Positions 1-64,000 of a DNA stretch of 64,000 nucleotides are shown in pieces. A model generated the notes under the pieces. It did no database searches and was not told the DNA's origin. It worked only from the letters and a program-made list of their open reading frames with translations. Made by a program: the position numbers and the translations under genes. This DNA is from Rhodanobacteraceae bacterium (GTDB lineage Bacteria; Pseudomonadota; Gammaproteobacteria; Xanthomonadales; Rhodanobacteraceae), in the NCBI GenBank assembly GCA_004299555.1, contig SCQU01000001.1, positions 1 to 64,000 of the forward strand. Reading direction: 5' to 3'. Numbering within the stretch: the first letter of the stretch is position 1; every line of letters starts with the position of its first letter.

Positions 1-56
1 AACAACCGATCCAGCAGCTCAGCATCAAACTTCGAGCCGTACACGCGCATTGCCAT
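1..56 (-). CDS. N-terminal 18 codons of a probable transposase (cut by window edge)
   Basis: Reading starts at an ATG preceded by GGAG at good spacing and gives MAMRVYGSKFDAELLDRL before the window ends. An ATG four bases upstream runs into a stop after eleven codons, so it is not the start. The role is inferred only from its position just inside an IS-like terminus; 18 residues are too few to assign a family by themselves. No stop occurs before the edge, so the gene presumably continues outside. Confidence 0.4.
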   Translation of the reverse strand, partial: MAMRVYGSKFDAELLDRL

Positions 57-118
57 ACATCACTCCTTCGCCCGTTCCGGGCAGCGTATGGCTCATGACA
101 CAAAATTGCTTACACACT
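1..118 (-). mobile_element. End of an insertion sequence, probably IS256 family (partial)
   Basis: The window starts inside an element whose transposase would be read leftward. Its outer end carries a TGTAAGCAATTTTGTGTC-type sequence, which resembles the termini of IS256/mutator-type elements as I remember them. A short GC hairpin (70-82) and a Shine-Dalgarno-led start codon follow. The inner side fuses abruptly to a truncated secreted-protein gene, which is why an insertion boundary near 111-125 is inferred. Only about 118 bases are visible, so the family is tentative and the exact junction cannot be fixed without an uninterrupted homologue. Confidence 0.5.
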
Positions 119-398
119 CCTGATTCTTGTATACGGCCTGCACCTCGCCGCCATCCACCATCACGTGCAGGTGGTCCTCGCCGGTACTCGGCTGTCCGAT
201 CTTGGCGCCCGTGACGACAACCTCTAGCCGCACCGGGTCACTGACCACACTGCCCGCTTGCGGCGACACGATCGTGAACGTCGGTGTCGCGGCGCTTGCC
301 GCCGTCACCGGCAACCCGCAAGCCAACAGCGCACCGGTTGCGAGTCCCGCGGCCAGGCGCAACCCGCGCCACCCGCCGCACCGCATACATTTCGTCAT
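93..398 (-). pseudogene. Secreted small protein truncated by the insertion sequence
   Basis: The start is fixed by a strong AGGAGG six bases before ATG; an upstream in-frame ATG is less likely. The product opens with a signal peptide: two basic/cysteine residues, a hydrophobic stretch around residues 14-30, and an Ala-rich cleavage site near residue 36. A beta-rich region follows, ending in HLHVMVDGG and QAVYK, which recalls DUF4399-like secreted domains. The last ten codons (NQECVSNFVS) lie in sequence that looks like the insertion-sequence terminus, and the frame stops there. The 3' part is therefore displaced or lost. Function unknown. Confidence 0.55.
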
Positions 399-559
399 TC
401 CAGCCTCCTGCAGCGCATCACCTTGCCGCACATTATCGCGCCAACGCGTGCTTCACATTCACGCCGGCGCCACACACACTACGCCAATCGGCATTCTGTG
501 GCTGCGACGCTGCGCGCAACGCACGCCGATCCACGCCAACGCCATTGATCCAACCCCCG

Positions 560-2014
560 ATGCCATCCGCCGATGCCCCTGCACACCTGCCCGACGCGGT
601 GCGCCGCCGGCTATTGGCGGTGATGACGGTCTGGTTCTGCATGGCGCTCATCGACGTCGGCATCGTCAACGTGGCGCTGCCATCGATCCAGCACGACCTT
701 GGCGCGACGGCGTCGGATCTGCAATGGATTCTTTCCGGCTACGCACTGACCTTCGGCGCGGTGTTGATCGCGGCTGGCCGCGCAGGCGACATCCTGGGCC
801 ATGGCGGCCTGTTCCTTGCCGGCCTGGCCGTCTTCACGGCGGCGTCGCTCGCTGCCGCCCTCGCGCCCTCGCCGGCCTGGCTGAATGCTGCACGCTTTGT
901 CGAGGGCATCGGTGCCGGCGGCATGAGCCCACAGGTTTACGGCATGGTGCAGCAATACTTCCACGGTGCCGAGCGCGGCCGGGCCTTCGGGCTCCTCGGC
1001 ATGGCCACCAGCCTGTCGGTCGCGATTGCGCCGCCGCTCGGCGGCGCCTTGATCGCACTCGGCGGACCGTTCTGGGGCTGGCGCCTGACCTTTCTCATCA
1101 ACGTCCCGCTCGGCGCCGCAGGCTGCGTGCTGGCATGGCTGTGGTTCCCCAGACCGCTCGTCCGCTTGCATGCAAGCACGACGCACGCCGAATCGGCGCC
1201 GCACGGATTGCTGGCTTCACTCGACGTCGTGGGTTCGCTCATCGCCGCCATCGCGGTGCTCGCGCTGTTGCTTCCGTTCGTGGAATTTCACGCATCAAAG
1301 TGGGTGTGGGCGTGGCTGCCGGTGGGGCTTGCCGCGGTGTGGGCGTGGGTCGCGTGGGAACGCTGGTACGCGCACGCCGGCAAGCCCGCGATGGTGGACC
1401 TGAAACTGTTTACGCTGGCGAGTTTCGCCAACGGCCTCACGATCCAGACGCTGTACTTTCTTGGCATGACGAGCGTGTGGGTGCTGGTCGCGCTGTACGC
1501 GCAGGAAGCCGCCGGCATGTCGGCGTTTGCGACCGGACTGCTCGGCGTGCCCTCGGCACTGCTCGCCGCCACCGCCGCGCACTGGGCCGGCAAGCGCGTG
1601 GCGCGCGCGGGCCGAAAACTCGTCATTGCCGGGCAAACGGTGGCCGTCGCCGGGCTCGCCCTGAGTGCGCTGGCGGTACTCGCGCACGCGCACCTCGGCA
1701 TCAGCCTGTGGTGGCTGCTGGCGACGCTCGGTGTGTACGGCCTTGGGCAAGGGGCCACCGTCAGCCCCAACCAGACCCTGACGCTGGCGGCGGTTCCGGT
1801 GGCCTACGCAGGCAGCGCCGGCGCACTGGTATCGGCCAGCCAGCGCGTGGGCGCTGCGGTCGGGATCGCGGTGGTGACCGGTGTGGTGTTCGCCACCCTC
1901 ACACGCGCAGCTTGGAGTACCGCGACCGTCGCGGGATTCACGCTGATCGCGGTGCTGATGCTGGCCGCAATCGGCGTTGGCATACGGGACCTGCGCCACG
2001 CGAAGCGCAGCTGA
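560..2014 (+). CDS. MFS drug-resistance type transporter (DHA2/EmrB-QacA-like)
   Basis: A 484-residue inner-membrane protein with about fourteen hydrophobic segments, as in the 14-TMS drug:H+ antiporters. Segment 1 holds the family motif ALIDVGIVNVALPSI (usual form LDxTIVNVALP). It is followed by LQWILSGYALTFGAVLIAAG and the motif A region GDILGHGG. Motif C-like GIAVVTGVVF lies near the C-terminus. The start is the first ATG matching family N-termini; a longer frame runs upstream but its translation is arginine/proline-rich shadow sequence. No adaptor or outer-membrane partner is adjacent, and it faces away from the truncated gene. The substrate cannot be predicted. Confidence 0.85.
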   Translation: MPSADAPAHLPDAVRRRLLAVMTVWFCMALIDVGIVNVALPSIQHDLGATASDLQWILSGYALTFGAVLIAAGRAGDILGHGGLFLAGLAVFTAASLAAALAPSPAWLNAARFVEGIGAGGMSPQVYGMVQQYFHGAERGRAFGLLGMATSLSVAIAPPLGGALIALGGPFWGWRLTFLINVPLGAAGCVLAWLWFPRPLVRLHASTTHAESAPHGLLASLDVVGSLIAAIAVLALLLPFVEFHASKWVWAWLPVGLAAVWAWVAWERWYAHAGKPAMVDLKLFTLASFANGLTIQTLYFLGMTSVWVLVALYAQEAAGMSAFATGLLGVPSALLAATAAHWAGKRVARAGRKLVIAGQTVAVAGLALSALAVLAHAHLGISLWWLLATLGVYGLGQGATVSPNQTLTLAAVPVAYAGSAGALVSASQRVGAAVGIAVVTGVVFATLTRAAWSTATVAGFTLIAVLMLAAIGVGIRDLRHAKRS

Positions 2015-2092
2015 TTCAGGCCCCTTCAAGGCCGATGCGGTACCCTGTGCAGTCCCATGGGTTCCCTCACCCCATCGTCAAAAAGGCCCCGT

Positions 2093-2773
2093 ATGCCGTT
2101 GGTCACCGCCCTCGATGCCACGCGCTCGCGGTACCTCGCCGCGCTGGTGGCGTTGCATATTGCCATCATCATCGCCAGCAACTACCTGGTGCAGATTCCG
2201 CTGACGCTGTTTGGCTTCAACAGCACCTGGGGCGCCTTCAGCTTTCCGCTGATTTTCCTGGCTACGGACCTCACCGCGCGCCTGATCGGCAAGGTTGCGG
2301 CGCGGCGCGTGATCACCCGCGCAATGCTGCCGGCGCTAGCTGCGTCCTACGTCGTTGGCGTGCTTTTCCATGCCGGGCGCTTCGATGGCATCGCCGCGCT
2401 TGGACGCTTTGACAGCGTGGTGTTTCGCGTTGCCTTTGCGAGCTATGCGGCGTACGTCTTCGGACAATTGCTGGACGTGCACGTGTTCGACCATATCCGC
2501 CGGCGCAGCCGCCACTGGTGGCCCGCACCCACACTGTCGGCGGTCTTCGGGCAGGCGCTCGACACCGCAGCGTTCTTCTCGATCGCCTTCGCCGGCAGTT
2601 CCAACGCGTTCATGGCCGCCCACTGGGCCGAAATTGCGCTGGTCGACTACGTCATCAAACTCCTGGCCAGCGCCGTGTTCCTGGTGCCAGCCTACGGGGT
2701 GCTGCTGGCATCGATCATGCGCGTGCTTGGCCCGCGCGCCGCGCCGCTCACGCACACCGTCGAACCCGGGTGA
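2093..2773 (+). CDS. yhhQ: VUT family transporter YhhQ, probable queuosine-precursor uptake
   Basis: A 226-residue integral membrane protein with six or more hydrophobic helices and the VUT/ECF-like signature NSTWGAFSFPLIFLATDLTA near residues 43-62. A central QLLDVHVFDHIRR segment and a C-terminal KLLASAVFLVPAYGV helix also match YhhQ proteins. In E. coli YhhQ imports the queuosine precursors preQ0/preQ1, used to modify tRNA. An in-frame ATG twelve codons upstream is possible, but MPLVTALDATR fits the family N-terminus better. No preQ1 riboswitch could be recognised upstream, and no other queuosine gene lies nearby. Confidence 0.85.
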   Translation: MPLVTALDATRSRYLAALVALHIAIIIASNYLVQIPLTLFGFNSTWGAFSFPLIFLATDLTARLIGKVAARRVITRAMLPALAASYVVGVLFHAGRFDGIAALGRFDSVVFRVAFASYAAYVFGQLLDVHVFDHIRRRSRHWWPAPTLSAVFGQALDTAAFFSIAFAGSSNAFMAAHWAEIALVDYVIKLLASAVFLVPAYGVLLASIMRVLGPRAAPLTHTVEPG

Positions 2774-2796
2774 GCACGACGACGCATAATGACCCG

Positions 2797-3246
2797 ATGA
2801 CCGAACACTATTTCCATTTCAGCGCCAACTGGCCGGGCGGCCGCAACAGCGTCGGCACGATCCACAGCGGGCAACTTGAAACCAAGGTTTCCATCGCCAC
2901 CGGCATGGGCGGGCCGGGCGTTGGCACCAACCCGGACGAGATGCTGCTGGGCGCGGCGGCAACCTGTTACCTCATGACGCTGGCGGCCATGCTCGAACAC
3001 GCGCACCTGCCGGTGTTGTCACTGACGCTGGAATCGGACATCACGGTGGTCGTGGACCGCGGCGCCTACCGCTGCACCCGCATCGTCCACCGGCCCGGGG
3101 TCACGCTCGCAGCCCACGCGACCGCAGCGCAGATGGCGCGGCTCGCGTCTCTCGTCAACCTGGCCGAACAGCACTGCATGGTATCCAACGCCCTGCGCGG
3201 CAACGTGGACATCAGCGTCGCCGCGCAGATCGAACAACTGCCCTGA
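2797..3246 (+). CDS. OsmC family thiol peroxidase-like protein
   Basis: A 149-residue OsmC/Ohr-fold protein. The two redox cysteines that define the family are both present: one in LLGAAATCYLMTLAAMLE (near residue 56) and one in NLAEQHCMVSNALRGN (near residue 127). Family members reduce organic or fatty-acid hydroperoxides in the cytosol. The sequence resembles the general OsmC/SACOL1771-like branch rather than classical Ohr. It begins 23 bases after yhhQ on the same strand, so the two may be co-transcribed. A perfect 10-bp hairpin follows 20 bases after its stop. Confidence 0.82.
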   Translation: MTEHYFHFSANWPGGRNSVGTIHSGQLETKVSIATGMGGPGVGTNPDEMLLGAAATCYLMTLAAMLEHAHLPVLSLTLESDITVVVDRGAYRCTRIVHRPGVTLAAHATAAQMARLASLVNLAEQHCMVSNALRGNVDISVAAQIEQLP

Positions 3247-3266
3247 CGCGGCGCCCCACGACGCGT

Positions 3267-3291
3267 CGGCGTCTCAGGCGCTGAGACGCCG
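3267..3291 (+). terminator. GC-rich hairpin after the OsmC gene, terminator candidate
   Basis: CGGCGTCTCA pairs perfectly with TGAGACGCCG across a 5-base loop in the gap between the OsmC gene and the helicase gene. No run of T follows in either direction, so it may be a weak or Rho-assisted stop, or a structured leader for mrfA. Confidence 0.45.
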
Positions 3292-3309
3292 CAGCACCAG
3301 CGTGACGCA

Positions 3310-5703
3310 ATGAACGCCACCGCGCCGCTTCCACCACCACCCGATACCGGCAAAGCCGCAGCACTCGCCGCGCGGCTGCAACGGAAATATGCCGACCGCA
3401 TTACCGGCGTCATCACGCAACCGGCTGCGCCCGGACGCTACGCCGCGTTTCCCGACGACCTTCCGCTTGCGTTGCGCGAGGCGCTCGCCAGCCGCGGCAT
3501 CCACCAGCTCTACAGCCATCAGGCCGAAGCCTGGCGTGCGGCGGCACGCGGCGAGCATCTGGTGGTGGCGACCCCGACCGCGTCGGGCAAGTCGCTGTGT
3601 TACACCCTGCCGGTCGTCGCGGCCGCCATGGCGCGCCACGCCAAGGCGCTGTACCTGTTTCCAACCAAGGCACTGGCGCAGGATCAGGTCACTGAACTGG
3701 TCGAACTGTCACGCGCGGGCGAGCTTGGCATCCGTGCAGCCACATTCGATGGCGACACGCCCGGCGACCAGCGCCGCGCAATCCGCATCAATGGCGACAT
3801 CGTGGTATCCAACCCCGACATGCTGCATCAGGGCATCCTGCCGCACCACACCAAGTGGGCGCGGTTTTTCGAGGGGCTCAGGTTTGTGGTCGTCGACGAA
3901 ATCCACACCTACCGCGGTGTGTTTGGCTCGCACCTTGCCAACGTGATCCGGCGTCTGCAGCGCATCTGCGCCTTCTACGGCACGCGGCCGCAGTTCATCT
4001 TGTGCTCGGCAACCATCGGCAACCCGGAGGCACACGCCGAAGCGCTCATCGGCGCACCCGTCACCGCCATCACGCAGTCCGGCGCGCCGTCCGGCGGCAG
4101 GTGCGTATTGCTGTGGAACCCGCCCATCGTGAACCCGGACCTCGGCCTGCGCGCGTCCGCACGCTCGCAGTCCAACCGCATCGCACGCCTCGCGATCCGG
4201 GCCGGACTGAAAACCCTGGTGTTCGCCCGCTCGCGCACGCTGGTGGAGGTGTTGACCAAGTACCTGAAGGACGTGTTTGACCACGACCCGCGCAAGCCCG
4301 CGCGCATTCGGGCCTACCGCGGCGGCTACCTGCCGACCGAGCGGCGTGCGTCCGAACGCGCGATGCGCGCGGGCCAGGTCGACGGCATCGTCGCCACGTC
4401 CGCGCTGGAGCTCGGGGTCGACATCGGCGCGCTGGACGCCGTGGTGCTCAATGGCTACCCCGGCTCGGTGGCAGCCAGCTGGCAGCGGATCGGCCGCGCC
4501 GGGCGTCGCCAACAGGCCTCGCTTGGAGTCATGGTTGCCACCAGCGATCCGCTCGACCAGTACCTCATCCGGCATCCGGAGTTTTTCTCCCACGCGTCAC
4601 CGGAACAGGCCCGCATCGCACCCGACCAGCCGGTGATCCTGCTCGACCACATCCGCTGCGCGGCGTTCGAGTTGCCGTTCACGATTGGTGAGCGTTTCGG
4701 CGCGGTCGACCCTACGGTGTACCTGCAGCTCCTGGCCGAAGACGGCGTCGTGTACCGCGAAGGCGAGCGCTTCGAGTGGATCGATGACAGCTATCCGGCC
4801 AACGCGGTCACCCTGCGTTCGGTGGCGGACGGCAACTTCGTGGTCGTCGATCGCACCGATGGCCGGCAGACGATCATCGCCGAGGTCGATTTTTCCTCCG
4901 CGCCATTGATGCTGTATGAAGGCGCGATCCACATGGTGCAGTCCACGCCCTATCAGGTCGAGCGGCTGGACTGGGACGGCCGCAAGGCGTTCGTGCGGCG
5001 TACCCACGCCGACTACTACACCGATGCCATCGACTACACACGGCTAAAGGTGCTGGATGAGTTTGCCACCTGCATGGCGGGCACCGGCGCCTGCCAGCAC
5101 GGCGAGGTGCACGTGGTGCGACGCGTCGCCGGTTACAAGAAGATCCGCTACTACAGCCACGAAAACATCGGCTACGGTCCGGTGCATCTCCCGGATCAGG
5201 AAATGCACACCAGCGCAGTCTGGTGGCGACTCCCGCAGGCCGTGCTGGATGGCCTGTTCGCGTCGCGGCAGGACGCGCTGGACGGCTTCCTTGGCGCGGC
5301 CTACGCCCTGCATGCGGTGGCGCGGGTCGCGGTCATGGCCGACAGCGCGGATCTGCAAAGGGCCGTCGGCAGCGCCGATGGCGCGTGGTCGGCCAACGGC
5401 GACGGCTCCGGACGTGGGCAATTGCGCGCGCTTGACGGCCAGGTCCTGCCCGCCGCGGCCATCGGGCAGTTCACCCCCGCGGTATACCTCTATGACAACT
5501 ACCCGGGCGGCGTCGGGCTGTCCGAACCGCTGTGGCAGCGCCAGGCCGAACTTGTCGCGCACGCACTGGCGCTGGTGCGCGCGTGCGGGTGCCGCGCCGG
5601 GTGCCCCGCGTGCGTTGGCCCGGTACTGGATGACTCGATTGCGTATGCCGTTTCGCCCAAGGCCCACGCGGTGCGCGTGCTGGCCGCCTGGCACGCGTCA
5701 TGA
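3310..5703 (+). CDS. mrfA: MrfA/YprA-like DExH helicase with C-terminal zinc-binding domain
   Basis: A 797-residue superfamily 2 helicase. Visible motifs: Q-like YSHQAEAW (about residue 73), Walker A TPTASGKS (about 94), DEIH motif II (about 196), SAT motif III (LCSATIGNP), TSALELGVDIG, and motif VI QRIGRAGRR. The C-terminus carries the DUF1998-type cluster C-x-C-x3-C-x2-C in CGCRAGCPAC (about 759-768). This layout matches Bacillus subtilis MrfA (YprA), a 3'-5' helicase in a mitomycin-C lesion repair pathway. Its stop overlaps the start of a YprB-like exonuclease in ATGA, reproducing the mrfAB pair. Function is inferred from architecture and pairing. Confidence 0.85.
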   Translation: MNATAPLPPPPDTGKAAALAARLQRKYADRITGVITQPAAPGRYAAFPDDLPLALREALASRGIHQLYSHQAEAWRAAARGEHLVVATPTASGKSLCYTLPVVAAAMARHAKALYLFPTKALAQDQVTELVELSRAGELGIRAATFDGDTPGDQRRAIRINGDIVVSNPDMLHQGILPHHTKWARFFEGLRFVVVDEIHTYRGVFGSHLANVIRRLQRICAFYGTRPQFILCSATIGNPEAHAEALIGAPVTAITQSGAPSGGRCVLLWNPPIVNPDLGLRASARSQSNRIARLAIRAGLKTLVFARSRTLVEVLTKYLKDVFDHDPRKPARIRAYRGGYLPTERRASERAMRAGQVDGIVATSALELGVDIGALDAVVLNGYPGSVAASWQRIGRAGRRQQASLGVMVATSDPLDQYLIRHPEFFSHASPEQARIAPDQPVILLDHIRCAAFELPFTIGERFGAVDPTVYLQLLAEDGVVYREGERFEWIDDSYPANAVTLRSVADGNFVVVDRTDGRQTIIAEVDFSSAPLMLYEGAIHMVQSTPYQVERLDWDGRKAFVRRTHADYYTDAIDYTRLKVLDEFATCMAGTGACQHGEVHVVRRVAGYKKIRYYSHENIGYGPVHLPDQEMHTSAVWWRLPQAVLDGLFASRQDALDGFLGAAYALHAVARVAVMADSADLQRAVGSADGAWSANGDGSGRGQLRALDGQVLPAAAIGQFTPAVYLYDNYPGGVGLSEPLWQRQAELVAHALALVRACGCRAGCPACVGPVLDDSIAYAVSPKAHAVRVLAAWHAS

Positions 5704-6620
5704 CGCCGACCCTCGCGCAACTGCAAGCATTGCACGCACAAGCCGGCGCGCGACCGCGCGCCCTGCCCGTCCCGCCCCTTGATGCGATGGGCCGTTCACC
5801 CCGGCAGCCTGACGTCCACACGCTGCGGCAGTGGTTGCGCCTGCGCGATCCCGCCCCCGCAACGCCCGCCTCCGGCGCCGTGGACCGCAGCTTGCCAGGC
5901 ACGGAAATTGCGCCCGGATTGCGCCTGATCGAAGCGCGGCTGCCGTCACCCGCCCCGTCACGCATCGCGGGTGCGTTCGACCGCAGGGACGCCATCGACA
6001 CCCATCGCGTATTGTTTTTCGACACCGAAACCACCGGGCTTGCCGGCGGTACGGGCACCCGCGCGTTCCTGGTCGCCGCCTCGGCGTGGAACCAACAAGG
6101 CCTCCACATCCGCCAATTGCTGATGACCACCCTCGCCGCCGAGTCCGCGCTGCTCGGCGAGTTCGCACGCTGGCTGGCACCGGACACGATCCTCGTCAGT
6201 TACAACGGCAAGTCCTACGATGCGCCGCTGCTGCGCACCCGCTACCGGCTTGCGCGGCGCGCGGATCCGCTCGCGGGCCTTGCCCACGTGGACCTGCTGT
6301 ACCCCACGCGGCGCCAATACCGCGGTGCGTTCGCAAACTGCCGCCTCGCCACCATCGAACGCGAGGTACTGAACATCGTCCGCGCCGACGACCTGCCCGG
6401 GAGCGCGGCGCCCGCGGCGTGGAAGACCTACCTGCACGGCCGCGCGTCCACCAGCCTCAAGCGCGTCCTCGCGCACAACCAGCAGGATGTCGCGACGCTG
6501 GCGCAACTCTTGCCGCACCTGTCCACCCACGCGGCAACGCAGGCCACCCGCAAAGGCAAGGTTGGCACGCGGCTCGGTCCAGTGGCTGCCATCACCACCA
6601 GCGCTGAACGGCCAAGCTGA
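5700..6620 (+). CDS. mrfB: MrfB/YprB-like RNase H-fold 3'-5' exonuclease
   Basis: A 306-residue protein with a DEDD-type exonuclease core. Exo I is FFDTETTGLAGGTGT (D108, E110), Exo II is SYNGKSYDAPLLRTRY, and Exo III is HNQQDVATLAQLL (the H-x(4)-D form, so DEDDh-like). The first ~100 residues are proline/arginine rich and not conserved. Bacillus MrfB is a metal-dependent exonuclease recruited with MrfA to DNA damage. The four-base overlap with the helicase gene implies coupled translation and a joint role in lesion excision. Some YprB homologues carry a C-terminal TPR part; here the protein ends soon after Exo III, with a basic tail. Confidence 0.82.
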   Translation: MTPTLAQLQALHAQAGARPRALPVPPLDAMGRSPRQPDVHTLRQWLRLRDPAPATPASGAVDRSLPGTEIAPGLRLIEARLPSPAPSRIAGAFDRRDAIDTHRVLFFDTETTGLAGGTGTRAFLVAASAWNQQGLHIRQLLMTTLAAESALLGEFARWLAPDTILVSYNGKSYDAPLLRTRYRLARRADPLAGLAHVDLLYPTRRQYRGAFANCRLATIEREVLNIVRADDLPGSAAPAAWKTYLHGRASTSLKRVLAHNQQDVATLAQLLPHLSTHAATQATRKGKVGTRLGPVAAITTSAERPS

Positions 6621-6627
6621 CGCCAGC

Positions 6628-6650
6628 GGTCCGCCCGGCACCGCCGGACC
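6628..6650. terminator. Short hairpin between convergent genes
   Basis: GGTCCG and CGGACC pair across an 11-base GC-rich loop in the 81-base gap between the exonuclease gene and the convergent acetyltransferase gene. No T-tract is present, so termination at this site is only a possibility. Confidence 0.25.
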
Positions 6651-6701
6651 CGGACACGCGGCGCAACGGCGCATCCTTGGCGTAGCGGGCGCCGCGCGGG
6701 T

Positions 6702-7274
6702 TTACTTCAGCGTGAGGTTGTAGACCTCGACCGCCGGGTCCTGCAAATCCAGCTTGCGCTCGAAGCCAAGGCGTGCCGCAAGGTGGTGGCTGCCATCGGA
6801 GCTTGCCGGCGCGAACGCGCGCAACCTTCGGATGCCGCGTGCGCGCGCCGCCTGGATCAAGAGCCGCATCAACGCCGACCCGACGCCGCGCTTTTGCCAC
6901 TCGTCGCTCACCGTCACCGAGCAATCACAACCATCACCCTTGGCGTTGGCGTGAAAGTGCGCCGCGCCGATCTGCCGATCGCGCCCGGCGTCTGACACCA
7001 GTGCGATGAAACCGGCCGCGTTGGCGGGGTCGAGGTGGGTCAACCGACGGGCCACGTCGGGGCATGGCTCCTGGATCAGGCCGAGAAACCGCAGGCTGCG
7101 CATTTCCGGCGACAGGCGGTTCAGAAAGTCCAGTTCCAGTTCCGCGTCTTGCGCGCCGATCGGCCGGATGCGAACGACCGTGCCGTCATCCAGACGCTTG
7201 CTCCAGCCGATATCCGGCGGCAGGTGGGGTCTGGGCGTCCAGCCGGTGCCTTGGAGCGTACCGAGTTGAGACAT
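6702..7274 (-). CDS. GNAT family N-acetyltransferase
   Basis: A 190-residue protein with one GNAT fold. The N-terminal half has DGTVVRIRPIGAQDAELELDF, typical of the RimI-like domain found alone or in acyl-CoA synthetase (Pat) fusions. The acetyl-CoA loop is seen as SVTVSDEWQKRGVGSALMRL (R/Q-x2-G-x-G). The C-terminal half ends in LAARLGFERKL, the usual beta6-alpha4 region. The substrate (protein lysine, amine or other) cannot be told. A GAGG about 12 bases before the chosen ATG and a further ATG four codons upstream make the exact start uncertain. Confidence 0.75.
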   Translation of the reverse strand: MSQLGTLQGTGWTPRPHLPPDIGWSKRLDDGTVVRIRPIGAQDAELELDFLNRLSPEMRSLRFLGLIQEPCPDVARRLTHLDPANAAGFIALVSDAGRDRQIGAAHFHANAKGDGCDCSVTVSDEWQKRGVGSALMRLLIQAARARGIRRLRAFAPASSDGSHHLAARLGFERKLDLQDPAVEVYNLTLK

Positions 7275-7286
7275 GACGTTCACCAT

Positions 7287-7710
7287 CCTCAGCCGGGCCT
7301 TCGATCATACCATCGATCCAGCACGGATCGCCGACCGTTGTCAATATGCGCGCGGCTGCGCCAGCACTCGCGGCGCAAGGCCGCCGGCAGGTACGCCACG
7401 GACTTCAAACACGGCGGCGGTCCACCCACCCACGCACCACCACGCTGCCGGGCGTACCCGCCGAGGACGCGCGGATCGAAACCGCGCCATGCCGCGTCGA
7501 CGCGCGCCTGCGGCAGCGCCCCGGGTCGCACTCCTGCGGCAGGGCGACGGCCACGCCGCGCACCCGGACGAATCCAAACCACGCACGCGGCCATCGGTGC
7601 CGTGCAATACGCTTGCCAACGCGCGAGAATGACCACGGTGACGGTGGCGGTTCGGAGCGTCGAAGCGGCGGCACCGCACGCCGGTACCACCACCGGCATT
7701 TGGAGCAAAC
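7287..7710. other. Intergenic region without a recognised gene
   Basis: About 424 bases separate the divergent acetyltransferase and metallo-hydrolase-fold genes. Open frames occur on both strands but translate to Arg/Pro/Ala-rich sequence with no domain resemblance. I see no tRNA, convincing repeat or strong hairpin. The last 20 bases carry the GGAG ribosome-binding site of the downstream gene, and promoters for both neighbours should lie here. Confidence 0.5.
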
Positions 7711-8460
7711 ATGCAAACCACCATCACCGAGATCGCCCCCGATTGGTTCCGCCTGTCCACGTTCAGTCCCGCCGGCATCCAGTTCAACGAATTCCTGCTG
7801 CGCGACACGCAGCCGTTCCTGATGCACACCGGCCTGCGCAAGATGTTCCCGGCCACCCTGGAAGCCGTCGCCTCGTTGATCGACCCAAAGGACTTGCGCT
7901 GGATCGGCTTCAGCCACTTCGAACCGGATGAGTGCGGCGCGCTCAACCAATGGCTGCAGGTTGCACCGCGCGCCCAGGCCGTCTGCAGCACCATCGGCGC
8001 GCGCATGCTCGGCGATTTCGCCGATCGCCCTGCCCGCGCGCTGAACGACGACGAGGTGCTGAACACCGGCACGCACCGCATGCGCTTCCTGTCCACGCCG
8101 TACGTACCGCACTGCTGGGACGCCGGCCTGTTTTTTGACGCGACCCAGCAGACGCTGATGTGCTCGGACCTGTTCTTTCACCCGGGCAACCCCCAGCCGG
8201 TCACCGAAGGTGATGTGGTCGCGCCGGCCAAGGCTGCACTGCTTGCCAGCATCGCCAGCCCGACGGGCAGCGGCATGCCCTACACGCCGCAAACCGACGG
8301 CACGCTGCGACGGCTCGCCGCCCTCAAGCCGCACACCCTCGCGATCATGCACGGGTCGTCGTTCCGCGGTGACGGCGCGCGTGCCATCCTGGACTTGGCC
8401 AGGGTCGCCGGTGAAGCACTGGGCGCCGGCCGTACCGGCGCGACCCCCGCACCGCACTGA
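7711..8460 (+). CDS. Stand-alone oxygen-binding di-iron / metallo-beta-lactamase-fold protein
   Basis: A 249-residue protein related to the di-iron (ODP) domain of flavodiiron proteins. The first iron-ligand motif is seen as FSHFEPDECG (H-x-E-x-D form, near residue 72). Further candidate ligands are in PHCWDAGLFFD and SDLFFH, and a C-terminal histidine lies in IMHGSSFRG. There is no flavodoxin or rubredoxin domain, so any oxygen- or NO-related chemistry would need a separate electron donor. It could also be an oxygen/redox sensor protein. GGAG lies six bases before ATG. It is followed by 236 bases and then the 3' end of the convergent nuo operon. Confidence 0.68.
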   Translation: MQTTITEIAPDWFRLSTFSPAGIQFNEFLLRDTQPFLMHTGLRKMFPATLEAVASLIDPKDLRWIGFSHFEPDECGALNQWLQVAPRAQAVCSTIGARMLGDFADRPARALNDDEVLNTGTHRMRFLSTPYVPHCWDAGLFFDATQQTLMCSDLFFHPGNPQPVTEGDVVAPAKAALLASIASPTGSGMPYTPQTDGTLRRLAALKPHTLAIMHGSSFRGDGARAILDLARVAGEALGAGRTGATPAPH

Positions 8461-8696
8461 GACCGTCGCGCACACTGCGCACGGATTCGTGGGACCGCGA
8501 GCAACGGTCGTCGAACGACAGCGCGTAAAAATCCAACAACGCACGTAGCCCGCGTTCCAGGCCCTCGGCCAGCGTTTCCTGGCGCGGTTCCCGTGCACGC
8601 GACGGATCGCACCGTACCCGAACGCGGCGTGCAGGTCACATCGGTCTAGCGCGGTAGCGGCGCCGCCAGCCTGCCCCCTGTTCCGGCGTCGGACAC

Positions 8697-10139
8697 TCAG
8701 GCCCCGAACGCCGCCAGGCACCAGCTGTAGAACACGCCAGAACCCGCGATCATCGCAATAAGCCCCAGGGCGTTGATCGACAGCAGCCAGCGCGCAGCCA
8801 GGTCAGGCTTGGCAACGAGGGGTTCGGTACCCGCGACCGGAGCGTCGAAGTACATGACCTTGACGACGCGCAGGTAATAGAACAGGCCAATGATGGCGCA
8901 GATGATCGCGACGATCGCGAGCCACAGCATGCCGCCATCGATCGCGGCCTTCAGCACCAGCACCTTGGCCGCAAAGCCCCACAGCGGCGGGATTCCGGCC
9001 AGCGAAAACATGGAAATGGCCATCATGCCGGCAAACCACGGCGAACGATGGTTGAGGCCCTTCAGGTCGGCGATCATCTCGCACTCGAAGCCCTTGCGCG
9101 ACAGCGCCAGGATCACGCCGAAGGCCACGGTCTCCATCAAGGCAAAGCACACCGCGTAGAACACCGCCGATGAATACCCTTCCGGCGTCGGGTTGGACAA
9201 CGCCAGGAACACGAAACCCATGTGCGAGATCGTCGAGTACGCCAGCATGCGCTTGAAGTTGGTCTGCGCGATGGCCACCACGTTGCCGACCACCAGCGAC
9301 AGCGCGGCCATGATCGCCAGCATCACGCGCCAATCCATCGCCAGCGGCCCCATGCCAACTTCCAGCAGTCGATACGCGAGCCCGACGGCGGCGAGCTTTG
9401 GCACCGCGCTGATGTACATCGCGATCGGGGTCGGTGCGCCTTCATACACGTCGGGCAACCACATGTGGAACGGCACCGCGCCGAATTCGAAACCGATGCC
9501 GACCACCAGAAACACCAGGCCAAATTCCAGCAGGTGCAAATGGCTGGTGGTACCGATTGCCAGGAAGATGCGGTGCAGGTCCAGCGTACCCGTCGCGCCG
9601 TAGATCAGCGACATGCCGAACAACAGCAAGCCCGACGCCAGCGCGCCCAGCACGAAGAACTTGATGGCGGCTTCCGACGCGAGCTTTGACTCGCGGTTCA
9701 TCGCCACCAGCGCGTACGCCGGCAGCGAAAACAGTTCCAATCCAAGGTACACCGTGATCAGGCTGCCGGCCGAAACCAGCAGCATCACGCCGAGCACCGA
9801 GAACATCGACAGCGAATAGAACTCGCCAACAAAGAGCTTCCGGTCCTTGAGCCACGGCCGCGCCAGCACAAACATCAGGATGGTCGCGATCATCACGGTA
9901 ACTTTCAGGATTTCGGCCATGTGGTCACGGATGAACATGCCGCCGAAAGCCGTCACCGTTTGCGGCGTCTGCCCGTGGATCACGAGGAAGATCGCGACCA
10001 CCATGACGATCGTCGCCACCCAGTGCGTCGCGTCGCGCTGGTCGTCGTTGATGAAGACGTCAAACAGCAACACCAGGCACGCGGCAGCCGTCAGGTACAG
10101 TTCGGGCAACATCACCAGCAGGTCGTTTACGGAAATCAT
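8697..10139 (-). CDS. nuoN: NADH-quinone oxidoreductase subunit N
   Basis: A 480-residue antiporter-like membrane subunit of complex I, last gene of the operon. It has about 14 transmembrane helices. Key charged residues sit in the proton-channel helices: the Glu in AGSLITVYLGLELFSLPAYA (TM5-like), and lysines in AIKFFVLGA and in NFKRMLAYSTISHMG. It pumps protons together with NuoM and NuoL as electrons pass from NADH to quinone. The stop lies 10 bases before the convergent gap; the start follows nuoM by 10 bases, consistent with one transcript. Confidence 0.96.
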   Translation of the reverse strand: MISVNDLLVMLPELYLTAAACLVLLFDVFINDDQRDATHWVATIVMVVAIFLVIHGQTPQTVTAFGGMFIRDHMAEILKVTVMIATILMFVLARPWLKDRKLFVGEFYSLSMFSVLGVMLLVSAGSLITVYLGLELFSLPAYALVAMNRESKLASEAAIKFFVLGALASGLLLFGMSLIYGATGTLDLHRIFLAIGTTSHLHLLEFGLVFLVVGIGFEFGAVPFHMWLPDVYEGAPTPIAMYISAVPKLAAVGLAYRLLEVGMGPLAMDWRVMLAIMAALSLVVGNVVAIAQTNFKRMLAYSTISHMGFVFLALSNPTPEGYSSAVFYAVCFALMETVAFGVILALSRKGFECEMIADLKGLNHRSPWFAGMMAISMFSLAGIPPLWGFAAKVLVLKAAIDGGMLWLAIVAIICAIIGLFYYLRVVKVMYFDAPVAGTEPLVAKPDLAARWLLSINALGLIAMIAGSGVFYSWCLAAFGA

Positions 10140-10149
10140 GCGTTCACCT

Positions 10150-11664
10150 TCATCCGATCTTGCTGGTCATCAAATGGGTCACGATCTGCGCGACCGACGA
10201 ATCCATCAGGTGCATGAGCGGCCACGGGTAGACGCCAATCGCGAGCACCGCCAGCGCAAAGCCGGTCAGCACCCAGCCTTCACGGGCGTTCAGGTGCGGC
10301 ATCGCGGCGGCCTTCGGGGTCGGCGCGGTACCCCAGATGATGCGCCGCACCAGATACAGCGTGTAGCCGGCGCTGATGATGAGCGAGTACGCCGCGAACA
10401 GCGCAATCCACGGACTGGCCTTGAACGCCGACATGATCACCATGAACTCGCCAACGAAGCCGCTGGTTCCGGGCAGGCCCGTGTTCGCCATCGCAAACAG
10501 GATCCAGAACGCGCCGAACCATGGCATGACCTTGGCGAGGCCGCCGAACACCGAAATTTCGTGTGTGTGCAGGCGGTCATACATGACGCCGATGCAGGTA
10601 AAGAGTGCGCCCGAAACAAACCCGTGTGACACCATTTGCACCACCGCGCCCTGCACACCGAGCTGGGCCATGCCGGGATCATTCAACTGCCGTGCCAGCA
10701 TGTACACGATGAACAGGCCCAGGGTGACGAAACCCATGTGCGCGATCGACGAATACGCCACCAGCTTCTTCATGTCCGGCTGCACCATCGCGACGTAGCC
10801 GATGTAGATGATCGCGATGAGGCTCAAGACAATGATGAGCCACGCAAAGTGCTGCGACGCGTCGGGCGTGATCAGCAACGGGAAGCGGAGGAACCCATAG
10901 GTGCCGACCTTCAACATGATCGCCGCCAGAATCACCGAACCGCCAGTCGGCGCCTCGACGTGCGCGTCAGGCAGCCAGGTGTGGACCGGCACCATCGGGG
11001 TCTTGATCGCAAACGCGATCACGAACGAGAAAAACAGCCAGGTCTGTTCCTTGAACGTGAACGGGAAGTTCTGCAGCGTCTGCAGATCAAACGTCCCCGC
11101 CCGGTGGTACATGTACAGGATGCCGATCAGGAAAAAGATCGAGCCGAAAAAGGTGTAAATGAAGAACTTCAGGGTTGCATATACGCGTCGCTCGCCGCCC
11201 CACACGCCGATCAGGAAAAACATCGGAATCAGGATGGCTTCAAAGAACAGGTAGAAGAGCAGCGCATCCATCGCGCAGAACACGCCGATCAAAAGGCCGT
11301 CCAGCACCAGCACGGCGGCCATGTACTGGTGCACCTTGACCTTGATGACCTGCCACGCGCCACCCACGACCAGGATGTGGATCACGGCGGTCAACACGAC
11401 CAGTGCGACGGAAATGCCGTCCACGCCAAGGTGGTAACTGGTGTTGATTCCGGGGATCCAGTGCAGGTTCTCCTGCATCTGGAAGCCGCTGGGCGCGACC
11501 CAGTAGACCGCCAGCATCACCAGGCTCAGGCCGAACGTCGCGACGCTGAACAGCAGTGACAGCCACCTGGCCAGCCGTGGGCGCGCATTGCCCGCGAGCA
11601 GCACCACGATGGCGCCGGCGCACGGCAACCAGATCAACCAGCTGAGGATGGGCCAGTCCATCAT
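10150..11664 (-). CDS. nuoM: NADH-quinone oxidoreductase subunit M
   Basis: A 504-residue antiporter-like proton-pumping subunit. Characteristic stretches are LFYLFFEAILIPMFFLIG (with the conserved TM5 Glu), FAIKTPMVPVHTWLPDAHVE (the channel Lys and the discontinuous helix), and DMKKLVAYSSIAHMGFV. The length is normal for the family. It lies between nuoL and nuoN with short gaps (31 and 10 bases). The antisense strand carries a long open frame of 307 codons that is a high-GC shadow and not a gene. Confidence 0.97.
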   Translation of the reverse strand: MMDWPILSWLIWLPCAGAIVVLLAGNARPRLARWLSLLFSVATFGLSLVMLAVYWVAPSGFQMQENLHWIPGINTSYHLGVDGISVALVVLTAVIHILVVGGAWQVIKVKVHQYMAAVLVLDGLLIGVFCAMDALLFYLFFEAILIPMFFLIGVWGGERRVYATLKFFIYTFFGSIFFLIGILYMYHRAGTFDLQTLQNFPFTFKEQTWLFFSFVIAFAIKTPMVPVHTWLPDAHVEAPTGGSVILAAIMLKVGTYGFLRFPLLITPDASQHFAWLIIVLSLIAIIYIGYVAMVQPDMKKLVAYSSIAHMGFVTLGLFIVYMLARQLNDPGMAQLGVQGAVVQMVSHGFVSGALFTCIGVMYDRLHTHEISVFGGLAKVMPWFGAFWILFAMANTGLPGTSGFVGEFMVIMSAFKASPWIALFAAYSLIISAGYTLYLVRRIIWGTAPTPKAAAMPHLNAREGWVLTGFALAVLAIGVYPWPLMHLMDSSVAQIVTHLMTSKIG

Positions 11665-11695
11665 GCAAAATCCTTGGAACGTTCAGCAGCGAACA

Positions 11696-13723
11696 TCATG
11701 TCAATCCCCAGTACCACAGCCCGCCCAGCAGCAGGATCAGGCCAATGATCATCGCGAACGCGTAGTGGTACAGAAAGCCGGTCTGCAGGCGCCGGAACAC
11801 GCGTGAACCGCGCTCGGTGACAAAGGCCGCACCGTTCACGGCACCGTCAAACACGCCCATGTCGGTGCCCTTCCAGAACCAGCGGCCCAGGCGGATGCCG
11901 CCCCAGGCGAAAAGGTTGTACTGCAGGTAATCGGCGTAGTACTTGCGATTGAGGAGCTTGTAGAGCGGCAGCAACGCGCGTGCCACCTTGCCCGCAACCC
12001 GCGGGTTGAACTGGTAGACGTAGGTCGCAACGGCAAAGCCGGCCAGCGCCAGCAGGAACGGCGCCGAGTAGAAACTGTGCCAGAACATCGGCAGCGCGCC
12101 GTGGAACTCGGCGCCCATCCCCGCCAGCACATCGTGACCCGGGAGCACCTTGATCGACGACTTGAACCAGTCGCCATACAGCAGCGGCCTGACGGTGAAC
12201 CAGCCGATGATGACCGACGGGATCGCCAGCAGGATCAGCGGAATCGTCACCACCAGCGGCGACTCCTTTGGCTCGTGCGGCAACACGCCCGGCTGCGGGA
12301 TGGCGCCTTCCTCTTCATGCAGTCCAGGCACCACTTTCCAGCGCGGCTTGCCATGGAAGGTCATGTACAACAGGCGGAAGCTGTACAGCGCCGTCACGAA
12401 TACGCCCAGCAACACGCACCAGTAGGCGTAGGTCGCGCCCCAGATGTGCGATGCACCCGCGGCTTCGATGATCTGATCCTTGGAAAAGAATCCGGAAAAT
12501 CCGGGCATGGCACACAGGGCCAGGGAACCCGCCCACATCGTGAGATAGGTGATCGGCATGCGCTTGCGCAGGCCGCCCATGAATCGCATGTCCTGGCCAT
12601 GATGCATGGCCATGATGACCGAGCCCGAGCACAGGAACAGCAGCGCCTTGAAGAAGGCGTGGGTCATCAGGTGGAAGATGCCGGCGGCATACGCCGACGC
12701 GCCAAGCGCCACCACCATGTAGCCCAACTGGGACAACGTCGAATAGGCAATGACCTTCTTGATGTCGTTGTGGACGACGCCGATCAGGCCCATGAAGAAC
12801 GCGGTCGTGGCGCCGACGATCAGCACCACCGACAGCGCGGTGGGCGACATCTCATACAGCGGCGACATGCGGGCAACCATGAAGATGCCGGCCGTGACCA
12901 TGGTCGCCGCATGGATCAGGGCCGAGATCGGGGTCGGGCCTTCCATCGAATCAGGCAGCCACACGTGCAGTGGCGCCTGCGCAGACTTGCCGACCGCGCC
13001 GATGAACAACAGGATGCAGATGACGGTCGCCAGCGACCACGGGTGACCGCTGACCACGGTGATCGTTTGCCCGGCCAGCGCGTTCGCGTGCGCGAACACC
13101 GGCGCGTAATCCAGCGTCGGGCCATAGCCCAGCTGGTTGGTCGCATACAGCACCGCAGCAATGCCGAGGATGAAGCCGAAATCGCCGACCCGATTGACGA
13201 TGAACGCCTTGAGCGCCGCGAAATTCGCCTTCCGTTTGTGAAACCAGAACCCGATCAAAAGGTAGGACACCAACCCCACCAACTCCCAGCCCACGAACAG
13301 CTGCAGGAAGTTGTTGGCGATGACCAAAATGAGCATCGAGAACGTGAACAACGCGATATAGGCGAAGAAGCGCTGGAAACCCGGATCCTCGCGCATGTAG
13401 CCGATGGTGTAGATGTGCACCATCAGCGACACAAACGTCACCGTGACCAGCATCAGTGCGGTCAGGCGGTCAACGAGGAATCCTATGCCAATTGAAAACT
13501 TGCCGACTTCGAGCCAGGTGTAGACGTTGGCGTTGAAAACCGGCGCCCCGCCCCAGACCAGCTGGTAGAACACCACGCAGGAGGCGAAGAATGAAAGCGC
13601 CACCGAGGCAATCGCGACCGCGGCAGCACCGGCACGGCCGATCCGGTTGCGCAGCAAGCCCGCGATCAGCGCGCCAACCAGCGGCGCCGCCGTCAGCACT
13701 ATCAACAGGTTCTGGCTGATCAC
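11696..13723 (-). CDS. nuoL: NADH-quinone oxidoreductase subunit L
   Basis: A 675-residue distal proton-pumping subunit with about 16 membrane helices and the long C-terminal lateral helix (around residues 560-640). Motifs: LQLFVGWELVGLVSYLLIGF (TM5 Glu), SAQAPLHVWLPDSMEGPTPI, and DIKKVIAYSTLSQLGYM. The start codon is GTG, with GAGGT six bases upstream. The 95-base gap to nuoK is the largest within the operon apart from the repeat-bearing nuoF/nuoE gap's neighbourhood and holds no recognisable gene. Confidence 0.97.
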   Translation of the reverse strand: MISQNLLIVLTAAPLVGALIAGLLRNRIGRAGAAAVAIASVALSFFASCVVFYQLVWGGAPVFNANVYTWLEVGKFSIGIGFLVDRLTALMLVTVTFVSLMVHIYTIGYMREDPGFQRFFAYIALFTFSMLILVIANNFLQLFVGWELVGLVSYLLIGFWFHKRKANFAALKAFIVNRVGDFGFILGIAAVLYATNQLGYGPTLDYAPVFAHANALAGQTITVVSGHPWSLATVICILLFIGAVGKSAQAPLHVWLPDSMEGPTPISALIHAATMVTAGIFMVARMSPLYEMSPTALSVVLIVGATTAFFMGLIGVVHNDIKKVIAYSTLSQLGYMVVALGASAYAAGIFHLMTHAFFKALLFLCSGSVIMAMHHGQDMRFMGGLRKRMPITYLTMWAGSLALCAMPGFSGFFSKDQIIEAAGASHIWGATYAYWCVLLGVFVTALYSFRLLYMTFHGKPRWKVVPGLHEEEGAIPQPGVLPHEPKESPLVVTIPLILLAIPSVIIGWFTVRPLLYGDWFKSSIKVLPGHDVLAGMGAEFHGALPMFWHSFYSAPFLLALAGFAVATYVYQFNPRVAGKVARALLPLYKLLNRKYYADYLQYNLFAWGGIRLGRWFWKGTDMGVFDGAVNGAAFVTERGSRVFRRLQTGFLYHYAFAMIIGLILLLGGLWYWGLT

Positions 13724-13818
13724 GCTTGCACCTCACGCGTCACGGCAACAATTGTCCGATGGGCCACGCCGGGGGCGGCGCGGCATCGCAGGCAACGATG
13801 TGGCATCCAGAAACCCCT

Positions 13819-14127
13819 CTAGTAGCGCAGCGAATCAAGCTCGCCGACGTTGATCGTGCGGCGATTGCGGAACATCAGGACGACGATGGCCAAACCGATG
13901 GCCGACTCGGCCGCCGCCACCGTCAGGATGAAAAACACGAATACCTGGCCGCCGGGATTGCCGAGGAAACGCGAGAACGCAACGAAATTCGTGTTGACCG
14001 CGAGCAGCATCAGCTCGATGCACATGAGCAGCACGATCACGTTCTTGCGGTTGATGAAGATGCCCGCGATGGAAATGCAAAACAGCACCGTCGCGAACAC
14101 GATGTACCAGGACTCGGGGATGCTCAT
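13819..14127 (-). CDS. nuoK: NADH-quinone oxidoreductase subunit K
   Basis: A 102-residue three-helix membrane subunit homologous to MrpC/ND4L. The two membrane glutamates typical of NuoK are in [20 protein letters not shown] and in [20 protein letters not shown]. It links the NuoH quinone-module side to the antiporter-like subunits. Its ATG overlaps the nuoJ stop as ATGA, so translation is probably coupled. Length and sequence are ordinary for the family. Confidence 0.97.
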
Positions 14128-14768
14128 GCCTGCGGCTCCTTGGCGGGTTCGGGCGCGGGCGCGGGCGCAACGGCCACGACCGCCGCCATCTTGACCAGCC
14201 GGATGCGCTCGCCGGCGCGCACCGCCGACTGCGCGGCCGCGTTCTGGTGTTTGGAGAAGGTGCGCACGCGCAGGGCCAGCGCCACCGCGGCCACCAGGCC
14301 GACGGTCAGGATCAACGCCGCAATTTCAAACGGCAGCAGGAAATGCGTGAACAGCGCCTCGCCCAGCCACTCGATGTTGGATTCACCCGCCGGGTTGGGG
14401 CCGGCCTGGATGTCGAACGCCTTGATGCCAATGATGCCGAGCATCTCGACCAGCATGATCACCGCGGCGGCAATGCCTACCGGCAGGTACCGGATGAAAC
14501 CTTCACGCATCGGTTCGAGATCGATGTCCAGCATCATCACCACGAACAGGAACAGCACCATCACCGCGCCGACGTAGACGACCACCAGCGCCAGCCCCAG
14601 GAACTCCGCCTGCGCCAGGAGCCACAGGCAGGCAACCGAAAAAAAGGTCAGCACCAGGGACAGCACCGAATGCACGGTATTCTTGGCCAATACCACGGTC
14701 AGCGCGGCGCCCAGTGCCACCGCGGCGAACACCACGAAGCAGGCCATCTGCAAGGTTGCGTGATTCAT
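14124..14768 (-). CDS. nuoJ: NADH-quinone oxidoreductase subunit J
   Basis: A 214-residue five-helix membrane subunit (ND6 homologue). The pi-bulge helix is seen in [19 protein letters not shown]. The start at [11 protein letters not shown] is chosen because AGGTG lies about six bases before it; an ATG two codons earlier sits too close to that site. The C-terminal tail ends in an Ala/Pro-rich [15 protein letters not shown] stretch, longer than in E. coli. The gene overlaps nuoK by four bases. Confidence 0.95.
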
Positions 14769-14773
14769 GGGCA

Positions 14774-15265
14774 TCACCTGTAGGCCGCGTCTTGCGCACG
14801 GTTGGCCGCGATTTCCTTTTCGAAGCGGTCGCCAACAGCCAGCAGTTGCGGTTTGGTGTAGATGTTCTCGCCGCGGCGCTCGAAGTGGTACTCGAGGATG
14901 TCGGTGAGCACGATCGAGTCCACCGGGCACGCCTCTTCGCAGAAGCCGCAATAGATGCACTTGAACAGGTCAATGTCATAGCGCGTGGTGCGGCGCGTAC
15001 CGTCCGATGCGCGCGGTGCCGAGTCGATGGTGATGGCGAGCGCCGGGCACACCGCTTCGCACAGCTTGCATGCGATGCACCGCTCTTCGCCATTCGCGTA
15101 CCGGCGCAGTGCGTGCAGGCCGCGGAAGCGCACCGAACGCGGAATCTTTTCCATTGGAAACCGCATGGTGTACTTGGGCTTGAACAGGTACTTCAAGGTC
15201 AGCCACAAGCCGGCCGCAAGTTCAATCAGCAAAAGACTCTTGAGGTATTCAATCGTGCGTTTCAT
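14774..15265 (-). CDS. nuoI: NADH-quinone oxidoreductase subunit I (2 x 4Fe-4S ferredoxin)
   Basis: A 163-residue peripheral subunit carrying clusters N6a and N6b. Two ferredoxin motifs are intact: [12 protein letters not shown] (about residue 69) and [12 protein letters not shown] (about 108), each C-x2-C-x2-C-x3-C. An N-terminal amphipathic segment with [18 protein letters not shown] probably touches the membrane. It passes electrons towards NuoB. It begins one base after the nuoH stop region and is separated from nuoJ by only a few bases. Confidence 0.97.
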
Positions 15266-15266
15266 C

Positions 15267-16292
15267 TCAATGCCCTATCGTCACGATGCCGAAATACCGA
15301 AGGATGCCCGCCACAAAGATCCACGCGATTGAAATCGGAATGAATACCTTCCACCCGAGCCGCATGATCTGGTCGTACCGGTAACGGGGGAAGGTGGCGC
15401 GCAACCACAGCAACGACGTCGCAAAAATGAACACCTTGAGGCCCAGCCACCACCAGCCCGGGTCGGACAGCCAGCCAAGGTGCCAGCCCTGAAACGGGCT
15501 GAGCCAGCCGCCCATGAACAGGATCGGCGCCAGGAACGACAACAGGATCATGTTGGCGTACTCGGCCAGGAAGAACAGCGCAAACGCCGATCCGGAATAC
15601 TCGACGTGAAAACCGGCAACGATTTCCGATTCACCCTCGGCCACGTCGAACGGCAGGCGATTGGTTTCCGCCACGCCGGAGATGTAGTACACGAAAAACA
15701 TCGGCAGCAACGGCAACCAGAACCAGTCAAACAGACCCTTGGTCCCGGCCTGCGCGTTGACGATCGCGGTGAAGTTGAGGCTGCCCGCCAGCACCAGCAC
15801 GCACACCAGCGCCATGCCCATGCAGACTTCGTAGGAAATCATCTGCGCGGCCGAACGCATCGCACCAAGCAGTGCATACCGCGAGTTGGACGCCCAGCCC
15901 GCAAGAATGATGCCGTACACGCCCAGCGAAGTCATCGCCAGCAGGAACAGCACGCCGGCATTGGCGTTTGACAGCACCACGCCGTTGTCGAACGGCACGA
16001 TGGCCCATACGGCCAGCGCCGGAATCACCGACAGCAACGGTGCCGTGAAGTACAGGAAACGGTTGGCGTTGGTCGGGATGATGACCTCCTTGATCAGGAG
16101 TTTCGTCACATCCGCAAACGCCTGCAGCAAACCCCACGGGCCGACCTTGTTCGGTCCCATGCGTACGTGCATCCACCCGATCACCTTGCGTTCCCACCAC
16201 ACATACATCGCGACCGCGATGATGAGCGGAACCGCGATCAGGAGGATCTTGCCGAGGGTGAGCCCGAAGATCAGGGCGTCGGACGTCATCAT
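15267..16292 (-). CDS. nuoH: NADH-quinone oxidoreductase subunit H
   Basis: A 341-residue membrane subunit (ND1 homologue) forming the quinone chamber. Signature segments are [22 protein letters not shown] (first cytosolic loop, in part), [20 protein letters not shown], and [25 protein letters not shown] at the start overlaps the nuoG stop; either ATG could be used. Eight or nine transmembrane helices are visible. Length is ordinary. Confidence 0.97.
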
Positions 16293-18694
16293 GCGGTCAC
16301 CGCCTTGATGCTGAGGATCGCGCCATAGGGCGGCAGCGCTCCGGTGCCGTCGTGACCCGCCTCGATCCACGCACAACCCTGCGGCACCGCGGCGTCCACG
16401 GCCACCGGCAGCGGCGTGCCGTTGACCTCGGCCTTGGTGCCGTCAAGTACGCCCAGCACGCGTGCATCTTCCGCGCACAGCCGCAACTCCGGCGGCCGGT
16501 TGAGTGGATGCTTCTGCAGGGCCTTCGCCCGCCGCACCACGGCATCGGTGCGGTAGATGCCGGTGGTCGCAAGGCGCGTCAGCCCGGCGGTGGTGTGGCC
16601 TGGGCGCGGGGCCAGACCCCGCGTCTGCCCGGCGACCGGCTGCCCGATGCACTCATGGATGCGTGCATGCACATCGGCAATGTCGACAAAGTCAAAACCG
16701 CCGACGCCGACCGCGGCACCCAGCGCACGCAGCACCTTCCAGCCCGGGCGCGCCGCACCCGGCAGCGTGGCGCCCGCGGCGACCATCTGCACGCAGCCAT
16801 CGACATTGACGTAGGTACCGTCAATCTCTGGCGGCAAGCCGATTGGCAAGACCGCATCGGCGCGTGCACGCAGCCGCCCGCACGCAAAGGCACCGACATG
16901 CACGTAAAATTCGGCGCTCTCACGCGCCTGCAGGTACGCCGTTGGGGCGTACACGTCCTGCGCACCGAGCTGCCAGCTGACAAGCACCTTCGCCGGCTGT
17001 TCCATGATCGCCCGTGCGCTGTTGCGCGCGCCGGGCGACTGCGCGCCCACCCGGGCGAGGCCGACGGCATTCGCCCCGGACGGCAGTTCGTTGTACGCAC
17101 TGGCGGTCGCCCCGGCGATGCCGCGCGCCAGCGCGCGCAGCCACGACGCCTGCGGGTGCTGGGTCGCCGCGTCGCCAATGATCACGACCGACGATGGCGC
17201 GTCGCGCAGCGCCGCGACCCACTGGTGGGCGTCCGTGTAGTCGGTGGCGGCCGCAATCGCCGCAGCCAGCCCGGCATCGTCGCTCTTGACGCCGGCGGCC
17301 TTGGCGACACACAGCAACGCATCGACCAGATCCTGTGGCGCGGATACTTTTTCACCCGCCAGGTCAAACTTGAAGTCGAAACCCACGGGATTGATGGCGT
17401 AGATTTTCGCGCCGTCGATCGTGGCAATGTCGTAGTTGGCCGGGTTGGCGATGTGCGGCTTGCGCGAATCGTGCCGGGTCGCGCGGCGCAACCGCTGGTT
17501 CAACAATGGCATCTCGAAACGCGTCAGGCTGCCAATCACCAGTGCCGCACGCACTTCCGCAACTTCCTCGACCGGCATTTCAAACGCCTGCCCGGCGGGG
17601 CCGCCGTCGCTGAAGTCCTGGATCCGCACGCGGTGGTCGACGCGCTCGCTGCCAAGACCGTGGAGCAGCTGCGCCAGCAGATACCCTTCCTCGCACGAGG
17701 CCAGCGGCGCCAGCAGTGCGGCAACGTCATGGCCGGCCCTCTTCAGCCCGGCGGCGACAAACTGGATTGCCTCGTCCCACTCGACCTCGGTGAGCTCGCC
17801 GTTCTTGCGGATCATGGGTTTTTGCACCCGGTCTTCCGCGTACAGGCCCTCGTGGCTGTAGCGGTCGCGATCGGCCAGCCAGCATTCGTTGACCGCCTCG
17901 TTGTCGCGCGGCACCACCCGCAGCACCTGGCCGCGTTTGGTGTGCAGCCACAGGTTCGAGCCGAGCGCATCGTGATAGCCGATCGACGGCTTGGCGATCA
18001 ATTCCCACGCCCGCGCCTTGAACTGGAACACCTTGTCGGTCAGCGCGCCGACCGGGCACACGTCAATGACATTGCCGGACAGTTCCGAGCCAATGCCGCG
18101 CCCGATCCAGGTGCCAATGACATGCCGGTCACCGCGATCGAAGTCGCCGAACTCGTAACTGCCCGCAACCTCGCCCAAAAACCGTACGCAACGGGTGCAG
18201 TGGATGCAGCGGGTCATTTCGGTCGCAACCAGCGGCCCGACGTTCTCATCGGTGATGGTGCGCTTGCGCTCGGTGAAACGCGACACCGAACGGCCATAGC
18301 CCATCGCCAGATCCTGCAACTCGCACTCGCCCCCCTGGTCGCAAATCGGGCAATCGAGCGGGTGATTGATCAGCACGAACTCCAGTGCATTTTGCTGCGC
18401 GTGGATGGCGCGCGGGGTCTTGGTGAACACTTTCATGCCCTGCGCCACCGGCGTCGCACAGGCCACCTGGGGCTTGCCCATCATGCGCCCGCCCATTTCG
18501 ACTTCCACCATGCACTGGCGGCATACCGCGGCAATCGGCAATTTCTTGTGGTAGCAGAAACGCGGAATCGGGATGCCCGCCGCATCGGCTGCCTGGATGA
18601 TCATCGAACCCTTGGGCGCCCGCACCGGGTGGCCGTTGATCTCGAACTCGACCATGGGCACCGACGGCCTGGCGTCTTCGGGTTGCGCGCTCAT
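16289..18694 (-). CDS. nuoG: NADH-quinone oxidoreductase subunit G
   Basis: An 801-residue iron-sulfur subunit of the NADH-input arm. The N-terminal 2Fe-2S domain has [20 protein letters not shown]. The His-Cys domain carries [19 protein letters not shown], and a further cluster is in [13 protein letters not shown]. The middle and C-terminal parts form the molybdopterin-oxidoreductase-like domain, without catalytic function in complex I. The C-terminal half is Ala-rich and variable, as in other xanthomonads. It overlaps nuoF (ATGA) upstream and nuoH downstream. Confidence 0.96.
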
Positions 18695-20004
18695 GCCGCC
18701 ACCTTCTGCTGCTCATCGACGATCGAGTGGCCGTGCTTGCAGTAGTACTCGAACTCGTCCCAGAAATTGGCCAGAAATGCCTGCACCGGCCACGCCGCGG
18801 CTTCACCAAACGCACAAATGGTGTGGCCTTCAATCTGGCCCGCGACCGCCTTCAGGCGGTGCAGGTCTTCATCGGTGCCGCCGCCGGCAACGATGCGCGC
18901 CAGCACCCGGTGCATCCAGCCGGTGCCTTCGCGGCACGGGGTGCATTGGCCGCACGATTCCATGTGGTAGAAGCGCGACACGCGCTCGCAGGCGCGCACC
19001 ATGCAGGTGGTCTCATCCATCACGATGACCGCCCCCGAACCCAAGCCCGACCCCGCACTGCGGAGCGAGTCATAGTCCATCGTGCATTGCATCATCTTGT
19101 CGGCTTTCAGGATCTTCATGGAAGACCCGCCAGGGATGACGGCCTTCAATGTGTGGCCACTGCGGACACCGCCGGCCAGTGCCAGCAGCTCGGGAAACGG
19201 CGTACCCAGCGGGATCTCGTAGTTGCCGGGTTTTGCGACGTGACCCGAGACCGAAAAAATCTTCGGCCCGCCGTTGTTGGGCTTGCCGACGCCAAGGAAC
19301 CATTCGGCGCCACGCCGCAACACCGCCGGCACCGAGGCATAGGTTTCGGTGTTGTTGATGGTGCTGGGCCGGCCGTAGAGGCCAAACCCGGCCGGGAACG
19401 GCGGCTTGAAGCGCGGCCAGCCTTTTTTCCCCTCCAGCGATTCCATCAGTGCGGTTTCCTCGCCGCAAATGTAGGCGCCGGCGCCGAGCGCGTTGTGGAT
19501 GGTGACGTCCACCCCGCTACCGCGGATGTTTTGGCCCAGAAGGCCCGCGGCTTCCGCTTCGTGCAGCGCCTGTTCGATGTGCTCGAACGGCTCGCGATGG
19601 AACTCGCCGCGCAGATAGTTGTAGGCGACCGTTGAACCGGTCGCGTAGCAGGCGATCGCCATGCCTTCCAGCACCGCGTGCGGGTTGAACCGCAAAATAT
19701 CGCGATCCTTGCAGGTGCCGGGTTCGGACTCATCCGAATTGCACAGGATGTATTTCTGGCCCGGTGCCTTGCGCGGCATGAACGACCACTTCATGCCGGT
19801 CGGGAAGCCCGCACCGCCGCGTCCGCGCAGCGAGCTTTTCTTCAACTCGTCGATGATCGCGGCCGGGTCGGTCTTTTCGGCGAGGATCTTTTCCCACGCC
19901 TGCCAGCCGCCGACCTTGCGGTAGCTTTCGAGCGTCCACGGCTGATCAAAATGCAGCGTGGTGTAGACGACCTGGTGGTCTTTGGGTTCGGGTCCGTATG
20001 CCAT
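18691..20004 (-). CDS. nuoF: NADH-quinone oxidoreductase subunit F (NADH/FMN)
   Basis: A 437-residue flavoprotein subunit that oxidises NADH. The FMN/NADH-binding site is seen as LRGRGGAGFPTGMKW (about residue 62) and CNSDESEPGTCKDR. Further on are GAGAYICGEETALMESLEG and the N3 4Fe-4S motif ESCGQCTPCREG (about 355). The start at MAYGPEPKDHQ is chosen by family N-terminus; an in-frame ATG 19 codons upstream would translate the repeat element described separately. Overlaps nuoG by four bases. Confidence 0.96.
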   Translation of the reverse strand: MAYGPEPKDHQVVYTTLHFDQPWTLESYRKVGGWQAWEKILAEKTDPAAIIDELKKSSLRGRGGAGFPTGMKWSFMPRKAPGQKYILCNSDESEPGTCKDRDILRFNPHAVLEGMAIACYATGSTVAYNYLRGEFHREPFEHIEQALHEAEAAGLLGQNIRGSGVDVTIHNALGAGAYICGEETALMESLEGKKGWPRFKPPFPAGFGLYGRPSTINNTETYASVPAVLRRGAEWFLGVGKPNNGGPKIFSVSGHVAKPGNYEIPLGTPFPELLALAGGVRSGHTLKAVIPGGSSMKILKADKMMQCTMDYDSLRSAGSGLGSGAVIVMDETTCMVRACERVSRFYHMESCGQCTPCREGTGWMHRVLARIVAGGGTDEDLHRLKAVAGQIEGHTICAFGEAAAWPVQAFLANFWDEFEYYCKHGHSIVDEQQKVAA

Positions 20005-20025
20005 GTTCTTTCCGCTTGGGGCTTT

Positions 20026-20074
20026 GCAGGAGCGAGCGCGCTCGCAACCGGTCGCCTGCACGCAGGCTCCTACA
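20026..20074. repeat. REP doublet (REPIN-like) inside the nuo operon
   Basis: Two copies of a G(C/T)AGGAGC-stem-GC(A/G)AC unit face each other across a CGGT centre, filling most of the 73-base nuoE-nuoF gap. The left unit contains the perfect palindrome GCGAGCGCGCTCGC; the right unit contains GCCTGC-AC-GCAGGC. The GTAGGAGC head is the hallmark of REP families in Pseudomonas and Xanthomonadales. No other copy was noticed in the window. It is transcribed within the operon and should form two strong hairpins. Confidence 0.75.
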
Positions 20075-20077
20075 CAG

Positions 20078-20605
20078 TTATTTCAAACCATCAAGGATCG
20101 CATCGACCTTTTCCGGCGTCAGGCGCTCGTGATAGTTGCCATCCACCTGCATCACCGGCGCACCGCAGCACGCAGCCAGGCATTCCTCTTCGCGCTTGAG
20201 GTAGACGCGGCCATCGGCCGTGCTTTCACCCAGCTTGACGCCCAGCTTCTGTTCGCAGTGCCTGGCGATGCCGTCGGCTCCATTCAACCAGCACGAAATG
20301 TTGGTGCACACCGACACCTCGTGCCGCCCGACCGGATGGGTGTTCATCATCGAGTAGAACGACGCCACCTCGTAGGCAAATACCGGTTTGATGTCCAAAT
20401 ACTTGGCGACCGCCGTCGTCAGCTCATCGGTGAGGAAGCCCCGGTTCTGCTCCTGCGCGGCCATCAGCGCCTGGATCACCGCCGAGCGCTTGCGGTCGGG
20501 CGGGAACTTTGCGGCCCAGTGGTCGATGTGCGCACGCGTTTCCGCGGTCAGCACCGTGAGCGGGTCGACGTCCTTGACCTTGTCGTAATTGTTGGTGGCT
20601 TTCAT
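20078..20605 (-). CDS. nuoE: NADH-quinone oxidoreductase subunit E (2Fe-2S)
   Basis: A 175-residue thioredoxin-fold subunit carrying cluster N1a. The four ligands are seen as the pair in [14 protein letters not shown] (about residue 102) and the pair in [18 protein letters not shown] (about 142). It partners NuoF and NuoG in the NADH dehydrogenase arm. The start overlaps the nuoD stop in ATGA. Its stop is followed almost directly by the REP doublet, which separates it from nuoF. Confidence 0.96.
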
Positions 20606-21867
20606 CGATCGACCTCTCCAAACACCAGGTCATAGGTGCCGATCATCGCGACCACGTCGGGCAGCATGTGCCCGCGCGTCAGTTCATCGATCGACGCGAG
20701 ATGCGGAAAACTTGGCGCCCGCAGGTGGACCCGGAACGGTTTATTGGCGCCATCAGAGACCAGGTAGCAACCAAACTCGCCCTTGGGCGCTTCGACCGCC
20801 GCGTAGGTTTCGCCGGCCGGCACGCTGTAGCCTTCCGAGAACAGCTTGAACCAATGGATCAACGCCTCCATCGACTCCTTCATGTCCTCGCGCTTGGGCG
20901 GCGCGACCTTGTAATTGTTGACCATCACCGGGCCCGGGTTGGCCCGGAGCCACTTCACGCACTGGCGGATGATCAGCGCCGATTGGCGCATCTCATTGAC
21001 GCGTACGAGATAGCGGTCGTAGCAGTCACCGCGGGTACCGACCGGAATGTCGAAATCAACCTCGGCATACTTGGCGTACGGCTGGGTCTTGCGCAAATCC
21101 CATTCGACGCCCGACGCGCGCAGCATCGGGCCACTGAAGCCCAGCGCCTTCGCACGCTCGGGGCTGACGATGCCGATGTCGACGGTGCGCTGCTTCCAGA
21201 TGCGGTTGTCGGTCAGGAGCTCTTCGTACTCGTCGACCTTGTGCTGGAAGTCTTCGGCAAACGCGTCCAGGAAGTCCAGCATCGACCCTTCGCGCCACTG
21301 GTTCATGCGCGCAAGGTCCTTGCCTTTGTGCCACGGCGATTCGTGGTACTGGATCATCTTGCCGGGCAGGTCGCGATATACGCCGCCCGGGCGGTAGTAG
21401 GTCGCGTGCATGCGCGTGCCCGACACCGCCTCGTAGCAATCCATCAGTTCCTCGCGCTCGCGGAACGCATACAGGAACACCGCCATCGCACCGAGGTCCA
21501 GCGCGTTGGAGCCAATCCACATCAAGTGGTTGAGGATGCGCGTGATCTCGTCGAACATGGTGCGGATCCACTGCGCGCGCGGCGGCGGCTCGACGCCCAT
21601 GAGCTGCTCGATCGCGCGCACGTAGGCGTGCTCGTTGCACATCATCGATACGTAATCAAGCCGGTCCATGTAACCGATCGAATGGTTGAATGGCTTGGAC
21701 TCGGCCAGTTTTTCGGTGCCACGGTGCAGCAGACCGATGTGCGGGTCGATCCGCATGATCGTCTCGCCTTCCATCTCCATCACCAGGCGCAGCACACCGT
21801 GCGAGGCCGGGTGCTGGGGCCCGAAGTTCATGGTGTAGCTGCGGATTTCGCCCGACTCGTCGGCCAT
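20602..21867 (-). CDS. nuoD: NADH-quinone oxidoreductase subunit D (49 kDa homologue)
   Basis: A 421-residue peripheral subunit lining the quinone cavity. Recognisable stretches: [20 protein letters not shown] (with the quinone-site His), [17 protein letters not shown], and [18 protein letters not shown]. It is derived from NiFe-hydrogenase large subunits but lacks metal-binding cysteines. It is a separate gene from nuoC, unlike the fused E. coli nuoCD. One base separates it from nuoC and four overlap with nuoE. Confidence 0.97.
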
Positions 21868-21868
21868 C

Positions 21869-22609
21869 TCAGTTGTCCTTCCAGTCGTCGGCGGCTTCGG
21901 TCTGCGAAGTCAGCCAGCGCGAATCCTCGCGCACCACGCGGGCGACGGTGACGCGCGGCGTCACCGAGGTCACCGGCTCGTACACCACGCGCTTGGCTTC
22001 GGGATCGTAGCGAACTTCGACGTTGCCGATCAGCGGAAAATCCTTGCGGAATGGGTGACCGACAAAACCATAATCAGTAAGGATGCGGCGCAAGTCAGGA
22101 TGACCCTCGAACACGATGCCAAACAGGTCGAAGGCCTCGCGCTCGTACCAGTTGGCCGATGGCCACACGCTGGTGAGGGTGGGCAACACCGGCAGGGCGT
22201 CTTCCGGCGCAAAGCAGCGGATCCGCAAGCGGGCGTTGTGCGCAAACGACAACAAATGCACCACCGCCGCGAACCGGCGCAGGATCTGCGGATGCGGCTG
22301 GCGCCCCGCCCAGTCGAAGCGGCCAGGTGCCGTGGTGCCGGTGACCCCGCGGCCAAACCCTTGCGAGGTGGCGGTGTCTGATTCCGGGATCTCGCCCTCG
22401 CCGTAGCCCAGGAAGTCGATGCCGCAGAGGTCGGTCAGCTGTTCGAAGTGGAAGTCGGCCTCGTCGCGCAGCGCCGTGCAAACCTCGACCAGGTGCGCCG
22501 CGGTCACTTCAACCGTCGCCTGACCGTGCGCCAGCGTCACGTTGCTGAGGTGGCCGGCAAAGCGCGCACGCAGCAAATCGGCCAGTTGTTGCGGCATGGT
22601 TTGACTCAT
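21869..22609 (-). CDS. nuoC: NADH-quinone oxidoreductase subunit C (30 kDa homologue)
   Basis: A 246-residue peripheral subunit. The conserved core reads [30 protein letters not shown], and the family signature [20 protein letters not shown] followed by [14 protein letters not shown]. It includes the xanthomonad-type insertion rich in Gly/Thr around residues 75-100. The start at MSQTMPQQL has GGA seven bases upstream; an ATG two codons earlier is an alternative. It bridges NuoD and NuoB/I. Confidence 0.95.
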
Positions 22610-22619
22610 GGTCATCCGT

Positions 22620-23174
22620 TCAGCGAGCAATCGTGTTGGTGCGGCGAATTTTCTTCAGCAGTTGCAGAATCCCGTACACCAGCGCCTCGGCCGTCGGCGG
22701 GCAGCCGGGCACATAGATGTCGACCGGCACGATGCGGTCGCAGCCGCGCACCACCGAATATGAATAGTGGTAGTAGCCGCCGCCATTGGCACAGCTGCCC
22801 ATCGAAATCACCCACTTGGGCTCGGGCATCTGGTCGTACACCTTGCGCAGCGCCGGTGCCATCTTGTTGACCAGCGTGCCGGCCACGATCATCACGTCCG
22901 ATTGGCGCGGCGAGGGGCGGAAGATCACGCCGTAACGGTCAAGATCCAGGCGCGACGCGCCGGCGTGCATCATTTCCACCGCACAACAGGCCAGGCCAAA
23001 GGTCATCGGCCACATGGAACCCGTGCGCGCCCAATTGAACAGCGCGTCGATCGTGGTGACGCCGAAGCCTTCCCGCATGACCGGGTTGTCGGCCTCGGGG
23101 CGCAGGATGTCATCCACCTTCCCGATCGGAACCGGGTTGTGCATGGACTTGTCAATGGCAGACATCAATCCCAT
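22620..23174 (-). CDS. nuoB: NADH-quinone oxidoreductase subunit B (PSST homologue)
   Basis: A 184-residue subunit carrying the terminal cluster N2, which donates electrons to quinone. Ligand motifs are intact: [10 protein letters not shown] (about residue 61), [21 protein letters not shown], and [11 protein letters not shown]. The start at [10 protein letters not shown] is preferred because AGGGG lies seven bases before it; it overlaps the end of nuoA by ten bases. A later ATG three codons on is possible. Confidence 0.96.
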
Positions 23175-23521
23175 TCGAGCGCCCCTTTCTTCCACACGTA
23201 GATGTAGCCCACGACCAAGAGCAGCAGGAAGGTGAACATTTCCACCAGCGCGATGATGCCGATCCTGGTGAACACCGTCGCCCACGGAAACAGGAAGGCG
23301 ATTTCCAGATCGAACAGGATGAACAGGATCGCGATGAGGTAGTAGCGCACATCAAACTTCATGCGCGCGCCCTCGAAGGGCTCGAAGCCGCACTCGTAGG
23401 GCGAGTACTTTTCGGCATCGGGGCGGCGCGGCCCGGCCAGCCAGCCAATCACGATCAGCGCAACGCCGATGGCGCCGGCGACGATGAGGAACAAAAGAAT
23501 GGGCCAGTATCCAGTCAGCAT
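23165..23521 (-). CDS. nuoA: NADH-quinone oxidoreductase subunit A
   Basis: A 118-residue three-helix membrane subunit (ND3 homologue), first gene of the operon. Diagnostic stretches are [20 protein letters not shown], whose Cys loop moves during complex I turnover, and [16 protein letters not shown] candidate sigma-70 promoter lies about 27 bases upstream, in the short gap to a restriction-modification gene that reads in the same direction. Confidence 0.97.
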
Positions 23522-23547
23522 GCCGTTCGATCCACGTTATCCGCTCA

Positions 23548-23576
23548 ATTTTCGCACGCACCGGCAGATGTCGCAA
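23548..23576 (-). promoter_or_regulatory. Candidate sigma-70 promoter of the nuo operon
   Basis: Read leftward, a -35 box TTGCGA is followed after 17 bases by GAAAAT with an upstream TG (extended -10). Transcription would begin about 20 bases before the nuoA ATG. It fits between the restriction-modification gene stop and nuoA, so nuo expression need not depend on that gene. Confidence 0.45.
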
Positions 23577-23594
23577 TCCAAATCCGCCTGTTGC

Positions 23595-26500
23595 TCACGC
23601 CAGCGGCCAGCCACCTGCGGCTTCGATGGCGGCATCAATGCCGGCTTGGAGCACCAGTGTACGCGCCAACGCGGCGGTGATGTTCTGGTAGTGGCTCAGG
23701 TCATCGTAGGACAGCGTCCGGCCCTTGCGATCCTTCAGCCACTTTTCGGCCACCCGATAACCGCCGATGTGCATGTCCCACACGGCTTGCGGCACGCCCT
23801 CGAAGTATTGCCGGGCGTTGATCCACACGCGGCCGGCGTCGACTTCCCCCTTCGGCACGAAGGGGGATTGAAGGAGATGGCTTTTCAGATCGCTCGTCAG
23901 CATCCCCCCGCCGCGTTGCGGCGACCCCCTTCCAATGGAAGGGGGTGCGGATGCCGCGTAACGAACCTTCACCACCTCGTTGCTGCCGGCGACCGGAAAC
24001 CCGGTTACGCGCGGCAGCCTGGTTTGCATGGTGTGCAGCGCAATCAGCTCGCGGCCGGCCGCCACCAGCGCGGCGAACAGCTTGCGCTCGGTGGTCAGCG
24101 GTACGCGCGGGAAATCACGCTTCAGGAAATCCGCGTAGCGCGTGCGATAGGACGGCGCGTACAGGACGGCGTAGATATACGCCAGCGTGTCTTCGGGGCT
24201 GGACGCGGCGCCGGTGGCCTGCGTCAGCGCGGCAACGAATGCCGGCGCGAGGTTGGCGACTCTCCGCGTTGGACCGTTATCGCCGTGTCGTTTGACCTCG
24301 TGCGGATAGAGCCAAAGCGGACTCACCGCCATGATCCCACGGTTGCTGTACATCGCTCTGTTATCAGCCACGTTCCCAACAGCCAAGATATGCGAGTAGC
24401 CACGGTCTATTGATGCCTGCCGCATCATTGCGAGGCCAACATTCGCGAGTCCGACAAAGTTGTCGAACGCCCGCGTACGCCGGTGAACCGCCACGTTTGA
24501 ATCCCACACCGTCCAGCGCACATCGAACGGCCGATACAAGATCGGCACAACTTTCTCACGCCACTTCCCATCCGCCAGTTCCCGCTTGGCACGGGCATAG
24601 CGCCACTGATCCTGTGAGCACAACTTGAACAGGCCACGGGCTTCGGATTCGGTCGTGGTCGCCAGCAGGCGCTCGACCTTGCGCGCGGCCTCTTCCGGCG
24701 TCCAAGAAATTGCAAACTCGTCGTGCGTGGTGACGATGCCAGGCGCGGGATCGCCATTGGGCGCGAACACATCACGCAACGACCAGCCGTGCTCGTATTC
24801 AGCCAACCGATCCGCGTCTTGCTGCACAAACAGGAAGCTGGGCGACGCCGGCGTCAGTTCCGTCCATTGCGTCACCGCCACCGACTGCGCATCGAGCGCG
24901 GCGTACTTCACCGCGCGGGTGCCGTAAAGGTCGGCGTGGAAGACGCGCGCCAGCCTTTTCCCCTCTCCCGCCGGGAGAGGGTGCCCCGAAGGGGCGGGTG
25001 AGGGTTCGGCCTGGCCCAGGGATGATGCAGTGCGCGTATTCGTACCCTCACCCCTGCCCCTCTCCCGGCGGGAGAGGGGTTCAATCTTGGCCGGCGCCAC
25101 GCGCCGCGAACGCGGTTCAACGGCGGCGGCGCCTTGTTCCGCTCGCCCTTGGACAGGCTCAGGACGAACCGGGTCTTGCACATGCCTGACGAAAATCCCG
25201 ATCGCCACGCCCTGCTGGATGTCGAACACGTTTTCATCCTTGCCGCCATCGGGCGCGTGCTCCTTCTTCTTGCTGTTGCCGTGCAGGTCACAAACGTAAA
25301 TCTCGTCGAAACTGCGCATCAGGCTGAAGCGCATGTCCATGAACGTCGGGTTGTCGAGGTAGCCGTGGTTGGTGACAAAAGCCAGGATGCCATAGCCGGT
25401 CTGCTCGATCCGCCACTGCGCGAAGCGGATGAACTTCACGTAGTCATCGGACAGCCATTTCGCCTGCGCCGGTTTCTGCAATTCCGCGCTTTGCTTGTAT
25501 TCGCCCATCAGGTCTTCGATCCACTCGCCCTTGTTGGACGAATGCCCCGAGTACGGCGGATTGCCCAGCACCACCATCACCGGCACGTCGCGCTTGATGC
25601 GCGAGGCGGCCTGCGATTCATCGGCCAGCCATTGGCTGAACAGCGGCAAGCCGGTTTTCTCGTGGGCCTCTTCCAGCGAATTGGTCAGGAATACGCCGAG
25701 CCGCTCGTCGCTGGAAAAATCATAGCCGCTGCGTTCGAGCTCCAGCCCCAGCTTCATGTGCGCGACCGCGTACGGCGCCATCAGCAGCTCGAAACCGAAC
25801 AGGCGCGGCAGCAGGTGCTCGGCAACGTAACCCGGCCACGCGCCGGCATTGCCTTCGAAGCGTTCGCGGATTTTCTGGATGACCGCGTACAGGAACGTAC
25901 CGGTACCGGTCGCGGGATCGAGGATCTGCACCCGGTGCGTCCACGCCTCGACCTCGGTGATCTGGGTCGACGACTTGCGCTTGCCGTGGGTGGTGTCGTG
26001 CTTCAGTGATTTCCAGCGCACCTTGCCGGCGTGGGCCAGGCCTTCCTTCAGGCCGAACTCGCGCTGCAGCAACGCATCCACGCTGCGCACGATGTAGCCC
26101 ACCACCGGCTCGGGCGTGTAATACACGCCGCGTGCCTCGCGCATCTTCGGATCGTAGGCCGCAAGGAAAGTCTCATAAAAATGCACCACCGGGTCTTCGC
26201 GGCGGGTGCGGTGCCCGAAATCCGCGAGGATGGCCGCCATGTCCGCGCGCGCCAGCAGCTCGGCCAGCTGATCCACCGCCCAACTGACACGCGGATCGAG
26301 GTCGGGCCCGGCAATGGAGTGAAACAGCTTGCGCAGGAACGGGTTGGTTTTCGGCAGCTGCGCGGCGGCGCTCTGGCGCGTGAATCCCGCGGACGGCGCA
26401 TTGCAGCGCGCGGCGAACAAACCGTAGCACAGCGTCTGCGCGTACATGTCGGCAAACTGTTTGACGCTCAGTGACTTGATCAACACCTTGCGAAAGGCTT

Positions 26501-27083
26501 CGAACTGCGCATGCAGCTCGCCGCGGTCGCCTTCGGTGCTGAAGCTGTTTTCGATCAGTCCGCGGATCAGCTGCGCCAGTCTGGCCATCCGCGTCGCCAG
26601 ATCATGCGGCGTGGATTTCAGCGGCAGGTCGGCGGCGAGAAATTGCGTCAGCAGCTGGGCCACCTCCGACGCAGCGCTTTCGTTCCAGCGGATGCGGCCG
26701 TTGCCGCCGGGCCGCGGCAGGCTGGCAGTGAGACGCAATTCGCCATCGAGGTACCAGCGGAACTCGAGGTAATCGGTCAGTACCAGGTTGCCGAGCGATC
26801 CCCGATAGCGCAGCAATTGTTCGCTGCGTTCGACCTTGGCCAAACCAATACCGACGTCCTTGGCTTCGATGTAACCCAACGGCACGGTGCCGCGCACGAT
26901 GATGAAGTCGGGCGCGCCGCAGTCGATCTGGCGCGGCTCGTTGACCGCCGTGACGCCGGCGCCCGCCAGCGCCTCGATCAGCGTCTTGCACGCGGGCCGG
27001 TAGGTGTGTTCGGTGGCATTGCCCGCGCGGTACGCCTGCTCGACCGCGGCAAGATAGGCTTTCAGCGCGGCGTCTGGCGGCAT
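23595..27083 (-). CDS. Single-chain restriction-modification enzyme (N6-adenine methylase, type ISP/IIG-like) with in-frame repeats
   Basis: A 1,162-residue protein. The N-terminus has a PD-(D/E)xK-like nuclease site: PDF at 58-60 and EAK at 73-75. The methylase core has motif I DPATGTGTF (about 388) and motif IV GNPPYSG (about 503). The C-terminal half resembles the type ISP specificity region (YFEGVPQAVWDMHIGGYRVA). No helicase motifs are seen, so it is closer to stand-alone IIG/IIL-type enzymes. Two segments (about residues 638-709 and 1047-1080) are translated palindromic repeats, yet the frame is intact. Start: GGGAA about eight bases before ATG. It lies between tRNA-Leu and nuoA, with stretches of lower GC than its neighbours, suggesting acquisition. 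Confidence 0.8.
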   Translation of the reverse strand: MPPDAALKAYLAAVEQAYRAGNATEHTYRPACKTLIEALAGAGVTAVNEPRQIDCGAPDFIIVRGTVPLGYIEAKDVGIGLAKVERSEQLLRYRGSLGNLVLTDYLEFRWYLDGELRLTASLPRPGGNGRIRWNESAASEVAQLLTQFLAADLPLKSTPHDLATRMARLAQLIRGLIENSFSTEGDRGELHAQFEAFRKVLIKSLSVKQFADMYAQTLCYGLFAARCNAPSAGFTRQSAAAQLPKTNPFLRKLFHSIAGPDLDPRVSWAVDQLAELLARADMAAILADFGHRTRREDPVVHFYETFLAAYDPKMREARGVYYTPEPVVGYIVRSVDALLQREFGLKEGLAHAGKVRWKSLKHDTTHGKRKSSTQITEVEAWTHRVQILDPATGTGTFLYAVIQKIRERFEGNAGAWPGYVAEHLLPRLFGFELLMAPYAVAHMKLGLELERSGYDFSSDERLGVFLTNSLEEAHEKTGLPLFSQWLADESQAASRIKRDVPVMVVLGNPPYSGHSSNKGEWIEDLMGEYKQSAELQKPAQAKWLSDDYVKFIRFAQWRIEQTGYGILAFVTNHGYLDNPTFMDMRFSLMRSFDEIYVCDLHGNSKKKEHAPDGGKDENVFDIQQGVAIGIFVRHVQDPVRPEPVQGRAEQGAAAVEPRSRRVAPAKIEPLSRRERGRGEGTNTRTASSLGQAEPSPAPSGHPLPAGEGKRLARVFHADLYGTRAVKYAALDAQSVAVTQWTELTPASPSFLFVQQDADRLAEYEHGWSLRDVFAPNGDPAPGIVTTHDEFAISWTPEEAARKVERLLATTTESEARGLFKLCSQDQWRYARAKRELADGKWREKVVPILYRPFDVRWTVWDSNVAVHRRTRAFDNFVGLANVGLAMMRQASIDRGYSHILAVGNVADNRAMYSNRGIMAVSPLWLYPHEVKRHGDNGPTRRVANLAPAFVAALTQATGAASSPEDTLAYIYAVLYAPSYRTRYADFLKRDFPRVPLTTERKLFAALVAAGRELIALHTMQTRLPRVTGFPVAGSNEVVKVRYAASAPPSIGRGSPQRGGGMLTSDLKSHLLQSPFVPKGEVDAGRVWINARQYFEGVPQAVWDMHIGGYRVAEKWLKDRKGRTLSYDDLSHYQNITAALARTLVLQAGIDAAIEAAGGWPLA
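23843..23946. repeat. Palindromic repeat cluster B inside the restriction-modification gene
   Basis: Three hairpins lie in about 100 bases: CCCCCTTCG/CGAAGGGGG (23846-23866), GCCGC/GCGGC (23910-23922) and CCCCCTTCCA/TGGAAGGGGG (23925-23945). Elements of this appearance are usually intergenic in xanthomonads and related bacteria. Here it is read as about 34 residues near the C-terminus of the enzyme, between KVRYA and VDAGRVWIN, without a stop or frameshift. Confidence 0.7.
24958..25172. repeat. Palindromic repeat cluster A inside the restriction-modification gene
   Basis: It contains CCCTCTCCCG/CGGGAGAGGG (24961-24981), GCCCC/GGGGC (24983-24995) and CCCCTCTCCC/GGGAGAGGGG (25057-25079). About 70 bases further is a GGACAGGCTCAGGACGAAC element (25151-25169). 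Both types are common dispersed intergenic repeats in GC-rich proteobacteria. Translated, they give phrases such as LSRRERGRGEG and HPLPAGEG, well known from over-called proteins. Here they add roughly 70 residues between the methylase core and ARVFHADLYG. Confidence 0.75.
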
Positions 27084-27121
27084 CGTGGGGTTCCCGGGTT
27101 GCGAAGGCCGGCGCAACGCAA

Positions 27122-27143
27122 CAAAAACCCCGCCGGAGCGGGG
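27122..27143 (-). terminator. Rho-independent terminator after tRNA-Leu
   Basis: Read leftward, CCCCGC-TCCG-GCGGGG is followed directly by TTTTTGT. It lies 22 bases past the tRNA 3' end and 38 bases before the restriction-modification start codon. It should separate the secG-tRNA transcript from that gene. Confidence 0.85.
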
Positions 27144-27165
27144 TCAATGTACAGCATCGAAAAGC

Positions 27166-27250
27166 TGGTGCCCAAGAGGGGACTCGAACCCCTACGGATC
27201 TCTCCGCTACCACCTCAAGGTAGTGCGTCTACCAATTCCGCCACCTGGGC
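27166..27250 (-). tRNA. tRNA-Leu, anticodon GAG
   Basis: 85 nt including an encoded CCA. The acceptor arm is GCCCAGG/CTTGGGC and the D-arm contains GGCGGAATTGGTAGACGC. The anticodon stem CTACC/GGTAG encloses loop TTGAGGT (anticodon GAG). A long class II variable arm follows, then the T-arm AGGGG-TTCGAGT-CCCCT. It reads CUC/CUU codons. It sits downstream of secG on the same strand, as in related genomes, and is followed by a strong terminator. Confidence 0.97.
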
Positions 27251-27426
27251 ATGCAAACCCATTCCTGGGAAACCCCCGGCACATCCCTGTACCGGGCTAT
27301 TTACAAACGTAAAAAGCCCCCGGGAAACTCCGCGCACATCCCAGTGCGCAATGGTCCACGAAAAGCAAAACCATTCCCGGGAAACATCCGGCGCATGGCC
27401 GTGCCAGAGTACTCACAAAACCAAGC
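27251..27426 (-). repeat. Three tandem ~56-bp hairpin repeats between secG and tRNA-Leu
   Basis: On the strand of transcription, three imperfect units each have a GC hairpin with a GGGAT- or GGCCAT-type loop, then GTTTCCC(G/A)GG and often AATGG-TTTG. The shared GGGAAAC (plus strand) occurs at 27267, 27322 and 27379, giving 55- and 57-base spacing. The clearest hairpins are GCGCAC/GTGCGC and CCCGGTAC/GTGCCGGG. TTCCCGGGAA is itself a palindrome. No function is known to me; processing or termination around the tRNA is possible. Confidence 0.7.
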
Positions 27427-27894
27427 TCAGTGCGATGCCGCAGGCACCGGGGCCGAGGCTGCCGGGGCGGCTGCCTTTGCCGGCACCGCCGGATGGGTCA
27501 CCGGGGCCGACGTTGGCGCGGCTGGAACTTCCGCCTGCCGGGCGGGTGCCGACGCGGCCGGCGCGCCAGCCGCGGGCGCGCTCGCGACGGGTGCGGATGC
27601 CGCCGGCGTCGCGGCGCCGGCCATGACACCAAGCGTCTGTTTGGCCGTCGGCGCCACGCCGTGGTGGCTCAGGTACATGCCCATGCCAAGGGTAAGCAAA
27701 AAAAAGACCCCGGCCAGGACCGCGGTGGTACGCGTCAGGAAGCTGGCGGCGCCGCGCGCACCGAACACGGTGCCCGACGAGCCGCCGCCGAAACTGGCGC
27801 CCGCATTGGCGCCATCGCCGCGCTGCATCAGGATCAGCACGATCATCGCAGCCGCGATGAGCACATAGAACACGCTGAAAATCGTGAATATCAT
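27427..27894 (-). CDS. secG: Preprotein translocase subunit SecG with long Ala/Pro tail
   Basis: A 155-residue inner-membrane protein that assists SecYE. The family core is residues 1-80: a first helix, LILMQRGDGANAGASFGGG in the cytosolic loop, GTVFGARGAASFLTRTTA, and a second helix. The remaining ~70 residues are Ala/Pro/Ser-rich low complexity (for example ASAPAAGAPAASAPA), much longer than in E. coli (110 residues in total). Order tpiA-secG-tRNA-Leu matches relatives; the gap to tpiA is 24 bases. Confidence 0.93.
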   Translation of the reverse strand: MIFTIFSVFYVLIAAAMIVLILMQRGDGANAGASFGGGSSGTVFGARGAASFLTRTTAVLAGVFFLLTLGMGMYLSHHGVAPTAKQTLGVMAGAATPAASAPVASAPAAGAPAASAPARQAEVPAAPTSAPVTHPAVPAKAAAPAASAPVPAASH

Positions 27895-27918
27895 GGACGG
27901 TTCCTGTACGCGCGGGCG

Positions 27919-28668
27919 TCAGCCCGCAGCCGCACATATAGAGACAAAATCGGTAGCCTGCAACGCCGCGCCGCCGATCAGGCCGCCATCGATGTCGGCC
28001 TCGGCAAACAACTCGGCCGCGTTGCCGGGTTTGACGCTGCCGCCATAAACGATACGGGTTGAACCGGCGATTGTAGCATCGTCCCGCGCGAGCTGGCTAC
28101 GCAGCAGTGCGTGGACGTCCTGCGCCTGCTGCGGGGTCGCACAACGCCCCGTACCGATGGCCCATACCGGTTCGTAGGCGATGACAATGTGGCCAAAAGC
28201 CGCTATGCCGCAACGCTCCATCACGGCAGCCAGCTGGTTGCCCACTACCGCAGCCGTCGCACCGGCTTCGTGCTGCTCCAGCGTTTCACCCACGCACAGC
28301 ACCGGCGTCAGGCCGTGCGCCAGCGCCTGCGCCACCTTGGCCGCGACCAGTTCATTGGACTCTTGGTGGAACTGCCGGCGCTCGGAGTGGCCGGCCAACA
28401 CCGTTGCACAGCCGACGTCACGCAGCATCGCGGCCGAAACCTCGCCCGTGAAGGCACCCGCTTCGTGCTGGCTCGAGTCCTGCCCGCCCACCACGATGCG
28501 CGAACCGGCACAGGCCGCGCATACTTCGCGCAGGTAGGGGAACGGCGGGAACAAGGCAACGTCGACCGTGCTGCCGATATCGGCATCCACGATCGCGCCG
28601 GCCAGCGCCGATGCCATCGCGCGCGAGCCGTTCAGCTTCCAGTTTCCGCCCACCCACTTGCGGCGCAT
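27919..28668 (-). CDS. tpiA: Triosephosphate isomerase
   Basis: A 249-residue TIM-barrel enzyme interconverting dihydroxyacetone phosphate and glyceraldehyde 3-phosphate in glycolysis. Catalytic elements are visible: GGNWKLNG (substrate Lys near residue 10), VLAGHSERR (catalytic His), AYEPVWAIGTG (catalytic Glu and loop 6), and the phosphate site IVYGGSVKPGNAAEL. The start at MRRKWVGGNWK fits the family; an in-frame ATG 13 codons upstream gives an unrelated leader. It is first in the tpiA-secG-tRNA block. Confidence 0.97.
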   Translation of the reverse strand: MRRKWVGGNWKLNGSRAMASALAGAIVDADIGSTVDVALFPPFPYLREVCAACAGSRIVVGGQDSSQHEAGAFTGEVSAAMLRDVGCATVLAGHSERRQFHQESNELVAAKVAQALAHGLTPVLCVGETLEQHEAGATAAVVGNQLAAVMERCGIAAFGHIVIAYEPVWAIGTGRCATPQQAQDVHALLRSQLARDDATIAGSTRIVYGGSVKPGNAAELFAEADIDGGLIGGAALQATDFVSICAAAG

Positions 28669-28845
28669 GGCCCGGCTCCGTTGACTTGGGCCCGCGAGGA
28701 TAGCCAACCACGCGGCACCCGCGCAAACTTCGCCGTGCGATCATCCAGGCCCGTGGCGCCCGCGCGCGCTCAACCCATGGCTGGTGCTGTCAGTATTCAA
28801 CACGCACGGCCCCCGCAGCCTTACCTCCACCACAACCACTTGAAC

Positions 28846-29655
28846 ATGCAACCTTCTCCGCACCATCGCGCCCTCGTGACCGGCGCATCCTCCGGCATCG
28901 GCGCGGAGTTCGCGCGCCAGCTGGCCGCGCGCGGCACCGATCTCGTACTGACGGCACGCCGCGCGGAGCGCCTGCGCGCCTTGGCCACCGAGCTTGGCGA
29001 GCGGCACCACGTCAAGGTGGACGTCAGCGTCGAGGACCTCGCCGACCCGGGCGCGCCGGCGCGCATTGCCACTGCCGCGGCCGCCAGTGGCCGCGCGATC
29101 GACATCCTCATCAACAACGCGGGCTATGGCGTGCCGGGACGCTACGACAAGGTCGATTGGGCCACCCACGCGCGTTTCATGCAGGTGCTGGTGACGGCAC
29201 CGCTGGCGTTGTGCCACCTGCTGCTGCCGGCCATGCACGAGCATGGCTACGGGCGCATCATCAACGTCGCCTCGCTGGCGGGATTGGTGCCGGCGACGCC
29301 CGGCAACACGCTCTACGGGCCGGCCAAGGCCTTCTGGGTGCGCACCTCGCAGGCACTGGCGCTGGAAAACCGCGCGCTCGGGATCCACGTCTGCGCGCTG
29401 TGCCCTGGGTTCACGCACTCGGAGTTTCACGAGGTCAGCCACGCCCGCGGGCTGGTCAGCAAGCTGCCGGCGTGGATGTGGTCGGACGCTGACGCCGTGG
29501 TGCGGCAAGGTCTCGACGCGGTTGAGCGCGGACGCGTGGTGTGCGTGCCGGGCCGCGTGAACCGCGCGATCAAGGTGCTGATGGACGTGCTGCCCGACCG
29601 CTGGTCGCTCGCGCTGGTCGCGCGGCGGGCGCGGCAATTTCGCGTGCGGCACTGA
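28846..29655 (+). CDS. Short-chain dehydrogenase/reductase
   Basis: A 269-residue classical SDR with Rossmann motif TGASSGIGAEFARQL (about residue 12), NNAGYGVPG (about 90), catalytic Ser in INVASLAGLVP, and YGPAKAF (Y-x3-K). The sequence LCPGFTHSEFH after the active site and a C-terminal RVVCVPGRVNRAIKVLMDVLP resemble the DltE/YqjQ-like ketoacyl-reductase-related branch. NAD(P) preference and substrate are not clear. It stands alone, divergent from tpiA and convergent with cysNC (11-base gap). Longer upstream frames are not credible. Confidence 0.8.
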   Translation: MQPSPHHRALVTGASSGIGAEFARQLAARGTDLVLTARRAERLRALATELGERHHVKVDVSVEDLADPGAPARIATAAAASGRAIDILINNAGYGVPGRYDKVDWATHARFMQVLVTAPLALCHLLLPAMHEHGYGRIINVASLAGLVPATPGNTLYGPAKAFWVRTSQALALENRALGIHVCALCPGFTHSEFHEVSHARGLVSKLPAWMWSDADAVVRQGLDAVERGRVVCVPGRVNRAIKVLMDVLPDRWSLALVARRARQFRVRH

Positions 29656-29666
29656 CCGGGCGGCCC

Positions 29667-31562
29667 TCAGCTTGCCAGCAGCCGCACCACCCGCGCCGCC
29701 GAATCGGCGGCCGATTCCTGATCGGAATGCAGATGGATCTCGGGCGCTTCGGGCGCCTCGTAGGGTGAGCCGATGCCGGTGAAATTGGCGATCTTGCCCG
29801 CGCGCGCCTTGGCATAGAGGCCCTTGACGTCGCGCGCTTCACACACCTCGAGCGGCGCATCCACGAACACTTCCATGAACCCCCCCTCGCCAATCAGGTC
29901 GCGCGCCATGTCGCGCTCGGCGCGGAACGGGCTGATGAAGGACACCAGCACGATCAGGCCGGCGTCCAGCATCAGCTTGGCAACCTCGGCCACGCGACGG
30001 ATGTTCTCGACGCGATCGGCGTCGGTAAACCCGAGGTCACGATTCAAGCCGTGGCGCACGTTGTCGCCATCGAGCAGGATGGTGTGGAAACCCGCGGCCA
30101 GCAGACGCCGTTCGACCAGGTTGGCGATGGTGGATTTGCCGGCGCCCGACAGGCCCGTGAACCACAGGCAGCGCGGGGTCTGGCCCTTGATCTTCGCGCG
30201 TGCCGCGCGATCGACGTCGAGCTCCTGCCAGTGGACGTTGGTATCGCGGCGCAGGCCAAAATCCAGCGTGCCGCAACCAACCGTGGCGTTGGTTTCGCGG
30301 TCGATGAGGATGAAACCGCCGAGGCGCCGATCCTCGCGATAGGGCCGGAACGCGATGTCCGCATCCAGCGACAAATTGCAATAGGCAATCTCGTTGGCCC
30401 CAAGCCGCGTAGCCGCAAGGTGCGCCTGGGTATCGGGATCGATGCGGTGCTTGATCTCGGTAACCTGGGCGCCAATGACCTGGGTGGCCAGTTTCAGCAG
30501 GTAGCGCCGCCCCGGCAGCAGCGGGGCATCGTCCAGCCACAACAGGTGGCACGCAAACTGCGCCGCGACCTGCGGCGGCCGGGCCGGATCGGCAATCACG
30601 TCACCACGCGCCACGTCGATCTGGTCGGCGAGCGTCAGGGTGACCGCCTGCCCTGCCGCCGCCGCGTCCAGGTCGTGATCGCCGCCCACCACACGCGCGA
30701 CGCGCGAACGCTGCCCGGACGGCAACACCACGATCTCATCGCCGGGCGCCACGCGGCCGCCGGCGACGGTGCCGGCATACCCGCGAAAACTGTGGTCGGG
30801 CCGGTTGACCCACTGCACCGGCAGCGTGAATGCCGCGTCCAGCCTGCGCTCGACCGGAACGGTTTCAAGGTATTCCAGCAATGGCTTGCCGCCGTACCAC
30901 GGCGTGCGGGGCGAGCGCACCACCAGGTTGTCGGCGTTGATCGCCGACACCGGGATCGCATCGGCATGCTCGATTCCAAGCCCGCGCGCAAGTTCGCGGC
31001 ACTCGTGCTCGATCGCGTGGTAGCGCGCTTCGTCGTAGCCGATGAGGTCAAGCTTGTTGACCGCAAACAGGACGCGCCGCAGACCAAACAACGCAAGGAT
31101 CGCCGCGTGCCGGCGGGTTTGCGTCAGGACCCCCGCGTGCGCGTCGACCAGCACGATGCCAAGCTCGGCCGTGGAAGCCCCGCTCGCCATGTTGCGGGTG
31201 TACTGCGCATGGCCCGGGCAATCGGCAACGATGAAGGCGCGCTTGTCGGTGCCAAAGTAACGCCACGCGACGTCGATGGTTATGCCCTGCTCGCGCTCGG
31301 CTTCAAGCCCGTCCAGCAGCAGCGAGTAGTCGGGCCTGCCGTTTTGGGTGCCGTGGACCTTGCTGTCGCGCACCATCTGCGCCAGGCGATCTTCCGGCAC
31401 CATGCCTGACTCGGCCAGCAAACGCCCCAGCAGTGTGCTCTTGCCATCGTCCACGCTGCCGCACATCGCAAAGCGCAACGTATCACGCGCTTCAAGGGCC
31501 GCGAGGCGCGCGGCCAACGCCGGGCGCGTGGTGTTCACGCGTGCATCAGAAGTAGCCTTCAC
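29667..31562 (-). CDS. cysNC: Bifunctional sulfate adenylyltransferase subunit 1 / APS kinase
   Basis: A 631-residue fusion. Residues 25-440 are the CysN GTPase: G1 [16 protein letters not shown]3 [19 protein letters not shown], then two beta-barrel domains. Residues ~455-631 are CysC APS kinase: P-loop [29 protein letters not shown], and a C-terminal [12 protein letters not shown]. With CysD it makes APS and phosphorylates it to PAPS for sulfate assimilation. The start is GTG (a second GTG lies eight codons later) and overlaps the cysD 3' end by 17 bases. The reductase genes are not in this window. Confidence 0.95.
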
Positions 31563-32457
31563 GCTTCTTGCGCTCCATGGAATCGGTGGGGTCGCGATCG
31601 ATCACGCGGCCGGCACGCTCGGACTGCCGGGTATCGAGCATCTCGGCGACGATGGCATCGAGGTCCGCGGCGTCGGATTCAATCGCGGCGGTCAGCGGCC
31701 AGCCGCCGAGTGTGCGGAAGCGCACCCGCTTCGGGACCAGTTGCTCGCCGGGCGCGAGCGGTACGCGGTCATCGTCACGCACCAGCAAGGTGTCGTTGCG
31801 GATGAAAGTCGGGCGTACCGCGGCGTAATACAGCGGCACCACCTCGATGCCTTCACGGCGGATGTAGAGCCACACATCGAGTTCGGTCCAGTCGGAAATC
31901 GGGAACACCCGCAGCGTTTCCCCCGCGCCCAGCCTGGCGTTGAACAGGCCCCACGGCTCCGGCCGCTGCTTGCGCGGATCCCAGCGCTGGCCGGCGCTAC
32001 GCAGCGAGAACACCCGTTCCTTGGCGCGCGAGACTTCCTCATCACGCCGCGCGCCGCCGATCGCCGCATCGAACCCGTACTTGGCCAGCGCCTGCCGCAG
32101 CGCCTGGGTTTTCATGACGTCCGTATGCCTGGCCGCGCCATCCTTGATGGGGTCGGTGCCCTGCCGCACGCCTTCTTCATTGATGTACACGCGCAGATCA
32201 ACGCCGGTTTCGCGCGCGATCCGGTCGCGAAACTCGATCATCTCGCGAAACTGCCAGGTGGTGTCGATGTGCAGCAGCGGCAACGGCGGCCTGGCGGGAT
32301 AAAACGCCTTCAGCAGCAGGTGCAGCAGCACCGAGGAATCCTTGCCGATCGAGTACAGCAGCACCGGCTTGGCGCACTCGGCCACCGTTTCGCGCAGGAT
32401 GCGGATGGACTCGGCCTCAAGGCGGTCAAGGTGGGTTTGCAGGCGGGTGGCGTTCAC
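31546..32457 (-). CDS. cysD: Sulfate adenylyltransferase subunit 2
   Basis: A 303-residue ATP-PPase-fold subunit that adenylates sulfate with CysN-driven GTP hydrolysis. The PP-loop is [13 protein letters not shown] (about residue 30). Other family stretches: [30 protein letters not shown], and [13 protein letters not shown]; the C-terminus ends in [10 protein letters not shown]. The start is GTG with AGGA six to seven bases upstream; this trims about 47 codons of non-conserved sequence. Divergent from amgK. Confidence 0.95.
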
Positions 32458-32513
32458 GCAATTTCCTGTGGTTTCGGCCGGCCGCAACGCACCGGCCGCG
32501 CACCGGTCCGGCA

Positions 32514-32519
32514 AGTATA
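32514..32519 (-). promoter_or_regulatory. Candidate -10 box for cysD-cysNC
   Basis: TATACT on the minus strand, about 57 bases before the cysD GTG. No good -35 box lies at the usual spacing, which would fit an activator-dependent (CysB-like) promoter; no activator site was identified. Confidence 0.35.
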
Positions 32520-32562
32520 GTTGGGTGTTTTTGCACTCACGAAATGCTGGCGGCACGCAGCT

Positions 32563-32568
32563 TATACT
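32563..32568 (+). promoter_or_regulatory. Candidate -10 box for amgK, implying a leaderless transcript
   Basis: TATACT ends eight bases before the amgK ATG, and no Shine-Dalgarno sequence lies between them. If used, transcription starts at or beside the A of ATG. The -35 region at 17 bases (CGAAAT-like) is poor. Confidence 0.4.
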
Positions 32569-32576
32569 CGGCCCGC

Positions 32577-33605
32577 ATGAGCCCGCCACGCCCCACATCG
32601 CCCGCCGACCGGCCCGCGGCCCGCCTCGCGTTCGTACGCGCCGCGCTCGACACTGCCACGGCCACCATCGAACCGGCGTCCGCGGATGCCAGCGCCCGCA
32701 GTTACTGGCGTGTCCGCACGGCCGGCGGCGACAGCCGCGTGCTGATGGACGCCCCGCCCGGCGCGGGCGATCTGGGTATGTGGCTGGACATCGACCTGCG
32801 CCTGCGGCGTGCGGGCCTCAATGCGCCCGAGGTCTTCGCGGCCGACCGCGCGCACGGGTTTCTCCTGTTGTCGGACCTTGGCGAGCGTGCGTACCTTTCC
32901 GTACTTGACGCCGCCAATGCCGATGCCCTGTACGCGGACGCGCTGGATGCACTGCTGACCATGCAAACGCACGTCAGCGCCAGTGGCCTGCCGCACTTTG
33001 ACGAACCGTTCATCGTGCGTGAACTTGAACTGATGCCGAGGTGGTTCCTCGAGCGCCATCTCGGCATCGCCGTCGGCTGCGGGGAATGGGACGTCATCGA
33101 GCTCGCGTTCCGGCAGCTGATCAACAATGCCGTCGGCCAGCCCCAAGTGTTCATGCACCGCGACTATCACAGCCGCAACCTCATGCAAGTTGCGGGGCTC
33201 AATCCGGGCATCATCGACTTCCAGGACGCGGTACTGGGGCCCGTCACCTACGACGCCGTTTCGCTGCTGCGTGACTGTTATATCGCCTGGGACGATGCGC
33301 GCGTGCGCGGCTGGGCCGAGGGCCATCGCCAGCGGCTGCTCGGCGCCGGCGCGCTTGACCCGCGGGTCGACGCCGCGCGTTGGCAACGCTGGTTTGACCT
33401 GACGGGCCTCCAGCGCCACCTCAAGGTGCTCGGCATCTTTTGCCGGTTGTGGTACCGCGACGGCAAGCGCGGCTACCTCAAGGACCTGCCACTCGTGTGG
33501 CACTATGTTCACACGGTTGCCGCGCGCTACCCGGAACTGCATGACTTCAATGCCCTCATGGAGCGCTTTACGGGCAAACGCGACCTGACGGCGCCGCGCG
33601 CATGA
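32577..33605 (+). CDS. amgK: N-acetylmuramate/N-acetylglucosamine kinase AmgK
   Basis: A 342-residue phosphotransferase (APH fold). The catalytic loop reads [11 protein letters not shown], with the metal-binding [15 protein letters not shown] after it. [11 protein letters not shown] lies in the N-lobe. In Pseudomonas AmgK phosphorylates MurNAc/GlcNAc at C1 in a cell-wall recycling route that bypasses de novo UDP-MurNAc synthesis and lowers dependence on MurA. The next gene, overlapping in ATGA, is the partner MurU, which strengthens the call. The start is ATG close behind a TATACT box. Confidence 0.92.
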
Positions 33606-34318
33606 AGGCGCTGCTGTTTGCGGCCGGTCGTGGCGAGCGGATGCGTCCACTGAGCAAGGTGACGCCCAAACCCTTGCTCGTGGCCGGCGGCAAACGGCTG
33701 ATCGAATGGCAGCTGCAGCGTCTTGCCGCCGCCGGCGTGCGCGACGTCATCATCAACATCGCGCATCTGGCCGAGCAGTTCCCCGCCGCGCTCGGCGACG
33801 GTTCGCGCTACGGCCTGCGCATCGCCTACAGCCGCGAGGGGGCCGAGCCGCTGGAGACCGGCGGCGGCATGCTGTATGCGCTGCCCCTCCTGGGCACCGC
33901 GCCGTTCCTCGCGGTCAACGCCGACATTTTCACCGATTTCAACTTCGCCGCCCTGCCCGCCGACCCCGCGGGTGCGGCCGAACTGGTATTGGTGGACGAC
34001 CCGCCGCAGCACCCGCAGGGCGACTTCGGCATCGACCCGGACGGGCGCCTGCTGCCGTATGCGGATTCCGATGGTGCCACCCGCGCGCTCACCTTTGCCG
34101 GCATCGGTGTGTACCGGCCCGAGTTGCTGCACGACTGGCTGCACGCTGCCGGCGCCACCACCGGCGCGCGCGCGACTCCGCCCCGGTTTTCCCTGACGCC
34201 GTTGTTGCGCGCCGCCATTGCGCGCGATGCCGTCGCTTGGCGGCGCCACACCGGCGTGTGGACGGACGTTGGCACCCCGGAGCGGCTGGCCGCGCTCGAC
34301 GCGAGCCTGCGCGCGTAA
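33602..34318 (+). CDS. murU: N-acetylmuramate-1-phosphate uridylyltransferase MurU
   Basis: A 238-residue nucleotidyltransferase. The N-terminal signature LLFAAGRGERMRPLSKVTPK supplies the UTP-binding loop and Lys, and NADIFTDFNF carries the metal-binding Asp. GVWTDVGTPERL near the C-terminus is typical of sugar-1-phosphate nucleotidyltransferases. It converts MurNAc-1-P to UDP-MurNAc in peptidoglycan recycling. Overlapping with amgK implies coupled translation. About 116 bases follow before the convergent hda gene. Confidence 0.92.
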   Translation: MKALLFAAGRGERMRPLSKVTPKPLLVAGGKRLIEWQLQRLAAAGVRDVIINIAHLAEQFPAALGDGSRYGLRIAYSREGAEPLETGGGMLYALPLLGTAPFLAVNADIFTDFNFAALPADPAGAAELVLVDDPPQHPQGDFGIDPDGRLLPYADSDGATRALTFAGIGVYRPELLHDWLHAAGATTGARATPPRFSLTPLLRAAIARDAVAWRRHTGVWTDVGTPERLAALDASLRA

Positions 34319-34434
34319 CGTCCCGCCACACCGCCCGACTTTCCCCTTCGTCGCGCCGGGAAACCGAGGGCACTGGCCGTTCGTGCGGCAGCGAGGCAAA
34401 CAGCCCCTTGCGTTTCGGCGGGGGTGCCCGCGGG

Positions 34435-35133
34435 TCACGCGCCCGGCGCTCGCAGCAACTCGCGCAGGAACGGGATGGTCACGCGTCGCTGCGCGGCAAG
34501 CGTTGCACGATCGAGCCGCTGCAACAGCGCGACCAGCGAGGCGGGGTCCCGCGACTGGCGGGCAAACCACCAATCGAGCACATCATCCTCCAGCCGCAAC
34601 CCGAGCCGCCCCGCCAGCAGCCCCAGCATCGCGCGCCGCCCGGCATCATCGAGCGGGCGCAGCGGGCATCGGGTACACATCTCAAGGCGCGACACGAGGT
34701 CTGCCAGGCCGATGCCCAGCGCCGCCGGTGCCGCCCTCGCCGCAAACAGCATCTGCGCATGGGCCGCTCGCGCGCGGTTGTAAAGATCAAACAAGGCGCG
34801 CTCGGCGTCCGGATCACCGGCGACCGTCCCAGTGCTGTCAATCGCCACCAGCCCTTCGACCGCAATTGCGCCAATGGCCCCGGCCCGCGGCGCCGGGAGC
34901 TCCGCCAGGCCGACGTAGCGCGCCCGCCGGCCCGCATCCAGCGCCGCCCGGCACGCGCCGATCAACAGGTGGCTCTTGCCGGTGCCTGCCGCGCCATGGA
35001 CATACAGCCACGCACTTGCGCCCGCCGCGGCGGCGGCGACCCCACGCAGCGCGGTGGCGTTGGGCCCGGGCCAAAACGCATCCAGCCGCTGGTGGGGCGG
35101 CCAGCGCAAGTCGAGCGGGTATTGCCGGATCAT
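34435..35133 (-). CDS. hda: DnaA regulatory inactivator Hda
   Basis: A 232-residue AAA+ protein related to DnaA domain III. The N-terminal QYPLDLRW resembles the clamp-binding motif by which Hda attaches to the DNA-loaded sliding clamp. Walker A is GAAGTGKSHLLIG (about residue 48). The Walker B region reads EGLVAIDSTGTV, somewhat degenerate compared with DnaA. Sensor regions follow in LLFAARAAPAAL. With the clamp it stimulates DnaA-ATP hydrolysis after initiation. Its ATG overlaps the perM stop (ATGA). Confidence 0.88.
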   Translation of the reverse strand: MIRQYPLDLRWPPHQRLDAFWPGPNATALRGVAAAAAGASAWLYVHGAAGTGKSHLLIGACRAALDAGRRARYVGLAELPAPRAGAIGAIAVEGLVAIDSTGTVAGDPDAERALFDLYNRARAAHAQMLFAARAAPAALGIGLADLVSRLEMCTRCPLRPLDDAGRRAMLGLLAGRLGLRLEDDVLDWWFARQSRDPASLVALLQRLDRATLAAQRRVTIPFLRELLRAPGA

Positions 35134-36278
35134 GGTTCCTTGGACGCCGGCACGGCAGCATCGGGTGCGGTGGCGGTGCTGGGCTGCGCCGCGTCGCCTG
35201 CAGGCGACGCACCGTGCGGGCCACCCTCGCCAACATACAGCGGGCTGGCTTGGTAGCGTTCACGCAGGAACCGCAGCAGCACCAGAACCACCGCGGCCAT
35301 TGGCAACGCCAACAGGATGCCTACAAACCCGAACAGCTCCCCGAATGCAAGCACGGCAAAGATGACCGCCACGGGATGCAGGCCGATGCGGTCCCCCACC
35401 AGCTTTGGCACCAGAACGTAACTTTCGAGCAGGCTGCCGATACCAAAGACCGCCAACACCAGCACCAGGTGCAGCGCATCGTGGTACTGCATCAGCACGG
35501 CAATGACGCTGGCCACGATACCGACAATGAAGCCGAGATAGGGCACAAAGCTGACCAGCCCGGCGATCATGCCGATCAGCGGCCCGACATCCAGGCCGAC
35601 CAGCTTCAGCGCGACCGCGTAGAAGATGCCAAGGCCGACCATCACCAAAAGCTGGCCGCGCACGAAGGCGCCCAGCACGCTGTCGGTTTCGCGCGCCAGG
35701 CGGCGGATCGTGGGCTGCGCATCGCGCGGCAGCAGTGCGTCGACGTGCGCGATCAGCTTGTCCCAGTCGCGCAACAGGTAAAACGTCACCACCGGCACCA
35801 GCACGACCGATACACCCCAGCCGATCAGGGCCAGGCCCGAACGGGTCGCATAGCCGAGCACGGTTGCGGCAATGCCCCCCGCGGCGCCCAGATGGCCGCG
35901 TACGCGCGCCAGCACGGCAGCCGGATCAAACTCGCTGGCCGGGATGTTCAAGCGCTGTTCCAGCCACGGGATCGCATTGTGGGTGACCCACGCCGCGTAC
36001 GCCGGCAGCGCCGCGACCAGGCGCGCGATCTGGCGCTGGATCAGCGGCACCAGCAGCACGACCGCCAGCGCGACGGCCAGCAGCATCAACAGGAACACGA
36101 GGCTGGCCGCGAGTCCCCGCCCAAGGTGCCAACGTTCCAGCCGATCCACCAGCGGATCGCCGAGATAGGCAAACACGGCCGCCAACACGAACGGCATCAG
36201 GATGGGGGACAACACCCACACGAGCCAACCCACCACGGCCACGATGACCAACCATTGCCAGCGCTGGACGCTGCTCAT
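35130..36278 (-). CDS. AI-2E family (PerM-like) transporter
   Basis: A 382-residue inner-membrane protein with the family layout: two N-terminal helices, a soluble segment around residues 90-150, then about six helices. Characteristic phrases are LSPILMPFVLAAVFAYLGDP, FYLLRDWDKLI, and LVSFVPYLGFIVGI followed by ESYVLVPKLVGDRIGLHP. Family members include AI-2 exporters and Na+/H+ antiporters, so the substrate is open. The C-terminal ~35 residues are Ala/Pro-rich. Start and stop both overlap neighbours by four bases in a tight operon. Confidence 0.88.
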   Translation of the reverse strand: MSSVQRWQWLVIVAVVGWLVWVLSPILMPFVLAAVFAYLGDPLVDRLERWHLGRGLAASLVFLLMLLAVALAVVLLVPLIQRQIARLVAALPAYAAWVTHNAIPWLEQRLNIPASEFDPAAVLARVRGHLGAAGGIAATVLGYATRSGLALIGWGVSVVLVPVVTFYLLRDWDKLIAHVDALLPRDAQPTIRRLARETDSVLGAFVRGQLLVMVGLGIFYAVALKLVGLDVGPLIGMIAGLVSFVPYLGFIVGIVASVIAVLMQYHDALHLVLVLAVFGIGSLLESYVLVPKLVGDRIGLHPVAVIFAVLAFGELFGFVGILLALPMAAVVLVLLRFLRERYQASPLYVGEGGPHGASPAGDAAQPSTATAPDAAVPASKEP

Positions 36279-36862
36279 GCGGACGGCTTCCTGCGCGCCA
36301 ATTCGCGCCGCGCCAACCATCCCCAGCGCACCACGTAGTCCAGCCCGCTGGCGGCGGTGAGGGCGGCAACGATCCACACCGACTGCCACATCGGCGCCTG
36401 CCAGCCGAACGCGCGATCGGCCAGCACCCACAATACGAAGCCGATCTGGGCAACGGTGGTGGTTTTCGACAGCCAGCTCGGGTGCGCCACAAAGTTGTGC
36501 AAGACCCGCTGCCACGCCAGCGCGCCCAGCAGGATCACCAGATCGCGCGCGACCACCAGCAGCACCAGCCAGCGGGGTACCTCGTGCATCCAGCCGAGTA
36601 CGAGCAGGCTGCCGACCAGCATCGCCTTGTCGCCCGCCGGGTCCAGGATCGAACCCAGACGGCTCTGCCAGTGGAAGCGTCGCGCGAGGTAACCATCCAC
36701 GCCGTCTGAAACACCGGCCACCACCGCAACCACCAGCGCGGCCTCGTAGCGTTCGGCCGTGATGAGCAGCAGCAGGGGCACCACCAACACGATGCGCAGG
36801 CCGGAAATCAGGTTGGGCAGGTGCCGCCATGCCGTTGCGTGGTCGGGCAGGGTCGTGGTCAT
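36275..36862 (-). CDS. CDP-alcohol phosphatidyltransferase
   Basis: A 195-residue membrane enzyme of the PgsA/Pss family. The signature D-x2-D-G-x2-A-R-x8-G-x3-D-x3-D is seen across [12 protein letters not shown] and [15 protein letters not shown] (about residues 50-78). It links an alcohol (glycerol-3-phosphate, serine or other) to CDP-diacylglycerol in phospholipid synthesis. It is probably a PgsA-like or cardiolipin-type paralogue, but the acceptor cannot be read. It precedes perM and hda in one overlapping operon. Confidence 0.85.
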
Positions 36863-36905
36863 GGAGCCGTCCGCGCAGCCGCGCCAGTGGCCAGCGGCGG
36901 CGTGG

Positions 36906-37643
36906 TCACGGCGTCCACTGCAAGGCCGCATCCGCGCCTGGATGCGGCTGCGGCGACGGGGTCAGGTGACCGTTGGGTGTAGCCAGGGCCGCCACTACTG
37001 CCGCCAGCGGCTGGCTGTAATCGACCTGCAGCATGACCCCGGCGCCAGACGCGGCGACGGGGACCACGTTCTTCAGCTGCGGATCCCCGCGCAACAGCGC
37101 GAGTACGCTCGCAAATGCGTGGCTGCTGTCGATGCCGCCCACCCACAGGGTGCCCGTGCCGCTGCTGGCTACAGCCTGGGACGGCGCCGTGCCGGACCCC
37201 GGAACGGCGGCGCTCGCGCTGGATGCCGCCGCTGGCGCTGCGGCGGCGGCCGTCGCCGCGCCGCCGCCACCCGGGCGCGCGAGCATGCGACCTACCGCGG
37301 CCGGATCGAAATCGACCTGCAACTCCAGACCCACCCCGCTCGCGGCCCGCCGGTAGCGGTAGTCCCGCACATAGCCCGCCGCGTTCGCCAGCATGCCGGC
37401 GTCGGGGCTGAACCCCGGCGAGATGCCCTGCAACACTACCGTCAGCGCGGCGGCAATCGCGGCGCTGCGCTGGGCATCGCTGGTACCCGCCACCGGCACC
37501 GTGGCGGAATACGGGTTGGCGGCCGGCGCGACCGCTGCGGCGCCGGCCGCGGGCGGTACCGCCGGCCCGGGCGGCGGGGTTTGCGCCATGGCCGCACCGG
37601 ACACGCCGAGCGCCAGCAACAAGCCCACCCAAGTTCGCATCAT
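36906..37643 (-). CDS. Secreted DUF2066 family protein
   Basis: A 245-residue exported protein. GGAGGT eight bases upstream fixes the start, followed by a clear signal peptide ([20 protein letters not shown]). The body has [20 protein letters not shown] and a segment around DYRYRR[14 protein letters not shown], typical of DUF2066. A long Ala-rich linker follows, then a second small alpha/beta repeat. Its position opposite purM is conserved in Xanthomonadales. Function unknown. An overlapping 286-codon frame is a shadow. Confidence 0.75.
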
Positions 37644-37745
37644 GGCCGTGCACCTCCAACCGGACGCTGCAAGTCTGCCCAATCACGGGCTCAGCGTCTA
37701 TCATGGCCGATCCAGCCACTCAGTGCGTACGCCCCGGATGCTGCC

Positions 37746-38789
37746 GTGACCGCCAACGACGAAGCCCTCTCCTACCGCGCCGCAGGCGTTGACATCGACG
37801 CCGGCAGTGCAGTGGTGGAACGCATCAAGCCGCTGGTCGGCAAAACCTTCCGGCCCGAGGTCATGGGCGGCCTGGGTGGTTTTGGCGCGCTGTTCGACCT
37901 GTCCGGAAAATACCGCAACCCGGTACTGGTGTCGGGCACCGACGGTGTCGGCACCAAGCTGCGTCTGGCGCAACAGTTGCACCGTCACGACACCATCGGC
38001 ATCGACCTCGTGGGCATGTGCGTCAACGACGTGCTGGTGCAGGGCGCCGAGCCGCTGTTCTTCCTCGACTATTTCGCCACCGGCAAGCTTGACGTGGACA
38101 CCACCGTCGCGGTGGTAGGCGGCATCGCGAAAGGTTGCGAGTTGGCCGGCTGTGCGCTGATCGGCGGCGAAACCGCAGAAATGCCCAGCATGTATCCGCC
38201 GGGCGAATACGACCTCGCGGGCTTCAACGTCGGTGCGGTGGAAAAGTCCGGCCTCATCGACGGCAGCGCGATTTGCAAGGGTGACGTGATCCTCGGCGTC
38301 GAATCCAGCGGCCCGCACTCAAACGGCTTTTCGCTGATCCGCAAGATCCTCGAGCGCGCGGGCTCGCCGTTTGACCTCAAGCTCGGCCACGCGACGCTGG
38401 CCGACGCCCTGATGATGCCGACCACAATCTACGTCAAGCCCATCCTCGCGCTGCTGCGCGGCAACCGCGGCATGATCCATGGCATGGCCCACATCACGGG
38501 CGGGGGCCTGAAGGAAAACATCATCCGCGTGGTACCCAAGGGCCTTGGCCTTGCCATCGATGCCTCGGCCTGGCCGCTGCCCGCCGTGTTTGCGTGGCTG
38601 CAGCAGGAAGGCAGGCTGCCGACGGATGAAATGTGGCGCACCTTCAATTGCGGCGTCGGTTTCACGCTGATCCTGGCACCCGGCGACGTGGCACACGTCC
38701 GCACCGCACTGACCCAGTGGAACCTTGCCAGCTGGCCGATCGGCGAAGTCGTGACCGCCACCGGTGACGACCGCGTCCACATCGCATGA
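37746..38789 (+). CDS. purM: Phosphoribosylformylglycinamidine cyclo-ligase (AIR synthetase)
   Basis: A 347-residue enzyme of purine synthesis (FGAM to AIR, with ATP). Family stretches: [20 protein letters not shown] at the N-terminus, [48 protein letters not shown] and [11 protein letters not shown]. The start codon is GTG ([11 protein letters not shown]); an ATG eight bases before it is out of frame. GGA about eight bases upstream may serve as ribosome site. Overlaps purN by four bases. Divergent from the DUF2066 gene. Confidence 0.96.
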
Positions 38790-39448
38790 CACTGCCCGTC
38801 GCGGTACTCGCGTCCGGACGCGGCAGCAACCTCGCGGCGCTGATCGCCGCGCGCGCGGCCGGCGAACTGCCCATCGAGTTCACGCTGGTGGCCGGCGACA
38901 AGGCCGATGCGCCAGCGCTGCGCAACGCCGAAGCACATGGCATCCCGACCTTTGCGCTGGAGCCAAAATCGTTCGCTGCGCGCGCCGAATTTGACGCAGC
39001 GTTGTTCGCGAACGTGAAAGCCAGCGGCGCGCAACTGGTCGTGCTGGCCGGCTACATGCGCATCCTCGATCCGGCGGTCACCGCGCAATGGACGGGCCGG
39101 ATGATCAACATCCACCCGTCACTGCTGCCCAAATACCGCGGCCTGCACACCCACCGGCGCGCGCTCGAGGCGGGCGATACCGAGCACGGATCCAGCGTCC
39201 ACTTCGTCAGCGCCGAGCTTGACGGCGGCCCGGTCATCGCGCAGGTGCGCATCAAAATCCACCCGCGCGATACCGAGGACACCCTGGCCGAGCGCCTGTT
39301 GCCCAAGGAACACCGCCTGCTGGTCGCGTGCGTCGGGGCCATCGCCCGCGGCCGCGTGTGTGAACGCAACGGGCAAACCTGGTGCGATGGCCGGCCACTT
39401 GCGAAACCCCTGCAGCTCAATACCGATGGACGGCTTGCCGGCGCGTGA
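38786..39448 (+). CDS. purN: Phosphoribosylglycinamide formyltransferase
   Basis: A 220-residue folate-dependent enzyme transferring a formyl group to GAR. Visible: [14 protein letters not shown] (phosphate site), [30 protein letters not shown] (catalytic Asn and His), and [17 protein letters not shown] (catalytic Asp). The start overlaps the purM stop (ATGA), giving the usual purMN pair. The C-terminal end is slightly longer than in E. coli. Confidence 0.96.
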
Positions 39449-39509
39449 AGCTGCGTTCAGTATTGTCGCGCCACGCTTGCTGGCAACCTTTCGTGCCGGT
39501 GTTGCCACC

Positions 39510-40217
39510 ATGCCATTTGTTCGCCGCTCCCTGTATGCCCTTGGGCTCGCACTGGTTGCCGTGTGCGCGGCAGCCGTCGCCGCAGCACCGGTGCCCGCCT
39601 TTACCGCCCACTATCGCCTGCTGCGGGACGGTTCGCAGATTGGCACCGCCACCGTGACGCTGGTGCAAGGCCGTGACAACACCTGGACCTACACCACCGC
39701 CAGCCGCGGCACGTCCGGCCTGGCCTCACTGCTCGGCGCCAACGTCAAGGAAGAGTCGACCTTCCAGTGGGTGGGCAACCTGCCGCAGGGCGACAGCTAC
39801 GACTACAGCATGGATACCGCGCTGAAGCAGAAGCACCGCACGGTGCGGTTCGACTGGCGCACCCACACGATCGAAGTGAACGACCGCGGCATCCACAGTT
39901 TCGCGACCCAGCCGGGCGTGCTCGAACGCCACACCGTTCCGCTGGCATTGATCGCGGGATTGCGGGCAGGCAAAACCACGTTCGCCTTGCCGGTGGCGGT
40001 ACGCGACCGGATCCAGCTGCAACACTACCGCGTGCGCGGACACCAGGAGGTCAGCGTACCAGCCGGCACCTTCCAGGCCATCGACGTCACGCGCACCGAC
40101 GGCGGCGATCCGTTCGAGGCGTGGTTTGCGCCGGAGCAGCTTCCGGTGCCGGTCAAGCTCGACCAGCGCGGCAAGGACGAGTTCTCGCTGGAGCTGGAGA
40201 GCTGGAGCAAAGGCTGA
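39510..40217 (+). CDS. DUF3108 family exported protein
   Basis: A 235-residue protein with a signal peptide (cleavage near VAAAPVPAF). A beta-rich body starts FTAHYRLLRDGSQIGTATVTL and runs through RFDWRTHTIEVND, ALIAGLRAG, and a C-terminal FEAWFAPEQLPVPVKLDQR, as in DUF3108. Proteins of this group are periplasmic and follow purN in xanthomonads; the role is unknown. It begins 62 bases after purN and converges on murA with a 49-base gap. Confidence 0.8.
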   Translation: MPFVRRSLYALGLALVAVCAAAVAAAPVPAFTAHYRLLRDGSQIGTATVTLVQGRDNTWTYTTASRGTSGLASLLGANVKEESTFQWVGNLPQGDSYDYSMDTALKQKHRTVRFDWRTHTIEVNDRGIHSFATQPGVLERHTVPLALIAGLRAGKTTFALPVAVRDRIQLQHYRVRGHQEVSVPAGTFQAIDVTRTDGGDPFEAWFAPEQLPVPVKLDQRGKDEFSLELESWSKG

Positions 40218-40266
40218 GCGAGATCCCGCTCCGCGCATTCGCACGTCACGGCCTCGCCGCAACGGC

Positions 40267-41762
<1,496 letters not shown>

Positions 41763-41909
41763 GAACCGCTCTCTAACAGTGGGGCCGTCGCGCGAGCCGT
41801 CACGCCCTTCGAAATGCGCGAACGAACCGCCTATAGCCTGTAGAATGCCAACCTGCGATGTTACTGGAAATCGCGCCCCGGCTGAACGCCACCACAGGAG
41901 TACACCCGC

Positions 41910-42926
41910 ATGCATGCGCACACAACCGCGGCTGCGCCCGCCCTCGCCGCCGCCGGCCAACAGGCCGCGCTGGTGGTGAGCGCGCGCAAGGTCATCGAGC
42001 TTGAAGCCCGCGCCATCGAGGCGCTGGGCCCGCGCGTGAACGGTGACTTCAGCGTGGCTTGCGAAATGCTGCTGGCCTGCACCGGCCGCGTGGTCGTGTC
42101 CGGCATGGGCAAATCCGGCCACATTGCGCGCAAGATCGCCGCGACCCTGGCTTCGACCGGTACACCCGCATTCTTCGTTCACCCCGGCGAGGCCAGCCAC
42201 GGCGACATCGGGATGATCACCTCGGGCGATGTGGTACTGCTGCTCTCGAACTCGGGTGAAACCGAGGAAGTCCTCACCATCATCCCGTTCCTGAAGCGCC
42301 AGGGCAACGCATTGATCGCGATGACCGGCAACCCCAATTCCACCCTGGCGCGCGATGCCGACGTACACATCGACGCCAGTGTCTCGGGTGAAGCCTGTCC
42401 CCTTGGCCTTGCCCCCACCGCCAGTACCACCGCGGCGCTGGTGCTTGGCGACGCACTGGCCATCGCGCTGCTGGAAGCGCGCGGTTTCACCGCCGAGGAT
42501 TTCGCGCGCTCACACCCCGCGGGCGCGCTCGGCCGGCGCCTGCTGAAGATCGCCGACGTGATGCACACCGGCGACGCCATTCCGCTGGTCAACGTCGATG
42601 CCACGCTGACCGAGGCGCTGATGGAGATGTCGCGCAAGGGCCTCGGCATGACCGCCGTGGTGGACGCCGCGCACAAACTGGTCGGCGTCTTCACCGACGG
42701 CGACCTGCGCCGCAGCCTCGATGACAACGGCGTCAACCTGCGCACGACGTCGGTTCACGATGCCATGAGCACCCACCCGAAAACCATCGGTCCGCGCAAG
42801 CTCGCGGCCGAGGCGGCGCAGCTCATGGAAGAATACAAAATCCACGCGCTGCTGGTCGTAGATGCCGAGCAGCAGGTGGTTGGTGCGCTCAACATCCACG
42901 ACCTGCTGCGCGCACGCGTGGTGTGA
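41910..42926 (+). CDS. kdsD: D-arabinose 5-phosphate isomerase
   Basis: A 338-residue protein with a SIS domain followed by two CBS domains (about residues 215-330). SIS motifs: VVVSGMGKSGHIARKIAATL, TPAFFVHPGEASHGDIGMI, and LLSNSGETEEV. It converts ribulose 5-phosphate to arabinose 5-phosphate, first step of Kdo synthesis for LPS. AGGAG lies nine bases before ATG. kdsC follows after 175 bases, then lpt genes, a conserved order. Confidence 0.94.
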   Translation: MHAHTTAAAPALAAAGQQAALVVSARKVIELEARAIEALGPRVNGDFSVACEMLLACTGRVVVSGMGKSGHIARKIAATLASTGTPAFFVHPGEASHGDIGMITSGDVVLLLSNSGETEEVLTIIPFLKRQGNALIAMTGNPNSTLARDADVHIDASVSGEACPLGLAPTASTTAALVLGDALAIALLEARGFTAEDFARSHPAGALGRRLLKIADVMHTGDAIPLVNVDATLTEALMEMSRKGLGMTAVVDAAHKLVGVFTDGDLRRSLDDNGVNLRTTSVHDAMSTHPKTIGPRKLAAEAAQLMEEYKIHALLVVDAEQQVVGALNIHDLLRARVV

Positions 42927-43101
42927 TTCTCAGCTTCCCCGCTCGCGAACGGAATCAGCGCGAAGCGCCGGGGGATGGCAGCGCGCAGCAACCAGCAACG
43001 CATCCCCCGCGATCCCCCGTTTTGCGGACAGGGAGGTCCTGGCCGGGTGCTCCGGCTACGATGACCGATCATCCGGTGTTACCAGGCAACAACCAGCCAA
43101 C

Positions 43102-43617
43102 ATGCCCACCGCTCCCGCAATTCCCGCCGACATCCGTGTTCGCGCGGCCCAGGTTCGATTGGTCGCGTTCGACGTTGACGGCACCCTCACCGACGGCCGC
43201 CTGTGGCTGACCGAGGACGGGCACGAGATCAAGGTATTCCACGTCCATGACGGCCTTGGCCTCAAGCTGCTGCGCCAACACGGCATCGAAGTCGCGCTGA
43301 TCAGTGCCCGCATCAGCCATGCGGTCGAGCTGCGCGCGGCACAACTTGGCATTGATTACGTCTACCAGGGCAAGACCAACAAGCTCGGCTGCCTCGAAGA
43401 CATCCTGCGTGCGTCCGGCCTGGCCGCCAGTGCCGCGGCATACGTCGGCGATGACCTGCCCGACCTGCCACCCATGCGCGCGTGCGGGCTCGCGATCGCG
43501 GTCGCCAATGCCCGCCCGGAAGTCCTGGCCGCGGCGCACTGGCACACCCGTGCGCGCGGTGGCGAAGGCGCCGCGCGGGAAGTGGCAGACTTCGTTCTCG
43601 CGGCCCGGACGGCATGA
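43102..43617 (+). CDS. kdsC: 3-deoxy-D-manno-octulosonate 8-phosphate phosphatase
   Basis: A 171-residue HAD-family phosphatase that releases Kdo from Kdo-8-P. Motif I is FDVDGTLTDGRL (about residue 24), motif II ALISAR, motif III GKTNKLGCL, and motif IV VGDDLPDLPPM. No cap domain is visible, as expected for the tetrameric C0 class. The stop overlaps lptC in ATGA. Confidence 0.95.
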   Translation: MPTAPAIPADIRVRAAQVRLVAFDVDGTLTDGRLWLTEDGHEIKVFHVHDGLGLKLLRQHGIEVALISARISHAVELRAAQLGIDYVYQGKTNKLGCLEDILRASGLAASAAAYVGDDLPDLPPMRACGLAIAVANARPEVLAAAHWHTRARGGEGAAREVADFVLAARTA

Positions 43618-44192
43618 AAGACCGGCGTACCGTCGCGTGGGTGGTCGCGCTGGCGTTTGCCGCCGCGCTCACGCAACTGTTGGTGTGGTGGCTCAAGCCG
43701 CCGCCCAAAACGGTGGCCATCGTCGGCCCGCCGCGCTCCAGTTACGAGCTGGACCACTTCACGCTGCACGCCTTCGGACTGGACGGCCGGCTGGCCTTCA
43801 CCATGACCGCACCCCACCTCGCGCGGCGCGAAGGCAACGCCGCGCTGTACGTCAACTCGCCGCACTACTTTTTCGTCGGCAGCGACGGCTCGAACTGGTA
43901 CGGCACCTCGCAGTATGCGTGGATCAGCGCAGACAACAACCTGGTGAAGCTGATCGGTGCCATCAATATGCGCCGCCCGCCCACGCCCGCCCTCTCCGCA
44001 GCCGAGATCCACACCGCCGACGCCACCGTGTGGACCCAGGACAAGCGCATGGCGACCGCGGCACCCAGCGTAATTCAGGAGCCGGGCTCTATACTGCGCG
44101 GCACCGGCATGAAGGCCGATTTCACCACCCACAGCCTGGAGCTGCTCTCCGATGTCCACGCCACGCTCGCGCCACACGCGCGCACGCACTGA
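43614..44192 (+). CDS. lptC: LPS export ABC transporter periplasmic protein LptC
   Basis: A 192-residue bitopic inner-membrane protein: one N-terminal helix (VAWVVALAFAAALTQLLVWW), then a periplasmic beta-jellyroll starting at SYELDHFTLHAFGLDG and containing APHLARREG. It hands LPS from LptBFG to LptA. It overlaps kdsC by four bases and its last 41 bases overlap lptA in another frame, suggesting tight translational coupling. lptF and lptG are not in the window. Confidence 0.92.
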   Translation: MKDRRTVAWVVALAFAAALTQLLVWWLKPPPKTVAIVGPPRSSYELDHFTLHAFGLDGRLAFTMTAPHLARREGNAALYVNSPHYFFVGSDGSNWYGTSQYAWISADNNLVKLIGAINMRRPPTPALSAAEIHTADATVWTQDKRMATAAPSVIQEPGSILRGTGMKADFTTHSLELLSDVHATLAPHARTH

Positions 44193-44835
44193 CCTGTTGC
44201 TCGTGCTGGTTGCAGCGCTCGGATGCGCGGGTGCCGCGCAGGCCAAACAATCGGACAAAACCCAGCCCATCAACATCACCGCCGACGCGTTCGCCGGCAG
44301 CCAGGACAGCGGCAAGATCACCTTCACTGGCAAGGTGGCGATGGATCAGGGCACCTTTCACGCCGACGGCGCCAAGGCCGTCGGCTACACCGACCCGAAC
44401 GACACCAGCCAATGGCAGCGCGTGGTGCTGACCGGAACCCCGGCGCACTTCCAGCAAACCCAGGACAACGGCACCCTTGTGCACGGGCAGGCGCTTACGC
44501 TGGACTACAAGGTATCGGAAAACACCGTGATCCTGACCGGCGACGCCAGCGTGGTACAACAGGGCCGCGGCGAGTTCCACGGCAACCAGCTGGCCTATGA
44601 CACCGACACCGGTGCGATCAAGGGCAGCGCCAGCGGCGGCGGACGGGTCCACATCACCCTGCAGCCACGCACCAAGCCCGCGCCCGCCAGTACGGCCAAG
44701 CCGGCCGCAGCCGGTAACGCCGTGCCAGCGCCATCGACCAGCACCGCCAGCGCGCCGGTGTCTGCAAGCAGCCCCACGGCCCGTCCGGCGCCGGCCGCCA
44801 CGGCTGCCGCACCCGCGGCCAGCGGGACGCCCTGA
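44152..44835 (+). CDS. lptA: LPS transport periplasmic protein LptA
   Basis: A 227-residue periplasmic protein with signal peptide (cleavage after GAAQA). The OstA/LptA beta-jellyroll spans about residues 36-170: PINITADAFAGSQDSGKITF, VLTGTPAHFQQTQDNGTLVHG, and VILTGDASVVQQG. It forms the bridge between LptC and outer-membrane LptD. The final ~55 residues are an Ala/Pro/Ser-rich tail absent from E. coli LptA. Confidence 0.92.
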   Translation: MSTPRSRHTRARTDLLLVLVAALGCAGAAQAKQSDKTQPINITADAFAGSQDSGKITFTGKVAMDQGTFHADGAKAVGYTDPNDTSQWQRVVLTGTPAHFQQTQDNGTLVHGQALTLDYKVSENTVILTGDASVVQQGRGEFHGNQLAYDTDTGAIKGSASGGGRVHITLQPRTKPAPASTAKPAAAGNAVPAPSTSTASAPVSASSPTARPAPAATAAAPAASGTP

Positions 44836-44838
44836 TCC

Positions 44839-45558
44839 ATGCTCACCGCGCAGGGTTTGCAAAAAAGCTTCCGCTCGCGCCAGGTGGTGCAGGATTTCGG
44901 TTTTGAAATCCGCCAGGGCGAAGTCGTGGGCCTGCTCGGTCCCAACGGTGCGGGCAAGACCACCTGCTTTTACATGGTGGTTGGACTGATTGAAGCCGAC
45001 GCCGGGCGCATCACGCTGGACGGCGAGGACATCACCGGCCTGCCCATGCACCTGCGCGCCCGCAAGGGCATCGGCTACCTGCCGCAGGAGGCCTCGGTGT
45101 TCCGGCGCCTGTCGGTGGCCGACAACATCATGGCGGTACTGGAGCTGCGCAGCGATCTTGCCACCGGCGCGCGCCAGGGCGAGCTGGATGCACTGCTGGA
45201 CGAACTGAAGATCGCGCACATCGCGACCCAGAAGGGCATCAGCCTTTCGGGCGGCGAGCGGCGCCGGGTCGAAATCGCGCGCGCGCTCGCGGCCAACCCG
45301 CGTTACATGCTGCTGGACGAGCCCTTCGCCGGTGTCGACCCGATTTCCGTGGGCGAGATCCAGCGCATCGTGCGCCACCTGCGCGACCGCGGCATCGGCG
45401 TACTGATTACCGACCACAACGTGCGCGAAGCGCTCGGCATCTGTGAGCACGCCTATATCCTCAACGAAGGCAAGGTGCTCGCGCTGGGCACGCCGGCCGA
45501 GATCCTGGCGCACAAGCAGGTGCGCGAGGTGTATCTCGGCCACGAATTCCACATGTAG
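44839..45558 (+). CDS. lptB: LPS export ABC transporter ATP-binding protein LptB
   Basis: A 239-residue ATPase. Walker A is [12 protein letters not shown] (about residue 35), Q-loop [12 protein letters not shown], signature [15 protein letters not shown], Walker [14 protein letters not shown], and H-loop TDHNVRE. It powers extraction of LPS from the inner membrane. It starts three bases after lptA. A hairpin follows its stop, before rpoN. Confidence 0.97.
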
Positions 45559-45578
45559 CGTGATCATCCCTGATCACG
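45559..45578 (+). terminator. Hairpin directly after lptB
   Basis: CGTGATCA pairs with TGATCACG across a TCCC loop starting at the base after the lptB stop. No T-run follows. It may attenuate read-through into rpoN or act as a protein-binding palindrome. Confidence 0.4.
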
Positions 45579-45746
45579 TCCCGAACAGGTTCCCCGGCAC
45601 TCGCGGCCGGGCGAGATTCCGGGCCTCCAACGGCCATCCATGGCCTGACTTTCCGCAACCCCCGCCGTGATCCCGCCGGCCCGGTGCGGGACACGGCCGG
45701 GCCGCAAGCAAAATGCGTGCCGACGGGCTACCCACAAGGGCAGCCG

Positions 45747-45755
45747 TGCTATAGG
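45747..45755 (+). promoter_or_regulatory. Candidate extended -10 promoter of rpoN
   Basis: TGCTATAGG (TG-n-TATAGG) lies 28 bases before the rpoN ATG in a 225-base gap otherwise without a gene. A -35 box is not obvious, as allowed for extended -10 promoters. Confidence 0.35.
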
Positions 45756-45783
45756 ATGCAGGTGACTGTCCACGAAGGTCGCC

Positions 45784-47211
45784 ATGAAACCCGGCATCCA
45801 GCTTCGCCAGTCGCAGCAACTGTCCCTGACGCCACAACTGCAACAGGCGATCAAGCTGCTGCAGCTGTCGCAAATTGAATTGCAGACCGAGCTGCGGGAA
45901 CTGGTGGAAGCCAATCCCATGCTCGATCTGGACGAGGCCGATCCGGCCGACGAGGCACCGGCGGAAGTCTCGTCGGCCGACACCAGCCCGCCCGGTGAAA
46001 GCGCCAACGAACCCGCCGAAGACAGTGAGTACTGGGATGAAAACTCACCCCAGGTCATCGAATGGGCCAAGTCCAGCAACAATTTTGACGACGATGACGC
46101 CCCGGATCCGCAGGACGCGGCGCCCGTGGGCCTGCGGGATCACCTGCAATGGCAGGCGAACCTGACCAGTTTTACGGCGCGTGAAGCGGCCATCGCCGGT
46201 GCCATCATCGACGCACTGGACGACGACGGTTACCTGCGCGACGGTCTGGAACCCGTGTTGGCCGCGCTGCATACGCTGAAACCCGCACTCGACAAGCGCG
46301 AAGCCGAGGCCGTGCGCCTGCGTATCCAGCACTTCGAGCCGACCGGGGTCGCCAGCCTGGACCTTGGTGACTGCCTTGGCGCGCAGCTCGAACAGCTCGA
46401 TCCCGCGATCCCCGGGCGCGAACTGGCGCGCGCCATCGTCACCAGCGAGCTCGACCTGCTGGCGCGCCGCGACGTAGCCAAGCTCGCGCAAAAATTCAAC
46501 GCGCCCGAGGACATGGTCATTGCCGCCACACTGCTGATCCGCTCGCTCGATCCGCACCCCGGAACCCGCTTTGACCCTGCCCCCGCCGAATACGTCACCC
46601 CGGACGCCTATGCCATCAAGTCTGGAGGCCGCTGGCGCGTTTCGTTGTCGCCCGACTGCCAGCCGCGGCTGGCCATCAACCAGCACTACTGCAGCCTGAT
46701 CGCGCGTGCCCAGCGCGGCGATGCGGCGTGGCTGTGCGGGCAACTGCAGGAAGCGCGCTGGCTCATCAAGAGCCTCGAATCACGCGCCGACACGTTGCTG
46801 AAGGTGGCGCAGGCAATCGTCCGTACCCAAAGCGCGTTTCTCGACTTTGGCCCCCAAGCCATGCGCCCGCTGGTGATGCGCGAACTGGCCGAGGAGCTGG
46901 GCCTGCACGAGTCGACGATCTCGCGCGTGACCACCCGCAAGTACCTGCACACGCCGCGGGGCACGTTTGAATTCAAGCATTTCTTTTCCAGCAGCGTCGC
47001 CACCGAGGATGGCGGCAGTGCATCGGCGCTGGCTATCCAGGCCATGATCCGCAAACTGGTGGACGATGAGGACCCCTGCAAACCGCTGTCGGACCAGGCG
47101 CTCACCACGGAATTGAACCGGCGCGGCATCCAGGTGGCGCGCCGTACCGTCGCCAAATACCGCGAGCAATTGCGCATCGCCAACTCGAGCGAACGCACGC
47201 GCGCGCGTTGA
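45784..47211 (+). CDS. rpoN: RNA polymerase sigma-54 factor
   Basis: A 475-residue alternative sigma factor for enhancer-dependent promoters. Region I is Gln/Leu-rich (LRQSQQLSLTPQLQQAIKLL), region II acidic (residues ~55-110). The core-binding and DNA-binding parts follow, ending in the RpoN box ARRTVAKYREQL (about residue 455). A helix-turn-helix-like LGLHESTISRVTTRKY is clear. AAGG lies seven bases before ATG. hpf follows after 168 bases. Confidence 0.97.
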   Translation: MKPGIQLRQSQQLSLTPQLQQAIKLLQLSQIELQTELRELVEANPMLDLDEADPADEAPAEVSSADTSPPGESANEPAEDSEYWDENSPQVIEWAKSSNNFDDDDAPDPQDAAPVGLRDHLQWQANLTSFTAREAAIAGAIIDALDDDGYLRDGLEPVLAALHTLKPALDKREAEAVRLRIQHFEPTGVASLDLGDCLGAQLEQLDPAIPGRELARAIVTSELDLLARRDVAKLAQKFNAPEDMVIAATLLIRSLDPHPGTRFDPAPAEYVTPDAYAIKSGGRWRVSLSPDCQPRLAINQHYCSLIARAQRGDAAWLCGQLQEARWLIKSLESRADTLLKVAQAIVRTQSAFLDFGPQAMRPLVMRELAEELGLHESTISRVTTRKYLHTPRGTFEFKHFFSSSVATEDGGSASALAIQAMIRKLVDDEDPCKPLSDQALTTELNRRGIQVARRTVAKYREQLRIANSSERTRAR

Positions 47212-47242
47212 ACCTTCGTGCAACAGAAACTTCACGTCGGCC

Positions 47243-47261
47243 GTTGCATTCTGGATGCAAC
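47243..47261. promoter_or_regulatory. Perfect inverted repeat between rpoN and hpf
   Basis: GTTGCAT-TCTGG-ATGCAAC, a 7-bp perfect inverted repeat 32 bases after the rpoN stop. CTTTCC follows rather than a real T-tract. It could be a terminator remnant or an operator for hpf. Confidence 0.35.
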
Positions 47262-47379
47262 TTTCCACCCCGTCCGCGATCACAAGGAGTAAGCAACCGG
47301 CACCCATGCCACCGGCATCACGCCGCACCAGGTTTGGAGCCACAGCCAAACCGTCACCTTCGCTGCAGAGGAGTCCATC

Positions 47380-47700
47380 ATGCAAACACAGGTAAGCGGT
47401 CATCAGGTCGAAATAACCCCCGCGTTGCGCGATTTCGTGGATGCGCGCCGCGAACGATTGGCGCGACGTTTCGACAACCTGACTTCACTCAACGTGGTGC
47501 TGGAAGTGGAAAAAAACCGCCTGGCAAACCGCGCTGAAGGCACGCTGACGACGACCGGCACTGTGCTGCACGCGGACGCGGTGCACCAGGACATGTACGC
47601 GGCCATCGACGCGTTGTTCGCAAAGCTCGACGCTCAGGTACGCCGGCACAAGGACAAGCAGGCCACCCACGATCGCGAAGACATCCGCAACCTGGCGTAG
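47380..47700 (+). CDS. hpf: Ribosome hibernation promoting factor (short HPF/RaiA)
   Basis: A 106-residue ribosome-associated protein that helps form inactive 100S ribosomes in stationary phase. The family core reads [20 protein letters not shown] at the start, then [17 protein letters not shown], and [20 protein letters not shown] with KDK. The length is that of the short form, without a dimerisation tail. GAGGAG seven bases before ATG is a strong ribosome site. Position after rpoN is conserved. Confidence 0.94.
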
Positions 47701-47730
47701 CGACGGCCAGCACCCACACTGGCACAATGT

Positions 47731-47757
47731 CCCCGCCCGCGATCCGCGCGGGCGGGG
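47731..47757 (+). terminator. Strong GC hairpin overlapping the hprK ribosome site
   Basis: CCCCGCCCGCG pairs perfectly with CGCGGGCGGGG across loop ATCCG. The 3' arm contains the GGGG that would serve as Shine-Dalgarno for the hprK GTG eight bases later. It could end hpf transcription or limit hprK translation; there is no T-tract. Confidence 0.55.
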
Positions 47758-47764
47758 ATACGCA

Positions 47765-48709
47765 GTGAACCGACTCAGCGCAAAAGCACTCTTTGCAGAC
47801 ATCCAGGAACGCATGGCGCTGCGCTGGGTGGCGGGCCAGGCAGGCGCCGAGCGCGAACTGCAAGCGGGCGGACCGGGCCAGCGGCGCCCATCCGAGATCG
47901 GCTATCTCAACATCATCTACCCGAACAAGCTGCAGATCGTCGGCGGCGAGGAGCTGAACTACCTCGACGGCCTGGATTCGCGCCAACGCTGGGAGACGGT
48001 ACAGAAAATCTTCGCGGCCCAGCCGGTCGCATTGATCATCACCAAGGATCAGGCGGTGCCCGCGGACCTGCGCGAGGCGGCCGAGGAAACCCAGACCCCG
48101 CTGTGGGTCAGCGCCCGCCGCGGCCACGACATCCTGACCTACCTGCAATACAAGCTCGCGCGCGCGCTGGCGCCGCAGGTCACGCTGCATGGCGTGTTCA
48201 TGGAAGTCCATTCCATCGGCGTCCTCATCACCGGAACGCCGGGCAGCGGCAAGAGCGAGCTGGCGCTGGAACTCATCACCCGCGGCCACCGGCTGGTCGC
48301 CGACGACGCGCCCGAGTTCACCATGATCGCGCCGGACGTACTGGATGGCACCTGCCCCGAAATCCTGCGCGACCTGCTGGAAGTGCGCGGGCTCGGCGTG
48401 CTCAACGTGCGCGAGATGTTTGGCCACACCGCGGTCAAGCGTTCGAAGTACCTGCGCCTGATCGTGCAGCTGCGGCCAGCGGGCGACGAGCCCGAGGACG
48501 CGATGGTGCGCCTGACCGGCGACGTCGGCGTCCGCGAGGTGCTGGAGGTGAAGGTGCCGCAGATCACGCTGCCGGTCGCGCCGGGCCGCAATCTGGCGGT
48601 GCTGGTCGAGGCCGCGGTGCGCAGCCACATGCTGAAATCGCAGGGCATCGACCAGGCCCGCATTTTCATGGACCGCCAGGCCGCACGCATGCAGCATCAA
48701 CCGGGGTGA
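47765..48709 (+). CDS. hprK: HPr kinase/phosphorylase
   Basis: A 314-residue bifunctional enzyme that phosphorylates and dephosphorylates HPr on its regulatory serine. The C-terminal domain carries Walker [17 protein letters not shown] (about residue 155) and the signature [14 protein letters not shown] (about 217). The N-terminal half is the usual HprK_N fold. The start is GTG behind a strong hairpin. In the conserved E. coli order rpoN-hpf-ptsN-rapZ, this gene occupies the ptsN position. A GGGGTGACC joins it closely to rapZ. Confidence 0.94.
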
Positions 48710-48714
48710 CCGCC

Positions 48715-49596
48715 ATGCATACCGATGCCGCCACGCCAGGAAAAATCCGCGTCGTCGTCCTGACCGGACTCTCCGGCGCCGGCAAGACCGTCGCCCTGCG
48801 CGCGTTCGAAGACCTGGGCTTCTACTGTGTCGACAATCTGCCGACCAGCCTGCTGCCCGCGTTGTACCGCGCGCTGGTCGAAGGCAGGCGCGACCTGCCG
48901 CGCGGCATTGCGGTCGGTGTGGACGTGCGCAGCCGGGGCGATCTCGAACGCCTGCCGGACGCCTTGTCCCGGCTCGCCGAGGCCGGCGCGGACGCCGAGT
49001 TGGCCTTTCTCGAGTCCCGTGACGCCGTGCTGCTCAAGCGCTACGCCAGCAGCCGCCGCCGGCACCCGCTGTCCGAGGATGGCCTTTCGCTGGTCGATGC
49101 GATCGCCGAAGAACGCCGTCGCTTGCGCCCGCTCATGGCCATTGCCAACCGCACCATCGACACCAGCGACAGCAACGTCCACCAGCTGCGGCGCCAGATC
49201 GCCACCGACTACGGCGCCGCCACCGGCGGCCTGACCCTGATGTTCGAGTCTTTCGCCTACGGTCGCGGCCTGCCACCCGACTGCGACTTCGTGTTTGATG
49301 CGCGCTGCCTGCCAAATCCGCACTGGGACCCGCGTCTGCGGCCATTTTCGGGCCTGGACGCGGCCGTACGCGACTTTCTGGATGGTCAAGGCGTCGTAGT
49401 ACAATACTTGGCTGACGTCCAGCAGTTTCTGGACGCCTGGTTGCCGCGCTTTGAAAGCGAAGACAAGGGCTACCTGACGGTCGCAATCGGCTGTACGGGC
49501 GGGCGGCACCGCTCGGTCTATATTGCCGAACGGCTGGCCGACCACTATCGCGCGAGTCGTGACCAGGTTCTCTCTTTCCACCGTGAACTGGAATAG
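48715..49596 (+). CDS. rapZ: RNase adapter protein RapZ
   Basis: A 293-residue P-loop protein: Walker [21 protein letters not shown] (about residue 16), FYCVDNLPTSLLP, VFDARCLPNPHW, and the C-terminal AIGCTGGRHRSVYIAERL. In enterobacteria RapZ senses GlcN-6-P/sRNA and guides RNase E to GlmZ. In genomes with hprK the role may differ (YvcJ-like). It starts five bases after hprK. An EIIA gene follows after 61 bases. Confidence 0.93.
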   Translation: MHTDAATPGKIRVVVLTGLSGAGKTVALRAFEDLGFYCVDNLPTSLLPALYRALVEGRRDLPRGIAVGVDVRSRGDLERLPDALSRLAEAGADAELAFLESRDAVLLKRYASSRRRHPLSEDGLSLVDAIAEERRRLRPLMAIANRTIDTSDSNVHQLRRQIATDYGAATGGLTLMFESFAYGRGLPPDCDFVFDARCLPNPHWDPRLRPFSGLDAAVRDFLDGQGVVVQYLADVQQFLDAWLPRFESEDKGYLTVAIGCTGGRHRSVYIAERLADHYRASRDQVLSFHRELE

Positions 49597-49657
49597 CGCT
49601 GGGGCCGGTTGGACCGAATCTTGCAAGCCATTGGCTACCTGACTGCCACTACCCATC

Positions 49658-50092
49658 ATGAATACGGCCACCGCACTGCAACCCGCTGACACTACCGTGC
49701 CGGCCGGCATTTTGCTGCTGACGCACGAAGAAATCGGCCGCGCATTGATGACCGCGGCGCAGCATGTCATGCCGCGCCTGCCATGCCAGCTCGACACCCT
49801 GGAAGTCGGCGCCAACGACGACCCGGCGGTGATGCTGCCGGCCGCGGCGCGCGCGGCGCGCACGCTCGATCATGGCGGCGGCGTGCTGGTGTTGTCCGAC
49901 CTGTACGGTTCGACCCCGTGCAACATCGCCAATCAACTGGCCGACCTTGGCGTGCGCGCGCGGTGCGTATCGGGCCTCAACCTGCCGATGCTGTTGCGGG
50001 TACTGAACTACCCCGACAAGCCACTGGACGAGCTGGCCGAAGTTGCGGCCAGCGGCGGCCGCGGCGGCATTCGCATCGACAAGGCACACTAG
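49658..50092 (+). CDS. Mannose-class PTS EIIA component
   Basis: A 144-residue EIIA-Man-type phosphocarrier. The phosphorylatable histidine is in GILLLTHEEIG (about residue 23), and LVLSDLYGSTPCNIANQL is the second conserved loop. No EIIB, EIIC or EIID gene lies nearby, so it probably acts in regulation rather than transport. It is followed by a perfect 54-bp palindrome and then HPr. Confidence 0.9.
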   Translation: MNTATALQPADTTVPAGILLLTHEEIGRALMTAAQHVMPRLPCQLDTLEVGANDDPAVMLPAAARAARTLDHGGGVLVLSDLYGSTPCNIANQLADLGVRARCVSGLNLPMLLRVLNYPDKPLDELAEVAASGGRGGIRIDKAH

Positions 50093-50099
50093 CCGCTTT

Positions 50100-50153
50100 A
50101 AAAAGGGGACGGAGGGAATTAAGTCGCGACTTAATTCCCTCCGTCCCCTTTTT
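50100..50153. repeat. Perfect 54-bp palindrome between EIIA and HPr genes
   Basis: Two 27-base arms with no loop: AAAAAGGGGACGGAGGGAAT, then TAAGTCG, and its exact complement, centred between 50126 and 50127. The transcript would form a very stable hairpin followed by TTTTT, so it can act as a terminator in both directions. The GGGGACGGAGGGAATTAA type of sequence resembles repeats seen near REP-associated (Y1) transposases; no transposase is present here. Confidence 0.85.
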
Positions 50154-50204
50154 GGCAGTTTTGGTAACGTAGGCGTGCGTTGCCACCGTTGCGTGGAAGA
50201 CCCG

Positions 50205-50474
50205 ATGGTCGAACAAGAAATCATGGTCAGCAACAAACTTGGCCTGCACGCACGCGCGTCGGCCAAGCTTGTGCAGTTGGTGCAGGGTTTCAAATCGACC
50301 ATCTGGCTCATCAGCGGTGGCCGTGAAGTCAACGCCAAAAGCATCATGGGGGTGATGATGCTGGCCGCCGGCCTTGGCACACCGCTCCTGCTGCGCGCCG
50401 AGGGCGTGGACGAAGCCGAGGCGCTGGCCGCGGTCGCGGACCTGTTCGACCGCAAGTTCGACGAGGGCACATGA
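50205..50474 (+). CDS. ptsH: Phosphocarrier protein HPr
   Basis: An 89-residue HPr. The EI-phosphorylated histidine is in NKLGLHARASA (H16), and the HprK target serine is in NAKSIMGVMMLAAGLG (near residue 47). Both sites are kept, matching the presence of HprK and EI. It starts 112 bases after the EIIA gene, beyond the palindrome, and overlaps ptsI by four bases (ATGA). Confidence 0.94.
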   Translation: MVEQEIMVSNKLGLHARASAKLVQLVQGFKSTIWLISGGREVNAKSIMGVMMLAAGLGTPLLLRAEGVDEAEALAAVADLFDRKFDEGT

Positions 50475-52207
50475 GGCGGACGTTCCCCGGGCATCCCGCA
50501 GCGCCAGGCATGGCGCTGGGCCGCGTGCGGCTGGAGCAGCCGGCGCGTTTCAGCATCGACACCTCGCCCCTGCCGGATGCGGAGATCGACGCCGAAGTTG
50601 CGCGGCTCGAACGCGCATTCGCGGTCGCCCGCGAGGACATGGCCGAGCTGCGCCGCAAGTTGCACGGCGCACTGGCGCGGGAGGTCGGTGAATTCATCGA
50701 TGCCCACGCGCAGCTGCTCGACGATCCGGACCTGATCGAAGGCGTGCGCGCGATGATCCGCCGCGGCCACTACCGCGCCGCAGCCGCGCTCAAGGCACAG
50801 CGCGACCGGCTGGTCGCGGTGTTCGACGAGATGGATGATCCGTATCTGCGCAGCCGCGGCGAGGACGTCGACCACGTCATCGCGCGCGTACAAAGCGCAC
50901 TCGCACGCCAGGCCAGCGCCGAAGAGAAGAAACTCGCCACCCGCGTCGGCGAGATCCTGGTCACCGACAGCGTCGCGCCGGGCGAACTGGCACACCTCGC
51001 GAGCCACGGCATCCTCGCGGTGGTCGCCGGTTCCGGCAGTCCATACTCGCACACCGCCATTCTCGCCCGCAGCCTGCACCTGCCGATGCTGGTCAACGCC
51101 GACGGCGTGCTCGAGGACCTCCGCGACGGTGACCTCGCGCTGGTCGACGGCGTGCGCGGCGAGGTGGTGGTGCATCCGGCGGCGCAGGACCTGGCCCGCT
51201 ATCGGACCTGGCAACGCGACAGCCTGCGCGAAGGCCAGCGCCTGGCAGAACTGGCCGGCGCGGAAACGCGCACCCGCGACGGACACCAGCTGCGCCTGTT
51301 CGCCAACGCCGAGCGCCCGGAAGACATCGAGCGCGCACGCAATCTCGGCGTTGCCGGCATCGGCCTGTACCGCACCGAGTTCCTGTTCCTCGCCCACGAT
51401 GGCTTGCCGACCGAGAACGAGCAGTTCACCGCCTATCGGGACGCGCTGCTCGGCGCTGGCGGCCTGCCGGTCACGATCCGCACCCTCGACCTGGGCGCCG
51501 ACAAGGCCGATGCGGCGGGGTTGGTCACGGCCGCCGAACCCAACCCGGCGCTGGGCGTGCGCGGCGTGCGCCTGTCGCTGCGCCAACCCGACGTCTTCAT
51601 CACCCAGCTGCGCGCGATCCTGCGCGCCAGCTGTTACGGTCCGCTGCGCATTCTGGTGCCGATGGTCACCGATGCCGCGGAGCTGACCGAGGTCCGCCGC
51701 TTGATCGAAGAGTGCGGGCGTGATCTGCGCACCGCCGGCTTCGAGATTCCAGAACAATTCGACCTCGGCGCGATGATCGAGGTACCGGCGGCCGCACTCA
51801 ACGTGCGCGCCATGCTCGAGGTCGCCGATTTTCTCGCCATCGGCAGCAACGATCTGACCCAGTACATCCTCGCGGCCGATCGCAACAACGACCAATTGGG
51901 CAAGCTGTACCGGCCAGCGCATCCGGCGGTACTGCGAATGCTGGCCTACGTCATCGCGCGCGCGCGCGCGGCGCGCAAGCCCGTCTGCCTGTGCGGCGAA
52001 ATAGCCGGCGATCCGGCCTTCGCGCCCATTCTGGTCGCGCTGGGCCTGGACGATTTCAGCATGCAGCCCGACCGGATCCTCGGCCAGCGCGACGCGTTGT
52101 CGCGCTGCGAACGCAAGACGCTGCGCAAACTGGTGCCGCGCCTGCTGCGCGCGCGTGGCAGCGAGGAAATTGCGGCGCTGGTCGCCAGCGTCCAGGTCAC
52201 GGCCTGA
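50471..52207 (+). CDS. ptsI: Phosphoenolpyruvate-protein phosphotransferase (EI)
   Basis: A 578-residue EI that autophosphorylates from PEP and passes phosphate to HPr. The active histidine is in GSGSPYSHTAILARSLHLP (about residue 192), GIGLYRTEFLFL is the PEP-binding arginine region, SNDLTQYILAADRNN the metal site, and the C-terminal cysteine lies in KPVCLCGEIAGDP (about 507). A long antisense open frame over this gene is a shadow. The soluble chain EI-HPr-EIIA is complete here. Confidence 0.96.
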   Translation: MRRTFPGHPAAPGMALGRVRLEQPARFSIDTSPLPDAEIDAEVARLERAFAVAREDMAELRRKLHGALAREVGEFIDAHAQLLDDPDLIEGVRAMIRRGHYRAAAALKAQRDRLVAVFDEMDDPYLRSRGEDVDHVIARVQSALARQASAEEKKLATRVGEILVTDSVAPGELAHLASHGILAVVAGSGSPYSHTAILARSLHLPMLVNADGVLEDLRDGDLALVDGVRGEVVVHPAAQDLARYRTWQRDSLREGQRLAELAGAETRTRDGHQLRLFANAERPEDIERARNLGVAGIGLYRTEFLFLAHDGLPTENEQFTAYRDALLGAGGLPVTIRTLDLGADKADAAGLVTAAEPNPALGVRGVRLSLRQPDVFITQLRAILRASCYGPLRILVPMVTDAAELTEVRRLIEECGRDLRTAGFEIPEQFDLGAMIEVPAAALNVRAMLEVADFLAIGSNDLTQYILAADRNNDQLGKLYRPAHPAVLRMLAYVIARARAARKPVCLCGEIAGDPAFAPILVALGLDDFSMQPDRILGQRDALSRCERKTLRKLVPRLLRARGSEEIAALVASVQVTA

Positions 52208-52281
52208 CCCGCCGCCGGCCGCGGCGGCACGCAAGCCGCGCGACACTATCATCGAACCAGCCACCACGAGGGAGCACCACC

Positions 52282-53724
52282 ATGCATCGCCGACTGCTCG
52301 TTGCCGCCACCGCAGCGATTGTCTCGATCCCGGCCGCCCTCGCCGCGGAAGGCCCGGCCCTCACGGTCTATCACGCCGACAACGAGGCGCTCTTCACCGG
52401 TACTGCGCAGGGTACGCTCGACGCCGGCCACGCGCTGGTCCACGAACGGCGCATGCTCAAGCTTGCAGCCGGCACGCACGAAGTGCGCATCGGCGGGCTG
52501 CCCGCCACACTCGACCCCGAGGCGATCGCCGTCGGGTTTGGCGCCGGGCCGGCGGTTGCGGTGCTCGGACAACGTGTGGTGCTGGCCAACGCCAGCGCCA
52601 GCGGCGCGCTGGACGCCGCGATTGGCAGCCACATCACGGTCAATACCGGCAGCGGCAGCCTCGAAGGCACCCTGCTTGGCGCGTCGAGCGCGGGCTTACT
52701 GCTCCGTACCGCCGACGGCCAGGCGCACTGGCTGCATCAATACGCGTCACTCACCCTGCCGGCCGGTTCGGTGGCCAGCGGCAACAGCCTGCTGCTGGAC
52801 GTGGACGCAAGGGCTGCCGGCACCCGCGACGCGTCCCTGACCTATACGACCGCGGGAATCGGCTGGCGCGCCGCCTACAGTGCCACGCTGACGGGTGGCG
52901 ACCCTTGCCACATGCAATTCAAGCCCGAGGCCAGCATCGCCAACCGCAGCGGCCGCGATTACACCGGTGCCACGCTGAAGCTGGTCGCCGGCCAGCCCAA
53001 CTTCGGCCAGCGCGGCGGGCTCGTCGCCGAACGTTTCATCGCGCCCATGGCCGCAGCGGCGCCGCGCCTGCCCACGCAGGCAACGCTCGGCGACTACCGC
53101 AGCTTCACGCTGCACGGCGCGATCAGTCTTCCCAATGGCACGGTCACGCTGACGCCGCTGTACCGCGCGCAACCGCTGGCCTGCCAGCGCCAATACATCG
53201 TTGAAGACGGCAACCCGGCCTATCCGCCGCACCCCAACACCAACGATTACGGCGCGCAGGACTACCGCGACCGCGCGATCGACAGCACCCTCGCCTTCAC
53301 GGCCCCCGCGGCCCTGCCGGCCGGAACCTTGCGTGCGTGGCTGACCGGCCAGGATGGTACCCCCGCGTTGCTGGGGGAAGGCGGCGTCGCAGATAGTCCC
53401 AAGGGACAAAAGGTCACGGTGCGGCTGGGTCAAAGCTTTGACCTGCGCGCGAGTCGCGACCGCACCGCATTCCACGTCGATGCCAAGGCCCACCGGCTCA
53501 GCGAGTCCTACCGCATCACGCTCAGCAACGGTGGCGCCATCGCGCGCACCGTGACGGTGCGCGAGCATCCCAGTCGCTGGCGCGAATGGACCGTCACCGC
53601 ATCGAGCCAGAAGGCCACGCAGGAGACGCCGCAGCTCCTCGAATTCGCGGTGCGCGTACCCGCACGGGGCAAGGCCACGCTCACCTACAGCGTGCAGTAC
53701 AGCTGGACCGCACAAGACCTCTGA
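52282..53724 (+). CDS. Exported DUF4139 family protein
   Basis: A 480-residue protein with signal peptide (cleavage near AALAAEGP). The N-terminal part has THEVRIGGLPATLDPEAI; the C-terminal DUF4139 region has YTTAGIGWRAAYSATL, LKLVAGQPNFG, and TLTYSVQYSW at the end. These periplasmic or secreted beta-rich proteins have no established role. GGGAG precedes the ATG. Gap of 74 bases after ptsI; ten bases before the next gene, so those two may be co-transcribed. Confidence 0.78.
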   Translation: MHRRLLVAATAAIVSIPAALAAEGPALTVYHADNEALFTGTAQGTLDAGHALVHERRMLKLAAGTHEVRIGGLPATLDPEAIAVGFGAGPAVAVLGQRVVLANASASGALDAAIGSHITVNTGSGSLEGTLLGASSAGLLLRTADGQAHWLHQYASLTLPAGSVASGNSLLLDVDARAAGTRDASLTYTTAGIGWRAAYSATLTGGDPCHMQFKPEASIANRSGRDYTGATLKLVAGQPNFGQRGGLVAERFIAPMAAAAPRLPTQATLGDYRSFTLHGAISLPNGTVTLTPLYRAQPLACQRQYIVEDGNPAYPPHPNTNDYGAQDYRDRAIDSTLAFTAPAALPAGTLRAWLTGQDGTPALLGEGGVADSPKGQKVTVRLGQSFDLRASRDRTAFHVDAKAHRLSESYRITLSNGGAIARTVTVREHPSRWREWTVTASSQKATQETPQLLEFAVRVPARGKATLTYSVQYSWTAQDL

Positions 53725-53734
53725 GGCCACGCCC

Positions 53735-54556
53735 ATGCTCGACACCATCGACCACCCCCACGGCATCCGCGAGCTGCGACTCGCCCGGCCGCCCGTCAAC
53801 GCGCTCGATCCGGAACTGGCCGCGACCTTGAGGCGCGCCATCGAGCAAGCGCCGCGCGACGGCGCGCAGGCACTGGTACTGGCCGGCGCGCCGGGCCTGT
53901 TTTCGGCGGGGCTGGACATCCCGGTGCTGCTGCAACTCGATCGCGCAGCCATGCATGCATTCTGGGATGACTTCTTCGGCATCTGCGCGGCACTCGCGCG
54001 CGCGCCGATCCCGACGGTGGCGGCGGTCACCGGCCACAGCCCGGCCGGCGGCGCGGTGCTCGCGATCTTCTGCGACTACCGGGTGATGGCGCGGGGTGAA
54101 TTCAGGATCGGCCTCAACGAGGTGCAGGTCGGGCTCACCGTGCCCGCCTGCATCCAGGCCGCGATGCGCCGGCTGGTCGGAATCCATCGTGCCGAACGCC
54201 TGCTCACCGCGGGCACGATGCTCGACTCGGACGCCGCGCTCGCCGTCGGCCTCGTCGACGAACTGGCCGGCGTCGAGGCGGTCGTCACGCGCGCATTCGC
54301 GTGGCTGGAATCCCTGCTGGCGTTGCCGCGCCAGGCGCTGCTGACCACGCGCGCCGTCGCGCGCGCGGACCTTGCGCGGCTGTTTGAGGATCCTGCAACG
54401 CTGCCGGTTGACGAGTTCCTCGACGGCTGGTTCGCGCCCGAGGCGCAAGCCACCCTGCACGCACTGGTCCAGCGCCTGCAAAGCAAGCACCAGGAAACGC
54501 CGGCCCGTGCCGCGCAGGGCACTGTCGGCGGGTCGCATCTTCAGCCGCGAGCGTGA
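53735..54556 (+). CDS. Enoyl-CoA hydratase/isomerase family protein (ECI-like)
   Basis: A 273-residue crotonase-fold enzyme. The oxyanion-hole segments are GAPGLFSAGLDIPVL and GHSPAGGAVLAIFCDYRVMA. RIGLNEVQVGLTVPA places a glutamate where mitochondrial delta3,delta2-enoyl-CoA isomerases have their catalytic base, so isomerase activity in unsaturated fatty-acid breakdown is more likely than hydration. GAGG lies before the ATG. It converges on emrB across 228 bases. Confidence 0.8.
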   Translation: MLDTIDHPHGIRELRLARPPVNALDPELAATLRRAIEQAPRDGAQALVLAGAPGLFSAGLDIPVLLQLDRAAMHAFWDDFFGICAALARAPIPTVAAVTGHSPAGGAVLAIFCDYRVMARGEFRIGLNEVQVGLTVPACIQAAMRRLVGIHRAERLLTAGTMLDSDAALAVGLVDELAGVEAVVTRAFAWLESLLALPRQALLTTRAVARADLARLFEDPATLPVDEFLDGWFAPEAQATLHALVQRLQSKHQETPARAAQGTVGGSHLQPRA

Positions 54557-54784
54557 AACCGCGCCGGTGTTACGCGGCCATCGAGCCGATCTTCACCGCC
54601 GGGCCGGTACGGCGTCATGCCGAGGGGTCCGATGCGTCTCCCCACGCCGGGCCGCCGCAGCTCCATGGTCAGGCGCCTGGCCCTGGTTGAATCCGGCATC
54701 CGGTCCGCCTGCGCGAACCTCAAGATCCGCCGCCGTCCGCACGGGTGGTGGCCGGACCGATGGCGTGGGCTAATGCCGGCGGAC

Positions 54785-56335
54785 TCAATGCCCGCCGCCG
54801 CCCCTGGCTCGCTGGATGAAAGGCGGCTTGGACAGCCATACCACCGCGATCAGGGCGAAGAAGCCAAACCCCAACCCGTCGAAGATGTGGTTGAAGGAAA
54901 CCTGCATGCCCTGCTGGGTGATGACGCCGTTGATTTCGGCCGCGTAGCGCTGCAGGGCGCCGCCCATGGCGGCGACCCCTCGGCGCACCTCGGGGTTGTA
55001 GGCGTTGATGTGCTCGGCCAGGTTCGCGTGGCTGACCGCGCCGCCCCGCGTCCACAGGTAGGTCACGATGGAAACCGCAAAGCTCGCGCCAACCGTACGC
55101 AGGAAGGTTGCCGAGCCCGAGCCTTCCGCGATCTCCGGGCCTTCGAGGTCTGACAGCAGGATGGTCAGGATCGGCATGAAGAACAACGCAATCCCGAGGC
55201 CAAGAGCCAGCTCGGTGACGGCGACGGCGGCGAAGCCGACATCGGTATTGAAACTGCCAAAGCGCAGGCACACGAAGCCCATCACCGCAAACGAGCCTGC
55301 GGTCATCAGGCGCAAATCGAACTTGTGTGCGTACTTGCCGACCCAGAAGGTCAGCAGGATCGGGATGACGCCCATCGGCGCCGCAGCCAAACCCGACCAC
55401 AGTGCCGTGTAGCCGAGCACGTTCTGCAACCACAGCGGCAGCAGCAGCGAGATCGAGAAGAACAGCGCGAACGCCAGCACCAGCGCCAGCGTACCGGCGG
55501 CAAAGTTGCGGTGCCGGAATAGCCGCAAGTCCACCAACGGCTGGTCATCGGTCAATTCCCAGGTCACCCACACCGTAAGCGACACCGCCGCCACGATCGC
55601 CAGCGTGACGATCAGGTTGGAATTGAACCAGTCGAGGTCATTGCCCTTGTCCAGCAGGATCTGCAACGCGCCGACCCCGAGGATCAACGTGACCACGCCC
55701 ACCCAGTCGATGCGCGCACGGCGCAGCTGCTCGATGCGTTTGCCCATCTGCGCCGCGACGACCACGGCGGCAAAGATGCCTATCGGTACATTGATGAAAA
55801 AGATCCAGCGCCAGGAATAGGAATCGGTGATCCAGCCGCCAGCGACCGGCCCGACGATTGGCGCCACCACCGTGATCATGGAGATGATCGCCAGTGCCAT
55901 GCCGCGCTTCTCACGCGGATAGATCGACACCATCAGGCTTTGGGTGATCGGGTACATCGGTCCGACCACCGCACCCTGCAGTGCGCGAAACACGATCAAC
56001 ATCGACAGGCTGGCGGCAAAGCCGCACAACAACGAGAACAGCGAAAACAGCAACACCGCCCACACGAACACCTTGACCTCGCCAAAACGCCGCGACAGGA
56101 AGCCCGTCATCGGCAACGTAATCGCCTGGCACACCGTGAACGAGGTGATCACCCAGGTCGACTGGTCCTGACTGGCGCCAAGGTTGCCGGCAATCGTTGG
56201 CAACGACACGTTGGCGATGGTCATGTCCAGCACCTGCATGAAGGTGCCAAGCGACAGGCCAATGGTCGCCAGCGACAAGCTCGAAGGTCGAAACTCGCCT
56301 ACGGAAGGGGCAACGGTGGCAGCGGTCGCGGCCAT
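54785..56335 (-). CDS. emrB: EmrB-type MFS multidrug transporter, inner-membrane pump
   Basis: A 516-residue 14-TMS DHA2 transporter. Signatures: LGTFMQVLDMTIANVSLPTIAG, STWVITSFTVCQAITLPMTG, and motif C in VVAPIVGPVAGGWITD. The start at MAATAATVAPS fits emrA spacing (ten bases after emrA). It works with the EmrA adaptor and a NodT outer-membrane channel encoded in the same operon to expel hydrophobic toxins using proton motive force. Confidence 0.93.
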   Translation of the reverse strand: MAATAATVAPSVGEFRPSSLSLATIGLSLGTFMQVLDMTIANVSLPTIAGNLGASQDQSTWVITSFTVCQAITLPMTGFLSRRFGEVKVFVWAVLLFSLFSLLCGFAASLSMLIVFRALQGAVVGPMYPITQSLMVSIYPREKRGMALAIISMITVVAPIVGPVAGGWITDSYSWRWIFFINVPIGIFAAVVVAAQMGKRIEQLRRARIDWVGVVTLILGVGALQILLDKGNDLDWFNSNLIVTLAIVAAVSLTVWVTWELTDDQPLVDLRLFRHRNFAAGTLALVLAFALFFSISLLLPLWLQNVLGYTALWSGLAAAPMGVIPILLTFWVGKYAHKFDLRLMTAGSFAVMGFVCLRFGSFNTDVGFAAVAVTELALGLGIALFFMPILTILLSDLEGPEIAEGSGSATFLRTVGASFAVSIVTYLWTRGGAVSHANLAEHINAYNPEVRRGVAAMGGALQRYAAEINGVITQQGMQVSFNHIFDGLGFGFFALIAVVWLSKPPFIQRARGGGGH

Positions 56336-56345
56336 GAACCGGCGC

Positions 56346-57593
56346 TCAATGCATTCCGGCCAGCGCGCCGCCGGCGTGGGCCACGGGCGCCTGGTCCGCC
56401 GCACCCGCGTTGGCCTTTATGATCCGCGCAATCAGCGCATCGGCCCCGGCCTCGTTGCGCGCAAACACATTGGTGCTGAACACCGGGTGCCGCGGCGGCT
56501 GGGTCGAGAGCATGGGGCCTTTCCGGTTGTGCAGGTTGACTTCGACATCCATCGACATGCCGATGCGCAGGGGCTGCTTCTCCAATTCCCTGGGGTCGAG
56601 TGAAATCCGCACCGGCAGGCGTTGCACGATCTTGATCCAGTTGCCGGATGCGTTCTGCGCCGGCAGCAGCGCGAACGCGCTGCCGGTGCCGATGCCGAGA
56701 CCTTCGACGCGGCCGTGGTATTTCACCGAGCCGCCATACACGCCGGACGTCAACGTGACCGGCTGGCCGATGCGCATGTCGGTCAACTGGGTTTCCTTGA
56801 AATTGGCGTCCACCCATGCCTGCTTCAGCGGTACCACCGCCATCAGCGGCATCCCCGGCTGTACCCGCTGGCCCACCTGCACCGTGCGCTTGGCGACATA
56901 GCCGGACACCGGCGCCAGCAGGGTGGTGCGCTGATCGTTCAGCCACGCCGCACGTACCCGCGCCGCCGCCGCATTCACGTCGGGATTGTTGGTGATCTGC
57001 GTCCCCGAGATCTGCGCATCGGCGGTCGTGCGCTGCGCTTGCGCCGCTGCGAGGGCGCTTTCCGCTGTCGTCAGCGCGTCACGCGCGTGGGCAAGCTCCT
57101 CATTGGAAATGGCGCCGGATGCGGCAAGACCCTGACGCCGCTGGTAGTCGGCCCGGGCCTGCCTGACCGCTGCTTCACGCACGGCCACATCCGCGCTCGC
57201 GCTGTGTACGGTCGACTGCAGGCCACGCACCCTGCGCACCGCTTGCGCCAGTGCGGCTTCGGCCTTCGCCAGCGCCACATCGGCGTCGGCCGGGTCCAGC
57301 TTCACCAGCGGCTGGCCCACGCGCACGAAATCGTTGTCGTCGGCGCCGATGCTGATGACGGTGCCCGGTATCTGCGGCGTGATCTGCACCACGTTGCCGC
57401 TGACGTAGGCGTCGTCGGTACCCTCGTACCAGCGCGCGACCAGGAGGTAATACAGCGTCCAGGCGATCGCCACGAGGACGATCACGCCCACCAGTCCGCG
57501 CAGCACCCAGCGGCGCTTGGCCAGGCGTCTGGCCTTGACCCCGGCGGCCTTTTCCTCTTCGGTGATGGGGTTTTGAATGATGGGCGAAGTCAT
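56346..57593 (-). CDS. emrA: EmrA-type membrane fusion protein
   Basis: A 415-residue periplasmic adaptor with one N-terminal membrane helix (about residues 32-52). The lipoyl/biotinyl half YVSGNVVQITPQIPGTVISI is clear. A coiled-coil hairpin follows (residues ~105-215, heptads rich in Ala), then LLAPVSGYVAKRTVQVGQRV. It joins EmrB to the outer-membrane factor. Its ATG overlaps the NodT-gene stop (ATGA). Confidence 0.93.
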   Translation of the reverse strand: MTSPIIQNPITEEEKAAGVKARRLAKRRWVLRGLVGVIVLVAIAWTLYYLLVARWYEGTDDAYVSGNVVQITPQIPGTVISIGADDNDFVRVGQPLVKLDPADADVALAKAEAALAQAVRRVRGLQSTVHSASADVAVREAAVRQARADYQRRQGLAASGAISNEELAHARDALTTAESALAAAQAQRTTADAQISGTQITNNPDVNAAAARVRAAWLNDQRTTLLAPVSGYVAKRTVQVGQRVQPGMPLMAVVPLKQAWVDANFKETQLTDMRIGQPVTLTSGVYGGSVKYHGRVEGLGIGTGSAFALLPAQNASGNWIKIVQRLPVRISLDPRELEKQPLRIGMSMDVEVNLHNRKGPMLSTQPPRHPVFSTNVFARNEAGADALIARIIKANAGAADQAPVAHAGGALAGMH

Positions 57594-59083
57594 GGTCTGG
57601 CCTTGTCCGCAGGCTGTGGGTTGGTTGTCGTGTTGGCGAGTGCCGGTGCGTCTGGCGCGGGCTGGAACCCGCCGCCGAGTGCGGCATTGAGCATGGCCCA
57701 GGCCCCGCTCTCCTGGATTCGCACCGCCGCCAGTTGCTGCTCGGCGACGATGAGTTCCTGACGCACGCTCAGGGCCTCGAGGAAGCTGCCAACGCCGGCG
57801 CGATAGCGCTGCATCGCCAGCTTGTACGCCTCGGCGGCACTGGCGCGTGCGGACTCGGCGTCCTGCACCTGGAGCCTGAGCGAACGCAGGTCGTCCACCT
57901 GCGAGGCCACCTGATTGACCGCGCGCACCAGCGTCTGGTTGTAGCTGGCCACCGCAACGTCGCGCGCGGCCTCCTTGCCGGCGAGGTTCGCGCGCAGCGC
58001 ACCGCCTTCGAAAATCGGCAGGCTCACCGCGGGGGCCGCGGTATAGAAACGGTTGCCGAGCGCGAACAGGTCCAGCGCGGATGGCGCGATCAGGCCCGCC
58101 AGCGAACTGATGCTGACGTTTGGCAGGAACTTCGCCTTCGCCGCCTTGATGTCCTTGCCGGTGGCCTCCACCCGCCAGCGCGCAGCCACGACGTCGGGCC
58201 TGCGCCCGAGCAATTCGGCCGGCAGGTCACTCGGCAAGGCCAGCGCAGGAACAGCCGGCAAGGCGGGACGCTGGATGGACAATGCGCGATCCGGCCCCTT
58301 GCCGAGCAGGGCAGCCAGAACCAGGCCACTGGTATGTACCGTGTTGTCCGCGGCCGCGAGGTGCGCGCGCGCACTGGCCGCCTCACCATCGATGCGCGCC
58401 AGCGAGAACTTGCTGTCGATCCCGCTGCTGACGCGTTTTTGCGTCAGCTGGCGGAAATCCTCGGCCCGCTTCAGCTCGGCACGCGCAAGGTCACGCTGGG
58501 TGTAGGCCCCCGCCAGGTTGAAATACGCCCGTACCACGTCGGCCGACAGCTGCAGCCGCGCCGCCTGGGCATCTACCGCAGAGGCACGCGCGCTGCCGAC
58601 CGCGGCCTGCCAGGCCGCACGCTTGCCGCCCCACAGGTCAAGCTCCCACTTGAAGCTCAGGTAGCCGTACTGGATGATGCCGAAATGGCCATTGGCAATC
58701 GGTGGCAACATGGGCGGCACGCGCGCGCCCGACACGCTCGCGCCGGCATTGAGCGTGGGCTTGCGTTGCGCATCGGCCGCACCAGCCGCGGCGAGGGCCG
58801 CGCGAACGCGGGCGTCCACCAACGCCATGCCGGGGCTGTCCGCCAGGGCTTCGGACACCAGTCGATCGAGCTGCGCGTCCCCGACCTGCTTCCACCAGTC
58901 GGTGGCGGGCCACGCCGCGGAGTCCAGCTTGACGCCCGCCAGGCTCCGCCGCGCATGCAGGCTGGCCGCCTGCAGCGGCGTCGCGGTGGAACGCAGGCCC
59001 CCGGTGCTGGCGCAGCCGCCGAGCAAGGCCGCACCCAACAAAACAACAACGGTACCGCGACGCATGGAATGCACGGGTTTCAT
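57590..59083 (-). CDS. NodT/TolC family outer-membrane efflux lipoprotein
   Basis: A 497-residue outer-membrane factor. The N-terminus is a lipoprotein signal with lipobox LLGGC (Cys near residue 24). Two repeated OEP domains include YLSFKWELDLWGGKRAAWQA and LPSDLPAELLGRRPDVVAARW, both NodT hallmarks. It provides the exit channel for EmrAB. It lies between the regulator (24-base gap) and emrA (overlap). Confidence 0.92.
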   Translation of the reverse strand: MKPVHSMRRGTVVVLLGAALLGGCASTGGLRSTATPLQAASLHARRSLAGVKLDSAAWPATDWWKQVGDAQLDRLVSEALADSPGMALVDARVRAALAAAGAADAQRKPTLNAGASVSGARVPPMLPPIANGHFGIIQYGYLSFKWELDLWGGKRAAWQAAVGSARASAVDAQAARLQLSADVVRAYFNLAGAYTQRDLARAELKRAEDFRQLTQKRVSSGIDSKFSLARIDGEAASARAHLAAADNTVHTSGLVLAALLGKGPDRALSIQRPALPAVPALALPSDLPAELLGRRPDVVAARWRVEATGKDIKAAKAKFLPNVSISSLAGLIAPSALDLFALGNRFYTAAPAVSLPIFEGGALRANLAGKEAARDVAVASYNQTLVRAVNQVASQVDDLRSLRLQVQDAESARASAAEAYKLAMQRYRAGVGSFLEALSVRQELIVAEQQLAAVRIQESGAWAMLNAALGGGFQPAPDAPALANTTTNPQPADKARP

Positions 59084-59107
59084 GGTGGTGGACTGTGTCA
59101 GGTCGAA

Positions 59108-59581
59108 TCAGGAGCCGGCGCGGCAATCGCGCTCGGCGTGCAGGTGTTCCAGTACGCGCGTCAGCAGGTGATGCAACGCGCGCTGTTCAGCGTCGCTAAC
59201 ATCGGTAAACGCCCGCTCCGCGGCGGCGTCACTGCAGGCCAGCATCCGCTTCCGGATCTCCGACCCCGCGGCGGTCAACTCCAGGCGCAGCGCACGCCGA
59301 TCATTGGGATCGGGTACACGCTGCAGGTAGCCAAGGTGCTCCAGCTTGTCCAGCAGACGCGTCAATGCACCCGGGTTGTAGTTGAGCGAGCGTGCCAGTT
59401 CGCCTGGCGCCATGGGGCCGTTTTCACCGAGGCGTTTCAGGGCCAAAAACTGGCTGAAATTGAGCCCGACGCCCGCATCGGTCAAGGCCTGCTCGATGCC
59501 AAGCACGATTTCACCACGGATCTGGCCGATCAGGCGGCACAGGCCAAATGGCGTTTCGGGCGCCGTTGACGACGTTTGCAT
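59108..59581 (-). CDS. MarR family repressor of the efflux operon (EmrR-like)
   Basis: A 157-residue winged-helix regulator: NFSQFLALKRLGENGPMAPG leads into the DNA-binding SLNYNPGALTRLLDKLEHLG, and the wing is QRVPDPNDRRALRLELTAAG. As first gene of the operon it probably represses it and is released by drugs. A consensus-like promoter ends only seven bases before its ATG and no Shine-Dalgarno is seen, so the mRNA may be leaderless. Confidence 0.9.
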   Translation of the reverse strand: MQTSSTAPETPFGLCRLIGQIRGEIVLGIEQALTDAGVGLNFSQFLALKRLGENGPMAPGELARSLNYNPGALTRLLDKLEHLGYLQRVPDPNDRRALRLELTAAGSEIRKRMLACSDAAAERAFTDVSDAEQRALHHLLTRVLEHLHAERDCRAGS

Positions 59582-59588
59582 GCTGCGG

Positions 59589-59616
59589 ATAATATAGCCG
59601 AAACATTATTTGTCAA
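59589..59616 (-). promoter_or_regulatory. Strong sigma-70 promoter of the emrR operon with overlapping palindromic AT-rich motif
   Basis: Read leftward: TTGACA, 16 bases, TATTAT, then seven bases to the ATG. ATAAT/ATTAT half-sites spaced about 11 bases lie across the -10 and spacer, a plausible MarR-type operator for autoregulation. The region is strikingly AT-rich compared with the surrounding GC-rich DNA. Confidence 0.65.
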
Positions 59617-59772
59617 GGCATTATATCAAAGGCAACTTTCATGAACGACCCCAGTCAGCAGGCCAACATCGCAGCACATTGCCCATTACACATATGTTCA
59701 TTGAGTAATCCGCGACAACTCCCCACTATCAGGGACGGTCGAAGCAACGGCCGCACATACCGGAGACGCACC

Positions 59773-60255
59773 GTGGCGCTCAAATATGGTTGGTTGGTGG
59801 CAGCTTTGCTGATGGCGCCGCTGGCGGCAAACGCGACCGGATTTGACCTTACGGCCGGGCCCAGTGCCACCGCGTCGGAACGGACAACGGCGGCGGTGTT
59901 TGCCAGCGCGTTCGGCACGCCCGCCGCCGATGGCCGCATCCATGTCGAGCCGATCGGCAGCATCGGCTGGATCGCGTCACGCTCCACCCACGTGGACAAC
60001 CTCCACCACCAGGTCTTCCTCGCTGGCGGCGGCGTACGCATCCTTGCACCCAATCACCACTGGTTCGTCAGCGAACAGGTGGCCGCCACCAGCACCCGCA
60101 CCAATGCGCTGTCGAGTCGCTTTGAGTTCATGACCAGCGTTGGCTGGCAACGCGGCCACTTCATCGCCATGCTGCGGCACATCTCCGACGGCCACCTGAT
60201 CGGTGGCGGCAGGAACATGGGCGAGACCATGCTGCTGGCCGGCGTGCGGTTTTAG
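59773..60255 (+). CDS. PagL-like lipid A 3-O-deacylase / acyloxyacyl hydrolase family protein
   Basis: A 160-residue outer-membrane-type protein. The GTG start has GGAG seven bases upstream and opens a signal peptide cleaved near AANATGF; a longer frame from an ATG 44 codons earlier lacks these features. Beta-strand-like stretches alternate through the body. The C-terminus has RHISDGH then GGGRNMGE and ends LLAGVRF with a terminal Phe. H136, S138 and E151 match the PagL-type triad spacing approximately. The stop overlaps the convergent sulfurtransferase gene by four bases. Confidence 0.65.
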   Translation: MALKYGWLVAALLMAPLAANATGFDLTAGPSATASERTTAAVFASAFGTPAADGRIHVEPIGSIGWIASRSTHVDNLHHQVFLAGGGVRILAPNHHWFVSEQVAATSTRTNALSSRFEFMTSVGWQRGHFIAMLRHISDGHLIGGGRNMGETMLLAGVRF

Positions 60256-61103
60256 TCGCCGGTGGCGACGGGTCGCGACGGATCGCTCACCCATCCGCTC
60301 CACGACGGCGCGAACAAGCGTGAGTCCGGCAATCCGGCCGCCTCCATCGCCAGCAGGTTGTGGCACGCGGTGACGCCCGAGCCGCACATGTGGACGACGT
60401 CGGCCGCCGCATGCGGGCCGAGCAGGGCGGTGAATTCCTGACGCAGCACGGACGCCGGCTTGAAGTGGTCATCCGGCGCAAGGTTTTGCGAAAAGGGCCG
60501 GTTGCGCGCGCCGGGCACGTGGCCCGCGGCGCGATCGATCGGCTCGGATTCGCCGCGAAACCGCGCGGCCGCACGCGCATCGAGCACCAGCGTTGCCGGT
60601 TGCCGCCGCAGACGGTCGAACGTATCGACATACACCACCCGACAGGAATCAAAACGCAAGTCGGTGATTGCGGACGGCGTTGGCAACGTGGCACCCGCCT
60701 CGACGGGCAGCCCAGACGCGCTCCACGCCTGCCAGCCCCCGTCCAGTACGCTGGCAGCAATCCCGACGCTGCCCAGCATCCACCACAGCCGCGCCGCCGC
60801 CAGCGCACCGCCCGCAGCGTCGTAGGCCACGATACGCTGACCCCGGTGCCAGCCCCACCGTGCGAGGGTACGCGCGAACGCATCGACGTCCGGCAGCGGA
60901 TGCCGGCCGAGGCCGCGCTTGGACAAGTCCGACAGGTCCTGGTCCAGGCTCGCGTACACGGCGTGCGGTACATGGGCGTCCAGAAACGCGCGCTTGCCCT
61001 GCCCCGGATCGGCCAGCGCAAAGCGGCAATCAACCACCAGTACTTCATCCGGCGCCAGCGCTGCCAGCGCGCGGGCATCGATCAGGACGTTTTCTGCGGC
61101 CAT
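60252..61103 (-). CDS. sseA: 3-mercaptopyruvate/thiosulfate sulfurtransferase
   Basis: A 283-residue protein with two rhodanese domains. The first (residues ~10-130) is inactive-like; the second holds the catalytic Cys in MCGSGVTACHNLLAMEAAG, the CG-SG-V form of mercaptopyruvate sulfurtransferases. ARAAARFRGESEPIDRAAGH before it carries conserved arginines. It transfers sulfane sulfur to cyanide or thiols. Its start overlaps the Nudix gene by 22 bases. Confidence 0.9.
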   Translation of the reverse strand: MAAENVLIDARALAALAPDEVLVVDCRFALADPGQGKRAFLDAHVPHAVYASLDQDLSDLSKRGLGRHPLPDVDAFARTLARWGWHRGQRIVAYDAAGGALAAARLWWMLGSVGIAASVLDGGWQAWSASGLPVEAGATLPTPSAITDLRFDSCRVVYVDTFDRLRRQPATLVLDARAAARFRGESEPIDRAAGHVPGARNRPFSQNLAPDDHFKPASVLRQEFTALLGPHAAADVVHMCGSGVTACHNLLAMEAAGLPDSRLFAPSWSGWVSDPSRPVATGD

Positions 61104-61705
61104 TGGAGCGTACCCATCCGTTGCATCAGGTTGACCAGCATCAGCGCCGTCGCCCCCCAGATGCGCGGCGCCACACCAACGTATTCATACACCTTGCGGC
61201 GCTCGGCGTGCACGCGATATTCAAACTGGCGCAGATTCCGCGGCTCAAGCAGAAACCGCAAGGGCACCTCGAACACCTGCGCCACCTCGTCCGGCTGCGC
61301 CGTCAACACGGCGTCAGGCGCGAGACGCGCCACCACGGGCGTCACGCAATAACCGCTGATGGTCTCAAGGCAATCGAGATAACCCAGAGGTTCGGCCGCC
61401 GCCGGATCCAGCGCGATTTCCTCGCGGCTTTCGCGCATGGCGGTGGCGATCGCGTCCGCATCGCCTGCCTCCACGCCGCCGCCCGGAAAACTTACCTGCC
61501 CCCCATGCTGCGCCAACCCCGCACGCCGCAGCGTGAATACCATGCGCGGCTCGGCCACGTCGCGCACCGCCAGCAACACGGCCGCGTCGCGGCGCGGCGC
61601 GTCGCCGATCAGTTCGAGCAGATAATCGTGATTCCACCCGGGCGGCGCCGGCGGCGCATCCAGCGGATACAGCGCCGGCCTGACGCGTCCGGCCCAGCCG
61701 GTCAC
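61082..61705 (-). CDS. CoA pyrophosphatase-like Nudix hydrolase
   Basis: A 207-residue Nudix protein. The Nudix box reads GGGVEAGDADAIATAMRESR then EEIAL (G-x5-E-x7-R-E-x2-E-E). The preceding QHGGQVSFPGG is the UPF0035/CoAse motif of NudL/YeaB-type enzymes that cleave CoA. The GTG start overlaps the upstream DUF1289 stop (GTGA); the longer frame upstream is a shadow of that gene. Confidence 0.88.
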   Translation of the reverse strand: MTGWAGRVRPALYPLDAPPAPPGWNHDYLLELIGDAPRRDAAVLLAVRDVAEPRMVFTLRRAGLAQHGGQVSFPGGGVEAGDADAIATAMRESREEIALDPAAAEPLGYLDCLETISGYCVTPVVARLAPDAVLTAQPDEVAQVFEVPLRFLLEPRNLRQFEYRVHAERRKVYEYVGVAPRIWGATALMLVNLMQRMGTLQWPQKTS

Positions 61706-61902
61706 GAGCGGACGGGTGGCCGCAGGGGTCGTTGCTCGCGCATCCAACGTTGACGCTCCTCGTTGCTCATCGTGCCCCAGCGCGCAATTTCGGCCAGCGT
61801 CCGCCGGCAGCCAAGGCACAGGCCGGCAGCATCCAAACGGCACACACCCACGCAGGGGCTCGCCGCCGCAGTATCGCCATTGCTCGAAGGTCTGGCCTGC
61901 AT
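61702..61902 (-). CDS. DUF1289 family small cysteine protein
   Basis: A 66-residue protein with the family's four cysteines in SPCVGVCRLDAAGLCLGCRR (C-x3-C-x7-C-x2-C), followed by RTLAEIARWGTMSNEERQRW. The cysteines probably bind a metal; the role is unknown. It precedes and overlaps the Nudix gene, an arrangement common in proteobacteria. The ATG chosen lies just before the conserved part. Confidence 0.85.
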   Translation of the reverse strand: MQARPSSNGDTAAASPCVGVCRLDAAGLCLGCRRTLAEIARWGTMSNEERQRWMREQRPLRPPVRS

Positions 61903-61975
61903 GACGCCAGCGTAGCGCAGATCGCGCGACACGGGCGCGCGGCGGCCCACACTGCGCGCGCCGCCGCGGCACAGG

Positions 61976-62689
61976 CTACGGCTTGACCCCGAGCAGGTGG
62001 ATGTCGAACACCAACGCCTCGTTGGGCCCGATCCGCGGTGGCTCGCCACGAATCCCGTAGGCCTGGTCCGGTGGAATGAACACCTGCCAGTGGTCGCCCA
62101 CGTGCATCCGGGTGATGACATCGCGCCATCCGGGAATCATCTGGTTGACCGGAAACACCACCGGCTTGCCATGATCTTCGGTGTTGTCAAACACCGTACC
62201 GTCCAGGAATTCGCCGCGATATTGCAGCGTCACCTCGCTGCCGATCGTCGGGCTGTGGTTGCCGCTGCCGCCATCGAGCACCTTGTACTGCACACCCGAG
62301 GGCAGCGTTACGACGCCCTTCTTCTTGCCGTTGGCGGCGAAGAACGCGGTCGATTTTTTCAGGTTCTCCGCCGCAAATCGCGCATAAGCCGCACGCGCCC
62401 TGGCGATCATCGCGCGCTGCATCGACTGGATGACCTGCTGCATCCGCTGCGGCGAATATTCCGGCTTGCCGCGCGAATAGCCATCGCGCACGCCGCGCAG
62501 CACCGTCTGGATGTCGACGTCGAGTTTGCGCTGGCCAAGATCAAGCCCCGCCTCATACCCCAGCGCGTAGGACAGCTCGGCCCGGCTGGTCGCGGGCGCG
62601 GCGGGCGCTTCTGGAGCCTGCGCCATGGCCTGGCCAAGTGGCCAGGCAATACCGGCGACCAACGCCGCCACCACCACGATCCTGCTCAT
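61976..62689 (-). CDS. Exported FKBP-type peptidyl-prolyl isomerase
   Basis: A 237-residue protein with signal peptide (cleavage near QAMAQAPE). The FKBP_N dimerisation segment spans about residues 40-120 (SYALGYEAGLDLGQRKLDVD). The FKBP catalytic domain includes LPSGVQYKVLDGGSGNHSP, YRGEFLDGTVFDNT, VNQMIPGWRDVI, and ends ALVFDIHLLGV. It resembles Mip/FkpA proteins folding periplasmic proteins. Gap of 73 bases to DUF1289. Confidence 0.9.
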   Translation of the reverse strand: MSRIVVVAALVAGIAWPLGQAMAQAPEAPAAPATSRAELSYALGYEAGLDLGQRKLDVDIQTVLRGVRDGYSRGKPEYSPQRMQQVIQSMQRAMIARARAAYARFAAENLKKSTAFFAANGKKKGVVTLPSGVQYKVLDGGSGNHSPTIGSEVTLQYRGEFLDGTVFDNTEDHGKPVVFPVNQMIPGWRDVITRMHVGDHWQVFIPPDQAYGIRGEPPRIGPNEALVFDIHLLGVKP

Positions 62690-62791
62690 GTCGATCCGAA
62701 ATCCTGCGGTCTGCCCCATACCAAGACGTTCCGTCCTGACCGTACGGCATTGCCAATTTTGAGCGCTGCGGCGGGCAAAGGTTCCCACCGG

Positions 62792-63637
62792 TCAGGGCAC
62801 AGGTGCGTATTTGAGCTCACCCGCGTCGACCCGGACGGCCAGGTGATTTTCCGGCGGCGCCAAGGGGCAGGTTGCAAACGCGGTGAAACAGCATGGCGGA
62901 TTGTAGGCCCGGTTGAAATCCAGCACGAGCTTGCCGTCGTGCGGCGGGTCCGCGTACAGGAACCGCGCGGCGGCGTGGGTTTCCACCCCCGAGGTCTGGT
63001 CGGCGAAAATCAAGAACAACTGTTTGGCCGCGGGTGTCTCCAGCACCGGATACACGGTAAAGCGCTCGCCACGGCGGCGGAACACCGCCATGCCGGGCGC
63101 CGGGTAATGCTCGACGGTGCCGATCACCGTACCGGTGGCCAGCTGGAACGGCGGACTCAGCGGGGTCCAGTCGGCAACGATCCGCCAGCCAGGATCGACC
63201 GGAAAGCGCTGGATGCCGGCAAACCGCGTGCGCGTCGGTGCCTGGCTGTCGCGCACCCGCAGGCCCTTGCGTCCGCTGCGATCAAGCGCGATGAAACTCA
63301 CGTTGCCAAAGGACACCACGGTCGGTGCCGTGTGGCTGTCGTCCAGCAGCTCGGCGTGCGTGACGGCACGCCCGTCGATACGGGCAGCAGCGGCCGGGTC
63401 GAGCTCGATCGTGAGCGTCCCGTCTTCGGCCCAGGTCACCGTACCCAGGTGCGGCGGCAGCCTGGCCAGCACGACATCGTTGTCATCGGCGCTGCCCACG
63501 CGATTGGCGCCTGGCCTGAGCCACTCAAGACCGACCAGGCTCAACCAGCCGTCCGGCGCGGTCAACCGCTGGATGCGCGCCGCGTGCCAGCGTTCAACCT
63601 CGCGTACATAGGTGTCATTTGCAGGCATGGCGCACAT
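62792..63637 (-). CDS. DUF1684 family protein
   Basis: A 281-residue protein. The family core reads LTAPDGWLSLVGLEWLRPG at the start, with SFGNVSFIALDRSGRKGLRV in the middle. The C-terminal RFLYADPPHDGKLVLDFNRA leads to YNPPCCFTAFATCPLAPPEN, all typical of DUF1684. The ATG lies directly after the mutL TAG, suggesting coupling; an ATG three codons later is an alternative. Function unknown. Confidence 0.85.
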   Translation of the reverse strand: MCAMPANDTYVREVERWHAARIQRLTAPDGWLSLVGLEWLRPGANRVGSADDNDVVLARLPPHLGTVTWAEDGTLTIELDPAAAARIDGRAVTHAELLDDSHTAPTVVSFGNVSFIALDRSGRKGLRVRDSQAPTRTRFAGIQRFPVDPGWRIVADWTPLSPPFQLATGTVIGTVEHYPAPGMAVFRRRGERFTVYPVLETPAAKQLFLIFADQTSGVETHAAARFLYADPPHDGKLVLDFNRAYNPPCCFTAFATCPLAPPENHLAVRVDAGELKYAPVP

Positions 63638-64000
63638 CTACCTTCCACGCAGGAAAAGTTTGTCCAACTCGGGAAGCGAGAGCTGCGTCCAGGTCGGCCG
63701 TCCATGATTGCACTGTCCGGAGCGCTCGGTGGCTTCCATTTCCCGCAGCAGCGCATTCATCTCGGGTACCGCAAGGCGCCGGTGCGCGCGCACCGAACCG
63801 TGGCAGGCCATGGTGGACAGCAGTTCATTTTGCAGTTCTTCCAGCCTTCGCGAGCTGCCATGCTCGGCCAGCTCACCCAGCACGTCGCGCGCCAGTTGCG
63901 GAGCGTCGGCGCCGTCCAGCAACGCCGGGATCCGCCTGACCGTCACCTGTCGCGGACCGCTGCGATCGAGTTCCATGCCAAAGCCGGCGAGCATCGTTGC
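63638..64000 (-). CDS. mutL: DNA mismatch repair protein MutL, C-terminal 120 residues (cut by window edge)
   Basis: The visible part is the C-terminal dimerisation domain. [15 protein letters not shown] and [15 protein letters not shown] are the conserved Cys/His motifs found in endonuclease-type MutL proteins, and [12 protein letters not shown] is the usual end. The DQHA-type endonuclease motif and the ATPase domain would lie beyond the right edge. MutL links MutS recognition to strand incision in mismatch repair. Confidence 0.93.

Follow-up and report, generated by a model that had tools for sequence, protein, structure and literature searches.

The restriction-modification (R-M) gene in the window, i.e., the 64,000-nt stretch of Rhodanobacteraceae DNA that was analyzed, very probably contains members of two unrelated families of dispersed palindromes, designated A (a CCCTCTCCC pair) and B (a CCCCCTTC pair), which would occupy, as insertions, two loops on the surface of an enzyme that is otherwise intact and be translated there as disordered linker peptide. 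The protein is presumably made and active. An insertion tolerated by the protein and comparable to the palindromic elements of Rickettsia had been put forward in the initial annotation, and this reading is favored because the insert is absent from homologues, consists of dispersed DNA, is predicted to be disordered, and belongs to a family found in frame in ten other genes. The palindromes most likely arrived by random insertion through a mobilizer (or by copying through recombination), and their insertion would be tolerated because most frames of these GC-rich palindromes lack stop codons and the tip of the hairpin concerned, between the methyltransferase and the specificity domain, points into the solvent. 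Selection would do little beyond removing insertions that are out of frame, bear stop codons or disrupt the core. The coordinates of all features are listed in Table 1.

Table 1. Features in and next to the R-M gene (positions in the window).
Feature	Position	Strand	Remarks
DrdV/type ISP-like R-M gene	23595..27083	-	1,162 aa; nuclease, N6-adenine methyltransferase and specificity domain
Insert B, residues 1046-1080	23844..23948	-	Pair of CCCCCTTC..GAAGGGGG palindromes, second dispersed family; in frame; pLDDT <50
Insert A, residues 637-708	24960..25175	-	pLDDT <50; between strands 626-633 and 713-718
Family A, inverted pair of CCCTCTCCC palindromes	24958..25083	-	REP-like, BIME/REPIN-like; in frame
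Added sequence between CCCTCTCCC pair and GGACAGGCTCAGGACGAAC motif	25084..25150	-	Assigned to no repeat
GGACAGGCTCAGGACGAAC motif	25151..25169	+	Minus-strand reading VRPEPVQ; single copy in genome
tRNA-Leu(gag)	27166..27250	-	Directly upstream of R-M gene

The R-M gene and its two inserts

The ORF reading of the window gives 1,162 open codons and a stop for the R-M gene, and the ORF list contains a further upstream start at 27116. A Pfam scan of the protein matched a type ISP specificity domain in addition to an N6 methyltransferase, and it yielded neither a helicase family nor a nuclease match. In an alignment of 30 sequences that includes the window protein, P58 D59, E73 and K75 in the N-terminal part, which we take to be the nuclease motif, and NPPY, presumably the methyltransferase motif, are invariant. 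The best solved match is DrdV (PDB 7lo5), both by sequence (7.7e-38) and by the fold of the predicted model (3.2e-43), at ~20% identity. The window protein resembles DrdV in combining nuclease, N6 methyltransferase and specificity parts in a single chain without a helicase, where the nuclease part is assigned by the invariant residues. The next-closest solved structures, those of the type ISP enzymes LlaBIII and LlaGI (4xqk, 5ffj), have the methyltransferase and the type ISP specificity domain in common with it, but type ISP enzymes include an SF2 helicase in their single chain, whereas the window protein gave no helicase match and is also shorter than these two (1,162 vs. 1,578 aa). Thus, judging from the domains, the closest structures and the invariant residues, the enzyme looks intact, and it may well be active.

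The gene is flanked by what we take to be a NuoA-like gene on one side and, beyond the tRNA, SecG-like and triosephosphate-isomerase-like genes on the other (23165-28707). It was matched in only six of the 197 genomes of the bacterial family, including its own, which suggests that it was gained horizontally. Integration directed by the tRNA was considered as well, but there is no sign of it, as no sequence of ≥9 nt is shared by the tRNA-Leu region and the far side of the R-M gene. The same tRNA was the sole match in an Rfam scan, which found nothing above threshold at the palindromic elements.

Two in-frame hairpins in an intact frame had been described initially, and they are indeed present. 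The CCCTCTCCC hairpins of 22 nt each are contained in 24960-24981 and 25057-25079. Compared as direct copies, they share 95% identity, and when paired as arms, their complementarity is 100%. As RNA, the 126-nt pair has a folding energy of -90.5 kcal/mol vs. -58.1 ± 4.2 kcal/mol for 200 dinucleotide shuffles (z -7.7), none of which folded as well. Between the IFVR strand and the FHADLYG strand, the window protein counts 82 residues, as compared to 11-36 (median 12) in 75 homologues, in good agreement with the earlier estimate of about 70 added residues. The set of 75 homologues was compiled after dropping seven of the 80 from genome contigs (ORFs <960 aa: L051, L055, L057, L069, L079, L081, and L087), and the comparison further leaves out L011, L012, and L015-L019, which are fragments or duplicates. 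Insert A itself is absent from all 75, i.e., homologues with the same residues and no recognizable repeats, which the initial annotation had named as evidence against an insertion, were not encountered; two of them (L032 and L093) contain shorter peptides with the same repeat type.

In its own genome, family A yielded at least 43 match rows when 40 of 114 candidates were scored, and many of these rows cover both halves of the pair; merged, they represent 32 places. The initial annotation had considered all palindromic elements in the insert as dispersed. This is correct for the CCCTCTCCC hairpins but not for the GGACAGGCTCAGGACGAAC motif, which occurs exactly once in the genome, with three more occurrences at three mismatches as compared to two for a reversed-pattern control, and which is therefore rejected as a dispersed element here. 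About 90 nt of insert A (25084-25175) are not repeat DNA of the genome in which they reside. Since the 16-nt core of GGACAGGCTCAGGACGAAC is also found inside an in-frame insert of the homologue L013, this upstream part of the insert could have been acquired in a different host. For family B, the repeat of insert B, at least 68 match rows were obtained with 40 of 67 candidates scored, representing 41 merged places.

An AlphaFold2 model of the R-M protein, built with 30 sequences, has a mean pLDDT of 77, and its two longest stretches with pLDDT <50 are inserts A and B. Insert A is thus predicted to be disordered and, because β-strands flank it on both sides, to be located at the tip of a β-hairpin.

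The palindrome families in other genes of the genome

Family A was found in frame at 12 of its 32 places, as judged by coding score, Pfam or NCBIfam matches and reading. These places are distributed over 11 genes, i.e., the R-M gene and those for valyl-tRNA synthetase (ValRS), an Mpl-like Mur ligase, RibD, GcvP, a lipoyl-E3 protein, a Mo-oxidoreductase, a MeaB-mutase fusion, a glycosyltransferase, the HrpB helicase and a membrane protein, which contains two. A further copy in the linker of PDH E2 was seen in one search only and is outside this count. Of the 41 family B places, 3 are in frame, and these belong to two genes, the R-M gene and the gene for the dTDP-4-dehydrorhamnose reductase RmlD (L102:6510-7895, minus strand). 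In the latter, two tandem copies are in frame at residues 38-136, immediately behind the nucleotide-binding start; a third, tandem-repeat piece is found near the end. RmlD scores 302.8 bits against a cut-off of 224. Thus, the initial characterization of such elements as normally intergenic fits family B better than family A. The lower in-frame share of family B is not due to stop codons, since its copies have on average 4.6 of six frames open (16 copies) vs. 3.3 for family A (19 copies); none of these copies has zero open frames.

These counts are based on automated scoring, in which two of the 43 family A rows and six of the 68 family B rows were dropped as short opposite-strand matches, combined with a domain scan of 41 spanning ORFs of ≥200 aa, which belong to 20 entries of family A and 35 of family B. 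Of these ORFs, 38 were scanned together and two (L114 and L106 10909-11568) separately, and one (L132) is a duplicate row that was scanned a single time. The automated score for family A was 9 of 32. One place, in the gene for an FAD monooxygenase (L123), was removed as a chance match that reads as native sequence, and four were added, i.e., those in RibD (L105) and the MeaB-mutase fusion (L119), automatically scored as "weak," and those in the glycosyltransferase (L104) and HrpB (L122), scored as "no"; domain matches and reading support all four. For family B, the score of 1 of 41 increased to 3 of 41 by adding two places in RmlD; seven of the 41 places are located near the end of a stretch and could be judged only partly. 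The counts exclude places that precede the first domain match and may lie ahead of the actual start codon, namely PilX (L102), L116, L120, and L124 for family A and L139, L142, L143, and L149 for family B.

Two other observations concern the arrangement of the repeats. In the glycosyltransferase gene (L104:2523-4115, minus strand), six tandem AEPLSPRG units immediately precede the family A palindrome, as if half of the repeat had been expanded. Furthermore, contig C28 (loci L101-L106, L132, L134, L135, L145, and L149) represents 8% of the genome, yet 13 of the 32 places of family A and 15 of the 41 of family B are located on it.

The ValRS linker could be followed across the genus. ValRS was matched in 15 of the 16 genomes, the own genome included, and the linker that joins the catalytic domain to the anticodon-binding domain (approximately residues 668-723 of the L115 protein) was readable in 14 ORFs (L150-L177), again with the own one included. 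Motifs of the CCCTCTCC type are present in five of these 14 linkers. By reading, a related palindrome, CCTTCCCC..GGGGAAGG or CCCTCCCC..GGGGAGG, is found in five others, and neither type in the remaining four. The peptide frames of the repeats vary between the species, which suggests repeated turnover of the linker rather than a single ancient insertion. ValRS is an essential enzyme; therefore, its family A copies constitute strong indirect evidence that cells translate and tolerate such palindromic inserts.

Repeats in the same loop of R-M homologues

The loop that accommodates insert A contains repeat-like sequence in seven of the 75 homologues, which, judging by the record titles, come from three phyla and mostly from metagenome bins. 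Counting both strands and the gene itself, the loop repeat gave 25 rows in the genome of a Gallionella (L023), ten in that of an acidobacterium (L031), including a further in-frame copy within this R-M gene, and three each in Thiobacillus denitrificans (L032) and in a member of the Anaerolineales (L042), two of the latter being weak. The loops of the two Chloroflexi (L029 and L061) and of a proteobacterial MAG (L093) were judged by their palindromes only. By reading, the loop repeats fall into about four sequence classes, i.e., the CCCTCTCC, ATTCCCGC, GTAGGGGC, and GGGCAAGATG types; those of L029 and L061 may stem from one event. L029 carries a second repeat near residue 1089, for which at least 91 rows were obtained in its genome with 40 of 264 candidates scored.

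Hairpins are located in lineage-specific inserts in 12 of 76 proteins, that of the window included, and their density in such inserts (24 in 2,556 nt) is 31.6 times higher than in the core columns (72 in 242,418 nt). With the window protein excluded, 18 hairpins were found in 63 segments, vs. a mean of 0.54 and a maximum of 3 in 100 shuffles. Most of the insert hairpins (19 of 24) are located at window residue 664 or beyond, i.e., at or after the junction between the methyltransferase and specificity parts. Variability of a loop does not in itself entail palindromes, since ordinary length variation near residue 724 is accompanied by hairpin scores of ≤6 in every row listed. That R-M genes are a uniquely hairpin-rich class, or attract repeats, is not supported: their coding DNA contains 0.172 hairpins per kb vs. 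0.125 in the flanking ORFs at 73 loci, a non-significant difference (1.38-fold, p 0.10) in a measure that is blunt because chance hairpins are counted as well.

In two cases, whole genes occupy the loop. In L079 (an actinomycetotal MAG; 5863-6079), the R-M gene is split at this position with a DUF2283 gene between the halves, and in L069 (a Chloroflexota MAG; 5774-6857), it is split by genes for a GIY-YIG nuclease, a DUF4258 protein and a DUF2283 protein. Both downstream halves have an ATG of their own, preceded by leaders that resemble each other. The GIY-YIG gene of L069 has copies of one 31-nt segment of the host gene on either side. Such splits look rare: a survey of 400 genomes of the phylum to which the genome of L029 (G201) belongs gave 45 genomes with matches, from which 30 loci were taken, and the loop was not split in any of the 20 readable ones. 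These 20 include L197, which is the L029 gene again, and the ten others include L183, whose match is interrupted by a stop. The same survey contained an R-M homologue with a long loop (L192).

Alternative explanations, known systems and implications

R-M genes are often phase-variable, and the palindromes could be imagined to form an off-switch, reversible or one-way, with recombination or slippage between the near-identical units disabling the enzyme. Mechanically, this is possible: the direct copies are 97 nt apart, which is not a multiple of three, and loss of one unit would lead to a stop at approximately codon 692, whilst inversion of the 76-nt interior would do so at approximately codon 681. 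However, such pairs are found genome-wide, and REP-like pairs are also present in ValRS, where switching would be lethal; a switch in the R-M gene is thus unsupported and quite unlikely. It is very unlikely, too, that the insertions are signs of a dead gene whose frame happens to be still open. Segments have been added at two sites of one gene, as decay would predict, but the long open frame is retained together with the conserved motifs, and the coding score is positive on both flanks of insert A as well as of insert B.

That the inserted peptide is useful, by altering DNA specificity, oligomerization or stability or by resisting phage-encoded inhibitors, would agree with the repeats at the same hairpin tip in several unrelated lineages and with the preponderance of insert hairpins at or after the methyltransferase/specificity junction discussed above. 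Yet the loop peptides vary widely among the lineages, that of the window protein is predicted to be disordered, and metabolic enzymes tolerate inserts likewise, which makes such a benefit highly improbable. Repeats can also confuse assembly, but since two separate repeat loci leave the frame open and similar in-frame repeats exist in independent genomes, an artefact is extremely unlikely. Translated insertions that are simply tolerated by the enzyme therefore remain the preferred explanation.

As for the nature of the elements, the window pair corresponds to REP elements in being a stem-loop in the range of 20-40 nt with many dispersed copies, and family A shares with them the frequent inverted pairs (BIME/REPIN). 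In RAYT-associated REPs, the same repeat flanks a Y1 transposase gene, an arrangement not seen among the listed matches of families A and B. The genome contains a single Y1 transposase-like gene (Y1_Tnp; C17:69967-70293). No family A match is present in its 3.3-kb locus (L125), and among the matches listed, none of either family lies within ~6 kb of the gene; the nearest listed family A match is at C17:63741, and none of family B is listed on C17. The Y1 gene itself is surrounded by another repeat, whose sequence is approximately AAAAAGGGGACGGAGG.AATTAA or the complement of this. According to an earlier study, REPs of the GTAG/CGTC super-families are likewise short palindromes, often in inverted pairs, and occur in frame in genes (PMC3733652). 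Their end tags, GTAG or CGTC, are both missing from 24958-25083 on either strand, the exact element boundaries being uncertain.

In-frame REPs outside Rickettsia have thus been described before in many genes, including those for tRNA synthetases and DNA repair; the recB gene of Xanthomonas carries one at approximately the same site in two species, and flexible linkers or loops have already been proposed as REP positions (PMC3733652). The words "restriction," "methylase," and "methyltransferase" are absent from the main text of that paper, whose gene table is in the supplement, and recurrence in one loop across phyla is absent from its passages on intragenic REPs. A review of small mobile repeats in frame describes Rickettsia palindromic elements (RPEs) that, like the inserts in the window, are open-frame repeats translated within protein genes, and reports that the gmk product containing an RPE is active with a changed substrate affinity (PMC2229807). 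As RPEs, of 105-146 bp, are described there as Rickettsia-specific (PMC2229807), they are set apart by description from the inserts in the window, whose host is not a Rickettsia. Insert A is nevertheless RPE-like in being a palindromic insert that is in frame, absent from homologues and, in the predicted model, located in a loop. A search by title or start of abstract, with most subscription journals outside its scope, retrieved no paper on the recurrence of coding palindromes at one R-M loop. As far as searched, this recurrence across three phyla and the turnover of the ValRS linker within one genus appear to be new.

Tentatively, the hairpin tip of the R-M enzyme might be regarded as a natural docking site used independently across phyla by about four classes of mobile palindromes and, in two lineages, by whole genes that split the enzyme into two polypeptides, each with a start codon of its own, and mobile palindromes as a standing source of linker peptides, as in ValRS, although this broader view is rather less likely to be right than wrong. 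In-frame mobile repeats amount to a natural insertion scan, as they reveal the sites at which nothing is lost when a protein is opened. Should the recurrence be confirmed, the hairpin between the methyltransferase and specificity parts would be a ready site for splitting or tagging DrdV-like enzymes. The ValRS series would record, at the level of a genus, the replacement of a linker in an essential enzyme by mobile DNA. It also carries a warning, as annotation and alignment methods may take such peptides for ordinary conserved protein.
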